Positions 1 through 64,000 of a stretch of 64,000 nt of DNA are shown in pieces. A program made the position numbers and the translations under genes. The stretch is from Gammaproteobacteria bacterium (GTDB lineage Bacteria; Pseudomonadota; Gammaproteobacteria; Thiohalomonadales; Thiohalomonadaceae), in NCBI GenBank assembly GCA_026196275.1, contig JAPHTQ010000022.1, forward strand, positions 1 to 64,000. The letters run 5' to 3'. Position 1 is the first letter of the stretch. Each line of letters starts with the position of its first letter. The notes beneath the pieces are model-generated. The model was not told where the DNA came from. It saw only the letters and a list, made by a program, of their open reading frames with translations, and searched no databases.

Positions 1-706
1 CTTCATCGAGGATGAACTCATCCTCGGCCTCGCCAGGCGAGGTGGTGCTGGCAAATGCGCTCAGCTGGCGCAGGCCGATGTCCAGTCTTCTTGCGAGAAA
101 CAGATCCTTCTGTCGGGTCATGGTAAGCAGTCCGCCCTCGTGGGTGAGGTAGAGCATGGCGACCCCGCTCTCATCCTCCGGCAGCAGACTGGCGATGTTG
201 CGCATGGCCAGCTCCGGGATATCGATGATCGAGAGGTTGAGCCGCTCCTCTTCCAGCAGGTTGATATGGGACTGCACGGCGGCGCGCCGTGCGGCAACCA
301 CATAGAGCAGCTTCTGCCGACCGCGCTCTTCCTGACCCGGCACATCAAAGGCATCGATCACGGCATCGTCAACATCAAAGTCGATGAGCTCCTTGATCCG
401 CCAGCGTATGGCCGATTTCAGCTCGTTGGCCTCGACTTCGGGGGCATCGACCAGCAGCAGCGTAAACATTTCGTTTTCGGCCACGCTGATGCAGAGGGAC
501 TGGTCGAGCTGCAGCTCCTCGCGCAGACGCGCCAGCAGTGCGGGACGCTCGGCCAGGTTTTCGCTCGGCAGGTAGCGGCAGAGGGTAAGGCGAGGCAGGG
601 CGTTTGCAGAATCGGGCGTGATCTGCGCAATCCCCACTCCGCGGGGTCCAAGGCGAAGCCCGGTCTGGCCGGGTTGCCGCACCTTACTTTTGAGAAAATC
701 GAACAG
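1..706 (-). CDS. MshI/PilM-like pilus or agglutinin biogenesis protein (partial)
   Basis: The 3' end lies beyond the window; about 235 N-terminal residues are visible. They read like the MshI family, the actin-fold PilM-like component of MSHA/type IV pilus assembly: an N-terminal loop (RQPGQTGLRLG), then two ATPase-fold segments (AIRWRIKELIDFDVDDAV and ERLNLSIIDIPELAMRN). In the family this protein sits at the cytoplasmic face of the pilus machine. An in-frame TAA lies upstream and no ATG is available early on. The candidate starts are CTG at 706, six bases after GGGAG, or GTG at 682. The 155 bp towards ubiA is AT-rich and may hold the promoter. Confidence 0.65.
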   Translation of the reverse strand, partial: MFDFLKSKVRQPGQTGLRLGPRGVGIAQITPDSANALPRLTLCRYLPSENLAERPALLARLREELQLDQSLCISVAENEMFTLLLVDAPEVEANELKSAIRWRIKELIDFDVDDAVIDAFDVPGQEERGRQKLLYVVAARRAAVQSHINLLEEERLNLSIIDIPELAMRNIASLLPEDESGVAMLYLTHEGGLLTMTRQKDLFLARRLDIGLRQLSAFASTTSPGEAEDEFILDE

Positions 707-861
707 AACCCGCTCCCCGCTTTGTTGGTTTTATGTGAAGGCGCTCACAGTTTTTTTCATTTTAAAGATATTGCATAAAGAAGCAACTACAAGATTGTTT
801 TCTAACAGAATGAAAGTAAAAGGGTTATCGGGTTTTTCGTCTGATTATACGGAATAACGCT

Positions 862-1749
862 CTAGCCGCGACAGATAAAGTGAAAGGCAATACCGCAAAA
901 AACGGCAATGGCGGACCAGATCTGGTTGCGATAGCTGCGCATCGGACCATGCTGTGGATGACTGAAAAGCAGCCACTGCTGGTAAGGCAGCAGGAGTAAC
1001 ACCACTACCAGCGCGAGACTGAAAAAGATCTCCAGCTGCAGTTGGCGGCCCGCCAACCAGAGGGCCACGACCGCGGCCAGTTGGGCCAGCAAAATGAACA
1101 GCCAGCTGCTGTTGCCGAGCAGTTGCGGCACGGAGCCGATACCCACACGCTGCTCATAGCGGCGTCGCGGAAGCGCATACAGGGTGTTAAAGGCGGTGGC
1201 CGACAGCAGTACGGCGGTGAACATCAGCCAGGCGCCCTTGCCGGGCGCCGACCCCTGCGCGCTCCAGGCCATCGGCACGATCCAGGCATAACAGAGGCCG
1301 AGGTAGGGCTGGGTGATGAGCAGGCGTGTTTTCAGCAGCGGAAATCCCAACAGCAACAGCAGTGCTACCGCACTGTAGTAGAGCAGTGGCAAACCCAGCG
1401 GCAGCAGCAGTAGCAGCGAGATCAGCAGCAGAGTGGCAAACAGCAGCTGGGCCTCCCGCGGGCTGATGATTTTGCGGGCAACGAAAGACTCCGGTGCCTC
1501 TGGCAGCAGGCGGGACTCCATCCAGTCGTTGAATGTCCAGGCGGCGCAGCGAAACAGCAGCGCAGCCAGCAGCAGCGAGAGCATCGCTCCTGTCTGCGGT
1601 ATACCCTCGGCGGCGAGCAGCGAGGCCCACAGTGCCGGCAACAGGAGCAGCGGGATATCGGCCGGGCGGTGCAGACGGCAAAGACAGAGAAAACGTCTGC
1701 TGCTCAGATAGCGTTGCTGCAGCCGCGCAAGGGGTTGTTGGCTGTTCAT
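862..1749 (-). CDS. UbiA-family prenyltransferase homologue with degenerate Asp motifs
   Basis: A 295-residue membrane protein with about eight hydrophobic segments that aligns with UbiA, 4-hydroxybenzoate polyprenyltransferase of ubiquinone synthesis. The N-terminal segment CRLHRPADIPLLLLPALWA and the final helices fit the family. The two aspartate-rich motifs that bind Mg-diphosphate are poor. The first reads NDWMESRLLPE where ND.AD...D is expected. The second reads YALPRRRYEQRVGIGS where YAMVDR.DD..IGIKS is expected. ATG at 1747-1749 overlaps the ubiC stop as ATGA, so the two genes are translationally coupled. It is either a diverged prenyltransferase or a decaying copy. Family membership is firm; activity is doubtful. 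Confidence 0.75.
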   Translation of the reverse strand: MNSQQPLARLQQRYLSSRRFLCLCRLHRPADIPLLLLPALWASLLAAEGIPQTGAMLSLLLAALLFRCAAWTFNDWMESRLLPEAPESFVARKIISPREAQLLFATLLLISLLLLLPLGLPLLYYSAVALLLLLGFPLLKTRLLITQPYLGLCYAWIVPMAWSAQGSAPGKGAWLMFTAVLLSATAFNTLYALPRRRYEQRVGIGSVPQLLGNSSWLFILLAQLAAVVALWLAGRQLQLEIFFSLALVVVLLLLPYQQWLLFSHPQHGPMRSYRNQIWSAIAVFCGIAFHFICRG

Positions 1750-2330
1750 GGATCGTTTTGTTCCATCGGCCGGGCAGGCAGCCCGGGCAAGAAAAACTCG
1801 CTGACCAGCAGTGGGTTGTCCTGCAGCAGAAAAACCGAGCGACGGCCCCATACCGGCTGCTCGGTATCCTTGGCGTCGCGGTGCAGGCGATAGAGACGGT
1901 GGCGGGGATGGATGCGCGCCACCTCGACCGGCAGACGGCGCATCTTCGGATCGGCGAACAGCACCGCCCCCAGTGGTTTGTTGCCCAGCAGCGCAAGGCG
2001 GTGCAGCCCGCCCCTGAGTGAGGTCAGAGGGATCACCGTGCGGGCAAAGACCCAGGGGGTCCCGTCACATAACAGGTGCACCTGGCGCACCAGGGCGATC
2101 TCGTTGGGCGGTCTGTCCAGCGCCCGCGATTCACTGAGCATTGGACGCTCCAGCCGCTGGGCGATCACCTCGACGGCAAAGTGACCGTTGCAGCTCCGTT
2201 GCAGCCGCCGCGTCAGGGAATCGGGATCCAGCAGCCAGCTGCGCCACTGCTCGGGCAGAGAGGTGCGGCGCAGCTGGCGGCAGCTTTGCCAGACCGGCTC
2301 CAGGACATGTTTGCCGTAGTTATCTTTCAA
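1746..2330 (-). CDS. ubiC: Chorismate pyruvate-lyase UbiC
   Basis: A 194-residue cytosolic enzyme of the UbiC family, which converts chorismate to 4-hydroxybenzoate plus pyruvate, the first committed step of ubiquinone synthesis. Recognisable segments are the N-terminal PEQWRSWLLDPDSLTRRLQR, the central ALVRQVHLLCDGTPWVFART and the C-terminal WGRRSVFLLQDNPLLVSEFF. The start appears to be TTG at 2330, which lies inside the first copy of a heptamer array and has no obvious Shine-Dalgarno sequence. The 3' end overlaps the UbiA-like gene by four bases. Length is close to the usual 165-190 residues. Confidence 0.85.
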   Translation of the reverse strand: MKDNYGKHVLEPVWQSCRQLRRTSLPEQWRSWLLDPDSLTRRLQRSCNGHFAVEVIAQRLERPMLSESRALDRPPNEIALVRQVHLLCDGTPWVFARTVIPLTSLRGGLHRLALLGNKPLGAVLFADPKMRRLPVEVARIHPRHRLYRLHRDAKDTEQPVWGRRSVFLLQDNPLLVSEFFLPGLPARPMEQNDP

Positions 2331-2367
2331 GGTTCAAAGTTCAAGGTTCAAGGTTCAAGGTTCAAGG
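2326..2367. repeat. Heptamer tandem array, six copies of TTCAAGG
   Basis: Six consecutive 7-mers, five TTCAAGG and one TTCAAAG, fill the 46 bp between recG and ubiC. On the coding strand the unit is CCTTGAA, so every unit supplies a TTG. The ubiC start codon lies in the unit nearest the gene. Confidence 0.95.
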
Positions 2368-2376
2368 TATTACCTT

Positions 2377-4497
2377 TCACACCGTTCCGTAGCGGGTCTT
2401 GCCAGCGAGCCAGCGCTGGATGAGCGGCGCCACCCGTTCCGGATAGCGCTGCAGCAGCGGATCAGCGGCAGCGGCCACTGCTGTCAGCAGCATCTGGTCT
2501 CGCTGCAGATCGGCGATCTTCAGCTGCAGCATACCGGTCTGACGGGTACCGAGTACCTCGCCAGGACCGCGGATCTCCAGGTCCTTGCGGGCGATGACAA
2601 AGCCATCGTTGGTTTCGCGCATTACCGCCAGCCGTTCCCGTGCCAGCTGCGACAGGGGAGGATGATACATTAGAACACAGCTGCTTTTAGTGCTGCCGCG
2701 CCCAACTCGGCCACGAAGCTGGTGTAACTGGGCCAGTCCCAACCGTTCGGCGTTTTCGATGATCATCAGGCTCGCGTTGGGCACATCCACTCCCACCTCG
2801 ATCACCGTGGTAGCCACCAGCAGATGCAGTTCACCGGCCTTGAAGGCGGCCATCACCTGCGCCTTTTCCGTCGCTTTCATGCGGCCGTGGACCAGACCGA
2901 TGCGCAGTTGCGGCAGGCGTTCGGCCAGTTTGGCGGCGCTCTCTTCGGCGGCCTGGCACTGCAGTGACTCGGACTCCTCGATCAGGGTGCAGACCCAGTA
3001 GGCCTGGCGTCCCTCGGCGCAGGCGGAGGCGACACGGGCGATCACCTCCTCACGCCGTTCGTCGCTCAGCGCCACGGTCTCCACCGGGGTGCGCCCCGGC
3101 GGCAGCTGGTCGATGATCGAGAGGTCCAGATCGGCATAGGCGGTCATCGCCAGGGTGCGCGGGATCGGCGTGGCGGTCATGATCAACTGATGCGGGTGGA
3201 TACCCTCCTGCACCCCCTTCTCGCGCAGGGCCAGCCGTTGGTGGACGCCGAAACGGTGCTGCTCATCGACCACCACCAACCCCAGCCGGGAGAAGGTGAT
3301 CTCCGCCTGGAACAGGGCGTGGGTGCCGACCACCACCGCGGCACTGCCCGACTCCACTGCGGCAGCCATTTCACGCCGTGCCGCGGCCTTGAGTCGACCG
3401 GTCAGCCAGGCCACCTCTATCCCCAGCGGCTCGAGCCAGCGGCGCAGATTGGTGTAGTGCTGTTCGGCCAGCAACTCGGTCGGCGCCATCACCGCTGCCT
3501 GGTAGCCGCTCTCCACCGCCTGCAGCGCGGCCAGCGCCGCTACCACGGTCTTGCCCGAGCCTACATCGCCCTGCACCAGCCGCTGCATCGGCGTGTCGCG
3601 GGCAAGATCATGGCGGATCTCTTCGCCCACCCGCTGCTGCGCTGCGGTCAGGGCGAAGGGCAGCGCGGCACGAAAGCGCTGCTGCAGGCTGCCATCCCCC
3701 GCCAGTGGCGGGGCGGGATGCCGGCTCATCTGCTGGCGCAGCTGACGCAGACTCAGTTGGTGCGCCAGCAACTCCTCGAAGGCGAGACGCTGCTGCGCAG
3801 GGTGTTTGCCCTCGGCCAGGGCCTGCAGCGAGATATCCGGCGGCGGCTGGTGCAGCAACAGTACCGCTTCGCTCAGGGTCGGCATGGGGCCGGGCAGTAG
3901 TTCGACGGGCAGCCACTCGGTGAGGTCTACCTGCCCCTGGTGCAGCAGGGCGATGGCCTGGTCGACCAGCTTGCGCAGCCCGATTTGCTGCAGTCCCTCG
4001 GTGGTGGGGTAGATCGGCGTGAGGTGATCGTCCACCCGTTTTGCTTCCAGCTCGCCGATCCGCCGGAACTCGGGGTGGACCATCTCCAGGGTGGTGCTGC
4101 CACGGCGCACCTCGCCGTAGCAGCGCAGGCGCACACCACGGGCGAGACTCTCCTGCTGTGCCTTGCTGAAATGGAAAAAGCGCAGGGTCAGGCTGCCGGT
4201 GCCGTCGCTGATGCGGGTCAGCAGCATGCGCCGGCGGCCGAATGTGATCTCGGAGAGCTGTACCTCGCCCTCTACCTGTGCCTCGTCACCCGCACGCAGC
4301 GTGCCGATGGGGACGATGCGGGTGCGGTCCTGATAGCGCAGCGGCAGGTGGAACAGCAGGTCCTGTACGCTGCGGATGGCGAGGGTCTCCAGGCGCTCGA
4401 CCATCCGCGGCCCCACCCCCTTGAGGGTGCTGAGCGCCACGTTATGGGCGGCGGGTATGGCGCTGGCCGCCCCGGACTGTTCTCCCCTGCTGCTCAT
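2377..4497 (-). CDS. recG: ATP-dependent DNA helicase RecG
   Basis: A 706-residue RecG, the superfamily 2 helicase that regresses stalled replication forks and migrates Holliday junctions. It has an N-terminal wedge/OB domain (about 20-170), Walker A GDVGSGKT at 310-317, motif II DEQH at 411-414, motif III MTATPIPRT, and C-terminal helicase motifs (TTVIEVGVDVPNASLMIIE and QLHQLRGRVGR). Length is only slightly above the usual 690. ATG at 4497 is followed by a variable leader and then the conserved STLKGVGP helix-hairpin segment. It is followed on the same strand by ubiC, separated by the heptamer array. Confidence 0.96.
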   Translation of the reverse strand: MSSRGEQSGAASAIPAAHNVALSTLKGVGPRMVERLETLAIRSVQDLLFHLPLRYQDRTRIVPIGTLRAGDEAQVEGEVQLSEITFGRRRMLLTRISDGTGSLTLRFFHFSKAQQESLARGVRLRCYGEVRRGSTTLEMVHPEFRRIGELEAKRVDDHLTPIYPTTEGLQQIGLRKLVDQAIALLHQGQVDLTEWLPVELLPGPMPTLSEAVLLLHQPPPDISLQALAEGKHPAQQRLAFEELLAHQLSLRQLRQQMSRHPAPPLAGDGSLQQRFRAALPFALTAAQQRVGEEIRHDLARDTPMQRLVQGDVGSGKTVVAALAALQAVESGYQAAVMAPTELLAEQHYTNLRRWLEPLGIEVAWLTGRLKAAARREMAAAVESGSAAVVVGTHALFQAEITFSRLGLVVVDEQHRFGVHQRLALREKGVQEGIHPHQLIMTATPIPRTLAMTAYADLDLSIIDQLPPGRTPVETVALSDERREEVIARVASACAEGRQAYWVCTLIEESESLQCQAAEESAAKLAERLPQLRIGLVHGRMKATEKAQVMAAFKAGELHLLVATTVIEVGVDVPNASLMIIENAERLGLAQLHQLRGRVGRGSTKSSCVLMYHPPLSQLARERLAVMRETNDGFVIARKDLEIRGPGEVLGTRQTGMLQLKIADLQRDQMLLTAVAAAADPLLQRYPERVAPLIQRWLAGKTRYGTV

Positions 4498-4519
4498 GGA
4501 ATGGGTTGCGGTGGGTGCC

Positions 4520-5392
4520 TCAGGAGCGGCTCCTGAGTGAGGCGATCTGTTGTTCGAAACGCTGCTGCAGTTGCGGCTGGCGGGCGTAGGGGTCGAGCCT
4601 GTCGTAGAGTCGTTCCAGCAGGCTGAGACGCCTGGCCGGCGCCGGGTGGGTGCTGAACAGGAAGGCGAGCGAGGTATCGTCGGGACTCATGCCCGCGAGG
4701 GTCTGCAGCACCGCCGGCAGGCCGTAGGGGTCGTAGCCGGCGCGGGCGGCGATCACCACCCCCATGCGGTCGGCCTCGAACTCATCGTTCTTGTCCAGGC
4801 CGCGGGCGTAGAGCTCCTTGAAACCGCGGGAGAGTTTCTCCATGGTCTCCTCGTGTTTTTCGTCCACGCCGGCCCGCCCCAACTGCACCGCCAGATCGAG
4901 ACGTGCCCCCTGCTGGACAGCGGCCAGGTGGTGCTTGCGCACCACATGCACGGTTTCGTGGGCCAGCACGCCGGCCAGCTCCGCCTCGCTCTGCAACTTC
5001 AGCAGCAGCCCCTTGGTGATCAGGATATAGCCGCCGGGTGCGGCAAAGGCGTTGATGTCGGGGCTGTCCAGCACGGCAAACTTCCACGCCAGGTCGCTGC
5101 GTTCGGTGTGCAGCGCCACCCAGTGGCCGACCTGGTTGACGTAGCGCTGCAGCGGGTCGTTCTCCAGCAGCGGCACCGCGCCGAGCAGTACCGAGACCGC
5201 CTCCTTGCCGATCAGTGTCTCCTGCTGTACGTCGACCTCACCGAAGGCCTGTTGGGCGGTATTGAGCACCTGCCCCAGGTCGATCCTCTCCAGGTCGAGA
5301 TCCTTGACGCAGGCGCTGAGGCTGAAGAGCCCCAGCAGCAGGCTCAACGGCAGGAGCAGGCGGATTGTCAGGCGAGTATCCTTGCGCATCAC
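4520..5392 (-). CDS. M48-family metallopeptidase lipoprotein
   Basis: A 290-residue protein with a lipoprotein signal peptide (lipobox LSAC near residue 28) and an M48 peptidase domain. The zinc motif is HETVH around residue 146, with a downstream EFEADRMGV helix supplying the third ligand, followed by THPAPARRLS typical of the LoiP/BepA type. Family knowledge places such proteins in the periplasm, probably at the outer membrane, in envelope protein quality control. The start overlaps the end of the SH3-domain gene by four bases, so the two are coupled. The C-terminus lacks a TPR extension. Confidence 0.85.
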   Translation of the reverse strand: MMRKDTRLTIRLLLPLSLLLGLFSLSACVKDLDLERIDLGQVLNTAQQAFGEVDVQQETLIGKEAVSVLLGAVPLLENDPLQRYVNQVGHWVALHTERSDLAWKFAVLDSPDINAFAAPGGYILITKGLLLKLQSEAELAGVLAHETVHVVRKHHLAAVQQGARLDLAVQLGRAGVDEKHEETMEKLSRGFKELYARGLDKNDEFEADRMGVVIAARAGYDPYGLPAVLQTLAGMSPDDTSLAFLFSTHPAPARRLSLLERLYDRLDPYARQPQLQQRFEQQIASLRSRS

Positions 5393-5898
5393 TGGGGCTC
5401 CTTGAGGTAGTCGAACTGATGGCTGCGCAGGCCTGCACTGCGGGCAAACCTCTGCGCCTCGGCGGCACTCGTCCTGTGGCGGTCGAGCTTGCGCACCGCC
5501 TCGTGGTCAGGGATGGCATTGGCCACGTCGGCGGCATCCAGACCGCGGATGCCGGTGGCGACGGTCACGCCGCTGGCGCCGGAGCGGCCGGTGGAGAGAA
5601 AGCGCAGGGTCTGGCCGATGCCGCTGTCACCGCCAGCGCTGCTGCCGTCACCGAGCCGGATCGCGCTCATGCGCAGCCAGCCGCTGCGGTTTCGGCTGTC
5701 GCGGACCTGATACCAGCCGCCGCTGCGCTCGACCACGGTGACCGGTGCCCTGGCCTTGAGCTTGCCGATGACCTCCGCATCGATATAGGGCTCGGCCCGT
5801 AGCAGGCTGTCGAGCAGCACCGTGGCGCCCTGTTCCTGTGCCTGCAGCGGCGACAGGAAGAGGGCGAACAGCAAGGGAAGCAGCAGACGGCGCATCAT
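5389..5898 (-). CDS. Exported SH3-domain protein
   Basis: A 169-residue protein with a cleavable signal peptide (cleavage after SPLQA) and one bacterial SH3 domain (about 25-80: LRAEPYIDAEVIGKLKARAP, then GGWYQVRDSRNRSGWLRMS). A glycine-rich and then charged tail with no recognised domain follows. Bacterial SH3 domains of this class usually bind peptidoglycan or protein partners in the periplasm. It overlaps the cyclase gene upstream and the M48 peptidase gene downstream by four bases each (ATGA type), so the three products are probably made together. Confidence 0.75.
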   Translation of the reverse strand: MMRRLLLPLLFALFLSPLQAQEQGATVLLDSLLRAEPYIDAEVIGKLKARAPVTVVERSGGWYQVRDSRNRSGWLRMSAIRLGDGSSAGGDSGIGQTLRFLSTGRSGASGVTVATGIRGLDAADVANAIPDHEAVRKLDRHRTSAAEAQRFARSAGLRSHQFDYLKEPQ

Positions 5899-7733
5899 GG
5901 GGACTTTCTCCTTGGTTCGTAGAGTCGCACCTCGGCGCTGCGACCCTTTACCTTATAAAAACCGTGGTCGACAAAGTCAAATGCCGTGTCGCACAGCGCG
6001 CGGGTTTCGGCCGACACCAGGATGCGTGCCACCCCTTTGGTCTGCCCCTCGATACGGCTGGCCAGATTGACGGTATCGCCGATGGCGGTGTAGTCGAGGC
6101 GGTTCTCCGAGCCGATGAAGCCGACCACGCCGGGGCCGGTGTGGATACCGATACCGACATCGAAGTTTTCGTCCGCCGCGCCCAGGTCGTGTTTGAACTG
6201 CCGCAGGGTGTCGGCCATCTCCAGCGCCGCCGCCACGGCGTGATGCGCCTGGTTTACGTCGTCTACCGGCGCGCCCCAGAAGGCCATGATCGCATCGCCG
6301 ATGAATTTGTCCATGGTGCCGCCGTGGGCGAAGATCACCTGCACCTGGCGGCTGAAGTAGTCGTTGAGCAGCTCGACGATCTCCTCGGCGCTGTGTCGCT
6401 CCGAGAGGGTGGTAAAGCCGCGAATATCGGAGAAGAGTACGGTGATCTGCCGACTCTGCGGTTTGATGTTGAGTGCCGAATCGCCGTGGCTGACCAGATC
6501 CTGCACCACCCGCGGGTCGAGGAAACGGCTGAAGATCTGTACCGAACGCTGACGCTCCTGCTGTGCCTGGCGGTAGGCGTAGAGGGCCGCCAGGGCGTAG
6601 TAACTCCAGGCGAACAGCACCGGGGTGAGCAGTGGCAGCCACCAGCCCCGGCCCAGCGCGAGATAGGCGAGGGCAAACAGCAGCGGTGTGGTGAGCAGCA
6701 GTGCCGTACCGATAGGCAGTGCGCCGATGCCGCGACGAAAGGCAAACCACAGCGACGAGATGAGCAGCAGGGTAACGAGCGGGGGCAGCCAGGCGGGGAC
6801 ATCGCGCAGGTAATCGTCGTGACGCAGGTTGTCCAGTGCCGTGGCGATGATCTCCAGTGCCGGCTGCAGAGAGCCAACCGGCGTGGTGCGCAGGTCGTGC
6901 TGGGCGGTGGCGGTGGAGCCGATGAGCACGATCCGATCGCGAAACTCATCCGCCGGACGCTGCGGTTCTCGTCGTGAGAGATCCTCGTAGATATCCGCGT
7001 AGGAGACGCGTGGGTAGCTCATGGCCGGCCCCTGCCAGTTGAGGCGGATACGCGGCTGCGGCGGCGGGGTATGGCCGAGGCCGCTGGCCACCTGTGCCGG
7101 CAGTGAGGGCAGCCGCCAGCCATCGGCCTCCAGGTAGAGCGGGTAATGGCGACCGACCCCGTCGCTCTGCTCCTCGAAGTTGATCACGCCGAGACGACCG
7201 TCGAGTGCCAGCGCCATATAGGGCAGCAGCAGCGCGGCACGGGCGTCGGGTTCGGCCGTCCCCGTCGGGATAAAACCCAGTGCCCGGCCAAATTCCGCCA
7301 GCGGCAGGCCGATGCCGGGTTGGTCGGTGTGCAGTTTGACCAAAGGGAGGTAGAGGTTGTCGTGGCTGGCGGCGACTTCGGCCAGGTAGTTGTCATCGTC
7401 GGGACGCAGCGGGTCGGGGTCGCTGAAGAGGATATCGAAGATGATCGCCTTCGGCCTCTGTCGGGCGATCCACTCCACCACCTCGGCATGCACCGAGCGG
7501 GCCCACGGGTAGCGCCCCTGCTCCGGGGCCATGCGGGCCAGACTGGACTCGTCGATGTCGAGCAGCACGATATCGCCGTCCGGCTGGCGCTGTGCGGCCT
7601 GGCTGCGCAAAAGCAGGTCGTTGAAACCGTACTCCAGGTGGCGCAGCAGGCCGGGGCCGGCAAACTCCAGCACCGCCAACAGCAGCACCGCGACGGCGAT
7701 CAGGCCAAAGGGTTCGCGCCAGCCCCGCTCCAT
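5895..7733 (-). CDS. CHASE2-domain class III adenylate cyclase
   Basis: A 612-residue sensor cyclase. It has an N-terminal membrane helix (8-30), a periplasmic CHASE2 sensor (about 35-320, with GDIVLLDIDESSLARM and PKAIIFDILFSDPD), three closely spaced helices (about 330-400), then a class III nucleotide cyclase domain. Metal-binding aspartates are in LFSDIRGF and IGDAIMAFW. The purine-selecting Lys (DKFIGDA) and Asp (IGDTVNLASR) support ATP and cAMP rather than GTP. The predicted output is cAMP made in response to a periplasmic signal. A CRP-like protein encoded at 36.8 kb is one possible cAMP-binding partner, but the link is unproven. Confidence 0.9.
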   Translation of the reverse strand: MERGWREPFGLIAVAVLLLAVLEFAGPGLLRHLEYGFNDLLLRSQAAQRQPDGDIVLLDIDESSLARMAPEQGRYPWARSVHAEVVEWIARQRPKAIIFDILFSDPDPLRPDDDNYLAEVAASHDNLYLPLVKLHTDQPGIGLPLAEFGRALGFIPTGTAEPDARAALLLPYMALALDGRLGVINFEEQSDGVGRHYPLYLEADGWRLPSLPAQVASGLGHTPPPQPRIRLNWQGPAMSYPRVSYADIYEDLSRREPQRPADEFRDRIVLIGSTATAQHDLRTTPVGSLQPALEIIATALDNLRHDDYLRDVPAWLPPLVTLLLISSLWFAFRRGIGALPIGTALLLTTPLLFALAYLALGRGWWLPLLTPVLFAWSYYALAALYAYRQAQQERQRSVQIFSRFLDPRVVQDLVSHGDSALNIKPQSRQITVLFSDIRGFTTLSERHSAEEIVELLNDYFSRQVQVIFAHGGTMDKFIGDAIMAFWGAPVDDVNQAHHAVAAALEMADTLRQFKHDLGAADENFDVGIGIHTGPGVVGFIGSENRLDYTAIGDTVNLASRIEGQTKGVARILVSAETRALCDTAFDFVDHGFYKVKGRSAEVRLYEPRRKSP

Positions 7734-7746
7734 GGGTCGTTATCCG

Positions 7747-8133
7747 CTAGTTGCCAAGTTCGAGAATGCCATCCATCTCCACCCCGGCACCCTTGGGCAG
7801 CGAGGCGACGCCGATCGCGGCACGGGCCGGGTAGGGTTGCTGGAAATAGTCGGCCATCACCTCATTGACCAGCGGAAAGTGTGACAGGTCGGTGAGGAAG
7901 ATGTTGAGCTTGGCGACATCCGCCAGCGAGCCGCCGGCCGCCTCGGCCACCGCGGTGAGGTTGTCGAACACGCGGCGGATCTGCGCCTCCATATCACCCC
8001 CGACAAGCTCCATGCTCTCCGGTACCAGCGGGATCTGTCCCGAGAGGTAGACCGTGGTGCCGACCTTGACCGCCTGGGAGTAGGTGCCGATCGCCTGCGG
8101 GGCCTTGTCGGTGTGGATGGTTTCGCGTGCCAT
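7747..8133 (-). CDS. ridA: RidA-family enamine/imine deaminase
   Basis: A 128-residue RidA (YjgF/YER057c/UK114) protein that hydrolyses reactive 2-aminoacrylate-type enamines made by PLP enzymes. It has the full family signature: N-terminal [29 protein letters not shown], the catalytic arginine in [10 protein letters not shown] and the C-terminal [10 protein letters not shown]. It lies 13 bp upstream of the cyclase gene on the same strand. Its 5' third and leader are duplicated at 9.9-10.1 kb. The Shine-Dalgarno sequence AAGGAG is present in the leader. Confidence 0.93.
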
Positions 8134-8261
8134 GGCTGCGCTCCTTGTGAGTGAATTTGATCAGGGTTGGATACAAAACGTCGAATTAGCGAATGTTCGG
8201 AATTGAACCACCCGTTGCATTAGCGAGTGGAATCCGTGCGCTTAGGTGTCCTTGTCGCACG

Positions 8262-9329
8262 TCAGGATTTCAGTAGCCCCCTCCATATTGCAGCCTGCCG
8301 CGTTTTCCATTTATATGATGAAACCACTCTCCGGCGTAACTTGTCGAGCTTCGGTTCATCATAGTCATCGAGCAGGTCGCGAAGGTTTCCCGTCGCGAAA
8401 GCATCCCTGGCAAACACCGCTTCACCCTCTGCCGAAGTGGTCTCGCCGCCGGTCGTGAATTCTATACCGTAGCCCTGTTTCAGCCACTCAAGGTCTGATT
8501 TGTGGAGCCTGTCGATTTGCGACACGATCTCCCGCCTGAACTTCATCCTGGTAAGGCGCATCCATGCCGACTTGGATTTGATAATCCTGACAAGCCTCCT
8601 GCTGTCATCGGTGTACACGTCGTCCTCCAGGTTGAGGAGCTCCCTTCTCAATTCCTGCATTAAAATACACGCCTCGGCAGAAAGGCTGGTGTTTTTCTCC
8701 GTTCGTGCTGGTTTGTGTTGCGATAAATCAATTGAAAATTCTTTATTAAGGATCTGCAGCAGGTCTGAAACCACATCTTCACGGTGAAGTTGCTCCCTGT
8801 CAAAGGCACGCACAACCACATTTTCCTTGCCGATGATACTGATCCATGACTGCAGCATGCCATGAAAATCATATTTTTTATCGAAAGGATTGGGGATGGT
8901 CACAGACGCCTTCAGCTTTTGTTGGATAGCCGAAAGATAGAATCGCGACGGCTGCCTGACATAACAAATTGCGTACACATCCGCAGGGCTGAATCCCAGG
9001 GCGTCTATCAGCCTGAAAATCTCTTCGCTCGACAGCCTGCAGAGAAACTCACTGCTCAACAGGACGGTGTTCGCATTGCTGCTTTTGATCTCAGTCCGCA
9101 GCGCTTCGGCTCTGTGAAAAATTTTATCCGGGTTATTTTTATGTTTTGATTGAGTGTACCTTCTCAATTTGTTGAATGGCCGCACGAGGGCGGCGACGGC
9201 GTGGTGTGACTTCCCTTTTCCAGGGTATAAACAATGCTGTTCACGCAAGCTCTTGCGGAGATTGAACAGCCCTTTTTGTATCGAAGTGCTTCCTGTCTTT
9301 GGGGTCCCGATATGTATTATCATTTTCAT
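8262..9329 (-). CDS. Sulfotransferase-like protein
   Basis: A 355-residue protein with the 5'-phosphosulfate loop GTPKTGSTS at residues 8-16 and a second PAPS-type region with LLSSEFL and CYVRQPSRFYLSAI (about 100-140). These are typical of bacterial sulfotransferase-domain proteins that modify glycans or surface polymers. No membrane segment or signal peptide is seen, so it is cytosolic. The stretch is visibly richer in A and T than its neighbours and sits between direct repeats of the ridA 5' end, which suggests acquisition by transfer. The acceptor cannot be told from sequence. Confidence 0.75.
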   Translation of the reverse strand: MKMIIHIGTPKTGSTSIQKGLFNLRKSLREQHCLYPGKGKSHHAVAALVRPFNKLRRYTQSKHKNNPDKIFHRAEALRTEIKSSNANTVLLSSEFLCRLSSEEIFRLIDALGFSPADVYAICYVRQPSRFYLSAIQQKLKASVTIPNPFDKKYDFHGMLQSWISIIGKENVVVRAFDREQLHREDVVSDLLQILNKEFSIDLSQHKPARTEKNTSLSAEACILMQELRRELLNLEDDVYTDDSRRLVRIIKSKSAWMRLTRMKFRREIVSQIDRLHKSDLEWLKQGYGIEFTTGGETTSAEGEAVFARDAFATGNLRDLLDDYDEPKLDKLRRRVVSSYKWKTRQAAIWRGLLKS

Positions 9330-9717
9330 GTGAAGTATCTTAAGACGCTTAAGAGAAAAGTTGTAATTTTAAAAACCAGCGTGATGCGACTGTACTTGCC
9401 CGCCCAGGGTGTATTGAGTGTTTTCGCCCCATGCTCCTTGCAGCGCACGCGAGGGGCTAGGCAGTGAAGATGGGTGCATTGAACCAATTAAATGGCCACG
9501 ACCACTGCTGCCCCATAAACGCTCTCTCCCTCAGGGAGGGGGTTGGGGTGAGTGGATGATATGAGCCAACTCACTGATGGGCAATATCCCCTTACCCTCT
9601 CCTTAGTATTGACTCATAGGTAGGATCTTTAGCAAAAACATCACCACAAACGGGAACTTATAGAGCCCCACCCGATCTGATTAAAGGTCGACGAAAACCA
9701 AGATCAGAGGTAACCGG
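9330..9717. other. Gene-free stretch with dispersed repeat and IS boundary
   Basis: No convincing gene is seen in these 388 bp. They hold a copy of a dispersed repeat (9503-9605). The last part contains the inverted pair GCCCCACCCG (9664-9673) and CGGGTGGGGC (9714-9723), which may mark the edge of the insertion-sequence remnant that follows. Confidence 0.6.
9503..9605. repeat. Dispersed intergenic repeat, copy 1
   Basis: About 100 bp closely resembling 56763-56880. Shared blocks are CCCATAAACG, an inverted CTCCCTCAGGGAG core, GGTTGGGGTGAG, ATATGAGC.AACTCAC and AATATCCCCT. It is non-coding in both places and is probably a MITE-like or REP-like element. Confidence 0.8.
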
Positions 9718-9900
9718 GTGGGGCAACAACAGATTACCAATATCACGAAGCAGATGAAACGGGCATTGAGCGAACAAGAGCTGCTAAAGCTGGGAGAAGA
9801 GACAGGGCAATGTCGTCGCCAGCGCAAAGTCACGCCCGTGCGTCTTGCCTTGTCACTCATTCAGTCACTGGGTTGCGGTCAGGTGGAGACTATCGCCGAT
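9718..9900 (+). pseudogene. IS4-type transposase, 5' fragment
   Basis: From GTG at 9718, about 60 residues read like the N-terminus of IS4-family transposases: QMKRALSEQELLKLGEETG, then RRQRKVTPVRLALSLIQ and [10 protein letters not shown]. After about 9895 the frame runs into antisense ridA sequence, so the catalytic DDE region is missing and the element cannot move by itself. No second IS end is recognisable. Confidence 0.65.
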
Positions 9901-10090
9901 CTGCATCTCCATATCACCCACGACAAGCTCCATGCTCTCCGGTACCAGCGGGATCTGCCCCGAGAGATAGACCGTGGTGCCGACCTTGACCGCCTGGGAG
10001 TAGGTGCCGATCGCCTGCGGGGCCTCGTCGGTGTGGATGATTTCGCGTGCCATGGCTGCGCTCCTTGTGAGTGAATTTGATTAGGAATGG
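9893..10090 (-). pseudogene. Truncated duplicate of ridA 5' end and leader
   Basis: Bases 9901-10080 match 7981-8160 at 173 of 180 positions, with a constant offset of 1920 bp. The copy contains the ridA leader, the Shine-Dalgarno sequence, the ATG (10053) and about 53 codons, then diverges near 9895 where it meets the transposase fragment. The product would be a short RidA N-terminus without the catalytic arginine, so it is non-functional as an enzyme. Confidence 0.95.
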
Positions 10091-10334
10091 AAGACACTTT
10101 AGCGAAAAGCGCTACAGAAGGTAAGGCGCACGGCAATCATGCCAGACAGAAGGTTGATTTTTTTGCGGAGCCCTTGAGTTCTCTCTGTGGCGCAGTTGTT
10201 TTCTTTTAACCTGAGTGCCAGTATCCGAATTGATGACAGCACGTTTGAACGACTTAAAATCAAGAAGCTTTGACCTTACACCTATATTCGACTTTCCAGG
10301 GAGTCTCCCCTTCTACTTTTTTATGAGGTGAAAA

Positions 10335-11222
10335 ATGGCGGGAGGACTTTTCGCGATACTGGACGATGTGGCCATGCTGCTCGACGACACGGCGGCAATG
10401 AGCAAGGTGGCCGCCAAGAAGACCGCCGGGCTGCTGGGCGATGACCTGGCAGTAAATGCCGAAAAGGCGACCGGTTTTCATGCAAGTCGTGAACTCCCCA
10501 TTATCTGGGCAATCACCAGAGGCTCCTTTCTCAACAAGCTGATTATCCTGCCCATCGCCTTTTTGCTCGGCGCCTACCTGCCATGGCTTATCGTGCCGAT
10601 CCTGCTCATTGGCGGTGCCTACCTCAGTTACGAGGGAACAGAGAAGGTCTACGAGGTGCTCACCGGTCGTCACGACAAGGCCGTTGCCGCCCGCGAGACG
10701 GGAGAACCCCGGAAACTGTTGCAGCGCGAAGCGGGCAAGATCAAGGCCGCAATACGCACCGACTTCATCCTCTCCATCGAGATCATCGTCATCACCCTCG
10801 GCACCGTGGTGGGGCAGTCGCTGGCAATACAGATCATCGTGGTAAGCCTCATTGCCCTGCTCGCCACTGTTGGCGTCTACGGTCTGGTTGCCCTGCTGGT
10901 ACGTATGGATGATGCCGGGCTCTACCTCATCGGGCGCGCCGGGATTCGTGCCGGTCTCGGTGCCCGTGGTCAGAAGGCACTGGGGCGAATACTCGTCGCA
11001 GCCCTGCCGAAGGTAATTCGGCTGCTCGGCCTGGTCGGCACCATCGCCATGCTCCTGGTCGGCGGTGGCATGTATGTGCACAACATCGAAGCGGTACATC
11101 ACCTTACCGGTACCTTACCCGTCTTGCTTGCCGACCTCCTGGCCGGCATCGTGGTAGGCGCTGTAATTATGGGCTTCCTCAAGCTGTTGAACAGCACGGT
11201 TTTAAAAAGGTCGATCCCGTAA
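10335..11222 (+). CDS. DUF808 (YedI-type) inner-membrane protein
   Basis: A 295-residue polytopic protein of the DUF808 family. The conserved N-terminus FAILDDVAMLLDDTAAMSK is followed by a KKTAGLLGDDLAV block and about six hydrophobic helices. GGAYLSYEGTEKVYE in the first third and the C-terminal GGGMYVHNIEAVHHL block are also family signatures. Function is unknown in the family. ATG at 10335 has GAGGTG upstream. It is preceded by about 245 bp with no recognised gene and appears to be monocistronic. Confidence 0.9.
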   Translation: MAGGLFAILDDVAMLLDDTAAMSKVAAKKTAGLLGDDLAVNAEKATGFHASRELPIIWAITRGSFLNKLIILPIAFLLGAYLPWLIVPILLIGGAYLSYEGTEKVYEVLTGRHDKAVAARETGEPRKLLQREAGKIKAAIRTDFILSIEIIVITLGTVVGQSLAIQIIVVSLIALLATVGVYGLVALLVRMDDAGLYLIGRAGIRAGLGARGQKALGRILVAALPKVIRLLGLVGTIAMLLVGGGMYVHNIEAVHHLTGTLPVLLADLLAGIVVGAVIMGFLKLLNSTVLKRSIP

Positions 11223-11436
11223 TTCCAAATCACATGGTTACGACCTGTGTCAGTGCGCCTGACTTCGGGAACGGGGTCACCCATTCCGCCGCGTTACGCT
11301 GATCACGAACTTACCTGTCGTAGCCCCTTTTGGAGAGTTGATGCAACAAACCGCCTTGCCATCGCCCGGATGTGCTTGCCGGAAGAAGATGGTAAAAAGG
11401 GGTACCCGCTGATAAATATTAAAGAGGAGAGCGCGC

Positions 11437-12714
11437 GTGAAGTTCGAAACCCAGGCCATCCATGCCGGCTACACCCCTGATCCCACCACCAAGGCGGTGG
11501 CGGTGCCTATCTATCAAACCACCTCCTACGCCTTCGATAACACCCAGCACGGGGCCGATCTGTTCGACCTCAAGGTGGAGGGGAATATCTACACCCGCAT
11601 CATGAATCCCACCAACGCGGTGTTGGAGCAGCGGGTGGCGGCGCTGGAGGGTGGAGTCGGCGCTTTGGCCGTGGCCTCCGGGATGGCGGCTATCACCTAC
11701 ACGGTGCAGACCCTGGCTGAGGCGGGCGACAACATCGTCTCCACCAGCAAACTCTATGGCGGTACTTACAACCTGTTTGCCCACACCCTGCCGCGAATGG
11801 GGATCGAGGTGCGCTTTGCACCCCACGACGATATTCAGGCGATCACCAGCCTGATCGACAACAAGACCAAGCTGGTCTTTTGCGAGTCGATCGGCAACCC
11901 GGCGGGCAATGTCGTGGATCTGGAGCATCTGGCCCGGGAGGTGCACGCCCTGGGCGTGCCGCTGGTGGTGGACAACACCGTGGCCACCCCCTATCTCTGC
12001 CGGCCCTTCGAATACGGCGCCGATGTCGTCGTCCACTCCCTGACCAAATACATGGGCGGTCACGGCACCACCGTGGGCGGCGTTGTGGTGGACTCGGGGG
12101 CATTCGACTGGGTGGCCCATGCTGAGCGCTATCCCATACTTACCCGGCCCGACCCCTCCTACCACGGCGTGACCTATACCGAGTCGTTCGGCGCCGCTGC
12201 CTTCATCGCCCGCTGCCGGGTGGTACCGCTACGCAACATGGGGGCGGCGCTCTCGCCGATGAACGCCTTCCAGCTCCTGCAGGGGATCGAGACCATCCAC
12301 CTGCGCATGGACCGCCACTGCGAGAATGCCCGGAAGGTAGCCGAGCACCTGCGCGGTCACGAGCAGGTGCGCTGGGTCAACTACGCCGGCCTGCCGGACA
12401 GTCCTGACCACGCCCTGGCGCAGAAGTACTTTGGCGGGTGCGCCTCGGGCATTCTCAGTTTCGGTATCGAGGGGGGACGCGAGGCGGGAGGCAGATTCAT
12501 CGACGCGCTGGAGCTGATTGTACGACTGGTCAATATCGGCGACGCCAAATCGCTCGCCTGTCATCCGGCGACCACCACCCATCGCCAGCTCAATGACGAA
12601 GAGCTGAAAACGGCAGGTGTTTCGGCCGATATGGTGCGTCTCTCCATCGGCATCGAACACATCGACGACATCATCGCCGATATCGACCAGGCCCTGGCTG
12701 CGGCGATGCGCTAA
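11437..12714 (+). CDS. metY: O-acetylhomoserine sulfhydrylase
   Basis: A 425-residue PLP enzyme of the Cys/Met metabolism family that makes homocysteine from O-acetylhomoserine and sulfide (direct sulfhydrylation). It has YTRIMNPTNAVLEQRVAALE, the cofactor loop ASGMAAITYT, LVVDNTVATPYL and the Schiff-base lysine in HSLTKYMGGHG. The C-terminal VRLSIGIEHIDDIIADI is typical. The start is GTG at 11437, eleven bases after AAAGAGGAG. The 214 bp leader shows no riboswitch I could identify. Direct sulfide assimilation would suit a sulfur-metabolising organism (inference). Confidence 0.93.
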   Translation: MKFETQAIHAGYTPDPTTKAVAVPIYQTTSYAFDNTQHGADLFDLKVEGNIYTRIMNPTNAVLEQRVAALEGGVGALAVASGMAAITYTVQTLAEAGDNIVSTSKLYGGTYNLFAHTLPRMGIEVRFAPHDDIQAITSLIDNKTKLVFCESIGNPAGNVVDLEHLAREVHALGVPLVVDNTVATPYLCRPFEYGADVVVHSLTKYMGGHGTTVGGVVVDSGAFDWVAHAERYPILTRPDPSYHGVTYTESFGAAAFIARCRVVPLRNMGAALSPMNAFQLLQGIETIHLRMDRHCENARKVAEHLRGHEQVRWVNYAGLPDSPDHALAQKYFGGCASGILSFGIEGGREAGGRFIDALELIVRLVNIGDAKSLACHPATTTHRQLNDEELKTAGVSADMVRLSIGIEHIDDIIADIDQALAAAMR

Positions 12715-12767
12715 GTGATCTACTGTCCCGCCGCCGACCGGCAGCGGGGCAGAGAAGAAGGCTTGAT

Positions 12768-13001
12768 TTATTTGTTACAAGCTGTCTGTTCGAGGCGCTC
12801 AGCTAGCCAAACTTTAATAATCGACTGGCGGGTAACCCCTAGGCGGCTAGCTTCCCGATCGAGGGATTCGATCATCCAGCCTGGAAAGTCGACATTGACT
12901 CGCCTTTGCCTTTGAAGGGGACGGCGCGCCTTGGTGATGTCCAAGAGGCCAGTCACGTCCTTGCCGTTATCAAATTCGGAATCAAATTTCTTCGCTTTCA
13001 T
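12768..13001 (-). CDS. brnA: BrnA-type antitoxin
   Basis: A 77-residue protein with a ribbon-helix-helix segment (RRVNVDFPGWMIESLDREA, then SRLGVTRQSIIKVWLAERL), as in the BrnA/CopG antitoxins. The N-terminal acidic and Lys-rich part would wrap the toxin. Its start (13001) overlaps the end of the toxin gene by 20 bp, giving the toxin-first order characteristic of brnTA. It is expected to bind DNA and repress the operon through the palindrome upstream of brnT. Confidence 0.85.
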   Translation of the reverse strand: MKAKKFDSEFDNGKDVTGLLDITKARRPLQRQRRVNVDFPGWMIESLDREASRLGVTRQSIIKVWLAERLEQTACNK

Positions 13002-13254
13002 AAAGATCTACCTCTTCGGATCGAGCTCGACGAACAGAGATGATTCGGATGTTCCTGCTCCTGTGTGTGATAACTGCCGACCAATGCTTACCTTTGATGC
13101 GGCCAATGACTAAAAATCGTGGCTCATCGACGGCTTTAGCAGGAATTTCCACAAGATAAGGATCGCTCCAGAGCAGTTGGGCGCTTATGAAGTCAATCCC
13201 GTGCTTCTTTAGGTTGCCCTGACTCTTTTGCTCGTCGAACTCAAATGAAATCAT
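12982..13254 (-). CDS. brnT: BrnT-type ribonuclease toxin
   Basis: A 90-residue BrnT (DUF497) toxin, a RelE-fold ribonuclease that blocks translation when free of BrnA. Family features are all present: N-terminal FEFDEQKSQGNLKKHGIDF, a central LVIGRIKGKHWSAVIT strand pair and RIISVRRARSEEVDLY at the C-terminus. ATG at 13254 lies inside a perfect 21 bp palindrome. Length is normal, so the module looks intact. Confidence 0.88.
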   Translation of the reverse strand: MISFEFDEQKSQGNLKKHGIDFISAQLLWSDPYLVEIPAKAVDEPRFLVIGRIKGKHWSAVITHRSRNIRIISVRRARSEEVDLYESEEI

Positions 13255-13273
13255 GGTATAAAAATTATACCAT
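13253..13273. promoter_or_regulatory. Probable BrnA operator palindrome
   Basis: A perfect inverted repeat, ATGGTATAA-AAA-TTATACCAT, covers the brnT start codon and the bases just upstream. Position and symmetry fit autoregulation by the ribbon-helix-helix antitoxin. Confidence 0.65.
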
Positions 13274-13448
13274 TAAGTCACGATATTCAACCCCCACCGA
13301 CATCTAATTATGCGCTCACCCTCCCCTTTTCCCTCTGAATTCCCCAATCGCAGTGCGTAGTCCGCTTGATTGACTAACGGCGCGCCGGGAGTGGAAGTCG
13401 ATGCCGAATCATCTAGGATGTATGGAAATTATGTACGAGTGTAATGCA

Positions 13449-13625
13449 ATGGATACGATCAGCGTCAACCAATTCCGCGATAACCTTAAAGCCTTCGTCG
13501 AGAAAGTGGCGGATCTGTACGCCCCGCTGAAGCAGATCGCCGAGTTCACCGCCATCCATGCCGCAGGAAGCGGCTATCAACCCAGCAGGGAGGGGGTGGA
13601 TGAGATCACTGGTCTTTCGTATTAA
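13449..13625 (+). pseudogene. Phd/YefM-type antitoxin remnant
   Basis: The first 18 residues from ATG 13449 (MDTISVNQFRDNLKAFVE) are those of a Phd/YefM antitoxin. The rest (about 40 residues to the stop) does not continue that fold and I do not recognise it. No partner toxin follows; a MITE-like inverted repeat begins a few bases after the stop. Best read as an antitoxin gene truncated by rearrangement. Confidence 0.5.
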
Positions 13626-13630
13626 AGGGC

Positions 13631-13856
13631 TCTGACCCTGAGGAATCCCCACGAGGAATCCTCACGAATCACTCAATAAATTCAGTCACTTATTGTGATT
13701 TTGAAATTAGAGGAAGACATGCATGGTGGGATCTCATCGTTGGTGTCGTTACCTTGATCTGATCCAAAAACACCATGCATGTTCCCTTTGAGGTGAAAAA
13801 TACTGGTAACTTATTGAATTATTAGTGAGATTCGTGGGGATCCCTCAGACTCTGAT
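13631..13856. mobile_element. MITE-like element with long imperfect inverted repeats
   Basis: The ends mirror each other over about 45 bp. The left arm (13632-13679) contains CTGAGGAATCCCCACGA; the right arm read in reverse contains CTGAGGGATCCCCACGA. Both then have (A)CTCA.TAA..TTCAATAA-type sequence. An inner pair, ACATGCATGGTG (13718-13729) and CACCATGCATGT (13771-13782), extends the symmetry. No coding sequence lies inside. A related terminus recurs at 18708-18735. Confidence 0.65.
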
Positions 13857-13898
13857 CCCATTGCTATTCTGCCGGGCACCACGTCAAGAGGAACACCC

Positions 13899-15449
13899 AT
13901 GCCCCTGTCCACACGCCATCATGGCAAGCGCCTCAGCCTCTGGATCAACGCGACCCTCGGCCTGCTCCTCGTCCTTGTCTCGGTCGCGGTCGTGGCGCTG
14001 GTCAACCAGCAGATGCGGGAACAGGCGCTGGCCGAGGCGGGCGCCAAGGCGCGCATCCTGCTCGACCACAACCTCGCCATCCACACCTATTTCACCCATC
14101 AGCTCAAGCCGCCACTGTTCGAGAAGCTTGATCCGCTCGTCGGCAAGGGCTATTTCGAGCCGACCTGGATGTCCTCGACCTACGCCGTGCGCGAGATCGA
14201 CCAGTATTTCCATGCGCTCAACGGCGAGGATTACTACTACAAGGAAGGCGCCATCCATGCGCGCAGCCCGGAGAACGAGGCGGATGCCTTCGAGCGGCAG
14301 TTTCTCGATGAGCTGAATCAGGATCCCCAGCTGGTTGACTACAGCGGCGTCCGCATGCTGGACGGCAAGCCCTATTTCTTCACCATGCGTCGCGGCGAGG
14401 TGATGGAGGAGGCCTGCCTGCGCTGCCACGATACGCCGGACCGGGCGCCGGCCGACCTGGTCAGACTCTACGGCGCAGAACGCAGTTTCCACCGCACCGA
14501 GGGCGAGGTGGTATCCGTGCTTTCCCGCCGCGTGCCGCTGGCCGAGGCCTATGCTGAGGCCGACCGTCTTTCCTGGAATCTGTCGCTGATCCTGCTGGCG
14601 ACCCTGGTTCTGCTGTTCGCCGCGCATTACTGGATCAGCCGCCGGCTCCTGTTCGCGCCGCTGGATCGCCTCCGCGCCAAGGCGCTGGCAATCGCGGCCA
14701 GCGAGACGCATCTGGGCGAACAGATCGAGCTGCCCGCAGGGAGGGAACTTGCCGAGCTGACGGCGGCCTTCAACGCCATGTCCGGGAAGCTGCATGTGGA
14801 TCGCCAGCATCTCGAGCAGCATGTCGCCGAGCGCACCGCCGAACTCAGCGACCTCAATGCGCAGCTGCAGCAGGAGATCGGCGAACGCGAGCAGGCCGAG
14901 ACCCAGCTCAAGGCGGCCAATCGCGAGCTGGAGCGGATATCCATGCAGGACGGTCTGCTGGGTATCGCCAACCGGCGCCACTTAGACGAGGTGCTGGCCA
15001 AGGAATACAGCCGGGCGCTGCGCCAGCGCGCGCCGCTGTCCCTCATCATCGCCGACATCGACCAGTTCAAGGACTACAACGACCACTACGGCCATCAGGC
15101 CGGCGACGACAGCCTGCGCAAGGTGGCCCAGGCAATGGCGGCGCGCCTCAAGCGCCCCACCGATCTCCTTGCCCGCTACGGCGGCGAGGAGATCGCCGTT
15201 GTACTGCCCGATACGGCCGCCGATGGCGCGCGCGAGATTGCCGAACGGCTGCGTGCCGCCGTCGAGCAGGTGGCGATCCCGCATGCCGCCTCTGCGGTGG
15301 CGCCCCACGTCACCATCAGTCTCGGCGTGCACACCCTGCAGCCGTCCGAGGTCGTACAGGAGGAAGGCCTGGCGGCCTTCATCGGCACGGCGGACGGGGC
15401 GCTCTATGCCGCCAAGCGCGCCGGTCGCAACCGGGTGGTGGCGGCCTGA
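13899..15449 (+). CDS. Membrane diguanylate cyclase with haem-binding (DUF3365) sensor
   Basis: A 516-residue protein: signal-anchor helix (about 12-35), a periplasmic DUF3365/Tll0287-like domain ending in a haem c motif CLRCH (Cys173), a second membrane helix (about 222-243), HAMP, a coiled coil (about 300-355) and a GGDEF domain with an intact RYGGEEI signature near 429. It should make c-di-GMP in response to redox state or a haem ligand; the covalent haem would depend on the cytochrome c assembly genes. AGAGG lies seven bases before the ATG. An HD-GYP c-di-GMP phosphodiesterase gene follows. Confidence 0.9.
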   Translation: MPLSTRHHGKRLSLWINATLGLLLVLVSVAVVALVNQQMREQALAEAGAKARILLDHNLAIHTYFTHQLKPPLFEKLDPLVGKGYFEPTWMSSTYAVREIDQYFHALNGEDYYYKEGAIHARSPENEADAFERQFLDELNQDPQLVDYSGVRMLDGKPYFFTMRRGEVMEEACLRCHDTPDRAPADLVRLYGAERSFHRTEGEVVSVLSRRVPLAEAYAEADRLSWNLSLILLATLVLLFAAHYWISRRLLFAPLDRLRAKALAIAASETHLGEQIELPAGRELAELTAAFNAMSGKLHVDRQHLEQHVAERTAELSDLNAQLQQEIGEREQAETQLKAANRELERISMQDGLLGIANRRHLDEVLAKEYSRALRQRAPLSLIIADIDQFKDYNDHYGHQAGDDSLRKVAQAMAARLKRPTDLLARYGGEEIAVVLPDTAADGAREIAERLRAAVEQVAIPHAASAVAPHVTISLGVHTLQPSEVVQEEGLAAFIGTADGALYAAKRAGRNRVVAA

Positions 15450-15546
15450 GCGAGGTTGCGGCCACGGCTCGCGCCGCCAATCCCGCGGCCATAATCCCTG
15501 TGAACTGCAGGCAATTCGTCTAGACTCGGGGAAAACAACAATATTC

Positions 15547-15568
15547 CTCGGGCCACTGACGGCCCGAG
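15547..15568. terminator. Perfect hairpin between the c-di-GMP genes
   Basis: CTCGGGCC-ACTGAC-GGCCCGAG forms an 8 bp stem with a 6 nt loop. It ends 5 bp before the GGAGGT ribosome-binding site of the next gene. It has no U-tract, so it could be an attenuating leader structure as easily as a terminator. Confidence 0.5.
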
Positions 15569-15664
15569 CCATCGGAGGTATCACCCATGCCGCAACCGGC
15601 CCCGGCTGTGCTGGGGGGCGCGACCGCCCGCCCATGACAGGAAGCGTGGTATCGCCGCTATGCC

Positions 15665-18643
15665 TTGCCGCTGTCGGTGGGGTTGATCGGGGTTTTGCTC
15701 AGCCTGCTGGCCTTTCTATGGGTGCGCGGCGTTGATGATCGCCAGGTTGCGGCGGAGTTTGTGCGCGAGGCGCAGGGCATGGCGGAGCGCCTGCAGCGCA
15801 AGATCGTGCGCACCGTCGAGATTGTCGACTCCATCGGCGGCCTGTATGCCGCCTCCCGCGAGGTCGAGCGCACCGAGTTCCGCGCCTTCATCAGCCAGGC
15901 GCTGGCGACCCATGATGAGATCCTGTCGCTCAAGTGGGCGCCGCGGGTGACGGAGGCGCAGCGGCCGGCCTTCGAGGCGGCTGCGCGCGCCGCGGGTCTG
16001 GCCTCCTTCCGTATCACCGAGCGCGACGCACAGGGGCGGCTGGTGCTGGCCGGGCGGCGCGCGGAATACTTCCCCGTGTACTATGCCGAGCCGCTGGCGG
16101 GCAACGAACTGACGCTGGGATTCGACATCGCCTCCGGGCCCGTGCGCCGGGCGGCGCTGGAACAGGCGCGCGACAGCGGTACGACGGTGACCACTGAGCA
16201 TATCACCCTGCTGCAAATGCCGGAGGAGGTGGAGGGTGGCTTCCTGGTCCTGAGTCCCATCTACCGCGGCGGGACCGATCGACCGCCGGATGTCGCGGCA
16301 CGGCGCACGGGTCTGCTGGGGTTTGCGGGCGCCACGCTGCGGATCAACGTGCTGCTGCGGGACGCCCTGCCCGAGCTGGGCGAGCGACTGGACCTGACAC
16401 TCTATGACGCCCCGGCGGTCGATGGCTGCGTCCCGCTGACCGCTACAGGGGCGGCAGCGCTGCCGGCGAACAGTCAGCCGCTCTGCATCCCTATCCAGTT
16501 GCCCGGCCAGCGGTGGACCGCGGTCTTCTCTCCCACCCCCGCCTTCCATCTGCTGCACCGTCACTGGCAGGCTTGGCAGGCATTGGCCTGGGGACTGTCC
16601 CTGACGATCGTGCTGGTGGTGGCGCTGTTCAACCTGGGACGGCGCGCTGCCCGCCTCGAGGCGCTGGCACAAGAGCTGGCCGCCAGCAACACCGCCCTGA
16701 GCGCGGAGCAACGCCTGCTCGAGGCGGCGCACCGTGACTGGGTGCAAACCTTCGATGCCATCCGCGACCCGATCTTCCTGCACGATCCCGCAGGCCGCCT
16801 CCTGCGCGTCAACCGTGCCTATGCGAGAGAAGCCGGCGGTGAGATCCGCGACCTGCTCGGCCGGCCCTATTGGGAGGTGTTTCCTCAGGGGGAGGGCCCC
16901 ACTCCCGGCTGCCGGATGAACATGGAGACACCTGGGGTGGATGGGGAGCTGTGCAATCGCGAGGATATTCCGCTGCCCGATGGCCGTATCTTCTCTACCC
17001 ACTATTCCATCCTCAACGATGCGCAGGGCAACTACCTCTATTCCGTCCACCTCATGGAGGACGCCACCGAGCGGCGCCGGGCAGAGGCCCGGGAAAAACA
17101 GCTGATGCACGAGCGCGGCGAACGCCTCAAGGAGCTGGAGTGCCTGTATCAGGCGAGCCGCCTGGCTGCTGCCCCCGAGCTGCAGCTGGCTGCGGCGCTG
17201 GAGCGCCTCGTGCGGCTGATCCCGCGTGCCTTCCAGTACCCGGCGATCACCGCTGTACGGCTGACCGTGGGAGAGGATGTCCATGCCACGCCGGACTTCC
17301 GCGACACCCCGTGGGGGCTGACCGCGCCGGTGGTGGTGAACGGCGAAAAGGTCGGGCGGCTGGAGGTGCGCTACCGGGAGGAACGGTCGCCGCGGGACGT
17401 GGGACCGTTCTACAAGGAGGAAAAGACGTTGCTCGGTGCCCTGGCGCATCAGGTCGGCATCCTCGCCGAGCGCGCCGCCCGCGAGCAGGCGCTGCGCCGC
17501 GCCCAGAGTGCCCTCACCAGCCTGAGCCGCAGCAACCGGGCGCTGGTGCGGGCCACAGATGAACAGTTGCTGCTGCAGGAGGTCTGCACCATCCTGGTCG
17601 AGGAGGGCGGTTATCAACTCGCCTGGGTGGGCTATGCCGGGACCGATCCGGACAAGACCCTGCGCCCCATGGCCTGGGCGGGGGCGGGTGGAGATTTTCT
17701 GACGGACATGGAATTCAGCTGGGGGACGGGTGAGCAGGGCCAATGCCCCTCCGGCCGGGCCGTGCGCGAGGGCCGGCCACAGGTCGTGCGGGATGTCGCC
17801 GCCGAGCCGGCCTACGCCGCCTGGCAGGAGTTGCTCAGCCGTCACCAGATTCAGGGCGCCGCCGCCTTTCCGTTGCTGGCTGCGGACCGGTCCTTCGGCG
17901 CGCTCGTCGTGTATGCCGGCAGCACGGCGTTTTTCGATGACGCCGAGGTGGCCCTGCTCGATGAGCTGGCGGACGATCTCAGCTACGGCATCCGCATGCT
18001 GCGCATCAAGGCGGAGCATGGCGAGCTGCGCGGTGAGCTCGAAACCGCTCTGCTGCAGACCATCAAGGCGATCGGGCGCACGGTGGAGAAGCGCGATCCC
18101 TACACGGCCGGCCATCAGGTGCGGGTGGCGGAACTGGCGGTGGCCATCGCCACCGAGCTGGGGCTAACGGCCGACCAGATCGAGGGCATCCGCATCGGCG
18201 CCGTCATCCACGATATCGGCAAGATCTACATCCCGTCCGAGATCCTCAATCGCCCCGGGAGGCTGAGCCGGGATGAGTTCGGCCTCATCAAGAGCCATCC
18301 CCAGGTGGGTTACGACATCATCCGCGATGTATCCTTTCCCTGGCCGGTGGCTGACATGATCCTGCAGCACCACGAGCGGCTCGACGGCTTCGGCTATCCG
18401 CAGGGATTGCAGGGCAGTGCCATCATCCTCGAGGCGCGTATCCTGGCGGTGGCCGACGTGGTGGAGGCGATGACCTCACATCGGCCCTACCGCCCGGGGT
18501 TGGGGATCGACCAGGCACTGGCGGAGATCGAGCGCGGCCGCAGCAGCCAGTACGATGCGGAGGTGGTGGATGCCTGTCTGCGGCTGTTCCGCGACCAGGG
18601 CTTCCGCTGGCGGGAGACGGCCGATCCGGACGCCGGGCCGTGA
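15665..18643 (+). CDS. CHASE-PAS-GAF-HD-GYP c-di-GMP phosphodiesterase
   Basis: About 992 residues: membrane helix, periplasmic CHASE domain (about 45-230), second helix (near 310), PAS (about 360-480), two GAF-like domains (about 490-610 and 640-790) and an HD-GYP domain with HDIGK (His849) and HERLDGFGYP (GYP near 910). It should hydrolyse c-di-GMP. The start is abnormal. The well-placed ATG at 15587 (GGAGGT upstream) is in frame but hits TGA at codon 17 (15635). Coding-like sequence QEAWYRRYALPLSVG resumes directly after it. The only remaining start is TTG 15665, without a good ribosome-binding site. Confidence 0.85.
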   Translation: MPLSVGLIGVLLSLLAFLWVRGVDDRQVAAEFVREAQGMAERLQRKIVRTVEIVDSIGGLYAASREVERTEFRAFISQALATHDEILSLKWAPRVTEAQRPAFEAAARAAGLASFRITERDAQGRLVLAGRRAEYFPVYYAEPLAGNELTLGFDIASGPVRRAALEQARDSGTTVTTEHITLLQMPEEVEGGFLVLSPIYRGGTDRPPDVAARRTGLLGFAGATLRINVLLRDALPELGERLDLTLYDAPAVDGCVPLTATGAAALPANSQPLCIPIQLPGQRWTAVFSPTPAFHLLHRHWQAWQALAWGLSLTIVLVVALFNLGRRAARLEALAQELAASNTALSAEQRLLEAAHRDWVQTFDAIRDPIFLHDPAGRLLRVNRAYAREAGGEIRDLLGRPYWEVFPQGEGPTPGCRMNMETPGVDGELCNREDIPLPDGRIFSTHYSILNDAQGNYLYSVHLMEDATERRRAEAREKQLMHERGERLKELECLYQASRLAAAPELQLAAALERLVRLIPRAFQYPAITAVRLTVGEDVHATPDFRDTPWGLTAPVVVNGEKVGRLEVRYREERSPRDVGPFYKEEKTLLGALAHQVGILAERAAREQALRRAQSALTSLSRSNRALVRATDEQLLLQEVCTILVEEGGYQLAWVGYAGTDPDKTLRPMAWAGAGGDFLTDMEFSWGTGEQGQCPSGRAVREGRPQVVRDVAAEPAYAAWQELLSRHQIQGAAAFPLLAADRSFGALVVYAGSTAFFDDAEVALLDELADDLSYGIRMLRIKAEHGELRGELETALLQTIKAIGRTVEKRDPYTAGHQVRVAELAVAIATELGLTADQIEGIRIGAVIHDIGKIYIPSEILNRPGRLSRDEFGLIKSHPQVGYDIIRDVSFPWPVADMILQHHERLDGFGYPQGLQGSAIILEARILAVADVVEAMTSHRPYRPGLGIDQALAEIERGRSSQYDAEVVDACLRLFRDQGFRWRETADPDAGP

Positions 18644-18707
18644 GGGAGATGGTGAGCAGGGCTTGTCTATACTGAAAATCTGTCTGTCCACTTCCAGTCG
18701 GGCGGTT

Positions 18708-18735
18708 GGGATTCCTCAGACTCCCTGCTCCCTGG
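18708..18735. repeat. Solo copy of MITE-like terminus
   Basis: GGGATTCCTCAGACTCCCTGCTCCC resembles the right end of the 13.6 kb element (GGGGATCCCTCAGACTCTGATCCC) and, at GGGATTCCTCAG, the reversed left end. It lies between the HD-GYP gene and higA. Confidence 0.45.
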
Positions 18736-18736
18736 A

Positions 18737-19024
18737 TTAGGCCGCGACCAGCCTCTTCACCCGCAACTCGCTACGGTGTTGCTCTGCATGCCAGAGGTCG
18801 TACTGTGACTGCTGGTTGAGCCAGCTTTCCGCAGAGGTGTCGAAGGCGATGGATAGTCGGACGGCCATCTCGGGGCTGATGCCCGCACGGCCGTTGAGGA
18901 TGGCGCTCAGGGTCTTGCGGCTGACGCCGAGTGCCTCTGCCGCCGCGGTGACGGAGAGACCAAGGGGCTCCAGACAGAGTTCCCGGATAACTTCGCCGGG
19001 ATGGGGCGGGTTGTGCATGAGCAT
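18737..19024 (-). CDS. higA: HigA-type antitoxin
   Basis: A 95-residue XRE-family helix-turn-helix protein of the HigA addiction-module type: [20 protein letters not shown], the HTH core [20 protein letters not shown], then [20 protein letters not shown]. It neutralises HigB and represses the operon. It lies eight bp downstream of higB on the same strand, the usual toxin-first order. Confidence 0.92.
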
Positions 19025-19032
19025 GGCTGACC

Positions 19033-19311
19033 TCAGTGATAATCCTCGTAGTTGACCACCTCGGCATCCTCGCCGTCGAAGCGGAACGTAACGCGCCAGT
19101 TGCCGCTGACGGTGACAGACCAGATCCCGGCACGGTCGCCGGTAAGCTCGTGCAGCCTGAGGCCGGGAAGGTCCATATCCTGCGGCTTCGTGGCGGCGTG
19201 GAGTCGGCCAAGGATAAGACGGAGCCGTTTCGCGTGAGCGGCCTGAATACCTGCAGTGCTACCGGTCAGGAAGAAACGCGCAAGTCCCTTGTGCTTAAAG
19301 CTCCGTATCAT
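19033..19311 (-). CDS. higB: HigB-type mRNA interferase toxin
   Basis: A 92-residue RelE-fold HigB toxin that cleaves mRNA at the ribosome: [19 protein letters not shown] at the N-terminus, then [20 protein letters not shown] and [21 protein letters not shown] with the conserved arginines and C-terminal tyrosine/histidine. Length is normal and the module looks intact. GTAAC-CATGTGC-GTTAC, just upstream near 19322-19340, is a plausible HigA operator. Confidence 0.92.
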
Positions 19312-19385
19312 AGGTTAAGTGTAACCATGTGCGTTACGGGTGTCAAATGGTTCAACTGCCCCTCTGCAGCAATCCGTGTAGTCCA

Positions 19386-19424
19386 CGGGTATTGCCGGGC
19401 ATGCTGCGCTTTGCCCAGCCTACA
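19386..19424. repeat. Dispersed GC-rich hairpin repeat downstream of dctM
   Basis: The minus strand reads GTAGGCTGGGCAAAGCGC followed by AGCATGCCCGGC. This resembles an intergenic repeat type common in proteobacterial genomes. The GGGCA..TGCCC arms could fold, so it may also end dctM transcripts. Confidence 0.5.
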
Positions 19425-19436
19425 GGTGGCGTTTGC

Positions 19437-20825
19437 TTATTCTCCGTACACCACTCCCGGCAGCCAGGTGGCCAGTTCCGGCCACAGCGACAGCGCGCCG
19501 AGGGCGATGAGCTGGATCAGGATGTAGGGGGCGACGCCCTGGTAGATCTGGATCGTCTTGACCTCGGGCGGGGCGACGCCGCGCAGGTAGAACAGCGCGA
19601 AGCCGAACGGTGGGGTGAGGAAGGAGGTCTGCAGGTTGATGGCGATCATCACCCCGAGCCAGACCGGGTCCAGCCCCATCGCCAGCAGGATCGGCGCGAC
19701 GATCGGCACCACCACGAAGGTGATCTCGATAAAGTCGAGGATGAAACCGAGCAGGAACATCACCAGCATGACGATCAGCATCGCGCCGACCACCCCACCG
19801 GGCAGGTCGCTGAGCAGCGCCTCGATCATCTCATCGCCGCCGAAGCCGCGGAACACCAGTGAGAAGAGTGAGGCGCCGATAAAGATCAGGAAGACCATGG
19901 CGGTGATCTGGGTGGTGGAGCGCATCACCGCGTTGAGGGTGGCAAGGTTGAACTGACGCTGGCCGATGGCCAGCAGGATCGCACCGACCGCGCCGACCGA
20001 GGCGGCCTCGGTGGGGGTGGCCAGGCCCGCCAGGATAGAGCCGAGCACGGCGAGGATCAGCCCCAGCGGCGGCAGCAGCACCTTGAGGGCTCGCAGGAAG
20101 AGGTGCCGGTCGTAACGGCCGCGCTCCTCGGCCGGTGGTACCGGGCAGGCGGCGGGTTTGAGCCAGGCAACGCCGAGCAGATAGAGGGTGTAGAGCACCA
20201 CCAGCAGCAGGCCGGGGAGCAGGGCGCCGGCGAAGAGATCCCCTACCGAGATGGTTTCGGGCGACCAGATCCCCATGTCGAGTTGTGCCTGCTGGTAGGC
20301 CGAGGCGAGCACGTCGCCGAGCAGGATGAGGATGATCGAGGGGGGGATGATCTGCCCCAGGGTGCCGGAGGCGCAGAGGGTGCCGGTGGCGAGTGCCGGA
20401 CTGTAGCCGCGCTTGAGCATGGTCGGCAGCGAGAGCAGCCCCATAGTGACCACGGTGGCGCCGACGATGCCAGTGGAGGCGGCCAGCAGCATCCCCACCA
20501 GGATCACCGAGATACCGAGCCCGCCGCGCAGCGGGCCGAACAGGGCGGCCATGGTGTCGAGCAGCTGTTCGGCCACCCGTGAGCGCTCCAGCATCACCCC
20601 CATGAAGACAAACAGCGGCACGGCGATCAGGGTCTGGTTGGTCATAATGCCGTAGAGGCGGTTGGGCAGCGCCCCGAGAAAGGCGGCGTCGAATAGTCCC
20701 AGTTGGCCGCCGAGGGCGGCGAAGGCCAGTGACGTGCCGGCCAGGGTGAAGGCCACCGGATAGCCCAGCATCAGCACACCGCAGAGCGTGAGGAACATGA
20801 GGATGGCCATGATCTCGGGGCTCAT
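19437..20825 (-). CDS. dctM: TRAP transporter large permease DctM
   Basis: A 462-residue TRAP-family large membrane subunit with about twelve helices, start ATG at 20825. Signatures: MLGYPVAFTLAGTSLAFAAL, the GTLCASGTLGQIIPPSIILI re-entrant loop, GLATPTEAASVGAVGAILLA and LGFILDFIEITFVVVPIVAP. It imports an organic acid or similar solute using the sodium gradient, with DctQ and a periplasmic binding protein. The start lies three bp after the dctQ stop. No DctP gene is present in the window, so the binding protein must be encoded elsewhere. Confidence 0.94.
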   Translation of the reverse strand: MSPEIMAILMFLTLCGVLMLGYPVAFTLAGTSLAFAALGGQLGLFDAAFLGALPNRLYGIMTNQTLIAVPLFVFMGVMLERSRVAEQLLDTMAALFGPLRGGLGISVILVGMLLAASTGIVGATVVTMGLLSLPTMLKRGYSPALATGTLCASGTLGQIIPPSIILILLGDVLASAYQQAQLDMGIWSPETISVGDLFAGALLPGLLLVVLYTLYLLGVAWLKPAACPVPPAEERGRYDRHLFLRALKVLLPPLGLILAVLGSILAGLATPTEAASVGAVGAILLAIGQRQFNLATLNAVMRSTTQITAMVFLIFIGASLFSLVFRGFGGDEMIEALLSDLPGGVVGAMLIVMLVMFLLGFILDFIEITFVVVPIVAPILLAMGLDPVWLGVMIAINLQTSFLTPPFGFALFYLRGVAPPEVKTIQIYQGVAPYILIQLIALGALSLWPELATWLPGVVYGE

Positions 20826-20827
20826 GG

Positions 20828-21373
20828 CTAGACCTCGGTGGAGGCGTCGTGGGCCGGGGCGTCCTGCTCGTGCCCCAGGATCACCAGCAGGGAGCGCAGT
20901 GCCAGGGAGAGCCCCTGCAGCGTCAGCAGCAGCGCCATCAGTGGAATGGCCGTCTTCAGCAGGTAGACCCCCGGTATGCCGCCGGCCTCGGGCGAGCCCT
21001 CCTTCAGCGCCCAGGCACTGCTGACGTAGTCCCAGCTGGCCCAGGCGATGAAGAGGGTCACCGGCAGCAGCAGCAGCAGGGTGCCGAACAGGTCGACCCA
21101 GGCCTTGCCCCGCGGGCCGAAGCGCTGGTAGAAGATATCGACCCGCACATGGCCGTCGTGGCGCAGGGTGTAGGCGGCCCCCAGCATGAAGACCAGCGCA
21201 TGCATGTAGGTAACGGACTCCTGTAGCGCGATCCAGCCGATATCGAACAGGTAGCGCAGTACCACCACGGCGAAGGTGACGGCAACCATACCCAGGGTGA
21301 GCCAGGCGATGAGCCTGCCGCTCCACTCGCTGAGGAGATCGAGACGTCGGGCGATGTATACCAGGGAATTCAC
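20828..21373 (-). CDS. dctQ: TRAP transporter small permease DctQ
   Basis: A 181-residue four-helix protein of the DctQ family: helices near 22-45, 55-75, 92-115 and 132-155, with RYLFDIGWIALQESVTYMHA and GHVRVDIFYQRFGPRG. It is the small membrane subunit that pairs with DctM. It is the first gene of a two-gene unit; the promoter should lie in the AT-rich region upstream. The substrate cannot be predicted without the binding protein. Confidence 0.93.
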   Translation of the reverse strand: MNSLVYIARRLDLLSEWSGRLIAWLTLGMVAVTFAVVVLRYLFDIGWIALQESVTYMHALVFMLGAAYTLRHDGHVRVDIFYQRFGPRGKAWVDLFGTLLLLLPVTLFIAWASWDYVSSAWALKEGSPEAGGIPGVYLLKTAIPLMALLLTLQGLSLALRSLLVILGHEQDAPAHDASTEV

Positions 21374-21700
21374 GGGGTTGTGGTCAGGTCCATTTATGGC
21401 ATTTGTGACCGCCTATTCTAGGTAGCCGGTGGCTACCCAGCAAGTTGGGAGGGCGCTGGCTGAGCAATCGCTTGACAGTGGTCGATAGTGTCGGCGTTTT
21501 ATTGTTTTTATGCACAGTGAAGTCCGGCTAAATTACTTGGTCTGCACAGTAAGTGAATACTTACATAACGCAGAGCCCGCAAAAAACGTTAACTTATTGA
21601 TAATAGTGAATAAATCAAATCTGGTCACAAGATGACCAATTTGTTACGGCGCGCATAGCGGTGCGCCTCTTCGGCATTTCCCGGCAAAGCATCCACAAAG

Positions 21701-21723
21701 TTATCCACAGCTTTTGTGGATAA
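21701..21723. promoter_or_regulatory. Paired inverted DnaA boxes
   Basis: TTATCCACA (21701-21709) and TGTGGATAA (21715-21723) are two perfect DnaA boxes facing each other across five bases. A further match, TTATGCACA, is at 21508-21516 and a weaker one, GCATCCACA, at 21689-21697. They may be an origin-like or DnaA-regulated site. Confidence 0.6.
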
Positions 21724-21857
21724 GATCGTACGGCTTTTTCGGACAACGAGTTAGGAAAAAGCAAGCGCTTTGATGTCGCAATTTTGTAAAATTTTGTCAC
21801 ACAAAGCAGCGCCCCAGGAGTGGGAAATTACGGTCAGCTAAGGGGTTTCGATCTTGT

Positions 21858-21943
21858 GTAGGAGCCCAGTCCTCTGGGCGAAATTCGACGAGGGGACCCA
21901 GTTCCTGCACAAGAGAAATTCGCCGAAGGGACTCGGCTCCTAC
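21858..21943. repeat. Three REP-like repeats
   Basis: One copy reads forward from 21858 (GTAGGAGCCCAGTCC then CTGGGCGAAATTCG). Two read on the minus strand: 21880-21910 (GTGCAGGAACTGGGTCC) and 21915-21943 (GTAGGAGCCGAGTCC then TTCGGCGAATTTC). Each contains a short inverted core, as in pseudomonad-type REP sequences. Confidence 0.75.
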
Positions 21944-22041
21944 CGAAAAGGCTGGAATTTTATCCTTAACTGAACGGCATTACAGACGAGCGGACGGCTC
22001 TCTGTGAGCGCCTGGAGCAGTACGGGTGGGAACGGAAAAGT

Positions 22042-22998
22042 TCAGGCGCGTTGCCAGAGCTCGTGCAGCAGCTCGCCCTGCTGCTTGCGGGCGATGAGGA
22101 TGGTGCGGAAGACATCCGGGTCCTTGATATGGGTCAGTTCACCCTCGCGCGGGAAGTGCTGATCTTGCAGCCGTGAAAGCCAGAAACGCAGCGCCCCGGC
22201 GCGCAGCATCACCGGCCAGGCCTCGGCCTCGTCGGTGGTGAAGGGGCGCGCCTGGCGGTAGGCGCGGAGCATCGCCAGCACCTTTTCCGGGTAGAGTTCG
22301 CCGGCATCGTTGCTGCACCAGTCATTGACGGTGACCGCCACATCGTAGAGCAGCACGTCGTTGCAGGCGTAGTAGAAGTCGATAAGGCCGGTCAGGGTAT
22401 CGCCCTCGAACAGGGCATTGTCACGAAACAGATCGGCGTGGATCACCCCACGCGGCAGGGTGTCGAAGCGGTGGTCGCGCTGAAAGGCGAGCTCTTCATC
22501 GAGCAGGTCGCGGTCTTCGGCGGGGAGCCGGTCGGCGAGCGCCTGGCGGGTGGTGTTCCACCAGTGGGGGCCGCGGTCGTTGTCGCGTTGCCCCGTGAAG
22601 GATTGCCCCGCCAGGTGCATCCGCCCCAGCGCCTCACCCAGGGCGCGGCACTGGGCCTCGCTGGGCTGCTCGACGTTGGTGCCGCGCAGGCGCATCACCA
22701 GCGCGGCCGGCTTGCCATTGAGTTCGCGCAGGTAGTGGCCGCTGTTGTCGGCGATGGGGTGGGCGCTGGGGATCCCGTGCTCGGCAAGGAAGGCCATCAG
22801 GTCGAGAAAATAGCCCAGTTCGTCCGCGGTGTGGTTCTCGAACAGGGTCAGCACCAGCGGTTTTTCACTGGTGGTGACGAAGTAGTTGGTGTTTTCGATA
22901 CCGGCGCTGATGCCCTGGTAATCGATCAGCTCGCCGAGGGAGTAGTTGCCCAGAAAGGCCTCGAGCTCATCCCTTTCGACCACGGTGTAGACAGACAT
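22042..22998 (-). CDS. thrB: Homoserine kinase, APH-fold type ThrB
   Basis: A 318-residue kinase of the aminoglycoside-phosphotransferase fold, the ThrB type found in pseudomonads and many gammaproteobacteria. It phosphorylates homoserine in threonine synthesis. Markers: MSVYTVVERDELEAFL, GIENTNYFVTT, the catalytic loop GVIHADLFRDN and the metal-binding LIDFYYACND. ATG 22998 gives the usual family N-terminus. The open frame extends further upstream but those residues are not family-like. The nearby DUF2782 gene and polA repeat the pseudomonad gene order. Confidence 0.93.
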   Translation of the reverse strand: MSVYTVVERDELEAFLGNYSLGELIDYQGISAGIENTNYFVTTSEKPLVLTLFENHTADELGYFLDLMAFLAEHGIPSAHPIADNSGHYLRELNGKPAALVMRLRGTNVEQPSEAQCRALGEALGRMHLAGQSFTGQRDNDRGPHWWNTTRQALADRLPAEDRDLLDEELAFQRDHRFDTLPRGVIHADLFRDNALFEGDTLTGLIDFYYACNDVLLYDVAVTVNDWCSNDAGELYPEKVLAMLRAYRQARPFTTDEAEAWPVMLRAGALRFWLSRLQDQHFPREGELTHIKDPDVFRTILIARKQQGELLHELWQRA

Positions 22999-23214
22999 AG
23001 AAGGTGCTGGTTGTTTTCGGTGGCGTGATCTTATCCCGCGGCGCGCCGGATTGACATAGCCGGATGGAAAAATCTTTTTGGCCACGGAGCGCACAGAGGA
23101 TACTGGGGTGGGGCAGTGTGCGCGACCTGTTCGCGGCAAGATGGCGCTCCTGCAGGCAGAAGAGTTCCCTTATGTGTCAGCCCTGATTCTCTGTCTTCTC
23201 TGTGGCGGAAAGTG

Positions 23215-23547
23215 TTACCAGGTAAAGATGCGCCACTTGATCACCTCGGGGCTATCCAGGTCGTTGCGGCGGGTCTCCAGGCTGCCGTCGCCGTCGGTGT
23301 CCACCAGGTAGTAGGGGCGCCCCTTGCCGGGGGTGATCTTGATCATGTAGAGCTGGCCGCTGACCCGATACTCCTCGATCACATCCTTGCCGCGACGGAT
23401 GATGGTGACCTCCGGCTGCAGCTCCTCATCGCTGGCGCCGGGGACAGTGCCGCTCTCGGGCAGCGGTGGCGGCGGTGGGGCCACCTCCTGGGCAAGTACT
23501 GCGGCGTTGAGCAGCAGGGCAGCGAATAGCGTTAACAGGTGGCGCAT
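23215..23547 (-). CDS. Exported DUF2782 protein
   Basis: A 110-residue protein with a signal peptide (MRHLLTLFAALLLNAAVLAQ) and a DUF2782 domain: PEVTIIRRGKDVIEEYRVSG, then YMIKITPGKGRPYYLVDTDG. Function is unknown; the family is regularly found between thrB and polA. Of the two near ATGs, 23547 is chosen because AAAGGA lies six bases upstream. It is probably periplasmic. Confidence 0.85.
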   Translation of the reverse strand: MRHLLTLFAALLLNAAVLAQEVAPPPPPLPESGTVPGASDEELQPEVTIIRRGKDVIEEYRVSGQLYMIKITPGKGRPYYLVDTDGDGSLETRRNDLDSPEVIKWRIFTW

Positions 23548-23557
23548 GGTCATTCCT

Positions 23558-24277
23558 TTACAGGTCCAGCAGGATCTCGCGCTCTTCAGCGGAGGGCTCG
23601 AATCCCTTGTGTTCATAGTGGCTGAAGATGGCTTCGACCACCTTCTCCGGCTCGTCGATGATCTGCAGCAGCTCCAGGTCTTCGGGGTTGATCATCTTCT
23701 CATCGATCAAGGTTGTATGGATCCATTCTATCAGGCCGCGCCAGAAAGGTCCGTGCACCAGGATGATCGGGATGCGCCGGGTCTTGCCGGTCTGGATCAG
23801 GGTGAGGATCTCCGCCAGTTCGTCCAGGGTTCCGAAGCCGCCGGGCATCACCACGTAGGCGGCGGCGTACTTGACGAACATCACCTTGCGCGAGAAGAAG
23901 TGGCGGAAGGTGAGACGGATATCCTGGTATTCGTTGCCGGTCTGCTCGTGGGGCAGCTGGATATTGAGGCCGATAGAGGGGGACTTGCCACGGAAGGCGC
24001 CCTTGTTGGCCGCCTCCATGATGCCGGGGCCGCCGCCGCTGACCACCGAGAAGCCGGCCTGGGAGAGGGCGTAGGCGATCTCCTCGGTGAGTGTGTAGTA
24101 GGGGTGCTCCGGGTCGGTGCGGGCAGAGCCGAAGATGCTGACCGAGGGGCGGATCTCCGCCAGCCGCTCAAAACCCTCGACGAACTCGGCCATGATCTGG
24201 AAGATCTTCCAGGATTCACGGGTGAGCATACTCTCATCGGGTGTGACCCCGGCGTGTGGAGGGGATTTATCGTTCAT
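23558..24277 (-). CDS. LOG-family (TIGR00730) Rossmann-fold protein
   Basis: A 239-residue protein with the LOG/'lysine decarboxylase-like' signatures GGGPGIMEAANKGAF and PGGFGTLDELAEILTLIQTG. Relatives are nucleoside 5'-monophosphate phosphoribohydrolases (cytokinin-activating LOG in plants, PpnN-like in bacteria). ATG 24277 is chosen because MNDKSPP begins the family-like sequence. It lies 10 bp upstream of the DUF2782 gene on the same strand. A second, more divergent LOG protein is encoded at 41.9 kb. Confidence 0.88.
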   Translation of the reverse strand: MNDKSPPHAGVTPDESMLTRESWKIFQIMAEFVEGFERLAEIRPSVSIFGSARTDPEHPYYTLTEEIAYALSQAGFSVVSGGGPGIMEAANKGAFRGKSPSIGLNIQLPHEQTGNEYQDIRLTFRHFFSRKVMFVKYAAAYVVMPGGFGTLDELAEILTLIQTGKTRRIPIILVHGPFWRGLIEWIHTTLIDEKMINPEDLELLQIIDEPEKVVEAIFSHYEHKGFEPSAEEREILLDL

Positions 24278-24444
24278 CAGCGAGTGCGGAAACGGTGATT
24301 GCTGTCCCATGCATTGAAAGGCGGGTCTCAACCCGCTGCCGCAGGGGCACAACAGGAGTCATGGAAAAAGATGGAACATGGATCGTCATGATACCGCCTT
24401 TATGCGATTACACAAGCCGGTTTACTGAACGGATGGGCAAGCGA

Positions 24445-24984
24445 TCACCAGTAGGCACCCGTTTTCGTTTCCACGCCCGCATAGCTGTTTTGCAGCAGCG
24501 CCAGCATGGCCGGTGAGTCCCAGCTATGCTCGCCTATCATGCGGCGTAGCAGGGTTCCGTCGCGGCCGATCAGGAAGGTCTCCGGATAGGCCTTAATTGC
24601 CAGCACCTTTTCGGCGATCTTTCGGTCGGGGTCGATGTGCCGGGCGAAGGTTACGCCGTAGTTGCGTTTGAACGCCTGCACCTGATCTGCATCCTCATCG
24701 ACCGAAACACCGAGCAATGCAAATTTCTCCGGATCCAGCTTTTCGCTCAGCCGCTGCAGCCCCGGCATCTCCTTGCGGCAGGGTGGGCACCAGGTGGCCC
24801 ATACATGGAGAATGATCAGCTTGTCGCGGTGCTGTTCGAGCGACAGCGTTGTCCCGTCCAGTGCCTGAAGCGTAATCGCCGGGAATGGCTTGCCAATGCC
24901 GGGCGGGTTGACGGCCTGTTTATCCCCGCAGGCACCGAGCAGCAGAGCGGCCATGAGGGTGAGAAGCGGGGCGATGCGTTTCAT
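24445..24984 (-). CDS. ResA/TlpA-like thiol-disulfide lipoprotein
   Basis: A 179-residue protein with a lipoprotein signal (LLGAC near residue 19) and a thioredoxin fold with the active site WATWCPPCRKEM. It is expected to face the periplasm and keep apocytochrome cysteines reduced for haem attachment. Its start overlaps the end of the preceding lipoprotein gene by four bases. It closes a four-gene system II cytochrome c assembly operon (resB, ccsB, lipoprotein, resA-like). Confidence 0.9.
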   Translation of the reverse strand: MKRIAPLLTLMAALLLGACGDKQAVNPPGIGKPFPAITLQALDGTTLSLEQHRDKLIILHVWATWCPPCRKEMPGLQRLSEKLDPEKFALLGVSVDEDADQVQAFKRNYGVTFARHIDPDRKIAEKVLAIKAYPETFLIGRDGTLLRRMIGEHSWDSPAMLALLQNSYAGVETKTGAYW

Positions 24985-25490
24985 TGTGGTGATTTCACTC
25001 CCAGCATCTTCAACTCATACCCCTCTACCTGTGCCGAGGTGAAGGCGGGATAGTTGCGAAAGGCCCAGCCGGCAAAGAGCACGGTCTCGCCCTCTTGCCA
25101 GAGCACGAATACAGCCGGGTTTTCCTCTTCGACGCCCTTGCTGGTAATGGTGTCGTTCTCCACCACAAAGGCGGGCAGATAGTGGTCCGCGGTGATTTGG
25201 TAGCCGTCGATCTCAAGCTGTTTGCCCAGCGCTACCTCTACCTCCAGCGGCTCCTCCTTGCCGGGGCTGCGCAGCGACAACAACACGGCACGGGCATCAA
25301 TCCCCTCGGGCACGACGACCCTGCGCGCTTTCCCGGCCGGTTTTTGTGGGCTCAGGCTAAAGGTGTCGTGCTCTTTGGGTTTTTCCAGCGCCCCCAGCTC
25401 CACCACCTCGGCCCGTTCGCCGCAGGCGCTGAGTGTGAGAGCGAGGAGGGTGAGCAGCAGTGGCAGATAGGAATTAGTTGAGCGAGCCAT
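24981..25490 (-). CDS. Lipoprotein of unknown function in the ccs operon (DUF2155-like)
   Basis: A 169-residue protein from ATG 25490 with a lipobox (LSAC) and a C-terminal domain of about 90 residues: QITADHYLPAFVVENDTITS, VFVLWQEGETVLFAGWAFRN and AQVEGYELKMLG. The pattern recalls DUF2155, but I am not certain. Its start lies 17 bp inside ccsB and its end overlaps the resA-like gene by four bases, so it is made with the cytochrome assembly proteins and probably helps them. Confidence 0.6.
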   Translation of the reverse strand: MARSTNSYLPLLLTLLALTLSACGERAEVVELGALEKPKEHDTFSLSPQKPAGKARRVVVPEGIDARAVLLSLRSPGKEEPLEVEVALGKQLEIDGYQITADHYLPAFVVENDTITSKGVEEENPAVFVLWQEGETVLFAGWAFRNYPAFTSAQVEGYELKMLGVKSPQ

Positions 25491-26490
25491 AGGAGTGCAT
25501 TCCGGAAAGAAACATATTAACGCCGAGGAAACAGAACAGGGTGACCCCAAAGCCGAGAATGGCCCACCAGGCCATAGCGTTACCGGCCCAGCCTTTGACG
25601 AACCGCAGGTGCAGGTAAGCGGCGTAGGTCAGCCAGACGATCAGCGACCAGGTCTCCTTGGGGTCCCATGACCAGTAGCCGCCCCAGGCGTCGTAGGCCC
25701 AGGCGGCACCCAGGATCGTGGCAACGGTAAAGGTGACAAAACCGATGGCGATGGCGCGGTAGTTGAGCATATCGATCTCATCGCTCGGGGGCAGTACGCG
25801 CAGGGCGATGCCGCCGCTTCTGCCGAGCTGCTCCGCCCGCCGGCGCAGCAGGTACATCACCCCGCCGGCGGCGGCGACGGCAAAGGCGCCATAACCGATG
25901 AAGTTGGCCAGTACATGGGCATGCATCCAGTAACTCTTGAGCGCGGGAACCAGGTTCTGTGGTCCTGCCTGGCCCTTGCTGGCCAGCCACAGCTCGAAAC
26001 CGATCCCGGCGAGCACGATCGGCATGACGAAGGCACCGACGGAACGGCGACGGTAGAGCGACTCGAGAATCAGATAGAGCAGTGTGGTCAGGGCGGTAAA
26101 GAAGATCGTCACCTCATAGAGGTTGCTGATCGGCACATGCCCCTCCTCCAGTATCTGATGGGTCTCGAACCAGCGGGTTAGCAGTGCCACCAGCAGACCG
26201 ATGGTGCCGACGGTCGCCATGGCAGTGGCCCATTTGCCTACAGCCTCGGTGGTGAATTTCAGGTGTGCCAGGTAGATCGCCGTGGCCACTACGAGCAGGA
26301 CATTGGCATAACCGGTGAGCTTGTAGGAGAGCAGATTGATCAGTGGTGTTCCCGGGGCAAGACGATCGAGCTGGCTGTAGATCGCCAGACCGGCCAGGCC
26401 GAGTGTCAGCGCCAGCATGCCAAGCCAGTAAAGCGTAATACCGTTGTCTCGGTGGAGGGGCCCGCTGCGCGGCAGTATCGTCTCACTCAT
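25474..26490 (-). CDS. ccsB: Cytochrome c assembly protein CcsB/ResC, copy 1
   Basis: A 338-residue polytopic protein with the haem-handling WWD-type motif AWGGYWSWDPKETWSLIVWL and flanking conserved histidines (EEGHVPISNLYE, MHAHVLANFIGYGAFA, SGMHSYGS). With ResB it exports haem and ligates it to apocytochromes (system II). ATG 26490 starts seven bases after the resB stop. The open frame runs upstream into resB, but the family-like sequence begins here. A paralogue lies at 35.4 kb. Confidence 0.93.
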   Translation of the reverse strand: MSETILPRSGPLHRDNGITLYWLGMLALTLGLAGLAIYSQLDRLAPGTPLINLLSYKLTGYANVLLVVATAIYLAHLKFTTEAVGKWATAMATVGTIGLLVALLTRWFETHQILEEGHVPISNLYEVTIFFTALTTLLYLILESLYRRRSVGAFVMPIVLAGIGFELWLASKGQAGPQNLVPALKSYWMHAHVLANFIGYGAFAVAAAGGVMYLLRRRAEQLGRSGGIALRVLPPSDEIDMLNYRAIAIGFVTFTVATILGAAWAYDAWGGYWSWDPKETWSLIVWLTYAAYLHLRFVKGWAGNAMAWWAILGFGVTLFCFLGVNMFLSGMHSYGSLN

Positions 26491-26497
26491 GGATATA

Positions 26498-28168
26498 TTA
26501 ACTCCTGGCTTTTTGGCCCAGTTCGGCCAGCTCAGTTTGCAGCCGCTGCAGGTAGTTGCGCAACGGGTGCTTGTCACGGTGGGAGAGAATGGCGCGAATC
26601 TGCAGCCGGTGACCGTTATCGCCAAGTCGCAGCCATACGCGTTTTTCGTGCATATAGATCATCATGTAAAGGCCGATCACCAGCAGCAGGCAGGCGCTCC
26701 AGACCAGTGGTGCCCCGGGGTCACGTGCCACCTGCAGTCCGGTGTACATTTTGGGCACGAAGTCATCCAGGGTGAACAGCATGGGCAGTTTGTGGCGCCG
26801 CAGCAGCTGTTCGGCATGGATGATCCGGGAACCGAGTTCCGCGGCGTGCTCCAGCGGGATCTCCATGCGTCGCAAGGCGCTGGCAAAGGCGCCCCGGCGC
26901 TGCTCCGGGCCCACTTCACCTGCAATGTCGTTGACCGCTTCGAGATAGGCGGCAAGCAGGCCCATCATGCGACCATCCGCCGGTGAGAATCCCAGGTTGG
27001 CGTAGGTCAGTGTCTCTGCGCCCATCGGCACGAAGGCCAGCATGTGCGGGTAGGCCAGATAGACCCGGTAGGTGATGTTACCACTGGCCGGTGATTGGTA
27101 GAGGATATCCAGTGACGGGCCGGCATCCTGACGTTGCTGGCGGTCCTCCTCTTGCGCGGTGTTGATGATGTTGTGCTGTCGAAGCTCCTTGAGTTCCAGC
27201 TTCATCCCGCTACCCTCCTCCAGGGTGCGTCCCACGGCACTCTCAACCTGTTGTGCAGGGAAGCCTTTCCGGGTGAGATCCCGCAGGGTGATGCGGGTCT
27301 CGGAGCCGGCATCACCAAAGGAGGCCTGGTAGAAGGTCATGTCGAGATAGCGCAGTGGATCGTTAACGGTAATGCGTTTCTGCGCCACCGCCTCGCCATC
27401 TTCGAGCAGGGTCAATTGACTGCTGTACTCACGGGGCATCCCGGTGTTGTAGTAGTTGATCGTAAAGTTGTCGTTGCGCACATGAAAAGGCAATTGCAGG
27501 CGCCGGTACTCACTGCCGTTCTGAACATAAACGATGTTATCGCTCTCCCCCTCGGCAAGGTTCATCACGCCGCGAAACCCCAGCTGCGAGGTGATCAGGC
27601 CACCGATGCAGATCAACACCACGGCGCCATGGACCAGGAAAAAGCCCAGCCGACCGAGACGTCCCTTGCGCGCCAGCAGGAGGATCCCCTTTCCCTCCGG
27701 CTGCTGGCGGAACTCCCTGAAGCCGTGGCGGCGCAACAGTTGCTCAAGCTGTTGCGGCGCTACTTGTCCCTCCAGCTCCAGCTCAAACTCGCCATCGGCC
27801 TTGACCGGCCAGGGGCGCATTGTTCTGAGCGGACGCGAGAGCTTCCAGAAGCGCGGGCCGTGGCGCACCAGCGCGGCAGTGACGGACAACACCAGTAATC
27901 CCATGATGGTAATGAACCACCAGGCAGAGTACATATCGAAAAAGTCGAGAGCATCAAAGACCCGGTACCAGAATGGCCCCAGTCTGGAGAGGTAGAAGTC
28001 CTGATCCCGGTTCTGTACCAGCACGGTGCCGATCATGCTCACCAGCGCCACCAGGCTAAGCAGCGCGATCGCCACCGGCATCGAGGAGAGGAAGCGGAGC
28101 AGGCGCACGCCGGGCGAGGAAGCTGGCAGCGTGGGTTTCTGCTCGCTGTTCAGAGTATCAGGATTCAT
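26498..28168 (-). CDS. resB: Cytochrome c assembly protein ResB, copy 1
   Basis: A 556-residue ResB/Ccs1: three N-terminal helices (about 25-50, 75-105, 170-195), a large periplasmic domain with the typical LPFHVRNDNFTINYYNTGMP and NDPLRYLDMTFYQASFGD, and a final helix (about 490-520). Together with CcsB it forms the system II haem lyase. It is the first gene of the operon and is divergent from polA across 152 bp. The second ResB, at 33.4 kb, is about 115 residues longer. Confidence 0.93.
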   Translation of the reverse strand: MNPDTLNSEQKPTLPASSPGVRLLRFLSSMPVAIALLSLVALVSMIGTVLVQNRDQDFYLSRLGPFWYRVFDALDFFDMYSAWWFITIMGLLVLSVTAALVRHGPRFWKLSRPLRTMRPWPVKADGEFELELEGQVAPQQLEQLLRRHGFREFRQQPEGKGILLLARKGRLGRLGFFLVHGAVVLICIGGLITSQLGFRGVMNLAEGESDNIVYVQNGSEYRRLQLPFHVRNDNFTINYYNTGMPREYSSQLTLLEDGEAVAQKRITVNDPLRYLDMTFYQASFGDAGSETRITLRDLTRKGFPAQQVESAVGRTLEEGSGMKLELKELRQHNIINTAQEEDRQQRQDAGPSLDILYQSPASGNITYRVYLAYPHMLAFVPMGAETLTYANLGFSPADGRMMGLLAAYLEAVNDIAGEVGPEQRRGAFASALRRMEIPLEHAAELGSRIIHAEQLLRRHKLPMLFTLDDFVPKMYTGLQVARDPGAPLVWSACLLLVIGLYMMIYMHEKRVWLRLGDNGHRLQIRAILSHRDKHPLRNYLQRLQTELAELGQKARS

Positions 28169-28320
28169 TAATTTAATAATCTTAATTGCCTGTTATAGCA
28201 ATAATTTTTTGCCTTGGGCGCAGGGCGGTGAATTTACCATTGCGGTGATGGCAATGCCAATTCAGACAAGATGGTTTATCCTCCCTACTCCATTCTCATT
28301 ACAGATCCGACAGCCGCCTG

Positions 28321-31020
28321 ATGCCTGCAAAAAACGATAAAACCCTGGTACTGGTAGATGGCTCCTCCTACCTCTACCGTGCCTTTCACGCCATGCCGGC
28401 GCTGACCAACTCCAGGGGCGAGCCTACCGGCGCGGCCTACGGGGTGACCAACATGCTGCGCCGCCTGCTCAAGGACTACGACCCGGCCCACGTGGCGGTG
28501 GTGTTCGATGCCAAGGGCAAGACCTTCCGCGACGAGATCTACCCCGAGTACAAGGCCAACCGACCGCCGATGCCCGACGACCTGCGCGGCCAGATCGAGC
28601 CGATCCACGCTATCGTGCGTGCCATGGGTTTCCCGCTACTCTGCGTCGACGGCGTCGAGGCGGACGATGTGATCGGCACCCTGGCCAAGCAGGCCGAGGA
28701 GCAGGGGATGAAAGTGATCGTCTCCACCGGCGACAAGGATATGGCGCAACTGGTCAACGATCACGTCACCCTGGTCAACACCATGACCGAGACCGAGATG
28801 GACCCCGACGGGGTGGTGGAGAAGTTCGGCATTCCCGCCGAGCGCATCGTCGACTACCTGGCGCTTATCGGCGACACCGTGGACAACGTCCCCGGCGTGC
28901 CCAAGGTGGGACCGAAGACGGCGGTGAAGTGGCTGCAGCAGTACGGCTCGCTGGAGAATATCATCGAGAACGCCGATGAGTTCAAGGGCAAGGTGGGTGA
29001 GTACCTGCGAGAGAGCCTGACGCAGCTGCCGCTCTCCAGGGAGCTGGTGACCATCAAGTGCGATGTGCCGATGCCGCTCAAACCGCTCGAACTGGAGCGG
29101 GCCGAGCCCGATACCCAGGCGCTGCGCGAGCTCTATTCAGAGATGGAGTTCAAGAACTGGTTGGCCGAGCTGCTTGGCGGGGAGTCTGCCGCCGAGGAGG
29201 AGAGTGAAGAGCAGGAGGCCGAGTACGAGACGATTCTTGACTGGGAGCGGTTCGATGGCTGGCTGGCCAGGCTCAAGGCTGCCGAGCTCTTTGCCTTCGA
29301 TACCGAGACTACCAGCCTCAACTACATGGACGCGCAGATCGTCGGCCTCTCCTTTGCCGTCGAGCCACATCAGGCTGCCTATGTGCCGCTGGCCCACAAC
29401 TACCCCGGTGCCCCCGAGCAGCTGCCGCGCGATGCGGTGCTGGCGAAGTTAAGGCCCCTTCTGGAGGACGACAAGGCACTCAAGCTGGGGCAGAACCTCA
29501 AGTACGATAAAAGCGTGCTGGCCAATCACGGCATCACATTGCGCGGCATCGCCCACGACACCATGCTCCAGTCCTATGTGCTCGACTCTACCGCCACCCG
29601 CCACGACATGGACTCGCTGGCGCTCAAGTATCTCAACGCCAAGACCACTAAATACGAGGAGGTGGCCGGCAAGGGGGCCAAACAGATCGGCTTCAACGAG
29701 GTGGCGATCGAGCAGGCTGCCCCCTACGCGGCGGAGGATGCGGATATCACCCTGCGTCTGCACCAGGTGCTGTGGCCCAGACTGCAGGCCATCGAGCCGC
29801 TGTCCAGATTATACAAGGAGCTGGAGGTGCCACTGGTGTCGGTGCTGTCGAAGATGGAGCGCAACGGCGTGCTGGTGGATCAGGCGATGCTGGAGAAGCA
29901 GAGCCGCGAGCTGAGCGAAAAGATGGAGGCGATCGAAAAGCGGACCTTTGATGAGGCGGGCGAGCCGTTCAACATCGGCTCGCCCAAGCAGATCCAGGCG
30001 ATCCTGTTCGACAAGCTGCAGTTGCCGGTGCTGAAGAAGACCCCCAAGGGGCAACCCTCTACTGCCGAGGAGGTGCTGGCCGAGCTGGCGCTCGACTATC
30101 CGCTGCCGCGGCTGATCCTCGACTACCGTTCGCTCTCCAAGCTCCGGTCGACCTATACCGACAAGCTGCCGCGGATGATCAACCCCCACACTGGTCGGGT
30201 CCACACCTCCTACCACCAGGCGGTGGCGGCCACCGGGCGGCTCTCCTCCTCCGAGCCCAATCTGCAAAACATCCCGGTGCGCAGCGAAGAGGGCAGGCGT
30301 ATCCGCCAGGCCTTTATCGCCGAGCCCGGCTGTCGCATCGTCGCCGCCGACTACTCCCAGATCGAGCTGCGGATCATGGCCCACCTCTCCGGCGACAAGG
30401 GGCTGCTGAGCGCCTTCGCCGCCGGCGAGGATATCCACCGCGCAACCGCCTCGGAGGTATTCGGGGTGGCGTTGGAAGAGGTCAGCGCCGAGCAGCGACG
30501 CAGCGCCAAGGCGATCAACTTCGGCCTGATCTACGGCATGTCCGCCTTCGGTCTGGCCAAGCAGCTGGGGATCAAGCGCGAGGCGGCGCAGAACTACGTC
30601 GAGCTCTATTTCGAGCGCTACCCCGGCGTGCGTGACTATATGGACAAGACCCGCGAATTGGCCCGCGAGCAGGGCTATGTGGAGACTGTCTTCGGTCGCC
30701 GCCTCTATATCCCCGACATTAAGTCGAGCAACGGACAGCGCCGCCAGTACGCCGAGCGCACCGCCATCAACGCGCCGATGCAGGGCACCGCCGCCGATAT
30801 CATCAAGCGGGCAATGCTCAGCGTGGATGGCTGGCTGGGCGACGAGCCGGAGGTGCAGATGGTGATGCAGGTGCATGACGAACTGGTGTTCGAGGTGCCG
30901 GAACAGCGAGTCGACGAGGTCTCGACGAAGATTATCGAGCTGATGAGCGGCGCGGCCGAGCTGCGCGTACCGCTGCTGGTGGAGGCGGGCAGCGGCGCCA
31001 ACTGGGACGAAGCCCACTAA
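28321..31020 (+). CDS. polA: DNA polymerase I
   Basis: An 899-residue Pol I with all three domains. The 5'-nuclease (1-290) has LVDGSSYLYRAFHAMPAL and STGDKDMAQLV. The 3'-5' exonuclease (about 305-495) keeps DTETTS at Asp327 and YAAEDADITLRL. The polymerase has motif A VAADYSQIELR (Asp near 677), motif B RRSAKAINFGLIYGMSAFGL and motif C QVHDELVFE (near 853). It fills gaps in repair and removes RNA primers. Both nucleolytic activities look intact. A small RNA gene follows. Confidence 0.98.
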   Translation: MPAKNDKTLVLVDGSSYLYRAFHAMPALTNSRGEPTGAAYGVTNMLRRLLKDYDPAHVAVVFDAKGKTFRDEIYPEYKANRPPMPDDLRGQIEPIHAIVRAMGFPLLCVDGVEADDVIGTLAKQAEEQGMKVIVSTGDKDMAQLVNDHVTLVNTMTETEMDPDGVVEKFGIPAERIVDYLALIGDTVDNVPGVPKVGPKTAVKWLQQYGSLENIIENADEFKGKVGEYLRESLTQLPLSRELVTIKCDVPMPLKPLELERAEPDTQALRELYSEMEFKNWLAELLGGESAAEEESEEQEAEYETILDWERFDGWLARLKAAELFAFDTETTSLNYMDAQIVGLSFAVEPHQAAYVPLAHNYPGAPEQLPRDAVLAKLRPLLEDDKALKLGQNLKYDKSVLANHGITLRGIAHDTMLQSYVLDSTATRHDMDSLALKYLNAKTTKYEEVAGKGAKQIGFNEVAIEQAAPYAAEDADITLRLHQVLWPRLQAIEPLSRLYKELEVPLVSVLSKMERNGVLVDQAMLEKQSRELSEKMEAIEKRTFDEAGEPFNIGSPKQIQAILFDKLQLPVLKKTPKGQPSTAEEVLAELALDYPLPRLILDYRSLSKLRSTYTDKLPRMINPHTGRVHTSYHQAVAATGRLSSSEPNLQNIPVRSEEGRRIRQAFIAEPGCRIVAADYSQIELRIMAHLSGDKGLLSAFAAGEDIHRATASEVFGVALEEVSAEQRRSAKAINFGLIYGMSAFGLAKQLGIKREAAQNYVELYFERYPGVRDYMDKTRELAREQGYVETVFGRRLYIPDIKSSNGQRRQYAERTAINAPMQGTAADIIKRAMLSVDGWLGDEPEVQMVMQVHDELVFEVPEQRVDEVSTKIIELMSGAAELRVPLLVEAGSGANWDEAH

Positions 31021-31114
31021 GATGGTTGTTTGCCACAGAGCCCGCAGAGAGCACAGAAGATAGGCGGGTATGAGCTTCGCGCCCTTGGCGTCTTTGTGAA
31101 AGAAAAAATGGCCG

Positions 31115-31142
31115 GGAACTTTCCCTGAGTGGGGTAGTCACA
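31115..31142 (+). promoter_or_regulatory. Sigma-E (RpoE/AlgU)-type promoter
   Basis: GGAACTT (31115-31121), a 15 bp spacer and GTCACA (31137-31142) match the -35/-10 pattern of extracytoplasmic sigma-E promoters (GGAACTT, about 15-16 bp, GTC.AA). The predicted RNA start is near 31148-31150, directly before the conserved-looking hairpins of the sRNA. Confidence 0.65.
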
Positions 31143-31148
31143 CTTAGT

Positions 31149-31269
31149 GCGCAACCATCGCGCATCCCGTTCTCTCCTTACGGGAAACTAACCCGGTTAA
31201 CCCCCAAGTGGCCGGGACTTGCTGGCCCCGATCGCTCTCCTCCCCAACTGGCGATCGGGGCTTTTTTTT
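31149..31269 (+). ncRNA. Small RNA in the polA-engB gap (Spot 42/ErsA locus)
   Basis: A transcript of about 120 nt is predicted from the promoter to a strong terminator. Three hairpins are visible. GCGC-AACCATC-GCGC spans 149-163 of the 31 kb block. A 6 bp stem TCCCGT/ACGGGA (31165-31185) shows the 9 nt loop UCUCUCCUU. The terminator shows a 15 nt loop containing CUCCUCCCC. The C/U-rich loops are complementary to Shine-Dalgarno sequences. In enterics and vibrios this gap holds spf, and in Pseudomonas aeruginosa the sigma-22-dependent ErsA. Homology at sequence level is not shown; position, promoter and architecture support the call. Confidence 0.75.
31225..31269 (+). terminator. Rho-independent terminator of the sRNA (and polA read-through)
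   Basis: GCCCCGATCGC pairs perfectly with GCGATCGGGGC (11 bp stem, 31225-31235 and 31251-31261) around a 15 nt loop, followed by eight Ts (31262-31269). Confidence 0.95.
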
Positions 31270-31360
31270 GTGTTCGGTGACTTCCGGATGCATCCGGAAG
31301 GAATTCCCTGCCTGTCCGGGTAAAAGGTTGCATGGCCGTTGGCAAAATCGACAATCCCGC

Positions 31361-31395
31361 CTTTCAACTTTCAACTTTCAACTTTCAACTTTCAA
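31361..31395. repeat. Heptamer tandem array, five copies of CTTTCAA
   Basis: Five perfect copies of a 7-mer (TTGAAAG on the minus strand) cover the engB stop codon (31378-31380). The last five codons of engB and its stop are encoded by the array, so a change in copy number that alters the frame would change the C-terminus. Confidence 0.97.
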
Positions 31396-32004
31396 CTCGA
31401 TCCCCAGCCACTCGGCCAGCCTGGCCCGGGCCTCGTCCACGCCCTGGCGATTAAGGGCAGAGAAGAGCTGTGCTGAGGCCAGTGGGTAGCTCGTCTTGAG
31501 CTCTTTTCTCACCGCCTGAAGGGTATTTGACGCCGGCCCCCGCTTGAGTTTGTCGGCCTTGGTAAGCAGGATGTGCACCGGCATCTGCTGATGTTGGCAC
31601 CAATCGAGCATCTGGCGGTCAAACTCCTTGAGCGGATGACGGATATCGACCAGCAGTACCAGACCGCGCAGGCACTGACGGGTGGCCAGATAGTCCGATA
31701 GTACCTGTTGCCAGTGGCGCTTGATCCGCTCCGGGACCTTGGCGTAGCCGTAACCCGGCAAGTCAACCAGGCGGTGGGTCTCATCCAGTTCGAAGAAGTT
31801 GATCAGCTGGGTCCGCCCGGGGGTCTTGCTGGTCCGCGCCAGGTTGCGTTGCTCGGTGATCACATTCAACGCACTGGATTTGCCGGCATTGGAGCGTCCG
31901 GCAAAGGCCACTTCCGCGCCGCTGTCGGCGGGAAGCTGGTTAAGGGCATTGGCGCTGGTGAGAAAGCAGGCCTGCTTGAAGGGATTGGGGTTTTTTTTGT
32001 CCAT
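31378..32004 (-). CDS. engB: Ribosome-biogenesis GTPase EngB/YsxC
   Basis: A 208-residue circularly ordered TRAFAC GTPase that assists late assembly of the 50S subunit. Motifs: G1 GRSNAGKSS, switch [12 protein letters not shown]3 [11 protein letters not shown]4 LLTKADKL and G5 [11 protein letters not shown] 32004 ([18 protein letters not shown]) fits the family; an in-frame ATG at 32043 would add 13 residues. It is convergent with polA and the sRNA and divergent from the cytochrome genes. Confidence 0.95.
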
Positions 32005-32210
32005 GGATGCGTAAGTTTTTTGCGAATATAAGGGGCCCCTCATATTGACCGGGGGTGGCTGAGTTGGTATATACAGGGCGTTTTAGCTTTTGCCGCTACT
32101 TGCCGGGGATGGTAACATGAGCGTCTTCCGGCCAGTAAGATTATCTGAAATAGGCCTCCTTCCTCGCTTGAGAAAGGCGGGTCGTAACCTCAACGAGGAG
32201 TAAACTTGTA

Positions 32211-32528
32211 ATGAAAAAGTCCATTATTGCTGCTGCTGCGGGTGCAGTTTTCATGGTTTCCGCTCCGGCCGCGATGGCCGACGGTAAGGCTACCTATGAC
32301 GGTATCTGCTTTGCCTGTCACGCCTTCGGTTCTGCCGGTGCACCCAAAACCGGTGACAAGGCAGCCTGGGCGCCGCGTATCGCCAAGGGTATGGATCTAC
32401 TGGTCAAGCACGCCAATGAAGGCTTCCAGGGTGAGACGGGCTTCATGCCGGCCAAGGGTGGTAATCCGAGCCTGAGCGACGAGGAAGTTGCTGCTGCCGT
32501 TGAGTATCTGGTCTCACAGAGCAAGTAA
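32211..32528 (+). CDS. Small cytochrome c (c5/c-555-like)
   Basis: A 105-residue periplasmic monohaem cytochrome: signal peptide (cleavage after AAMA), haem motif CFACH near residue 34, APRIAKGMDLLVKHANEGF, and the axial methionine in GFMPAKGGNP followed by LSDEEVAAAVEYLV. This is the cytochrome c5 fold without the extra cysteine pair seen in the copy at 61.8 kb. It starts a short run with cytochrome c4 and the second resB-ccsB pair. Confidence 0.9.
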   Translation: MKKSIIAAAAGAVFMVSAPAAMADGKATYDGICFACHAFGSAGAPKTGDKAAWAPRIAKGMDLLVKHANEGFQGETGFMPAKGGNPSLSDEEVAAAVEYLVSQSK

Positions 32529-32572
32529 GTCCGAGGCCGCAAACCAACACAATCGAGATTGACGGGGAACCG

Positions 32573-33178
32573 ATGAAGAAATTAGCTTTTGCCGCTCTGG
32601 TAATGTTTGGTGCTGTGGGCACCGTCTACGCGGCCGGTGATGCCGCTGCAGGGAAAACCAAGTCCGCCTCCTGTGCCGCCTGTCACAATACAGACGGAAA
32701 CAGTATGGTACCGACCTTCCCGAAACTGGCCGGCCAACACGCCTCCTATACCGCGAGGCAACTGGCTGACTTCAAGTCCGGTGATCGTCAGGATCCGACC
32801 ATGAACGGCATGGCTGCCCCCCTGAGCGAGCAGGATATGGCCGATTTGGCCGCCTACTTTGCCAGTCAGACCCCTGCCATCGGCTCTGCGGCCGATGAGG
32901 CGAAGGCTGCGCGGGGCAAGACCCTGTATCAGGCCGGCGACAAGGAAAAGGGCATTTCTGCATGTATGGCCTGCCACGGTCCTTCCGGTGCGGGTAATCC
33001 GGGTGCCCAGTTCCCCTCAATCAAGGGTCAGCACAGTACTTATACCATTAAGGCGCTGAAGGACTTCCGCTCCGGTGTTCGTACTACCGACCCGCAGAAG
33101 ATGATGCAGGATATCGCTGCCAAAATGAGTGATGCCGATATCGAGGCAGCTGCCGAGTATATCGCCGGTCTGCATTGA
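32573..33178 (+). CDS. Dihaem cytochrome c4
   Basis: A 201-residue protein with a signal peptide (cleavage after TVYA) and two similar halves, each with a haem motif (CAACH in the first, CMACH in the second) and a distal methionine region (TMNGMAAPLSEQDM and the matching KMMQDIAAKMSDADI). It carries electrons in the periplasm, probably to a terminal oxidase. A cytochrome c4 gene near engB and dsbA is also the pseudomonad arrangement. Confidence 0.95.
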   Translation: MKKLAFAALVMFGAVGTVYAAGDAAAGKTKSASCAACHNTDGNSMVPTFPKLAGQHASYTARQLADFKSGDRQDPTMNGMAAPLSEQDMADLAAYFASQTPAIGSAADEAKAARGKTLYQAGDKEKGISACMACHGPSGAGNPGAQFPSIKGQHSTYTIKALKDFRSGVRTTDPQKMMQDIAAKMSDADIEAAAEYIAGLH

Positions 33179-33232
33179 TTCTGCCAGGCAGCAAGCTGTA
33201 AACGGGGAGCGCCGGCTCGGTGTTCCCTGGAT

Positions 33233-33260
33233 AAAGGGTGGCCCCAGGGCCGCCCTTTAT
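33233..33260 (+). terminator. Hairpin terminator after cytochrome c4
   Basis: AAAGGGTGGCC and GGCCGCCCTTT form an 11 bp stem (one G-T pair) around a 4 nt loop. Only a weak AT-rich tail follows, so termination may be partial and allow read-through into resB. Confidence 0.7.
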
Positions 33261-33408
33261 TATCTGGGGCGTGCAAAAACCGTTTACTGATAAGGTTATG
33301 CCCGACAGGGCGAATATATACCTCGGGGCGTCGCGGGGGTGCAACTTTTCGCGGCGTTGGGACTCAAAGGCAGCTATTGCCGGCTTAACAGCAGATGGTG
33401 GAAGAGTC

Positions 33409-35427
33409 TTGAGCGAAACAATAAAAAGGGGCAAGCCCCGGCGTGGTTTGACGGTCGTTCTGATGGAGTTTCTCGGCTCCATGAACCTGGCGATCACCCT
33501 GCTGGTAGCGCTGGCCATCGCCTCGGTGATCGGTACGGTACTGCAGCAAAACCAGCCCTATAATAACTATGTAATGAAGTTCGGGCCGTTCTGGTTCGAG
33601 GTTTTCAAGTCTCTCAGCCTGTTCGATATCTACGGTGCCCCCTGGTTCCTTATCCTGCTTGGCTTCCTGCTGCTTTCCACCAGTGTTTGCGTCTACCGTA
33701 ATGCCCCTTCAATTATTAAGGATATGCGCCACTTCCGGCTGGATGTGCAGGACAAGTCCCTGCGTGGCTTCCACCACAGCGATGAGTGGCATTCGATATA
33801 TGACCCGAAAAAGAGCGTCTCGGAGCTGGGCAAGCGCCTGAGCGGGCTGGGTTATCGGGTGCGGGTCAAGCAGCATCCGGGGCATATGACCCTGGCGGCA
33901 ATGAAGGGCTCGGTCAGTCGTCTGGGCTACCTGCTATCGCACGTGGGGATCGTGGTGATCTGTATCGGTGGCCTGCTCGATGGCAACCTGCCGCTGAAAT
34001 GGGCCGAGTGGCGCGGGGATATCGCCATTGAAACGCGGGATATCCCGGTCAGCGAGATCGCCGACAAGAGTATTCTGTCGCCGGACAGCAGCTCCTTCCG
34101 CGGCAGCGTCAATATCCCGGAGGGTTCCAGCGCCAACTTCATCTTCCTCGGTATGCGTGACGGCTATCTGGTACAGAAACTGCCCTTTACCGTGGAGCTG
34201 GAGGATTTTCGCATCGAGCACTATCCCTCGGGGATGCCCAAATCGTTCGAAAGCACCATTGTGATCCATGATGACGAGCTGGATGAGCCGCTGAAAAAGG
34301 ATATTGCGGTGAACCACCCGCTTATCTACAAGGGGCATGCGATCTATCAGGCCAGTTTCGCCGACGGTGGCTCCAAGGTGGCTCTCGGGGCCTGGTCACT
34401 GGATACGCCGCTGCGCGAGCCGTTGCAGATCGACGGCACTATTGGCACCGACGTCAAGCTGAATACCCCGCGGGGCAGCTACACCCTCGAGCTGACCGAT
34501 TTCAAGCGGTTCAACATCTTCCCGTTGTCACAAAACGACCCCAGCGGCAAGAAGTTCCAGAACTACGGGCCGAGCATCGTGCTGAAACTGCGTGCCGCCA
34601 ATGGCGAGGCGCGTGAGTATGTGAATTACATGACACCGATTATGGTTGATGGCCGCCCGTTCCTGCTCAGCGGCATGCGCACCAGCCCGGCGGAGGAGTA
34701 TCGTTTCCTGCATCTTCCGGTGGACAAGGAGGGGGGTATCGAGCGTTTTCTGCGTCTGTTGGCCCTGGCCCAGGATGAAGAGCGGGTGCGGGCCATTGCC
34801 CAGCACCAGGCCGAACTGGAGCTGGGAATGCCCAGAGGCGAGGAGGCGCATACCCGCTTCAGCGAAGCGATGGTCGGGCTGCTTCAGACCTTCCTCGATG
34901 AGGGCATCGATGCCATCGTCGACCATACCGAAAAGAGCGTGCCCGAGGAGAAGCGCGAGGAGGCCCTCTCCTCCTTCATCCGGATCATTCAGGGCATTCT
35001 CGGCGGCCTCTACCTGGAACTCCTTGCCGAGGAGGGGGTCGATACCTCAAGCGGCGTCTCTGCCGAGGATGGTCGCTATTTCGACGATGCGGTGAATGCC
35101 ATCTCCCTGTTGGGGCCCTACGGCTCGCCCCTCTATCTCAAGCTGGAGGATTTCCAGCATATTGAGGCCTCGGGCTTCCAAATAACCAAGGCGCCGGGTC
35201 AGAATATCGTATATCTTGGTTGTGTGATGCTGATGCTCGGGGTGTTCTTTATGTTCTACCTGCACTACCGCCGCCTGTGGCTGCTGGTGTCGGAGGATGA
35301 AAAGGGCGCCAAGGTGTTGTTTGCCGCTACCACGCATCGTGAACGGGGCAATTTCGATAATGAATTTGAATTCCTGCGACAGGAGCTGCGTTACCTCAGT
35401 GGCGCCGCCCTTAGCCGTATAGAGTGA
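33409..35427 (+). CDS. resB: Cytochrome c assembly protein ResB, copy 2
   Basis: A 672-residue ResB with the same helices and periplasmic motifs as copy 1 (GPFWFEVFKSLSLFDIYGAP, LPFTVELEDFRIEHYPSGMP, VNHPLIYKGHAIYQASFADG). It carries an extra acidic helical stretch of about 100 residues before the last helix (near 470-570). TTG 33409 is chosen: GGAAGAG lies close upstream and the family-like sequence soon follows. An ATG at 33298 is possible but adds atypical residues. It is paired with the ccsB copy that starts ten bases later. Confidence 0.88.
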   Translation: MSETIKRGKPRRGLTVVLMEFLGSMNLAITLLVALAIASVIGTVLQQNQPYNNYVMKFGPFWFEVFKSLSLFDIYGAPWFLILLGFLLLSTSVCVYRNAPSIIKDMRHFRLDVQDKSLRGFHHSDEWHSIYDPKKSVSELGKRLSGLGYRVRVKQHPGHMTLAAMKGSVSRLGYLLSHVGIVVICIGGLLDGNLPLKWAEWRGDIAIETRDIPVSEIADKSILSPDSSSFRGSVNIPEGSSANFIFLGMRDGYLVQKLPFTVELEDFRIEHYPSGMPKSFESTIVIHDDELDEPLKKDIAVNHPLIYKGHAIYQASFADGGSKVALGAWSLDTPLREPLQIDGTIGTDVKLNTPRGSYTLELTDFKRFNIFPLSQNDPSGKKFQNYGPSIVLKLRAANGEAREYVNYMTPIMVDGRPFLLSGMRTSPAEEYRFLHLPVDKEGGIERFLRLLALAQDEERVRAIAQHQAELELGMPRGEEAHTRFSEAMVGLLQTFLDEGIDAIVDHTEKSVPEEKREEALSSFIRIIQGILGGLYLELLAEEGVDTSSGVSAEDGRYFDDAVNAISLLGPYGSPLYLKLEDFQHIEASGFQITKAPGQNIVYLGCVMLMLGVFFMFYLHYRRLWLLVSEDEKGAKVLFAATTHRERGNFDNEFEFLRQELRYLSGAALSRIE

Positions 35428-35436
35428 GGAAGAACG

Positions 35437-36603
35437 ATGTCCGCAACACAGGAATACCTGCAAAACGAGTTTGACAAGCCCTCCCTGTTCAAACGTCTGG
35501 GCGCCTATGACTGGCTCTGGGCCCTGTTGGTGCTCATCGGCAGCGGAGTGGCCTACAGCGAATACTCATCGCTAATGGACAGCTACGAGGTGGGGATCCT
35601 CTTCGGCAGCGCCATCGGTCTCATCATTTTCGGCTGGTACTGGAAGCCGATGCGCCATTTCAGCCTGGTGGTCGCCGTGCTGAGCCTGGCAGCGATCGGC
35701 CTCTATGGCGATGAGCTGACACGCTCAGAGACCAACTTCTTCCTCAAATACCTGATCGCCAGCCAGTCGGCAATTATGTGGATGAACGCGCTGTTCGTCA
35801 TGGCCACGCTGGCCTACTGGTTTGCCCTGGCGATCGGCTCCGAGTTCAGTGGCAAGGTCGGCACCGCCCTGACCTGGACGGCCTCGGTGATGGGTACCGT
35901 GGGCCTGATGGTGCGCTGGCGCGAGTCCTACCTCATCAGCCACGATGTGGGCCACATTCCGGTGAGCAACCTCTATGAGGTGTTCATCATGTTTGCGGTG
36001 ATCACCGCGCTGCTCTATCTGCATTACGAGCGCCGCTATAACAACCGCGCCATGGGTGCCTTCGTCCTGACGGTGATTAGTGCCGCAGTGGGCTTTCTGC
36101 TCTGGTACACCTTCGAGCGCGGCGCCCACGAGATCCAGCCGCTGGTACCGGCGCTGCAGAGCTACTGGATGAAGATCCACGTACCGGCCAATTTCGTCGG
36201 TTACGGTGCCTTTGCCCTCGCCGCAATGCTCGGCATCGCCTATCTGCTGCTGGAGAGATTCCCCGGCGGCAAGCTGGCTGCGCGGATGCCCAGCCTGGAG
36301 CAACTGGATGACATCATGTACAAGGCGATCGCCCTGGGCTTCGCCTTCTTCACCGTGGCCACGGTGCTCGGTGCGATGTGGGCGGCCGAGGCTTGGGGCG
36401 GCTACTGGTCGTGGGATCCGAAGGAGACCTGGGCGCTGATCGTCTGGCTCAACTACGCCGCCTGGCTGCATCTGCGCCTGACCAAGGGGTGGCGGGGCAA
36501 GCCGCTGGCCTGGTGGGCGATTGTCGGCCTGTTCGTCACCCTGTTCGCCTTCCTCGGGGTGAATATGTTCCTCTCAGGCCTCCACTCCTACGGCCAGTTG
36601 TAG
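35437..36603 (+). CDS. ccsB: Cytochrome c assembly protein CcsB/ResC, copy 2
   Basis: A 388-residue polytopic protein with AWGGYWSWDPKETWALIVWL and the histidine-bearing loops VGHIPVSNLYEVF, MKIHVPANFVGYGAFALA and SGLHSYGQL. Its N-terminal extension of about 45 residues is longer than in copy 1. It is the partner of ResB copy 2 in a system II haem lyase. It ends about 215 bp before a convergent CRP-like gene. Confidence 0.93.
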   Translation: MSATQEYLQNEFDKPSLFKRLGAYDWLWALLVLIGSGVAYSEYSSLMDSYEVGILFGSAIGLIIFGWYWKPMRHFSLVVAVLSLAAIGLYGDELTRSETNFFLKYLIASQSAIMWMNALFVMATLAYWFALAIGSEFSGKVGTALTWTASVMGTVGLMVRWRESYLISHDVGHIPVSNLYEVFIMFAVITALLYLHYERRYNNRAMGAFVLTVISAAVGFLLWYTFERGAHEIQPLVPALQSYWMKIHVPANFVGYGAFALAAMLGIAYLLLERFPGGKLAARMPSLEQLDDIMYKAIALGFAFFTVATVLGAMWAAEAWGGYWSWDPKETWALIVWLNYAAWLHLRLTKGWRGKPLAWWAIVGLFVTLFAFLGVNMFLSGLHSYGQL

Positions 36604-36620
36604 CTTTTTATAACCAAAAG

Positions 36621-36651
36621 CTCACCGCAAAGACGCTGAGGCGCAAAGGGT
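36621..36651. repeat. Dispersed 31 bp repeat, copy A
   Basis: The reverse complement reads ACCCTTTGCGCCTCAGCG then TCTTTGCGGTGAG. It matches 49014-49044 at 29 of 31 positions. It lies just after ccsB copy 2. Confidence 0.9.
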
Positions 36652-36818
36652 GGCCGGCATCTCTGAGTGATCCAGGCAAGGGATAGCGATGGCTAAACTG
36701 CGGTATAACGCCGGAATGTAGGTCATTTTTAGCGCATTTTTTTGTGCTCTTGTGCCTTCCGCCTGCGTGCAGAGAGTTGAGGGGCGAGAGCCGGATGCGG
36801 TGACCCAGGAGCGGTGAG

Positions 36819-37307
36819 TTAGCGCGCCCCGCCGTAGACGTAACGGGAGAAAGCGGCCACATCCTGGCTGACGCGGCGGAACAGGGCGTCGAGGCTGACG
36901 ATGGCATCCTCCAGCAGGTTGACCGCGATGAACGGGTGTTCGATGCGTAGCCGCGAGTACATGGTACGGCTCAGACGGAGCAGGCGAGTGTTGTCGCTCA
37001 TGGCGATGATGCGCACCGAGCGAGGCTGGCGGTCGAAGAAGGACATCGAGCCGATCATGCCCCCGGCACCGGCACGGCCAATCTCCACGGTTTCATTGCC
37101 AGACTGCTGGAGCAGTGCGGCCTCACCCTCCACCACGAAGTAGAGCGCCTCACCCACTTCACCGATATCGGCAATGATCCCATTTTTTTTGAACTGAACC
37201 TCTTCGGTGAAATCCAATAGGGTCTGGATCTCGTGTGTGGTCATGGCCTCACACAGATACTGCTGGTTGAGGAACTCGTTCAGATTGATATTTTTATGCT
37301 CGCCCAT
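36819..37307 (-). CDS. Cyclic-nucleotide-binding (CRP-like) protein without DNA-binding domain
   Basis: A 162-residue protein formed mainly by one cNMP-binding fold (about 15-130): EVQFKKNGIIADIGEVGEA, YFVVEGEAALLQ, GAGGMIGSMSFFDRQPRSVR, then a short helix. The phosphate-cassette area resembles FDRQPRSVR rather than the classical RSA.. of cAMP sites, so the ligand is uncertain. There is no helix-turn-helix. ATG 37307 follows AAGGAG at good spacing. It is divergent from dsbA. Confidence 0.8.
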   Translation of the reverse strand: MGEHKNINLNEFLNQQYLCEAMTTHEIQTLLDFTEEVQFKKNGIIADIGEVGEALYFVVEGEAALLQQSGNETVEIGRAGAGGMIGSMSFFDRQPRSVRIIAMSDNTRLLRLSRTMYSRLRIEHPFIAVNLLEDAIVSLDALFRRVSQDVAAFSRYVYGGAR

Positions 37308-37464
37308 GGCCGACTCCTTGAGATTGGGATAGGGATAGATTAAACCACACCTGTGCCGGGGGAAAGGGCGTGATTTGCCAAGGTGTGCAGTACCCTGCCC
37401 ATCAGTTATAGTAACGACAAACTGCCGATAATGCGGCACCAAGTAGATGATACTGGAGGAAAAT

Positions 37465-38112
37465 GTGATACGTCGAATGGTTACAGCTTTAATGCTTGTG
37501 GTGCCCTTGATGTTTATGGCGAGCGGTGCTGCCAAGGCAGAGGAGTACACGGCCGGCAAGGATTATCAGCTCATCACTCCGGCGCAGCCGGGTGGCAGCG
37601 GGGGCAAGGTCGAGGTCGTGGAGATGTTCTGGTACGGCTGCCCGCACTGCTATCAGGCAGAACCGGTCATCGAGGCGTGGCTGGAGGAGAAGCCGGCGCA
37701 TATCGAATTCATCCGTATCCCGGCGATCTTCAACCAGGCGCGTTGGGCGCTGCATGCCCGGGCCTTCTACACCGCGGAGTTGCTGGAGATCATGGAGGCG
37801 TTTCACAAACCGTTTTTCAACGCGATCCACCAGAGTGGGCGACGGATGGGCGATGAGGCGTCGATCCGGGCGTTTTTTGTCGAACTGGGTGTTGATGGCA
37901 AGCGCTTCGATGAGACCTTCGACTCCTTTGCGGTGCAATCCAAGGTGCGGCGTGCCGCAGATCTGACCCGCAAGTATGGGCTCACCGGGGTACCGGCCAT
38001 TGTCGTCAACGGCAAATACCGTACCGGCGGCAGCGATGCCGGAACCTATGAGCGTATGATGGCGATCGCCGAGGCGTTGGCAAGCAAAGAGGCCAAGGTG
38101 GCAGGCCGCTAG
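37465..38112 (+). CDS. dsbA: Thiol:disulfide interchange protein DsbA
   Basis: A 215-residue periplasmic oxidant: signal peptide (cleavage after AAKA), EVVEMFWYGCPHCYQ with active-site CPHC from Cys59, an inserted helical domain (about 85-165) and the cis-proline region LTGVPAIVVNGKYR. It forms disulfides in exported proteins. GTG 37465 is preferred because GGAGG lies five bases upstream; an ATG at 37447 would add six residues. The position after the cytochrome genes is as in pseudomonads. Confidence 0.94.
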   Translation: MIRRMVTALMLVVPLMFMASGAAKAEEYTAGKDYQLITPAQPGGSGGKVEVVEMFWYGCPHCYQAEPVIEAWLEEKPAHIEFIRIPAIFNQARWALHARAFYTAELLEIMEAFHKPFFNAIHQSGRRMGDEASIRAFFVELGVDGKRFDETFDSFAVQSKVRRAADLTRKYGLTGVPAIVVNGKYRTGGSDAGTYERMMAIAEALASKEAKVAGR

Positions 38113-38210
38113 TGTGCCGGACGGATTTCGGCCAGCAACCCATGAGGGACGCTGAAAGTGCCGCCAGGCTGCTAGACTACCGGTAAGGCTACCAATGCGC
38201 CGGAGGGGTA

Positions 38211-39842
38211 ATGAAAGCGGCTGAATTGTTTGTCCGTTGTCTGGAAAACGAGGGGATTAAGTATATCTTCGGTATTCCCGGGGAGGAGAACCTCGATGTA
38301 ATGGATGCCCTGCTCGACTCCCCCATCGAATTTGTGGTGGTGCGGCATGAGCAGGGCGCTGCCTTTATGGCCGATGTCTATGGTCGGCTCACCGGCAAGG
38401 CCGGGGTCTGCCTCGCCACCCTCGGTCCCGGCGCCACCAACCTCATCACAGGGGTGGCCGATGCCAATATGGATCATGCACCGGTAGTGGCCATCGCCGG
38501 GCAGGCCTCCACCCATCGCCTGCACAAGGAGTCGCACCAGGTGCTGGATCTGGAACAGATGTTCCAGCCCATCACCAAGTACTCCTCGCGCCTGCTTACC
38601 CCCAATATCATCCCCGAAGTGGTGCGCAAGGCGTTCAAGCTGGCGCAGACCGACAAGACCGGCGCCAGCTTCATCGAATTTCCGGAAAACGTCGCCGAGA
38701 TGGAGGTGGATGACTATCCGCTGCCGGTGAAGAACCCGATGTTGCCCGAGCCGGCCAGCAGTCAGGTGGAGCGGGCCGCCAAGGTGATCTCCGAGGCGAA
38801 GGCGCCGCTGATCCTTGCCGGCAACGGGGTGATCCGCGCCAAGGCCTGGCAACAGCTGGTCGATTTTGCCGAGAGGTTGAATATCCCGGTGGCCAACACC
38901 TTCATGGCCAAGGGGGTGATGCCGTTCAAACACCCGCTGACGCTGGGTAGTGCCGGGCTGCAGGCCAAGGACTATGTCCACTGCGGTTTCGAAGGGGCGG
39001 ATGTGATCATCTGTATCGGCTACGATCTGGTGGAGTACCACCCTTACCTGTGGCACCCCAGCCGTGATCGCATCATCGTCCACATCGACACCATGCCGGC
39101 GGAGGTGGATGCCTACTACCCGGCCAGGGTCGGCGTGGTGGGGGATATCAAACACTCCTTGATCCGTGTCGGTGAACTGGCCACGCCACACCAGGGCCAT
39201 GCCATGCGGCCGCTACGCGAGGCACTGATCCGCGAGATGAACGCCTGCAGCAAGGATGCGGGCTTCCCGGTCAAACCGCAGAAGATCATCTGGGATCTGC
39301 GCACAGCGATGGAGCTGGAGGATGTCGCGGTGTGTGATGTGGGTGCCCACAAAATGTGGATGGCGCGGATGTTCCGTTGCGAGGTGCCCAATACCTGCAT
39401 TATCTCCAACGGTTTTGCCAGTATGGGAATTGCCCTGCCCGGCGCCATTGCCGCCAAGCTGGCCATGCCGGACCGCAATGTGGTGGCGGTGACCGGCGAT
39501 GCCGGCTTTCTGATGAATGTGCAGGAGCTGGAGACCGCGGTGCGGCTGAAGCTGTCACTGGTCGTGCTGATCTGGAATGACAGTGGCTACGGCCTGATAA
39601 AGTGGAAACAGATGAACCAATTTGGCCGGATCTCCCATGTCGATTTTGACAACCCCGATTTCGTCAAGCTGGCAGAGGCCTTCGGTGCCGTCGGCGTACG
39701 CATCGAAAGCACCGAGCAGCTGCTGCCGACCCTGAGAACGGCACTGCAGGGCGATGGCGTAACCATCATTGATTGTCCTGTGGATTATGGCGAGAACCTC
39801 AAGCTCACCGCCACCCTGGGTGAGATGATATGCCCGGTCTGA
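38211..39842 (+). CDS. Acetolactate synthase-like TPP enzyme
   Basis: A 543-residue TPP-dependent enzyme. The catalytic glutamate is in VVVRHEQGAAFMADVYGR, the PYR-domain loop in LGPGATNLITGVADA, and the TPP/metal motif GDAGFLMNVQELETAVRL ends in NDSGYG. It joins two pyruvates into acetolactate, or does a related carboligation. HRLHKESHQVLDLEQMF resembles the catabolic AlsS subtype rather than IlvB, and there is no small-subunit gene nearby. The next gene starts within its last 13 bases. Confidence 0.82.
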   Translation: MKAAELFVRCLENEGIKYIFGIPGEENLDVMDALLDSPIEFVVVRHEQGAAFMADVYGRLTGKAGVCLATLGPGATNLITGVADANMDHAPVVAIAGQASTHRLHKESHQVLDLEQMFQPITKYSSRLLTPNIIPEVVRKAFKLAQTDKTGASFIEFPENVAEMEVDDYPLPVKNPMLPEPASSQVERAAKVISEAKAPLILAGNGVIRAKAWQQLVDFAERLNIPVANTFMAKGVMPFKHPLTLGSAGLQAKDYVHCGFEGADVIICIGYDLVEYHPYLWHPSRDRIIVHIDTMPAEVDAYYPARVGVVGDIKHSLIRVGELATPHQGHAMRPLREALIREMNACSKDAGFPVKPQKIIWDLRTAMELEDVAVCDVGAHKMWMARMFRCEVPNTCIISNGFASMGIALPGAIAAKLAMPDRNVVAVTGDAGFLMNVQELETAVRLKLSLVVLIWNDSGYGLIKWKQMNQFGRISHVDFDNPDFVKLAEAFGAVGVRIESTEQLLPTLRTALQGDGVTIIDCPVDYGENLKLTATLGEMICPV

Positions 39843-40648
39843 AACCGTCAACGGAATCATTAATGCAAAGCACACCTGAAACCTCTACCGAGGGGCACCG
39901 CCTGCGCCTGCTCAGCTATAACATACAGGTCGGCATCGACAGCATCCATCCCCGCCACTACCTGACCAAAAGCTGGAAACATGTCTTTCCGGCCAGCAAG
40001 CGTTTTGAGACCCTGGACAAGATCGCGCGCCTTGTCAGCCAGCACGATGTGGTGGGATTGCAGGAGCTCGACTCGGGCAGTCACCGCACCAACTACGTCG
40101 ATCTGACCGAGTATCTGGCCAACAAGGCGGACTATCCGTTCTGGTACCACCAGCTCAATCGCAACCTGGGACGTCTGGCACAGCACGGCAACGGCCTGCT
40201 GAGTCGGTTTCGACCCAGTGAAATCACCGAACACAAACTGCCTGGGATGATCCCGGGGCGAGGCGCGTTGCTGGTCCGCTACGGCCATGCGGACAACCCC
40301 CTGGCGGTGATCATGCTCCACCTGGCACTGAGTACACGTGCCCGGGCACGACAGCTCGGTTACGTGGCCGAGTTGCTGCAGGACTATCCGCACGCGATTG
40401 TCATGGGCGATCTGAACTGCGCCCCCGATAGTGTGGAGATGCGAAAGCTGTTCTGCAGCACCGGCCTGTGCGAACCGGTCGGCGCCTTCCACACCTTCCC
40501 CAGCTGGAAGCCGGCACGTAATATCGACCACATCCTGGTCAGCTCCAGTATCGAGGTGATTGAGTGCAGTGTGCTTAACCATGCCTACTCGGACCACCTG
40601 CCCATCTCCATGGAGGTAAAGCTGCCAGAGGGCATTCTGCTGGGTTAG
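39830..40648 (+). CDS. Endonuclease/exonuclease/phosphatase-family hydrolase
   Basis: A 272-residue EEP-fold protein: LRLLSYNIQVGI, the metal-binding glutamate in VVGLQELDSG, HGNGLLSRF, catalytic GDLNCAPDS and SDHLPISMEV near the C-terminus. The family includes DNA repair nucleases, phosphodiesterases and sphingomyelinases; the substrate is not predictable. No signal peptide is seen. ATG 39830 overlaps the preceding gene and has GGTGAG upstream; ATG 39863 is an alternative. Confidence 0.85.
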   Translation: MPGLKPSTESLMQSTPETSTEGHRLRLLSYNIQVGIDSIHPRHYLTKSWKHVFPASKRFETLDKIARLVSQHDVVGLQELDSGSHRTNYVDLTEYLANKADYPFWYHQLNRNLGRLAQHGNGLLSRFRPSEITEHKLPGMIPGRGALLVRYGHADNPLAVIMLHLALSTRARARQLGYVAELLQDYPHAIVMGDLNCAPDSVEMRKLFCSTGLCEPVGAFHTFPSWKPARNIDHILVSSSIEVIECSVLNHAYSDHLPISMEVKLPEGILLG

Positions 40649-40698
40649 CGAAGTTGCATGCGCAATGAACGGGCAGGAAGAAACGGAGCCGGAGAGTC

Positions 40699-41574
40699 TT
40701 GAGCGAGTCCCACACCCATCGGCATAACAGTGAGCGGCGCCTGCTCTGGGCGCTATTGCTGATCAGCGGCTTTATGCTGGTGGAGGTGGTCGGCGGGATC
40801 CTCTCCGGCTCACTGGCACTGCTGGCTGACGCCGGCCACATGCTTACCGATGCCGCCTCCCTGCTGCTGGCCTGGGGCGCAGCGCGCACCGCCCGGCGTC
40901 CCGCCGATGCGCTGCGCACCTACGGCTATCACCGGATACAGATCCTCGCAGCGTTGCTCAACGGGCTGGCCTTTATCCTGCTGGTGGGCTGGATCACCTA
41001 CGAGGCGGTGCAACGGATGCTGCAACCGGTCGAAGTAATGGGCGGGATGATGCTGGTTGTCGCCGTGCTGGGCCTGCTGGTCAATATTGCGGCCTTCGCC
41101 ATCCTGCACGGCGGGGCGCGCAGCGATCTCAATCTGCGCGGGGCCGTGGTACATGTGCTGGGTGACCTGCTCGGCTCGGTGGCGGCGATCGTGGCGGCCG
41201 GTGTGATCCTGCTGACCGGCTGGATGCCCATCGACCCGCTGCTCTCCCTGCTGGTAGCACTGCTGATCCTGCGCAGCGCCTGGTACGTGGTCAAAAGCTC
41301 TGCGCACATCCTGCTGGAGGGCACCCCCGAGGATGTCGATGTCGAACTGCTGCGGCGCATCCTGAGCGAAAGGGTGCCTGCGGTGGTGGATGTGCACCAT
41401 GTCCACGTCTGGTCACTGACTCCGGAGCGTCCGCTGCTCACCCTGCATGTCACCGTTGCCGAGGAGCAAGAGTGTGCCGCCGTGCTGGCCGCGGTAAAGA
41501 CGCTGCTCAGGGAGCGTTTCGGTATTACCCACTCCACGGTGCAGGTTGAGGCCGGTGAATGTGCCGATCACTGA
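40699..41574 (+). CDS. Cation diffusion facilitator (ZitB/CzcD type)
   Basis: A 291-residue CDF transporter with six helices and metal sites of the zinc-exporting class: LADAGHMLTDAASLLL in helix 2 and VVHVLGDLLGSVAAIVAAG in helix 5. A cytoplasmic C-terminal domain with DVHHVHVWSLTPERPLLTLH follows. It exports Zn2+ or Co2+/Cd2+ against protons. The start is TTG 40699 after GGAGAG. The short His-rich N-terminus (ESHTHRH) fits metal sensing. Confidence 0.92.
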   Translation: MSESHTHRHNSERRLLWALLLISGFMLVEVVGGILSGSLALLADAGHMLTDAASLLLAWGAARTARRPADALRTYGYHRIQILAALLNGLAFILLVGWITYEAVQRMLQPVEVMGGMMLVVAVLGLLVNIAAFAILHGGARSDLNLRGAVVHVLGDLLGSVAAIVAAGVILLTGWMPIDPLLSLLVALLILRSAWYVVKSSAHILLEGTPEDVDVELLRRILSERVPAVVDVHHVHVWSLTPERPLLTLHVTVAEEQECAAVLAAVKTLLRERFGITHSTVQVEAGECADH

Positions 41575-41640
41575 ATAACAGAGTGACGCGGCCCTTTCTA
41601 TCTGGTGTTGCGATCAGTTAGAATGCCACCTCAGTATTAC

Positions 41641-41717
41641 GCGCCCGTAGCTCAGCTGGATAGAGTATTGGCTTCCGACGCCAAGGGTCGCAGGTTCGAA
41701 TCCTGCCGGGCGCGCCA
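41641..41717 (+). tRNA. tRNA-Arg (anticodon CCG)
   Basis: A 77 nt gene with encoded CCA. Acceptor stem GCGCCCG pairs with CGGGCGC. D-arm AGCTCAGCTGGATAGAGT, anticodon stem-loop TTGGC-TTCCGAC-GCCAA with CCG in the loop, and T-arm CAGGTTCGAATCCTG are all canonical. It reads CGG codons. Confidence 0.97.
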
Positions 41718-41859
41718 TTTTCCGATGCCAGCACGGCAGATATCTCCGTCGATTGTTTATTGGTGGGAAGAGATCTTTTGCCACCAGAAAACGCATGGCG
41801 AATCAGAGGTGTGGTCATCATAACCAAGTCAGAAAAAGTGAGCTGGTTATGCCCACGTT

Positions 41860-42726
41860 CTACACGGGCTGCACGCCTTGGTAAAAATCATAGAGTGCAG
41901 CGATGACCTCGTCAGCGGTCTCCACGATTGTGAAAAGGTCGAGATCACGTTGATCAATCATCCCTTCCTCCATCAGGAATTCAAAATCAATCACGCGATG
42001 CCAGAACTTCTCACCCACAAGGACGATAGGCATACGCTCCACCTTTCCGGTCTGTATGAGCGTGAGCGTTTCGAACAGTTCATCCAATGTTCCATAACCG
42101 CCCGGGAAAGCGACCAACGCCTTGGCGCGAAGCAGGAAATGCATCTTGCGCAGGCCGAAATAGCGAAACTGGAAACACAATTCAGGACTGATATATGAAT
42201 TCGGCTCCTGCTCGTGCGGCAAGGTTATGTTGAGACCAATGCTGCGGGCACCAGCGTTGAAAGCCCCCCGATTCGCTGCCTCCATTACTCCTGGTCCACC
42301 CCCGGTGACGACAACAAAATCACGGCGACCTTCGTACTGAAAGCGACGTGAAACGGTCTCACTGAGACGAAGCGCCTCCGTATAATACCGCGAATACTCG
42401 AGTTGCCGACGGGCGTATACGATCGCTTCCTCCAGGCCGGGATCGTCGGGCTGTGTCAGGGCCTGATCCTCGAGCAGCGCCAACTTCGACCGCGCCTGTG
42501 CTGGTGATAAAAGTCGTGCGCTACCGAATACAACGATAGTAGAGCGAACATTGTTCTGACGCAGGTAACGCTCTGGTTTCAACAGTTCCAACTGCAACCG
42601 CACAGGCCGCAGATCGTCACTGGACAAAAAATCTCTGTCCTCATAGGCAAGACGATAGGATGCACCAGCCTTGATCGCCGCTGTCCGTTTTGCGCGTTCA
42701 CGCTCTTCGTCCGTATCAGCTTCCAT
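41860..42726 (-). CDS. LOG-family (TIGR00730) protein, second copy
   Basis: A 288-residue protein with the LOG signatures GGGPGVMEAANRGAF and PGGYGTLDELFETLTLIQTG, preceded by an extra N-terminal region of about 60 residues that contains AGASYRLAYEDRDFLSSDDL. It is presumably a nucleotide phosphoribohydrolase. It differs clearly from the 23.6 kb paralogue and lies in less GC-rich DNA that starts after tRNA-Arg. It is transcribed with the membrane protein and MBL nuclease genes upstream. Confidence 0.87.
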   Translation of the reverse strand: MEADTDEERERAKRTAAIKAGASYRLAYEDRDFLSSDDLRPVRLQLELLKPERYLRQNNVRSTIVVFGSARLLSPAQARSKLALLEDQALTQPDDPGLEEAIVYARRQLEYSRYYTEALRLSETVSRRFQYEGRRDFVVVTGGGPGVMEAANRGAFNAGARSIGLNITLPHEQEPNSYISPELCFQFRYFGLRKMHFLLRAKALVAFPGGYGTLDELFETLTLIQTGKVERMPIVLVGEKFWHRVIDFEFLMEEGMIDQRDLDLFTIVETADEVIAALYDFYQGVQPV

Positions 42727-42729
42727 GGG

Positions 42730-43167
42730 TCAACCTCGATCTTTGGTAACAGTCGCCTGTTTTGCAGTTAAGTCCAATTGCAATGCTGCAAGGCCAAACC
42801 AGATCATCGCTGCCACCATTGCGATACCGCCCACTAGAACCAGCGCCGGCGGTACGCCGAACATGATCTCGGCAAGTATCCCGATCGGCATCAGCATGCC
42901 AATCAGCGTAAGCCACGAAATACCTTTTGCCGAAAATTCACTGACAGGCAAACGCAACAACAGGTAGCCGACGACGATATTAATGAAAGCGAATAAATTA
43001 CCATGCACGTGTGCCAGTCGCGATTCGAAATGTTTGCCTATGCCGTATTCGGCGATCCATTGCTCCTTGCCGGGGGCAAAGTCGCGCAGATAGATCAGTA
43101 TAAATCCATAGACCATGAAACCGGCCAGAAACAGGAACCCCGACGCCAGATTCTTTTTTCCTTGCAT
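42730..43167 (-). CDS. Four-helix membrane protein of unknown function
   Basis: A 145-residue protein with four predicted helices (about 8-28, 53-72, 83-103, 108-130). A conserved-looking loop and helix 2, SRLAHVHGNLFAFINIVVGY, has two histidines and asparagines on one face, as in small relatives of haem-copper or NnrS-type proteins; this is only a resemblance. ATG 43167 follows GAGGAG. It ends three bases before the LOG gene, so the two are co-transcribed. Confidence 0.7.
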   Translation of the reverse strand: MQGKKNLASGFLFLAGFMVYGFILIYLRDFAPGKEQWIAEYGIGKHFESRLAHVHGNLFAFINIVVGYLLLRLPVSEFSAKGISWLTLIGMLMPIGILAEIMFGVPPALVLVGGIAMVAAMIWFGLAALQLDLTAKQATVTKDRG

Positions 43168-43204
43168 AATGTTCTCCTCTTTCATTTGAGAAGGATGACT
43201 GGAA

Positions 43205-44593
43205 TTACAGATGCAAACACTGCCCAGGATTAGGCACCGTAACTCTCCATCCATGATCAGTGCGTAGCCGCTCGGCAAAAGTAAGCGCCGCACTTTCTTC
43301 GCCATGTGTCACGAAGGTCTGATGAGGCGGGCGCTGAAAACCACTGACCCAGTCCAATAGTGCAGCCTGGTCGGCATGTGCCGAGAAGCCACCCAAAGTA
43401 TGTATTGCAGCGCGCACCGGAATATCTTGACCGAAAATGCTTACCCGTCGGGCACCGTCCACAAGTCTGCGACCAAGCGTGCCTTGCGCCTGAAATCCTG
43501 TGATCAATACGGAGGACTCGCGTCGAGGAAGGTTGTAGCGCAAATGATGCTTAATCCGGCCCGCATCACACATACCGCTTGCAGAAATAATGATGGCGCC
43601 TGAGTGAATTTGGTTGAGTGCAATAGACTCTTCGACGCTGCCGGTAAAACGCAGTTTTGGAAGTCCGCGGCCAGCCGCGTGCCAGTTTGCGAGATGTTGC
43701 GCCTCCTCATCAAATAGCGCCATATGTGTTTGAGTGATTCGGGTTGCTGCAGTAGCCATGGGAGAGTCGACAAAAATGTTAATATCATGCAGCCGTCCTT
43801 GACGGGTCAGTTGGTGCAGATAATAGATAATCTCTTGAGTTCGACCAACCGCAAACGCCGGTATGATTACATTGCCATGACTTTCATATAGCGTGTGATT
43901 TACCACCTGCTCCAGTTCATTTAACGTCGCCGGAAGATCTTTGTGGCTGCGGTTGCCGTAGGTGGATTCGATGAACAATACGTCCGCCTCATCGATCAAT
44001 GTCGGATCGCGCAATATCGGCCTGCCGGGCTGGCCGAGATCGCCAGACATGACAAACTTGGTTTTCTTGCTACCCTCCGTGATCCAGATTTCAATAATGG
44101 CTGAGCCAAGTATATGGCCGGCGTCACGGAAGCGACATGTGATATCAGGGTGTGGTTCCAGATATTCGTCATAGGCCACCGGGTTTAATAGCGTGAGACA
44201 GTGTTGCGCATCCTGCACCGTATAAAGGGGATCCTGCGGCCTGGATGACTTTCTCCGACGTGCAAGGCGCCGCGCATCTGTCTCCTGGATATGGCCGCTG
44301 TCGGGCAACATTACCGCCAATAGATCAGCGGTTGCTCGGGTGGTATAGATCGGTCCGTTAAAACCGGCACGCATAAGTTTCGGCAACAGTCCGCTGTGAT
44401 CAATGTGCGCATGTGTCACCAGTACAAAGTCCAGCGTGCTCGGGTCAAAGAGAAACGGAGCCTGGTTGCGCGCCGGTGCTTCACGTCCTCCCTGAAACAT
44501 ACCGCAGTCCACCAGGAAACGGGTCGTAGAAGTTTCGATAAGGTAACTTGACCCGGTCACCTCACGTGCTGCACCAAGAAAGGTGATCTTCAT
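43205..44593 (-). CDS. Beta-CASP metallo-beta-lactamase RNase
   Basis: A 462-residue protein of the CPSF/Ysh1-like MBL-beta-CASP family: THAHIDHSG (His61, His63, Asp65, His66), GHILGSAIIEI, SGDLGQPG, FIESTYGNR, and the beta-CASP motifs IIPAFAVGRTQE, FVDSPMA, SGMCDAGRIKHHL and the C-terminal HTLGGFSAHADQ. Relatives are RNA exo- or endonucleases. All metal ligands are present. It heads an apparent three-gene unit with the membrane protein and LOG protein. Confidence 0.9.
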   Translation of the reverse strand: MKITFLGAAREVTGSSYLIETSTTRFLVDCGMFQGGREAPARNQAPFLFDPSTLDFVLVTHAHIDHSGLLPKLMRAGFNGPIYTTRATADLLAVMLPDSGHIQETDARRLARRRKSSRPQDPLYTVQDAQHCLTLLNPVAYDEYLEPHPDITCRFRDAGHILGSAIIEIWITEGSKKTKFVMSGDLGQPGRPILRDPTLIDEADVLFIESTYGNRSHKDLPATLNELEQVVNHTLYESHGNVIIPAFAVGRTQEIIYYLHQLTRQGRLHDINIFVDSPMATAATRITQTHMALFDEEAQHLANWHAAGRGLPKLRFTGSVEESIALNQIHSGAIIISASGMCDAGRIKHHLRYNLPRRESSVLITGFQAQGTLGRRLVDGARRVSIFGQDIPVRAAIHTLGGFSAHADQAALLDWVSGFQRPPHQTFVTHGEESAALTFAERLRTDHGWRVTVPNPGQCLHL

Positions 44594-44623
44594 AATACAA
44601 CCTCAGTGATGTTGTTGCGTGAA

Positions 44624-44887
44624 TTACCGGCTCATCCTGCGACCAGAACCATCTCCTCCACCAGAACCCTGGCGAAACTGGGCACGTTCCTCGTCGCTCA
44701 TCGAACTCATTCGTTTCTGCATCTCTTGCATGAAAGCTGTGCGATCTGCATCGCTCATAGTGCGCACCTCGTTGCGCTTTTGCTGTAACTCTTCAATGCT
44801 GTAGACGGAGAAATCCTCTGCCGCCATTGCGCCCGAGCCGAGGGCAAGCCCGGCGATCATAGACATCAACCAACGATTCATCTTCAT
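44624..44887 (-). CDS. Small exported protein, DUF1104-like, paralogue 1
   Basis: An 87-residue protein with a signal peptide (cleavage after GAMA). The mature part is short, helical and charged: SIEELQQKRNEVRTMSDADR, then AFMQEMQKRMSSMSDEERAQ, ending in a glycine-rich tail. The repeated EL..MR..M..DER pattern recalls the DUF1104 family, whose function is unknown. It lies near a related gene (44984) and the TPR protein on the same strand. Start ATG 44887 or 44881. Confidence 0.7.
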   Translation of the reverse strand: MKMNRWLMSMIAGLALGSGAMAAEDFSVYSIEELQQKRNEVRTMSDADRTAFMQEMQKRMSSMSDEERAQFRQGSGGGDGSGRRMSR

Positions 44888-44983
44888 ATTTTGCACTCTT
44901 ACTGTTCTGATGCTGCTATATATGTCATGTCCTATCCAGGGACAGAACCACATTTTCCAGGCGGAGGTGTTTTCTGGACGTTA

Positions 44984-45352
44984 TCACCGACCACGACCAC
45001 CACCTCCGCTGCCGCCCCTCCCCATGCCGCCACCTGAACTGCCCTGGCTCTGCCGTTGCTCGTAGCCGTAGCCATAGCTGGATGAGTCCGACTCAGAACG
45101 GGAGCGTTGGCGAGTCAATTCACCCTGCCCTCGGGTGTTGTCTTCATTGGTTCGTGTACGCATCTCTTCGCGCTCCTGATCACTCAATTGCTGGTTGTCG
45201 GCACGCATCTGGATAAGTTCGTCATTGGTATACTGGTTATAATCGATCGCACCAGCCTCGAAAGAGACGAGAAGTGCTGCCGCCGCAAGGGGGCTCGCCA
45301 GAGAACGAATAATATTGCGTCCCCGCTTGCGCCTGGAAAATTGGTAGGCCAT
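44984..45352 (-). CDS. Small exported Ser/Gly/Gln-rich protein, paralogue 2
   Basis: A 122-residue protein with a twin-basic N-terminus, a hydrophobic segment (SPLAAAALLVSFEAGA) and a short helix, YTNDELIQMRADNQQLSDQER, that matches paralogue 1. A low-complexity tail follows: Ser/Gln/Tyr-rich, then GSSGGGMGRGGSGGGGRGR. It is probably periplasmic or surface-exposed. The disordered Gly/Arg tail is notable. Function is unknown. Confidence 0.7.
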   Translation of the reverse strand: MAYQFSRRKRGRNIIRSLASPLAAAALLVSFEAGAIDYNQYTNDELIQMRADNQQLSDQEREEMRTRTNEDNTRGQGELTRQRSRSESDSSSYGYGYEQRQSQGSSGGGMGRGGSGGGGRGR

Positions 45353-45498
45353 GTTATTTCTCCTGTTCAGTTAACGTTGGATGTTTTTTTACTTTGCATA
45401 ATGGCTTGTCAAGGCGATAGCCATGATCAGTTGAATTTGTTTCTCTGATATTTCCTTAGAGCCCTGAAGTGTTACAAGATGTTTCAGAAGTACGGAGG

Positions 45499-46563
45499 TT
45501 AACTATGGGGTGTCATACTGACTGTCCGTTCATGCAACTTATTCACTCCCTGTCTCGTCTTCTCTGAGGCCATCTTTTTCAGGGCCATTTTTGCGCTGCG
45601 AACATACCGGTGTCCGGGTCCAAAGTCTTCCTCCAACAGTCCGAGTATTAACTCGAATTGTGACCTTGCCCCCTCATGTCTCTGTTGGGCAAGGTACTCA
45701 TTGCCCAGTTTATAAAGGTTGGCCGCGATTCTGAGGCGCTGTTGTTCAGGCGCTGATCTCCAGTCCGCCAGTACCATTGCATATAATTTGTTTGCCTCGT
45801 CAGTCCGCTGTCGGAAAACATAAAAATCGGCCAAAATGTGCTGGGCAATAGTGATTTCCTGATGATCCGACTGTTCGTTTGATTCCAGGATATGGATCGT
45901 CCGCTTGAGCAATTTCTCGGTTTCATCGAATCGTTGGTTGAGCATGGAAAGTTCTGCCAGGTCCTTCAGACGAGGGGCCAGCGAGGGGTGCATCTCCCCA
46001 AGAATCCGTTCGCGCAGAGATAGACTTGCTCTCCATATCTGTTCAGCTTTCTCATAGCGCTGTTGGGCCTGGTAGATTGTACCGAGATTATCCATCAGTA
46101 TGACAACGCGAATATCCTCCTCGCCGAGCTCCTCAATGGCCAGTTTAAGGTACCGGGTGTTATACATCTCCGCCTCGGCAAAGTTCCCGCTGTTAAAGGC
46201 GATATCAGTAGCGGCACGAAGGTAGCCCGGATGTGATGGCCGCAACTGTACGGCCTCCCGGATCAGATACCGTGCGGCGTTGGCATCCCTTCTTTCGATA
46301 GCCAGCATGGCGAGTGTGAACGACGCCTCCGCCGCTTGCTGTTTGCCGGTTTTACGTATCCTTTCCAGCATCTCGACCATGGGTTCCGCCACCTTGGTGG
46401 TGCGCGGGTTCTCCTGTGGCATGACGGTCGATTGGGGGATGTTTGTCATCATAAGACCTGCCCTTGAACGGTGATCATGATCATTGATGACAGCTGACTC
46501 ATCGGCGTAGGCCGGCAAGGCCAGACACAAAATTCCGACCATAAAGAACCTTTTTATTACCAT
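45499..46563 (-). CDS. Exported TPR-repeat protein
   Basis: A 354-residue protein with a signal peptide (cleavage after LPAYA) and about six TPR-like helical pairs from 65 to 330: SFTLAMLAIERRDANAARYL, AAFNSGNFAEAEMYNTRYLK-type units, LGTIYQAQQRYEKAEQIW and LGNEYLAQQRHEGARSQFEL. It is a periplasmic scaffold for protein-protein contacts. It heads a minus-strand run with the two small exported proteins and is divergent from the two-component system across 188 bp, so joint regulation is plausible. Confidence 0.8.
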   Translation of the reverse strand: MVIKRFFMVGILCLALPAYADESAVINDHDHRSRAGLMMTNIPQSTVMPQENPRTTKVAEPMVEMLERIRKTGKQQAAEASFTLAMLAIERRDANAARYLIREAVQLRPSHPGYLRAATDIAFNSGNFAEAEMYNTRYLKLAIEELGEEDIRVVILMDNLGTIYQAQQRYEKAEQIWRASLSLRERILGEMHPSLAPRLKDLAELSMLNQRFDETEKLLKRTIHILESNEQSDHQEITIAQHILADFYVFRQRTDEANKLYAMVLADWRSAPEQQRLRIAANLYKLGNEYLAQQRHEGARSQFELILGLLEEDFGPGHRYVRSAKMALKKMASEKTRQGVNKLHERTVSMTPHS

Positions 46564-46751
46564 AATTGCACCTCATTCCTGGTTTCCGGTAACTGCTTCG
46601 CATGCGGTAGAAACAGCGAGGCCGTTGCGTTCTGGAATAGTCGGCGCAGAATGTTTCCGGGAGATTTCCGCCAGTGTTGAAAGTGTAACAGTGTGTTTCA
46701 CGCCGACCGATAGAGTAGGCAATGGCCATGCAAAGCCGATACACTTGAGGG

Positions 46752-47465
46752 ATGGAAAACACATCGGAACATCTGTTGGTCGTGGACGATGATCGCGCAT
46801 TGCGCGAGCGGCTATCGCGTTATCTGACGGAACAGGGATTTCGCGTCACGGTAGCGGAGGACGGACCGGCGATGGATGCCTTTTTGGCAAAACAGACACC
46901 CGATGTGGTGATTCTGGACATAATGCTGCCGGGCGAGGATGGGCTGAGCCTGGCACACAGGCTGAGAGCAAACAGCGACATACCGATTATTATGCTCTCT
47001 GCTCTCGGTGACGACGTTGATCGGATTATCGGGCTGGAGATAGGTGCCGATGACTATCTCTCCAAGCCGTTCAATCCGCGCGAGCTTCTTGCCAGGATCC
47101 GGGTTTTGTTACGCCGTCGTAGCGCTGCCTCTGTTGCCGCGCAAGAGAAGGCCTATATTTTCCCGCCCTATCGTCTGGATACAGGCAACCATTCGCTCAG
47201 TAAAAACGGGGTGGCTGTTTCTCTCACAGCGGCGGAGTTTACGCTGTTGCGTATCTTTGTCGAGCATCCCAACAGAGTATTGAGCCGCGATCTGCTGATC
47301 GATCTGATTAAGGGCTATGACCGTTCACCCTATGATCGTTCGATTGATGTACGGGTTACCCGTTTGCGGCGAAAGATTGAGGAAAACCCGGCTATGCCAC
47401 GCTATATCCGCACCATATGGGGAGAGGGATACCTGTTTTCTCCTTCAGGCGAGTCACCGGAGTGA
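46752..47465 (+). CDS. OmpR-family response regulator
   Basis: A 237-residue regulator: receiver domain with VVDDD, phospho-acceptor Asp56 in VILDIMLPGEDG and LSKPF, then a winged-helix DNA-binding domain (about 140-230) with VSLTAAEFTLLRIF, SRDLLIDLIKGYD and RSIDVRVTRLRRKIE. It is followed nine bases later by its histidine kinase. The obvious candidate target is the divergent promoter region shared with the TPR gene. Confidence 0.94.
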   Translation: MENTSEHLLVVDDDRALRERLSRYLTEQGFRVTVAEDGPAMDAFLAKQTPDVVILDIMLPGEDGLSLAHRLRANSDIPIIMLSALGDDVDRIIGLEIGADDYLSKPFNPRELLARIRVLLRRRSAASVAAQEKAYIFPPYRLDTGNHSLSKNGVAVSLTAAEFTLLRIFVEHPNRVLSRDLLIDLIKGYDRSPYDRSIDVRVTRLRRKIEENPAMPRYIRTIWGEGYLFSPSGESPE

Positions 47466-47473
47466 AAGGTTAG

Positions 47474-48796
47474 TTGCAACTCTTGTGGCCAAAAACACTT
47501 TATGCAAGAACCACGGCAACGCTGGCGGCTGCCACGGTGATGTTCCTGTTGCTCACCCTGATCACGGTTGCTTATTTGGTTGTTGTGCCGGTTGCCAAGC
47601 GTTCCGCTGAGGATCTTTCAGCACTGATGGTGGTTTCGGCGCAGACCTGGGCAGAGCTGCCGCCACAGACACGCCCCGACTTTGAACGGGAGCTGGCGCT
47701 TAACCATGGACTGATATTGACTAAGGCTGAACCTCCGCTGACAGGAGATGTAACGAGACTGCTCATTTATCTCCGTTTCCTGCAGGAGAGTCTCACACGG
47801 CGTAGCGGTCAAACTGTCTCTGTACACCCGACCACTTCGGCCGATGGGGCTGACTGGTTCTGGGTAGATATCCCGGTTAATGAACGTATGGTTCGTTTCG
47901 GGTTTGAACTTGCGCGGTTCGGGCCACAACCACCATTGGCAGCTTTGATCGTGTTTACGCTGAGCATGATGCTTGTCTTGCTAACAGCGCTTTTACTGGT
48001 GCGACGGTTGACTCATCCACTGGCGCGTTTTTCCAGAGCGGTAGACGAGGTCGGTCGTGGTGGTACGCCATCACCATTGCCGGAAACGGGCCCGGTTGAA
48101 TTGTCACGGCTTGCCCGTACCTTTAATCATATGGTCTTGCAGGTACGCGAGTTGCTCGCCGATCGCACTACCATGCTTTCCGGTATTGCACATGATTTGC
48201 GTACGCCGCTGGCGCGTCTGAATCTGACCCTCGAGATGTTGAAAGATCAGGCCAACGAACAGCTACTCGCTGAAGCTGAGCAGGATCTCGAAGCGATGGA
48301 TCATCTGATTGATCAGTACCTGCAGCTCGGGCAGGTGCTGACGGGTGACAGACCGGAAACCATTGATGTCAGAGAGATCATTGACCGCTGCGTTATCGAT
48401 GCGCGTCGCATGGGTACTGATATCGACTGGACGCCCGGCGCCCCCTGTCTGCTCACGCTGCAACCCATGGCACTTACGAGGATCCTCTCCAATCTGCTAC
48501 AAAATGCCGTGTACTATGGTCGGGGGAATGAGGTCAGGGTGGAGTGTGAGCACACAGAGGATGTGTGCGTCATCAAGGTGCTCGACAGGGGCGTCGGCAT
48601 CCCGCCGGCAGAGCGAGAAGCGGTATTCCGTCCATTCTACCGTCTGGAGCCTTCCCGTAGCAGCGCCACCGGCGGCAGTGGCCTTGGGCTCGCCATCGCC
48701 CAGCAACTGGCGCGGTTCCACGGCTGGCATCTGGGTCTGAAGGCGCGACCGGGCGGTGGTACCGAAGCCTCTGTCGAAATACCCGTTAAAGAATAG
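47474..48796 (+). CDS. EnvZ-like sensor histidine kinase
   Basis: A 440-residue kinase: two membrane helices (about 15-37 and 156-176) around a small periplasmic domain of about 115 residues, HAMP (RRLTHPLARFSRAVDEVGRG), H-box GIAHDLRTPLARL with His240, N-box LLQNAVYYG, and G-boxes VLDRGVGIP and GGSGLGLAIAQQLA. The domain layout is that of EnvZ. The start is TTG 47474 after AAAGG. It should phosphorylate the regulator encoded just upstream. Confidence 0.93.
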   Translation: MQLLWPKTLYARTTATLAAATVMFLLLTLITVAYLVVVPVAKRSAEDLSALMVVSAQTWAELPPQTRPDFERELALNHGLILTKAEPPLTGDVTRLLIYLRFLQESLTRRSGQTVSVHPTTSADGADWFWVDIPVNERMVRFGFELARFGPQPPLAALIVFTLSMMLVLLTALLLVRRLTHPLARFSRAVDEVGRGGTPSPLPETGPVELSRLARTFNHMVLQVRELLADRTTMLSGIAHDLRTPLARLNLTLEMLKDQANEQLLAEAEQDLEAMDHLIDQYLQLGQVLTGDRPETIDVREIIDRCVIDARRMGTDIDWTPGAPCLLTLQPMALTRILSNLLQNAVYYGRGNEVRVECEHTEDVCVIKVLDRGVGIPPAEREAVFRPFYRLEPSRSSATGGSGLGLAIAQQLARFHGWHLGLKARPGGGTEASVEIPVKE

Positions 48797-49104
48797 TGTC
48801 CGCCTCGATGGCTGGTTGTGCTTTAGCCCGGCCTGTGAAATTCTGGTCAAGGGGGGCGCATTTGTGTGGGCGCCAAGTTGTAGGCTACGTGGCAACATCG
48901 CGGTTTGGAGAGCTGCCAGGTAGCCAGAGGGATGTTGTTGTCTTGTCATCAACATGCCATCGCTCTTCCGGGCGTTACTGTGGCGGCAACCTGGCCTACA
49001 CGCTTATTATTCAACCCTTTGCGCCTCTGCGCCTTTGCGGTGAGGTTTTAAGGGGGGAGTAAGTTACTAATACAGAACAAATTGACTCCTAAACGTTACG
49101 GGAA
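48797..49104. other. 308 bp gap with a dispersed repeat
   Basis: No gene is supported. It holds a copy of the 31 bp repeat (49014-49044) and short GC-rich inverted segments. The adaptor gene promoter probably lies in the last 60 bp, which are more AT-rich. Confidence 0.6.
49014..49044. repeat. Dispersed 31 bp repeat, copy B
   Basis: ACCCTTTGCGCCTCTGCG then CCTTTGCGGTGAG, inverted relative to copy A at 36621-36651, with two mismatches. Confidence 0.9.
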
Positions 49105-50133
49105 ATGTGGATGAAAAGACCGCTGAAATGGTTTGTTGTTACTGTGGTAGTTTCGGCGTTCGCTGCCGTGGCTGTCTACCGCCTCGGGTTCTATACCTCG
49201 CCGGTAGCAGTGGTGGCGGCGCATGAGGGGCGCATGGCGCACAACATCCATGCCCCCGGCACCATACAGGCGCGCTATCCGATCACCGTCGGTGCCCGCG
49301 TGCCCTCGGTGATCACCGGGCTGTATGCCGACGAAGGCGATAGGGTCGAGCAGGGAACGCGGCTTGCCCGTCTCGACGCCCGGGAGCTGGCGGCCCGTCT
49401 CACTGCTATCAGAGCGGATCTGGCGCTGGCGCTGGCGAATCACCGCCGTGACCGGGAGTTGTTCGAAAAGGAGCAGAGTCTCATCTCGCGCAGCGAGCTC
49501 GATGCTTCAGCGGCTGCCGTCGAGGCGGCCAGGGCACGTGAAAGCGAGGCGCTCGCCATCCTCTCGCATACGGATATCACGGCGCCGGCGGGTGGGGTGA
49601 TCACGGCGCGCCTGGTCGAGCAGGGTCACACCGTCGGTGTGGGTACCCCGCTTTTTCGCCTGGCCGATCCCGGCACGCTCTGGGTGGTGGCCCGGGTCGA
49701 TGAGTCGGTGAGCGGGGTGTTGGCGGTAGGACAGCCGGCAACCATCGAGCTGCGCACCGGCGAACGGGCGACAGGCACGGTGGCCCGTATTAGCAAGGAG
49801 TCGGACGCGGTCACCCGTGAGCTGGAGGTCAATGTCGCCTTTGACACACCACCCGAGCGTTTCGCCATTAATCTCGAGGCGGAGGTCACCATCCGTGCCG
49901 GTGAGGTAGAGGGGGTGGTGGTCCCCATCCGCGCGCTCTCCTATGGAGAGGGCGGTCAGGCGGTGCTGGTGATACGGGAGGGCCGTGTCCAGCGGCAGCC
50001 GATCGAGACCGGGATCGGCGACGGCGAGTACGTACTGGTGCATAACGGCATTGAGGTCGGCGCCCCGGTCGTGGCGGCACCGCAGCGGGTCCGCGTGGGT
50101 CAGCGGGCCGAACCGGTAGCGGAAGGACGCTAA
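49105..50133 (+). CDS. Periplasmic adaptor (HlyD/MFP family) of an ABC exporter
   Basis: A 342-residue protein with an N-terminal membrane anchor (about 8-28), a lipoyl/barrel-sandwich domain (HAPGTIQARYPITVGARVPS, then ILSHTDITAPAGGVITARLV), a short coiled-coil hairpin (about 95-150) and beta-barrel domains. It links an inner-membrane exporter to the outside. Its stop overlaps the permease start (TAATG). ATG 49111 is an equally good start. The set resembles DevBCA/MacAB-type exporters. Confidence 0.88.
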   Translation: MWMKRPLKWFVVTVVVSAFAAVAVYRLGFYTSPVAVVAAHEGRMAHNIHAPGTIQARYPITVGARVPSVITGLYADEGDRVEQGTRLARLDARELAARLTAIRADLALALANHRRDRELFEKEQSLISRSELDASAAAVEAARARESEALAILSHTDITAPAGGVITARLVEQGHTVGVGTPLFRLADPGTLWVVARVDESVSGVLAVGQPATIELRTGERATGTVARISKESDAVTRELEVNVAFDTPPERFAINLEAEVTIRAGEVEGVVVPIRALSYGEGGQAVLVIREGRVQRQPIETGIGDGEYVLVHNGIEVGAPVVAAPQRVRVGQRAEPVAEGR

Positions 50134-51326
50134 TGGATCTCGCGGTCAAGGATGTTCGGCGCCACCTCGGCAAGTTTCTCGCCACGATCGCCGGTGTCGG
50201 CATGCTGGTGGCGATTGTGCTGATCATGAACGGCATCTTCCAGGGCAACATCGCCGATGGGATCTGGCTCATCGACAACACCCGGGCCGACCTGTGGGTG
50301 GTGGAGCGGGACCGCGGCGGTCCCTTCAATGAATCCTCGCGTATCCCCACCGACAGTTACCGCAGCGTGGCGGCCACCCCGGGCGTCGCCCAGGCCAGCC
50401 CCTTCATCAGCTACGCCGTGCAGCGGGAGATCGGTGGCCGTGAGCAACAGTTCACCATCATTGGCTACGACGTCTTCGGTGGTCTGGGCGGCCCGGGGCG
50501 GATCGTCGCCGGGCGGCCGATCCGGCGCGCCCACTACGAACTGGTGGCCGACCAAAAACTGGGTCTCTCCCTGGGGCAGCGTGTGCGGCTTGGGATCCAT
50601 GACTATACGGTAGTGGGAGTGACCCGCGGGGCGGTCGACTCCGGCGGCAATCCACTCGCCTACCTTTCGCTGCCGGACGCCCAGGAGGTGCTCTACCAGC
50701 AGGACAACCGGGCGCTGGACGTACAGCGGGCACGCGACCGCCAGCGCCTGGAGGAGGCGGGTTATTTGCCGGCCGAGGTAAACCGATTGTTACCGCTGCT
50801 CGGTGGGGGCAGCACGACCATCAGCGCCGTGCTGGTGGTGCTTGAGCCCGGCGCCGACCGCGCCGCGGTCACCCGTCATATCGAGCGCTGGCTCTATCTG
50901 AGCGCCTACACCACGGAGCAGGAGCGCGACCTGATGCTGGAGGGCAAGCTCAAGAAGATGACCGCGATCCTCGGCGTGTTCCGCACCCTTCTGCTGATAG
51001 TGGCCATCGTGATCATCGCCCTGCTGATCTACGTACTGACCATGGAGAAGGTGCGCGCCATCGCCACGCTCAAGATCATCGGTGCGGGCAACAGCGTGAT
51101 CGTGCGCCTGATCCTGGAGCAGGCGCTGGTGCTCACCCTCGGCAGCTTCGCCTTCGGCTGCGCCCTTACCATCGCCACCCAGGATAAATTTCCGCGCAAC
51201 CTGGTGCTGCTGCCCGAGGAGACCCTGCTTACCTTTATCATCATGCTGGTCGGTGGTGTGGTGGCGAGTATGACCGGGATCTGGCACGCCCTGCGCACGC
51301 CCCCCTCGCTGGCGTTGGGAGGATAG
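50133..51326 (+). CDS. FtsX-like ABC permease (DevC/MacB type)
   Basis: A 397-residue permease: helix 1 (about 12-35), a periplasmic domain (about 40-270: DLWVVERDRGGPFNESSRIP, VVGVTRGAVDSGGNPLAYLS), then three helices (about 280-300, 325-345, 360-380) around VRAIATLKIIGAGNSVIVRL. The arrangement matches DevC/FtsX-type permeases that move molecules out of the periplasm mechanically rather than import solutes. It is co-transcribed with the adaptor and ATPase. Confidence 0.88.
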   Translation: MDLAVKDVRRHLGKFLATIAGVGMLVAIVLIMNGIFQGNIADGIWLIDNTRADLWVVERDRGGPFNESSRIPTDSYRSVAATPGVAQASPFISYAVQREIGGREQQFTIIGYDVFGGLGGPGRIVAGRPIRRAHYELVADQKLGLSLGQRVRLGIHDYTVVGVTRGAVDSGGNPLAYLSLPDAQEVLYQQDNRALDVQRARDRQRLEEAGYLPAEVNRLLPLLGGGSTTISAVLVVLEPGADRAAVTRHIERWLYLSAYTTEQERDLMLEGKLKKMTAILGVFRTLLLIVAIVIIALLIYVLTMEKVRAIATLKIIGAGNSVIVRLILEQALVLTLGSFAFGCALTIATQDKFPRNLVLLPEETLLTFIIMLVGGVVASMTGIWHALRTPPSLALGG

Positions 51327-51330
51327 GTCG

Positions 51331-52029
51331 ATGCCGGTCCTGAGTGTCAACCATCTCAAGCATGTCTTCGGCAGCGGCGAGCTGGCGGTGACTGCCCTGG
51401 AGGGGATCGATTTTGCCGTGGAGGAGGGTGAGTTGATGGCCCTGCTCGGCCCCAGCGGTTCGGGCAAGAGCACCCTGTTGCTCTGCATCAGTCTGATCCT
51501 GACACCGACCGCCGGCAGTATCGAGCTCGGCGGCGAGACGGTCTACGCCGATGGCTGGGCGCACAAAGAGGCGCGCCGTCTGCGCCGGGAGAAGATCGGT
51601 TTCATCTTCCAGGGCCACAACCTGATCCCCTTCCTCACCGCCCGCGACAACATCATGCTCTCCCTGGAGCTGAACGGGGTGGGGCGGCGCCAGGCACGGC
51701 AACGGGCCGATGAGCTGCTGGCCTACCTGGAGGTCAGTCACCGCGCCGATGCCCTGCCGGGCAGACTCTCCGGTGGTGAGCAGCAGCGGGTTGCCATCGG
51801 CCGTGCCCTGGCCAACGAGCCGCCACTCATCCTCGCTGACGAACCCACCGCCTCCCTCGATACCGAACGCGGTGGCCGGGTGATGGATCTGCTCAAACGC
51901 ATCGCACGTGAGCGCAATTCGGCGGTCATCGTCGTGACCCACGACGAACGGATGATCACCGGCTTCGACACCGTGCGCCGGCTGCGCGACGGACAGTTTT
52001 TGCAGACCCTCGACCGCGAACAGCGATAA
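51331..52029 (+). CDS. ABC transporter ATP-binding protein (DevA/LolD type)
   Basis: A 232-residue ATPase: Walker [10 protein letters not shown] near residue 41, Q-loop [13 protein letters not shown], signature [19 protein letters not shown], Walker [13 protein letters not shown] and the switch histidine in VVTHDERM. It starts four bases after the permease stop and completes the three-gene exporter. The cargo is unknown; relatives export glycolipids, lipoproteins or antimicrobial compounds. Confidence 0.94.
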
Positions 52030-52256
52030 ACAGCCGGCAGGTGTGGCGACAAATCCTGCCCGATCGCCATGCCGCTGGTGTGTCTATTTTTCCCTGTCCG
52101 TGAGGCGATTATGTTTCTCCACGCACCGATTTGCGCGAGGCGTCGGCGTTATCTACACTTCGAGGGATAGCCGACTGGAATTGTAGGAATATCCAATTAC
52201 ATGGTGCAGTAAACTAGAAGACGACAGCGGAAGTTCACTCCAACCGGGAGCTTGAT

Positions 52257-53480
52257 TTGGATCAAACTCAGTTACTGAAAGCCTACCGCGAAGCGGTAGC
52301 TGCCATGCGCAAGGGAAACTTCAAGGTTACTCTGCCAATAGATAACAGCAAGGCCCCCCTGGGTCTGCTGGGACAGGAGCTGGTGCAACTGGGGATCTGG
52401 CTCGACCAGCGTTTTGAGCAAATCCGGAAAATCCAGCAAATATCTCAAGGGATCAGTAGCGGCCTGTTTGCCCACGAGGTCCTGGAGCGGGTATACGATA
52501 CCTTTCATCAGCTGATCCCTTATGACCGTATCGGTTGCGCGTTAATCAGTGAAGACCGGCGCAGCGTGCGGGCTTGCTGGGCCAAATCAAACTACCCCGA
52601 TAGCATGCGCATCACCCAGGGTTACCAGGCCGAGCTGGCGGGTAGTAGCCTGGAAACCATTCTCGACACCGGCGCGCCGCGTATCCTCAACGACCTGGAA
52701 GCCTACCTGGAGGCACATCCCGATTCCGTCTCCACCCAACTCATCGTGGCCGAGGGGATCCGCTCCAGTCTGACTTGCCCATTGATTGCTGAGGGCAAGC
52801 CGGTCGGTTTTCTGTTCTTCTCCAGTCGGGAAAAAGATACCTACCGTCCAGAACATCAACGGGTCTTTCTGGAGATCGCCGCCTACCTTTCCGTACTCAT
52901 GGAGCGCAGCCACTATTACCAGCAGATCCATGATCTGAACCAGAAACTGCTTCAGGTTCAGGATACGTTGAGAGAACAGGCGTTGCGCGATGCACTGACC
53001 GGCGCACTCAACCATGGAGCCATCCTCGAATCGCTGGATGAGCATCTGGGTTTTGCGCAGCGACAGTTCGAGCCGCTCAGTATCCTGATGGCCGATCTGG
53101 ATCAATTCAAGCGCATTAACGACCGCCATGGTCACCCCACTGGTGATGCCGTGCTGAAGGCGGTGGCAGCCACCCTGCAGGCGTGCCTGCGTGGCCATGA
53201 TCGGCTGGGGCGCTATGGCGGCGAAGAGTTTCTGATGGTGTTGGGCAGTACTCCGCTGGAGGTCGCCCAGCAGGTGGCCGAGCGCATTCGTGCCGAGGTG
53301 GCCGCGCTGCAGGTGCTCGACGGGAGCGAGACGCTACGGGCCACCATTAGCATCGGCGTTGCCACCTATGAGCCGGACGCCATGGACCAACCGGACTCCC
53401 TGTTGGCCCGCGCTGATGCCGCCCTCTATGAGGCCAAGCGTATGGGTCGTAACCGGGTCTGCCTGGCGCCTGCGGTATAG
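52257..53480 (+). CDS. GAF-domain diguanylate cyclase
   Basis: A 407-residue cytosolic protein: an N-terminal helical part, a GAF domain (about 65-215: VLERVYDTFHQLIPYDRIGC, then SLTCPLIAEGKPVGFLFFSS), and a GGDEF domain with the active signature RYGGEEF near 321 and LADLDQFKRINDRHG. It should make c-di-GMP. TTG 52257 follows GGGAG by six bases. It is convergent with the large GGDEF-EAL gene. Confidence 0.92.
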   Translation: MDQTQLLKAYREAVAAMRKGNFKVTLPIDNSKAPLGLLGQELVQLGIWLDQRFEQIRKIQQISQGISSGLFAHEVLERVYDTFHQLIPYDRIGCALISEDRRSVRACWAKSNYPDSMRITQGYQAELAGSSLETILDTGAPRILNDLEAYLEAHPDSVSTQLIVAEGIRSSLTCPLIAEGKPVGFLFFSSREKDTYRPEHQRVFLEIAAYLSVLMERSHYYQQIHDLNQKLLQVQDTLREQALRDALTGALNHGAILESLDEHLGFAQRQFEPLSILMADLDQFKRINDRHGHPTGDAVLKAVAATLQACLRGHDRLGRYGGEEFLMVLGSTPLEVAQQVAERIRAEVAALQVLDGSETLRATISIGVATYEPDAMDQPDSLLARADAALYEAKRMGRNRVCLAPAV

Positions 53481-53636
53481 CCACCTGTTCACCACATGGC
53501 AACATACTGCGGACAGCCTGCCGCGGCGCGTTCCGTCGGCCGCCATTGTGACAACTACTGCCAAGGTCGCCCTGTTGGTGTTCGCGGTGGTTTATCTCCG
53601 TGAGGATCTGCGAAACTACCACGAACCGAACAGAAT

Positions 53637-56603
53637 TCAGGGATTTTCTCCCGCAGCGGCCGTCAACAACAGTTCAAACTCTTCAGCGGGAACCGGTTTG
53701 GAGTAGAGGTAGCCTTGCGCAAAGTCACAGCCAGCAGTGAAGAGTAATTCCTGCTGAGTCTCCGTTTCGACTCCTTCGGCGATTACCTTGAGGCCAAGTT
53801 TATGGGCCATGACGATAATCGCCTCAGATAGCGCCATATCGTCGGTATCGGCCGCCAGATCGCGCACAAAGGACTGGTCAATTTTCAGATAATCGATGTC
53901 AAATTTTTTCAGGTAGGAGAGTGAGGAATATCCGGTGCCAAAATCATCAATCGCAACCTGGATGCCCATTTCATGGAATGCAAGCAGTTTGTCAGTGACT
54001 GAGGCATCAATATCGAGCAATAACCCCTCTGTGATTTCGATGGCAAAACTGTGCGGTGGCAGCCCCAACTCCTGTAAATAGGTGTGCCATGCCTGGCACA
54101 CAAAGTCAGTGCTGTGGAACTGAATCGGGGATATGTTCACCGAGATCTGAAATTCTCTGGCGCATAGTGGCTTCCACTGCTTTAGTTGGCGTGCCGATTC
54201 TCTGAATACCCAGTTGCCAATATCAACAATTAGACCGGTCTCTTCAGCCAGCGGAATAAATTCGGCTGGGTTGACCAGACCACGCTCCGGGTGTTGCCAG
54301 CGAACCAGCGTTTCCGCCTTGATAATGTGCCCTGTTCTTAGGTCAATAATCGGTTGATAAAAAACCCTGAACTGGTTGGCTGTCAGGGCCCTACGCAACT
54401 CCTGGATAAGCCGCATGCGGTTTTGTGCCGCTTGTTGCATCGCCTGGGTGAAGTACTCAAAACGGTTTCGCCCCTTGTTTTTTGCCATATACATGGCCTG
54501 ATCGGCATTTCGGAACAGGGCTTCTATCTCGGTGGCATCGTCGGGATAGAGGGTGATGCCGATACTTGCCGAGACATGCACCACCTCATCTCCCAGCCGG
54601 AAGGGCTCAGCCAGTCTCTGCAGAATGTTCCCGGCAACCCGCTCCGCACTGCCAATATCATCGAGCTCTGCCAGAATAACGGTAAACTCATCACCCCCCA
54701 GCCTTGCCACGGTGTCTGTTTCGCGTACACAATGGCTGATGCGCTGTGCCGCTTCCTGCAGCAGGATATCGCCCATGCTGTGTCCCAGTGTGTCATTGAT
54801 CTCCTTGAAGTTGTCCAGATCGATAAACAGCAGTGCGATTTTCGAACCGAAACGGTGCGTTTTCTTTATGTCCTGGTCCAATCTGTCGTAGAACATCTGC
54901 CGATTCGGCAGTTCGGTCAGCGAGTCGAAGTTGGCTTGCCTCCAGATCAATTCATCCGATTTCTTCCTCCCGGTGATATCGCGGATGAAGGCACTGAATT
55001 CGTACTTGCCCAACATGTGAATCGGGACGATGGCCAGTTCGACGGGGAATTCATGTCCATCACGATGCAGCCCGGTGATCTCGAACCGGCTATTCAGGAT
55101 AGGAGCATCACCCGTTTTCAGAAAATGTTTCAGACCCTGACAGTGTGCTTCACGATACTGCGGGGGGATGATGGTTTCACTGACGGTTTTTCCGATCACC
55201 TCCTCTTGGGTCCAGCCGAAGATCGCCTCGGCTTGATGGTTCCAGCCGATGATAATTTCAGAGGCATCCATCTGTACGACGGCATCCAGGGCACTTTCAA
55301 TAACGGCGTGTAGTCTCTCCCGACCTTCCATCACGGCGCGTTTGGCCTGCTCCTGTTCAGCCTCGGCCGCGATACGTGCTTCAAGCATGGCGTTGAAGCC
55401 ATCGGCCATTTCGTTGAAGCTGTCGCACAGCCAGCGCAGCTCATCACGGGTGGTGAGTCTGATACGCGCATTCAGGTCGCCATTGGCAAAGGCGCGAGCG
55501 GATCTCACCAGTGACTGAATATTGCCAATGATGGCGTAGTAGATACTGACCGAGAGGTAGACCACCAGAAGGAGTAACAGCAAGGCTGTGCCGACACTCG
55601 TGAACATCGTCTTTTGCGCCTGGTCAATACGCCTCTGAATGAGATCCCTGGCCGTCGGCAGCAGCGCCTGGTAGAGCTGGGTATAGCTGTTATCGATCTC
55701 TATGGTGGCTATCTCAAGGAATTTATCGGGGGGGGTAGAGAAATGGCCAGTCAATATGTCAGATACGGTCAATTCAATGATCTGCTGCGTTGAGTTGATA
55801 ATATTTTCTGCTGCCTTATTGAATGAGTCTTGCAGCATGGGGTTGTGCTTTATGGTTTTCTCGAGATAGGCATGAAAATCCTTTAGTGCCGTATCGATTT
55901 TGGCGATTAGAATCTGTAACTGGATCTTCTGCTTTTCGGTGATCTTCCGGGCAACGAGAATGCCGCTGCCATAGGCGCGAATCTGGCCGAGATATTCAAT
56001 CATGCGCGGGAGTTTGTTAATAGCGGTGTCAATCAGGTAGAACGTTCCGATTTGCGGATCCAGGGTCAGCGCGTAGTCATCGGCGATAGTTACCTTGAGT
56101 GCCTGTAGATGCTCGATAAGATCGGTGTGTGCAGTGAAACTATCGTCCACGGTTAAGCGCTGTTTTTCTTCGGTATGCAGACGTTGCCAGCGTGTTTTGA
56201 TGCTTGCAAAGGCCTCGCTTGAAGTCAGCCTGGCAGGCAGCTCCCCTTCCATTGCCTTAAATGCCCTGAACATCTCCCTTTGCTTGGCGGCACGCTGTTC
56301 GGTCATGATCTTGTTTTCGACAAACGCTCTAATTGACAGACCGCGATGTATCTGCACCAGCTGAATAGTCTGGATAATCGGCTCTACTAGCGCGATACCT
56401 TCGAGTTCCAACTTGGATGGCTCGATAACACGGTCCAGGCTGGCAACCAGACTGTATACAACGACCGCGATGGCGACCGCTGACAATAGCCACAGAATGG
56501 TAAACTTCCTGGTGTAGTTCAAACGATCCAGCAGCGTTCGAATAGGAGAAACGGCCAGGCCTATTATTTTTCCGGCACTATCATTATCGTTTGTCATCAT
56601 CAT
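53637..56603 (-). CDS. Membrane sensor with HAMP-PAS-GGDEF-EAL
   Basis: A 988-residue bifunctional-type c-di-GMP protein: helix (about 36-56), a large helical periplasmic sensor (about 60-335) resembling nitrate/NIT-like domains, helix (about 338-360), HAMP, PAS (about 420-540), GGDEF with ARLGGDEFTVIL near 635, and EAL with AETLVRW (motif variant ETL), NISPIQFHSTDF, DDFGTGYSSLSYL and EGVETETQ. Both catalytic sites keep key residues. It faces the diguanylate cyclase gene and lies upstream of the PilZ-bearing synthase. Confidence 0.92.
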   Translation of the reverse strand: MMMTNDNDSAGKIIGLAVSPIRTLLDRLNYTRKFTILWLLSAVAIAVVVYSLVASLDRVIEPSKLELEGIALVEPIIQTIQLVQIHRGLSIRAFVENKIMTEQRAAKQREMFRAFKAMEGELPARLTSSEAFASIKTRWQRLHTEEKQRLTVDDSFTAHTDLIEHLQALKVTIADDYALTLDPQIGTFYLIDTAINKLPRMIEYLGQIRAYGSGILVARKITEKQKIQLQILIAKIDTALKDFHAYLEKTIKHNPMLQDSFNKAAENIINSTQQIIELTVSDILTGHFSTPPDKFLEIATIEIDNSYTQLYQALLPTARDLIQRRIDQAQKTMFTSVGTALLLLLLVVYLSVSIYYAIIGNIQSLVRSARAFANGDLNARIRLTTRDELRWLCDSFNEMADGFNAMLEARIAAEAEQEQAKRAVMEGRERLHAVIESALDAVVQMDASEIIIGWNHQAEAIFGWTQEEVIGKTVSETIIPPQYREAHCQGLKHFLKTGDAPILNSRFEITGLHRDGHEFPVELAIVPIHMLGKYEFSAFIRDITGRKKSDELIWRQANFDSLTELPNRQMFYDRLDQDIKKTHRFGSKIALLFIDLDNFKEINDTLGHSMGDILLQEAAQRISHCVRETDTVARLGGDEFTVILAELDDIGSAERVAGNILQRLAEPFRLGDEVVHVSASIGITLYPDDATEIEALFRNADQAMYMAKNKGRNRFEYFTQAMQQAAQNRMRLIQELRRALTANQFRVFYQPIIDLRTGHIIKAETLVRWQHPERGLVNPAEFIPLAEETGLIVDIGNWVFRESARQLKQWKPLCAREFQISVNISPIQFHSTDFVCQAWHTYLQELGLPPHSFAIEITEGLLLDIDASVTDKLLAFHEMGIQVAIDDFGTGYSSLSYLKKFDIDYLKIDQSFVRDLAADTDDMALSEAIIVMAHKLGLKVIAEGVETETQQELLFTAGCDFAQGYLYSKPVPAEEFELLLTAAAGENP

Positions 56604-57168
56604 CTTCTAATACTGTGCGAATGCTCCACGCTGACATAATAGCTGTTAAACACCGAACCGGTCGTGACAGGGGGCTGCCCTATCCGTTACTTCCCAACAC
56701 ACACCTCCTGCCCGGGGAATGAACACTCCCTGAGGATCCAGTATTTTCATTATGATTATTGATACTGCTGTCCCATAAACGCCCCCTCCCTGAGGGAGAG
56801 GGTTGGGGGTGAGGGGATAATATGAGCTAACTCACCGATGGTTAATATCCCCTCATCCTCTCCCTCTCCCGAGGGGAGAAGGAATGCACGAACTGTTTTT
56901 CTATGTCGTATTGCCTGACTGATGACTAATTTTTCACGTGTAATCAGTCGGTTACAGGAATCTAAGGCGGTTCTTAATGGGACAGCAGTGGATTATTGGT
57001 TATAGTTATTGTGCAAAGGTGCGAACTTGGTCACAATAAATCAAAAAAAGACTTGTGTCATTTTTGATGAGCAGGCATGCCCATGCCGGGTTTGTCTGAC
57101 GCTGCCTGCATCCGGGCACGTGGCTCTTGTTACAACGGTATTCTATCTATTATGGGGAAGCATAAATT
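56604..57168. other. 565 bp gap with a dispersed repeat
   Basis: No gene is supported. It holds the second copy of the 9.5 kb repeat (56763-56880). The divergent promoters of the GGDEF-EAL gene and the BcsA-like gene must lie in its two ends. Confidence 0.6.
56763..56880. repeat. Dispersed intergenic repeat, copy 2
   Basis: It matches 9503-9605 in order and spacing, with a longer right arm (CTCCCTCTCCCGAGGGGAG). Inverted CCCTCCCT/AGGGAGAGGG and a distal CTCTCCC/GAGGGGAG pair give hairpin potential. Confidence 0.8.
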
Positions 57169-59361
57169 TTGGACCATTCGGCAGCGCGACAACACGATCA
57201 TGAAGAGATCGGTCCCGCGCGCAAACTTCTCACCCTAACGTTCCTGGCTATCGCCATCTGGTATCTGAGCTGGCGTGCCGGCACCCTCAATCCGGATGCC
57301 ATGGCCTTTTCCCTGTTGATCTATGGGGCCGAGCTGTTCGGTTTCATGACGGCCTTGCTGCATATTTTCATGACCTGGCGCCTGAAGTGTCGGGTCAGTC
57401 CTCCGGTACCCGAGGGGCTCAGGGTAGCGGTATTTATCCCGACCTTCGATGAATCCGAGGATTTGGTGCGCAACACCCTGATCGCTGCTCTGCACATGGA
57501 CTACCCCCACGAAACCTGGTTACTGGACGATGGCAATCGCCCATCGATGAGGGCCCAGGCTGAGGAGTTGGGTGTCCGCTACCTGGCGCGCAGTGACAAT
57601 ACCCACGCCAAGGCGGGTAACCTCAACCACGCCCTGGCTCATACCGATGCGGATTTCATCGCCGTATTCGATGCCGACCACGCCCCCCAGCGCCATTTTC
57701 TTGAACGCACCCTCGGCTATCTCGCTGCTGATGATAAGGTTGCCTTCGTGCAGACCCCGCAGGACTTTTTCAATCTGGATTCCTACCAGCACCGCCAGCA
57801 GCCAGGACGCCGGGCCGTCTGGACGGAGCAGTCGCTGTTCTTTCGGGTGATCCAGCGGGGTAAGGACACCTGGAATGCGGCCTTTTTCTGTGGCAGCTGC
57901 GCGGTGGTACGCCGCTCGGCTCTGGACCGTATCGGCGGTTTCGCCACAGAGACGGTCACCGAGGACCTGCACACCTCCATCCGCCTGCACAAGCTGGGTT
58001 ATCGCTCCGTTTACCACCCCGAATCCCTGGCCTTCGGCGTGGCCCCCTCCAGCGTGGTGCCGTTTCTCAAGCAGCGCATCCGCTGGGGGCAGGGCGCGAT
58101 GCAGGTGTGGCGCCGTGAAGGGGTGCTGACCGCCCGTGGCTTGACGCTGGCCCAGCGGCTCAACTATTTCGCCTCGATGGTGACTTACTTCGATGGCTGG
58201 CAAAAGGCGATCTTCTATCTGGCCCCGGTCGTCGTGTTGGTTACCGGTGTCATGCCTATCAGCACGTTGAGTATGGAGTTCTTCATCCGCTTCGTCCCTT
58301 ACTATGTACTCTCCTTCTGGTTGTTCGAGGAGCTGGGGCGTGGCTACGGGCGTACCGTGATCACGGAGCAGTACAACATGGGTCGCTTCGCCGCCTTCGC
58401 CTGGGCGACCCTGGCCCTGTTCAGACGCCGACTGCCTTTCTCGGTCACTCACAAGGGCCACTCACGGGTTCGGGATGCCTACCGTTACTTCACCCCCCAG
58501 TTCCTGGTGCTGATGCTTAACGCCGTGGCCCTGCCGTTGGGGCTGGCGCTCTACATAACTCTGGACGATCATCTGCCGCTGGAAGGTGCTGTTGCCAACC
58601 TCTTCTGGGCCAGCCTCAACATGGCACTTGCCTTGTCGATGGTTTGGTTTACCCTCAACCGGGCGGACCAGCGCCGGAGTGAATACCGTTTTCCCATCCC
58701 GTTGCCGGCGCGCATCCATATCGATGGGGGGGCGGAACTGCTGGTCACCGTGGATGACATCTCCTCTGCCGGCTGCCGTTTTTACGGCCCTCTGCCCGAG
58801 TCGCTGGAGATCGGTACCCCTGTCAGCGGCGAGATCGCCCTGCCCAGCGGTAACTGGCGCTTTCGCGCCCGTACAGCCTCGCAGATCGCCAGCAAGCGGG
58901 CAGAGGAGCACTACACCAAGGCCATCGGCTGCGAATTTCAGTGGCAGAACAGTGCGGAACGCGATGCGCTCAAACTCTTTCTCTATGGTTCGGATCTGCA
59001 ATGGCATCTGCACCATCTGAGTGAACGGGCGCGTACGCCTTTGGAGCGTCTGACCGGGCGGCGAGGTGTTGGTCTCAGAGCTCCTGCCCTGGAGCACTGG
59101 TGTGTCATGACCTATCAGATAACGGGTAGCAGCGACAGCCTGCTGGGTCTGGTCTCGCTGCCGCCGGATGAGCAGATAACACACCAGCTACTCACTTTCC
59201 AGCCGCTACCGCAAGGTGCCCTATTCCAGGGTCGGCTCTCTACCCGGACCCGCCATGCCCGCTTCAGCGCAAGAACAGGGGTCAGTCAAACGCTGGAGAG
59301 TCCGATTGCGCCCCTTTACCTTACGCCGGTTAGCGCCTTTGAGTTAGAGCAGGAGACATGA
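57169..59361 (+). CDS. BcsA-like beta-glucan synthase with PilZ domain
   Basis: A 730-residue GT2 synthase. It has N-terminal helices, a glycosyltransferase domain with LLDDGNRP (near 120), FDADHAP (168), FFCGSCAVVRR, TVTEDLHTS (264) and QRIRWGQG (302). Membrane helices follow, then the gating-loop motif FSVTHKG (424). The PilZ domain has RRSEYR (near 501) and DDISSAGCRF, the c-di-GMP contacts. This is the cellulose synthase catalytic subunit plan. No BcsB or BcsC gene is present. TTG 57169 follows GGGGAAG. Confidence 0.9.
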   Translation: MDHSAARQHDHEEIGPARKLLTLTFLAIAIWYLSWRAGTLNPDAMAFSLLIYGAELFGFMTALLHIFMTWRLKCRVSPPVPEGLRVAVFIPTFDESEDLVRNTLIAALHMDYPHETWLLDDGNRPSMRAQAEELGVRYLARSDNTHAKAGNLNHALAHTDADFIAVFDADHAPQRHFLERTLGYLAADDKVAFVQTPQDFFNLDSYQHRQQPGRRAVWTEQSLFFRVIQRGKDTWNAAFFCGSCAVVRRSALDRIGGFATETVTEDLHTSIRLHKLGYRSVYHPESLAFGVAPSSVVPFLKQRIRWGQGAMQVWRREGVLTARGLTLAQRLNYFASMVTYFDGWQKAIFYLAPVVVLVTGVMPISTLSMEFFIRFVPYYVLSFWLFEELGRGYGRTVITEQYNMGRFAAFAWATLALFRRRLPFSVTHKGHSRVRDAYRYFTPQFLVLMLNAVALPLGLALYITLDDHLPLEGAVANLFWASLNMALALSMVWFTLNRADQRRSEYRFPIPLPARIHIDGGAELLVTVDDISSAGCRFYGPLPESLEIGTPVSGEIALPSGNWRFRARTASQIASKRAEEHYTKAIGCEFQWQNSAERDALKLFLYGSDLQWHLHHLSERARTPLERLTGRRGVGLRAPALEHWCVMTYQITGSSDSLLGLVSLPPDEQITHQLLTFQPLPQGALFQGRLSTRTRHARFSARTGVSQTLESPIAPLYLTPVSAFELEQET

Positions 59362-60089
59362 TAACCATGCATTCGGGGATATGGGCGTTTACCGCACCAG
59401 CTCGGGGTCTGGTGCCGGCCTTGATGCTGGGCCTGCTGATAAGTCCGGCGGCATGGTCCGCCGAGAGGCTCTGGTTTGCAGGCGTGGAGACCAGCCCGGA
59501 CAACAGCTATGCCTACACCGGACTGCTCATGCCCGCCTTTGGCGGCAACCTGGGCGAGGGTTTCGTCCAGCGCTACTGGCTGGACCGGGTAAGCTACCGC
59601 TATGACAGTGACAACCGCACCATCGAAGCCGAGGCGCCTGGCGTCGAGGCGGCCCTGGGCTATGCCTCGCCGACATCCCGGGGCAGCGTCACTGGTCTGC
59701 TGGGTATCCTCTACCGGGACACTCGTCTGCGTCCCGACGACCCCGACAGTGCCGCTCGTGGCGGTCAGTGGCGCATCAAGGCGCAGGTGGAGAGCACCCA
59801 GCAGCTGACGGGGGCTCTGGAGCTGGGTCTGACCGGCAGCTACATATTCGGCCAGCAGGGCTATTGGGCCCGTGTCCGTCTGGGTCGTGCCTTCGGCAAC
59901 GGTCGTCGCGCCGGCCCCGAGCTGGTTTTCCAGGGAGACCCCGACTACCAGGTCACCCAGGCCGGCGTTTTTCTCACTGGCCTGGAGATCACGCCCACCG
60001 TGCAGGCAGGCCTGAAAGCCGGCATCCGCAATCAACGGAACAAAGCCAGCCGTGGCTACTTTGGTGTGGAGATCTCGGCACTTTTTTGA
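59358..60089 (+). CDS. BcsS-like exported beta-barrel protein
   Basis: A 243-residue protein with a signal peptide (cleavage near AAWSA) and alternating beta-strand sequence to a terminal phenylalanine: ERLWFAGVETSPDNSYAYTG, LDRVSYRYDSDN, AAQUEG-free strand pairs, and GYFGVEISALF at the end. It fits the cellulose biosynthesis protein BcsS family, thought to be outer-membrane. It overlaps the synthase gene by four bases, so the two are co-translated and probably work together in polymer export. Confidence 0.78.
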   Translation: MITMHSGIWAFTAPARGLVPALMLGLLISPAAWSAERLWFAGVETSPDNSYAYTGLLMPAFGGNLGEGFVQRYWLDRVSYRYDSDNRTIEAEAPGVEAALGYASPTSRGSVTGLLGILYRDTRLRPDDPDSAARGGQWRIKAQVESTQQLTGALELGLTGSYIFGQQGYWARVRLGRAFGNGRRAGPELVFQGDPDYQVTQAGVFLTGLEITPTVQAGLKAGIRNQRNKASRGYFGVEISALF

Positions 60090-60180
60090 TGCCTCAGGCG
60101 GAAGGGATGCGTCCGAATCACAGAGAAACCCATTCATCCAAAGCACTCCGCGGATGGCAGAGTCGGCCCCTTGATTGGGT

Positions 60181-60217
60181 GAATGATAATGATTATCATG
60201 CACATGATAATCATTCA
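60181..60217. promoter_or_regulatory. Fur box, near-perfect double site
   Basis: GAATGATAATGATTATCATG runs into CACATGATAATCATTC, giving two overlapping Fur-type 19-mers and an overall palindrome. It lies 43 bp before the start of the LbtU-like porin gene, where iron-loaded Fur would block its promoter. Confidence 0.88.
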
Positions 60218-60259
60218 TAAGAGGGATGATCCCATGAATAGACGAAATAGGTAGAGAGC

Positions 60260-61360
60260 ATGTTCAATAAACTGGGAGTGACTATCCTCGTTTTTGGGGG
60301 GGTGTCAGGCACTGTTTTGGCGGATGAAGCCGATATGCGTGCACGCGTGCAATATCTGGAGGAGCGGGTGCAGCTTCTCGATAAGAAAAGCGATGAGGCT
60401 CAAGGGGGAGGCGGTAGCGGGAGTTCGATGACTTTCAGCGGTTTGGTCGAGGTGGAGGCCGCATCGGGAAAAAACCGGGAAGGTGTCTCGTCGAGTGATG
60501 TGGTGCTCTCCACCGTCGAGTTGGCGGCAGAGGCGCATCTCAATGCGTGGACCCATGCCCAGGTGGTCTACCTTTTTGAGGAGGACGCGACCGAGCCGGG
60601 TGAAATCGATCAGGCGATCCTGACGCTAGGCAACGCCGAGCGGTCGCCGATCTACCTGTCGGCGGGGCGCATGTATCTGCCCTTCGGCAATTTCGAGAGT
60701 GGTATGGTCTCCGACCCGTTGACCCTGGAACTGGCAGAGATCCGTGAGTCGGCGCTGCAGCTTGGCTTCGACTCCGCCGGCTTCTATGGTTCACTCTATG
60801 CCTTCAACGGCGATACCGCTGAGGCGGGGGAGGATGACGGGATCAATCATTTCGGTGCCAACCTGGGCTTCGCCGGTGAGCACTTCGATATTGGTGCAGG
60901 TTATCTCAGCACGCTGGCCGATAGCGATGCCAATCAGGAGCTCATCGAACCCTTCGGGGCCATGCAGGAGAACGTCCCCGGTGTTGCCGCCCATGTCATT
61001 ATCGAGCGCGGCCCCTTTACCGTGATCGGCGAGTATGTGGGGGCGAACAGGGACTTTGCGTCGACGGATCCTGCTTTCCCTGGTGAAGGAGCCAGGCCAT
61101 CGGCCTGGAATCTGGAGCTGGATTACAGTTTCCAGATGATGGGCAAGGAGGCCAGTCTGGGCGTAGCGCGGCAGCGGACGAGCGAGGCGGTGGCGCTGGA
61201 GCTGCCAAAGAGCAAGACCCTGGCGACCTTCTCCGTCGCACTGTTCGAGGCAACCGCTCTTAGCCTGGAGTACGCAATGGCGGAAGACTATAGTCTCTCC
61301 GATGGCGGCAGCGGCGAGAGTGGCGGAGTCTTCACCGTTCAGCTGGCGACCGAGTTCTGA
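60260..61360 (+). CDS. LbtU-family siderophore porin
   Basis: A 366-residue outer-membrane protein: signal peptide (cleavage after TVLA), an N-terminal coiled coil (ADMRARVQYLEERVQLLDKK), a Gly/Ser linker, and about 16 beta-strands ending in VFTVQLATEF. The LbtU family imports the siderophore legiobactin in Legionella without a TonB plug. A strong Fur box directly upstream fits iron-repressed expression. No siderophore synthesis genes are nearby, so it may take up siderophores made by others. Confidence 0.82.
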   Translation: MFNKLGVTILVFGGVSGTVLADEADMRARVQYLEERVQLLDKKSDEAQGGGGSGSSMTFSGLVEVEAASGKNREGVSSSDVVLSTVELAAEAHLNAWTHAQVVYLFEEDATEPGEIDQAILTLGNAERSPIYLSAGRMYLPFGNFESGMVSDPLTLELAEIRESALQLGFDSAGFYGSLYAFNGDTAEAGEDDGINHFGANLGFAGEHFDIGAGYLSTLADSDANQELIEPFGAMQENVPGVAAHVIIERGPFTVIGEYVGANRDFASTDPAFPGEGARPSAWNLELDYSFQMMGKEASLGVARQRTSEAVALELPKSKTLATFSVALFEATALSLEYAMAEDYSLSDGGSGESGGVFTVQLATEF

Positions 61361-61833
61361 GTTGCTCCGGCCGGCAGCACGTTCAACAGAGCGTAATATC
61401 GCGAATGGCCCATCAGGATGCGCAGATACTCCTGAATGCGGCGGTCATGAGCCCTATATGCCGCGATCCGGGAAAACTCTATGGGACTCTCGCCGAGACG
61501 CCAAGCCGCAAAGAAAAAAAGGCCTTTCTTGGCGAGCTTTGCGGCTTGGCGAGAGTATTGGGTAGGGCATAGGGCGTGCCGTATGCGCGCCATGAGAAAT
61601 GCAAACAGGGGCGAGTAAATGGAATGGTTCGCCTGACGGCCCTCAACGCCCCTGCGGCGGGCGGATTTCCTGAACGCCTTAATTAAATATATACTGGAGC
61701 AATTTCGCTCCTTCGGCATGGGCCGGATGGGGTGCGAGTATTCGTGCGTACGCATGCCCAGTTTGATGGGCCCGTCACGTGCGGGGCCAGGTTTGGCTCG
61801 AGCTGTTCATTATCAACCATTTGGGAGTTCACT
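61361..61833. other. 473 bp gap with a large inverted repeat
   Basis: No gene is supported. ACTCTCGCC (61486-61494) plus CCAAGCCGCAAAG (61501-61513) mirrors CTTTGCGGCTTGGCGAGAGT (61537-61556), a repeat-type hairpin. A smaller hairpin, GGAGC-AATTTC-GCTCC, lies near 61697-61712. Confidence 0.7.
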
Positions 61834-62331
61834 GTGAGCAAAGTAAATACCTACTTCGGTACCAGTATTGGTGTGGCCATTGTTGTTGCTGTAATTGTCG
61901 TGATCATCAACAACTCCGTCGGCTCTGCACTTAAGGGTGACTCCACTGCCGATATGAGTGAGGAGGCAATCGCCGAGCGTATTGCACCAGTGGGCAAGCT
62001 GAACACCGGTGAGGCCATCGTGCCCAAGGCCGCCGCTACCGCGGAACCGGCCGCTGCAGAGCCGGCTGCGGATGCCACTGCCAGTGCCGGTCGTCCTGCC
62101 AAGGAGATCTACAACGCCTCCTGCTTTGCCTGCCACGGTACCGGTGCTGCCGGCGCACCGATGCTCGGTGATGCGGCGGCCTGGGCGCCGCGTAGAGAGA
62201 AGGGGATGGATACGTTGATGAACCATGCCATCAACGGCTTTAATGCCATGCCGCCGCGGGGCACCTGCTCGAGCTGCTCCGATGAGGAGCTCAGGACGGT
62301 CGTCGAATATATGCTGGAGAGCAGCCAGTAA
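61834..62331 (+). CDS. Membrane-anchored cytochrome c5
   Basis: A 165-residue monohaem cytochrome with an uncleaved-looking N-terminal helix (about 8-30), an Ala/Glu/Pro linker (about 55-90) and a c5 domain: haem motif CFACH near 101, APRREKGMDTLMNHAINGF, axial Met in NAMPPRGTCSSCSDEEL. The second cysteine pair (CSSC) is the disulfide typical of cytochrome c5. GTG 61834 follows GGGAG by six bases. It is probably a tethered electron carrier to an oxidase. Confidence 0.9.
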   Translation: MSKVNTYFGTSIGVAIVVAVIVVIINNSVGSALKGDSTADMSEEAIAERIAPVGKLNTGEAIVPKAAATAEPAAAEPAADATASAGRPAKEIYNASCFACHGTGAAGAPMLGDAAAWAPRREKGMDTLMNHAINGFNAMPPRGTCSSCSDEELRTVVEYMLESSQ

Positions 62332-62358
62332 ACCGTCATGTTGTTGTAAAGGTGAAGA

Positions 62359-62383
62359 AGGCCGGGGAGACCCGGCCTTTTTT
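62359..62383 (+). terminator. Rho-independent terminator after cytochrome c5
   Basis: GGCCGGG-GAGA-CCCGGCC followed by six Ts: a 7 bp GC stem with a tetraloop. Confidence 0.95.
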
Positions 62384-62509
62384 GTTGCTGAGGCGAAAGT
62401 ACGTTGAATATTCTTTACTTGAAAGGTCGGATAATGGTGCTAGATTTATGGGTAAGGTCGCCGTAACACGATAACCCCTTTCGTTCGGGACAAATTCAGG
62501 AGGTGATTT

Positions 62510-63310
62510 ATGGCATACCATGCCGATACTCACCACGTCTCCCCCACCTCACTCCCTGCCATCTGCCGGGTAGACAGTGACCGCCCCTGGCTCTGGCTGG
62601 CTGCCGGATGGGACGATTTTACCCGCACTGCGGGTGTGAGCATGATCTATGGTTTTGTGGTCAGTGCGATCATGGTGCTGGCCTTCGCTCTGCTGCAATC
62701 GATCAACTCCTACCATCTTGCGCTTGCCCTGATGGCCGGCTTTGTCTTCCTCGGGCCGGTGTTGGCGGTCGGTCTGTATGAGCTGAGCCGGCGTATCGAA
62801 CACCGAAAAATCGCCTCCCTGCCCGACACCTGGCGGGGCTGGGGCAGAAACAGTGGTGCGGTGTTGACGGTGGGTGTGGTGCTGATGTTGCTGATGCTTG
62901 CCTGGCTCATGCTATCGATGCAGCTGGCCGCCGTACTCTATGGGGTTTCCGGGGAGCTGGGTCAGGTATTCGGCACTGCCGAGACCTGGCAGAGCTTTGC
63001 GTTCTCCATCCAGTGGCCGCTGCTGGCCGCCTTCGCCCTGGTAGGCGCAGTGGCCGTGGTTGTGGCCTTCCTGTTGACCGTGGTTGCCGTGCCGATGCTG
63101 ACCGACAAGGAGGATATGGATGCGATCACGGCGATGGTCTGCAGTGTGCGGGCCGTGAGGAGAAATCCCGGCACCATGGCGCTTTGGGCGGGATTGATCG
63201 CGCTGTTTAGTGCGGTAGCGGTAGCACCGCTGTTTCTCGGTCTGATCGTGGTGTTTCCCTTGCTGGCCTATGCCAGCTGGCACGCCTATCAGGATCTAAT
63301 CGAGCACTGA
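62510..63310 (+). CDS. DUF2189 inner-membrane protein
   Basis: A 266-residue protein with about six helices. The family signatures are WLWLAAGWDDFTRTAGVSMI at the N-terminus, FLGPVLAVGLYELSRRIE after helix 2, and VVAVPMLTDKEDMDAITAM in the last third. Function is unknown; DUF2189 genes often accompany cytochrome oxidase or cytochrome genes, which fits its neighbour here. It is flanked by terminators on both sides, so it is monocistronic. Confidence 0.9.
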   Translation: MAYHADTHHVSPTSLPAICRVDSDRPWLWLAAGWDDFTRTAGVSMIYGFVVSAIMVLAFALLQSINSYHLALALMAGFVFLGPVLAVGLYELSRRIEHRKIASLPDTWRGWGRNSGAVLTVGVVLMLLMLAWLMLSMQLAAVLYGVSGELGQVFGTAETWQSFAFSIQWPLLAAFALVGAVAVVVAFLLTVVAVPMLTDKEDMDAITAMVCSVRAVRRNPGTMALWAGLIALFSAVAVAPLFLGLIVVFPLLAYASWHAYQDLIEH

Positions 63311-63346
63311 GCGGGAATATTGTCTCCCTTCCGCTGCAGGCTCTTT

Positions 63347-63374
63347 AGGCGTCCTCCCCCGACGCCTTTTTTTT
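63347..63374 (+). terminator. Rho-independent terminator after the DUF2189 gene
   Basis: AGGCGTC-CTCCCCC-GACGCCT followed by a run of Ts. Confidence 0.93.
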
Positions 63375-63408
63375 CTGCCCGAAATGCGGTTTAGTGCAGG
63401 AGATGAGT

Positions 63409-64000
63409 ATGCACGGTTCGGATAGTCATATGGGAGATGAAAAGCATGCAACGACGTACCCGCCAAACGGGGCGTCGCAACAGGGGCATACGCACCATCA
63501 GGGGCACCATGCGGCGATGATCGCCGATTTTCGTCGCCGTTTCTGGTTCTCCCTGCTGTTGACACTACCCATCCTCGCCCTCTCGCCGATGCTGCAATCC
63601 TTTGTCGGGCTGGAAGAGGCGTTTGCCTTCCCCGGGGATCGCTATTTGCAGTTCCTGCTGGCGACGCTGGTGTTTCTCTACGGCGGCTGGCCGTTTCTCA
63701 AGGGATTAGCGAAGGAGCTGGGTCAACATGAGCCGGGGATGATGACCCTGATCGCCCTGGCGATCAGCGTCGCCTGGGCCTACTCCAGCGCGGTGGTGTT
63801 CGGTCTGCAGGGCAAGGTCTTCTTCTGGGAACTGGCGACGTTGATCGATGTGATGCTGGTCGGCCACTGGATCGAGATGCGCTCGGTGATGGGGGCCTCC
63901 GGTGCGCTGGAGGCGCTGGTCAAGCTGCTGCCGACCGAGGCGCACCGGCTGAAGGAGGATGGCGGCACCGAGGAGGTGGCGCTCAGTGAACTGGGCGCCG
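63409..64000 (+). CDS. CopB-type P1B ATPase, 5' part
   Basis: The gene runs off the window; 197 residues are visible. The N-terminus is His-rich (GHTHHQGHHAAM) and lacks a CXXC metal domain. Helices follow (FWFSLLLTLPILALSPML, LQFLLATLVFLYGGWPFL), then MMTLIALAISVAWAYS and the start of the actuator domain (DVMLVGHWIEMRSVMGASGA). This is the CopB/P1B-3-like class that exports Cu2+ or Ag+. ATG 63409 has AGGAG six bases upstream; ATG 63403 is too close. Confidence 0.88.
   Translation, partial: MHGSDSHMGDEKHATTYPPNGASQQGHTHHQGHHAAMIADFRRRFWFSLLLTLPILALSPMLQSFVGLEEAFAFPGDRYLQFLLATLVFLYGGWPFLKGLAKELGQHEPGMMTLIALAISVAWAYSSAVVFGLQGKVFFWELATLIDVMLVGHWIEMRSVMGASGALEALVKLLPTEAHRLKEDGGTEEVALSELGA

Follow-up and report, generated by a model that had tools for sequence, protein, structure and literature searches.

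The analyzed stretch of 64,000 nt (hereafter, the window) carries polA, encoding DNA polymerase I, on the forward strand (28321–31020; NCBIfam NF004397 / TIGR00593, over cut-off) and, convergent to it downstream, engB/yihA on the reverse strand (31378–32043; NCBIfam TIGR03598, over cut-off). The gap between them contains a C/U-rich, strongly folding stretch with eight Ts at its 3′ end, 31269. On the forward strand of this gap we place a gene for a small RNA (sRNA; covariance model boundaries 31147–31269) with a predicted length of approx. 122 nt, whose 5′ start would lie at about 31146–31149. A perfect heptamer repeat (CTTTCAA, 5.3 copies, 31361–31397) spans the engB stop codon. Further, GCCACAGAGCCCGCAGAGAGCACAGAAG at 31026–31057 shows 91% identity to a second genomic site (G000:C67:21313–21344), and ccacagag-rich stretches resembling it are present in the gaps of some relatives. 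Small c-type cytochromes are encoded at 32211–33178, downstream of engB, and a cytochrome c4-like gene is found near engB at three homologous loci as well (L224, L236, L244), suggesting that the cytochrome neighborhood is conserved more widely.

Upstream of the sRNA, a promoter of the sigma-E/AlgU type was recognized on the forward strand, consisting of the −35 element GGAACTT (31115–31121) and the −10 element GTCACA (31137–31142), separated by exactly 15 nt as described in the initial annotation. The RNA folds with an energy of −51 kcal/mol and a z-score of −4.7; no sequence in a set of 200 shuffles folded as well. Four hairpins resulted, not the three claimed initially, and all of them fold and show covariation. 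SL1 is the 5′ hairpin (31148–31164, + strand; covariation in 6/6 modeled pairs). SL2 (31165–31185, +) exposes the loop UCUCUCCUU at 31171–31179, the proposed seed, and holds CUCCUUA, which matches the anti-Shine-Dalgarno sequence of the 16S rRNA. SL3 (31192–31216, +) has CCCCC in its loop, and SL4 (31224–31269, +; hairpin proper 31224–31262) is an intrinsic terminator with the 13-nt loop CUCCUCCCCAACU and a U8 tail, encoded by the Ts at 31262–31269, which is a possible Hfq site. The SL4 stem comprises 13 pairs, two of them G-U and hence 11 Watson-Crick pairs, in agreement with the 11-bp stem and eight Us reported before. Apart from the number of hairpins, the earlier coordinates and motifs were correct. 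A generic scan for sigma-70 promoters and terminators found nothing, as this promoter does not resemble the sigma-70 type and the 13-nt terminator loop exceeds the 8-nt limit of the scan.

Homologs were searched in order to examine conservation. The polA-engB gap yielded only two homologs in blastn, the sequence alone being too diverged. Many polA 3′ flanks in relatives contain a short RNA at similar distance with a matching layout: it begins with SL1, continues with SL2, whose loop is of the CUCUCUCCCU type, and SL3, whose loop is of the UCCCCAAG type, and closes with a terminator that has a pyrimidine loop. Since MAFFT, applied to 20 sequences, misaligned SL1 and SL2 and recovered just 15 pairs, four close relatives served as the seed for iterative covariance modeling. 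The first model, R1, was built from four sequences of the same family with the window left out; it matched the window at 53.2 bits (E-value of 8e-13) and about 45 other sites. The refined model, R2, whose training included the ErsA RNA of Pseudomonas cichorii, scored the window at 83.1 bits; E-values of both models are rough due to a short calibration. In the resulting alignment A6 of 49 homologs, 92.5% of pair cells are standard, double changes occur in 32 of 33 base pairs, and 366 compensatory cells were counted vs. 90 in shuffles, while shifting partners by one column reduces pairing to below 50%. The pairs of SL4 are the best conserved, and SL1 to SL3 each covary. As A6 was fitted to the structure and leans toward it, single-sequence folds give more independent support: 20 homologs folded singly have the same architecture despite differing stem sequences. 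Homologous loops keep their motifs and the stems vary by compensatory change. CUCCCU, the SL2 motif, is found in 36/51 homologous RNAs (6.4 in shuffles) and CCCCAAG, the SL3 motif, in 18/51 (1.6 in shuffles). Judged from these comparisons, conservation rules out a chance origin of the locus.

The promoter region lies outside the covariance model. A sigma-E-type site (pattern GAACY-N15–18-TC within 62 nt 5′ of the RNA) is present upstream of 41/51 homologous copies, mostly about 33 nt 5′ of SL1, compared with 3 of 48 control stretches farther upstream and an average of 1.1 in shuffled sequences. The comparison of gaps among relatives suggested in the initial annotation has found both promoter and loop motifs conserved. 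About 10 of the 51 homologs have no recognizable sigma-E site; hence, some lineages may use a different promoter and control may differ by lineage. Several copies (L214, L160, L168, L215 and others) keep the RNA body with an absent or poor site, and their promoters may have switched sigma factor. In the organism's own genome, genes for RseA and an RseB-like protein come directly after that for RpoE (TIGR02939, 322 bits), and an hfq gene is present. A GAACTC…GTCAGA site is located approx. 60 nt upstream of rpoE; a sigma-E-type site at this position is the usual autoregulation pattern. The sRNA is very probably under sigma-E control.

R2 matched 194 of 369 gammaproteobacterial genomes (E ≤ 0.01) and 17 of 20 genomes of the family (E ≤ 0.1), several of the latter being weak and off-locus. 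Many members within the class score 40–125 bits, and the top score outside the class in a phylum-wide sample was 36.3 bits (rough E-value of 2e-4). In genomes with located polA, 51/77 strong matches were within 3 kb on the polA 3′ side, 47 of these 51 copies in the same orientation as polA. The class-wide search ignores genomic location, and 28 of the 30 top-scoring loci have engB and/or polA within 1.5 kb. A number of loci (L224, L225, L229, L232, L234, L236, L244, L250, L254, L258, L262–L264) have engB next to the sRNA but yielded no polA; at some engB-only loci polA is missing where the contig or analyzed stretch ends, and in other genomes (e.g., G174, G144) it is clearly elsewhere. engB seems to be the more constant neighbor of the sRNA. 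Two to four tandem copies were observed at several sites (G189, locus L305 at G189:C33 13148–13900; G040:C49; G339:C15; G125:C1; G258:C15; G259:C1; L173; L063). Genome G189 has four between polA and engB, each with a promoter-like element; read from the sequence, three fit the pattern outright (GGAACT…GGTCTGA) and the fourth, GGAACAAACC…GGTCTGA, deviates in its −35 element. The SL2 hairpin is nearly identical in all four, with a common UUUUCUCCCUGAGCGG core. What these computations establish is the structure of the gene, the conservation of its fold, loops, promoter and locus, and the presence of rpoE-rseA-rseB and hfq in the genome.

Rfam was searched for related families. The window matched ErsA (also Pseudomon-1 RNA; RF01719) with 33.4 bits (E-value of 7e-5 in the gap), the match covering model positions 34–108 only and remaining below the gathering score of 50 bits. 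In the reverse direction, R1, trained on neither the window nor ErsA, matched the ErsA locus of P. cichorii at 22.2 bits (rough E-value of 6e-4). Like the window RNA, ErsA of Pseudomonas is located in the polA-engB gap and has an AlgU/sigma-E-type promoter, the P. cichorii copy included, and its SL3, SL4 and CCUCCCC loop align with the window RNA. However, the 5′ half (SL1, SL2) is not alignable; where the window RNA has the UCUCUCCUU hairpin loop, the published ErsA structure shows an unpaired stretch flanked by two stem-loops (PMC8575079). For ErsA, control by AlgU and Hfq-dependent repression of the porin gene oprD have been reported (PMC7264166). As the gathering threshold is not reached, the window RNA is not assigned to the Rfam ErsA family but placed in a broader one, defined by the model (R1/R2), the locus (adjoining the polA 3′ end and/or engB) and the promoter (GAACY-N15–18-TC 5′ of SL1), in which ErsA and sX13 score too. 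The window gene adjoins these genes and carries GGAACTT-N15-GTCACA, i.e., it has the ErsA-type setting of a polA-engB gap with an AlgU-type promoter.

The second relative is sX13 of the Xanthomonadaceae (RF02232), a 115-nt RNA which, like the window RNA, is located downstream of polA and has hairpins with C-rich apical loops. The window scored 21.1 bits with its Rfam model (gathering score 50 bits). R1 matched the sX13 locus at 19.2 bits (rough E-value of 0.004) and R2, not trained on sX13, at 38.5 bits (rough E-value of 4e-6); the identities of this locus and of the P. cichorii ErsA locus were confirmed by Rfam. sX13 is reported to act independently of Hfq and to repress by way of C-rich loops and of G-rich motifs located at start sites (PMC3771888); sigma-E control is not among the features reported in the passages considered, and in both respects sX13 differs from what we propose for the window RNA. 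A GAACTA-N15-GTCATA site upstream of an sX13 copy in a Xanthomonadaceae genome (L090, 3960–4121) leads us to predict sigma-E control for sX13 as well. In the literature searched, no paper naming both sX13 and ErsA was found. The anti-hemB RNA of Burkholderia (RF02837) gave 20.8 bits for the window (gathering score 49.5 bits) and no match in the window's own genome (G000), but its model matches many R2 sites and exceeds its cut-off in nine genomes; in the best-match genome, this RNA lies apart from both polA and engB. For ar14, 6C and Scr3202, the Rfam scores stayed below cut-off, and these matches were taken as generic resemblance of C-rich hairpins. VSsrna24 of the Vibrionaceae is another sRNA of this gap, where it neighbors Spot 42, but it is about 60 nt long and glucose-repressed (PMC3295665).

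The initial annotation expected the RNA to tie ErsA and Spot 42 together and proposed a search with both covariance models. The ErsA side is supported by shared locus and promoter type and by the match to one and the same model, whereas the Spot 42 side is not supported. The tie found here leads instead to sX13, absent from that annotation. A Spot 42 homolog controlled by CRP-cAMP, as Spot 42 itself is, and regulating carbon metabolism would have the identical polA-engB location as well as similar length and terminator, would account for a weak match over SL1 and the terminator, and might fit two strong predicted SL2 targets, an aldolase-family and a 6-phosphogluconate dehydrogenase-like protein. 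Nevertheless, the Rfam model (RF00021) gives the window just 13 bits (E-value of 7.8; gathering score 80 bits), and R2 run on E. coli Spot 42 with filters off reaches 17.6 bits, which is no more than chance matches attain in a 50-kb sample of E. coli DNA unrelated to it (18.7 and 17.2 bits). With chance-level scores in both directions, SL2 and SL3 missing from Spot 42 and a sigma-E-type promoter in the window, kinship with Spot 42 was rejected and this explanation is barely credible. At Shewanella loci, the R2 match is merely weak and falls on a site resembling Spot 42. A possible sigma-E-like remnant seen by eye upstream of E. coli spf was dropped, its GTC being too near the start site.

That the element is only a transcription terminator of polA, perhaps also of engB, with incidental hairpins upstream, could be argued from the strong terminator SL4 at the polA end and from its pairs being the best conserved. 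This is very improbable, however, since SL1, SL2 and SL3 all covary, a conserved promoter separates polA from the RNA, the RNA adjoins engB even where polA lies elsewhere, and tandem duplications provide a promoter-like element per copy. A real, conserved sRNA might also mainly sequester a protein (Hfq or CsrA-like) instead of pairing with mRNAs, in line with four stem-loops, repeated pyrimidine loops and multi-copy arrays resembling titrating RNAs in some genomes. Yet, the loops are CU/C-rich and contain no GGA as expected for CsrA binding, and both ErsA (PMC7264166) and sX13 (PMC3771888) are reported to act on mRNAs. We regard sequestration as a main function as unlikely.

In contrast to these explanations, we give a probability of roughly 85% to a free-standing gene for a trans-acting sRNA of approx. 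122 nt which is induced by sigma-E and masks Shine-Dalgarno sequences with its CU/C-rich loops, a mode of action also reported for ErsA and sX13. For its transcription, sigma-E control, Hfq use and targets, we infer the following course. Envelope stress would release RpoE from RseA, and RpoE would transcribe the gene from the promoter at 31115–31142 into an RNA terminating at SL4. Its loops, chiefly SL2 UCUCUCCUU, would repress translation by pairing to Shine-Dalgarno sequences or G-rich segments close to start codons; the repressed products would probably include exported or envelope proteins. Hfq probably acts at the U-tail, but its use is uncertain given the reported Hfq independence of sX13. 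Targets were predicted for 1.39 Mb of the organism's own genome (about half; 1073 genes with crude gene calls and starts). Among the best SL2 matches are starts with AAGGAGAGAG, belonging to genes of the aldolase-family and 6-phosphogluconate dehydrogenase-like proteins and of a small membrane protein; the top 40 also include a BON-domain lipoprotein, a cytochrome c and a porin. Of the 54 best SL2 targets, 28% are predicted to be exported proteins, compared with 14% of all genes (uncorrected Fisher P = 0.004, with three loops tested; 2/60 shuffled loops match the enrichment). As target prediction is weak, we treat this enrichment as a lead rather than a result.

That the polA-engB gap holds an sRNA gene of the sigma-E type whose loops mask Shine-Dalgarno sequences, as proposed initially, is well supported by comparative evidence, which indicates that the sRNA is real and conserved and ErsA-like in its predicted working. 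ErsA and sX13 are known as sRNAs; joining them, and possibly anti-hemB, into one family is the notable point. In Rfam, the three are separate families without a clan. One covariance model unites RNAs filed separately, which bears on a question left open by the sX13 authors. A match to the model was obtained in about half of the gammaproteobacterial genomes sampled, and nearly all of the 30 top sites are by engB or polA. The joined family is widespread, largely unrecognized and largely anchored to engB. We lean slightly toward the view that ErsA, sX13, probably anti-hemB and the window RNA descend, as forms typical of their lineages, from a single ancestral sRNA that was controlled by sigma-E and masked Shine-Dalgarno sequences. 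It would have stayed next to engB/polA in most Gammaproteobacteria as broadly defined by GTDB, undergone tandem multiplication in some lineages and given way to Spot 42 at this very site in enterics and vibrios. If true, the model could be used for annotating hundreds of genomes. MicA and RybB are the sigma-E sRNAs of enterics and, if this view is correct, one conserved envelope-stress sRNA would be their non-enteric counterpart.
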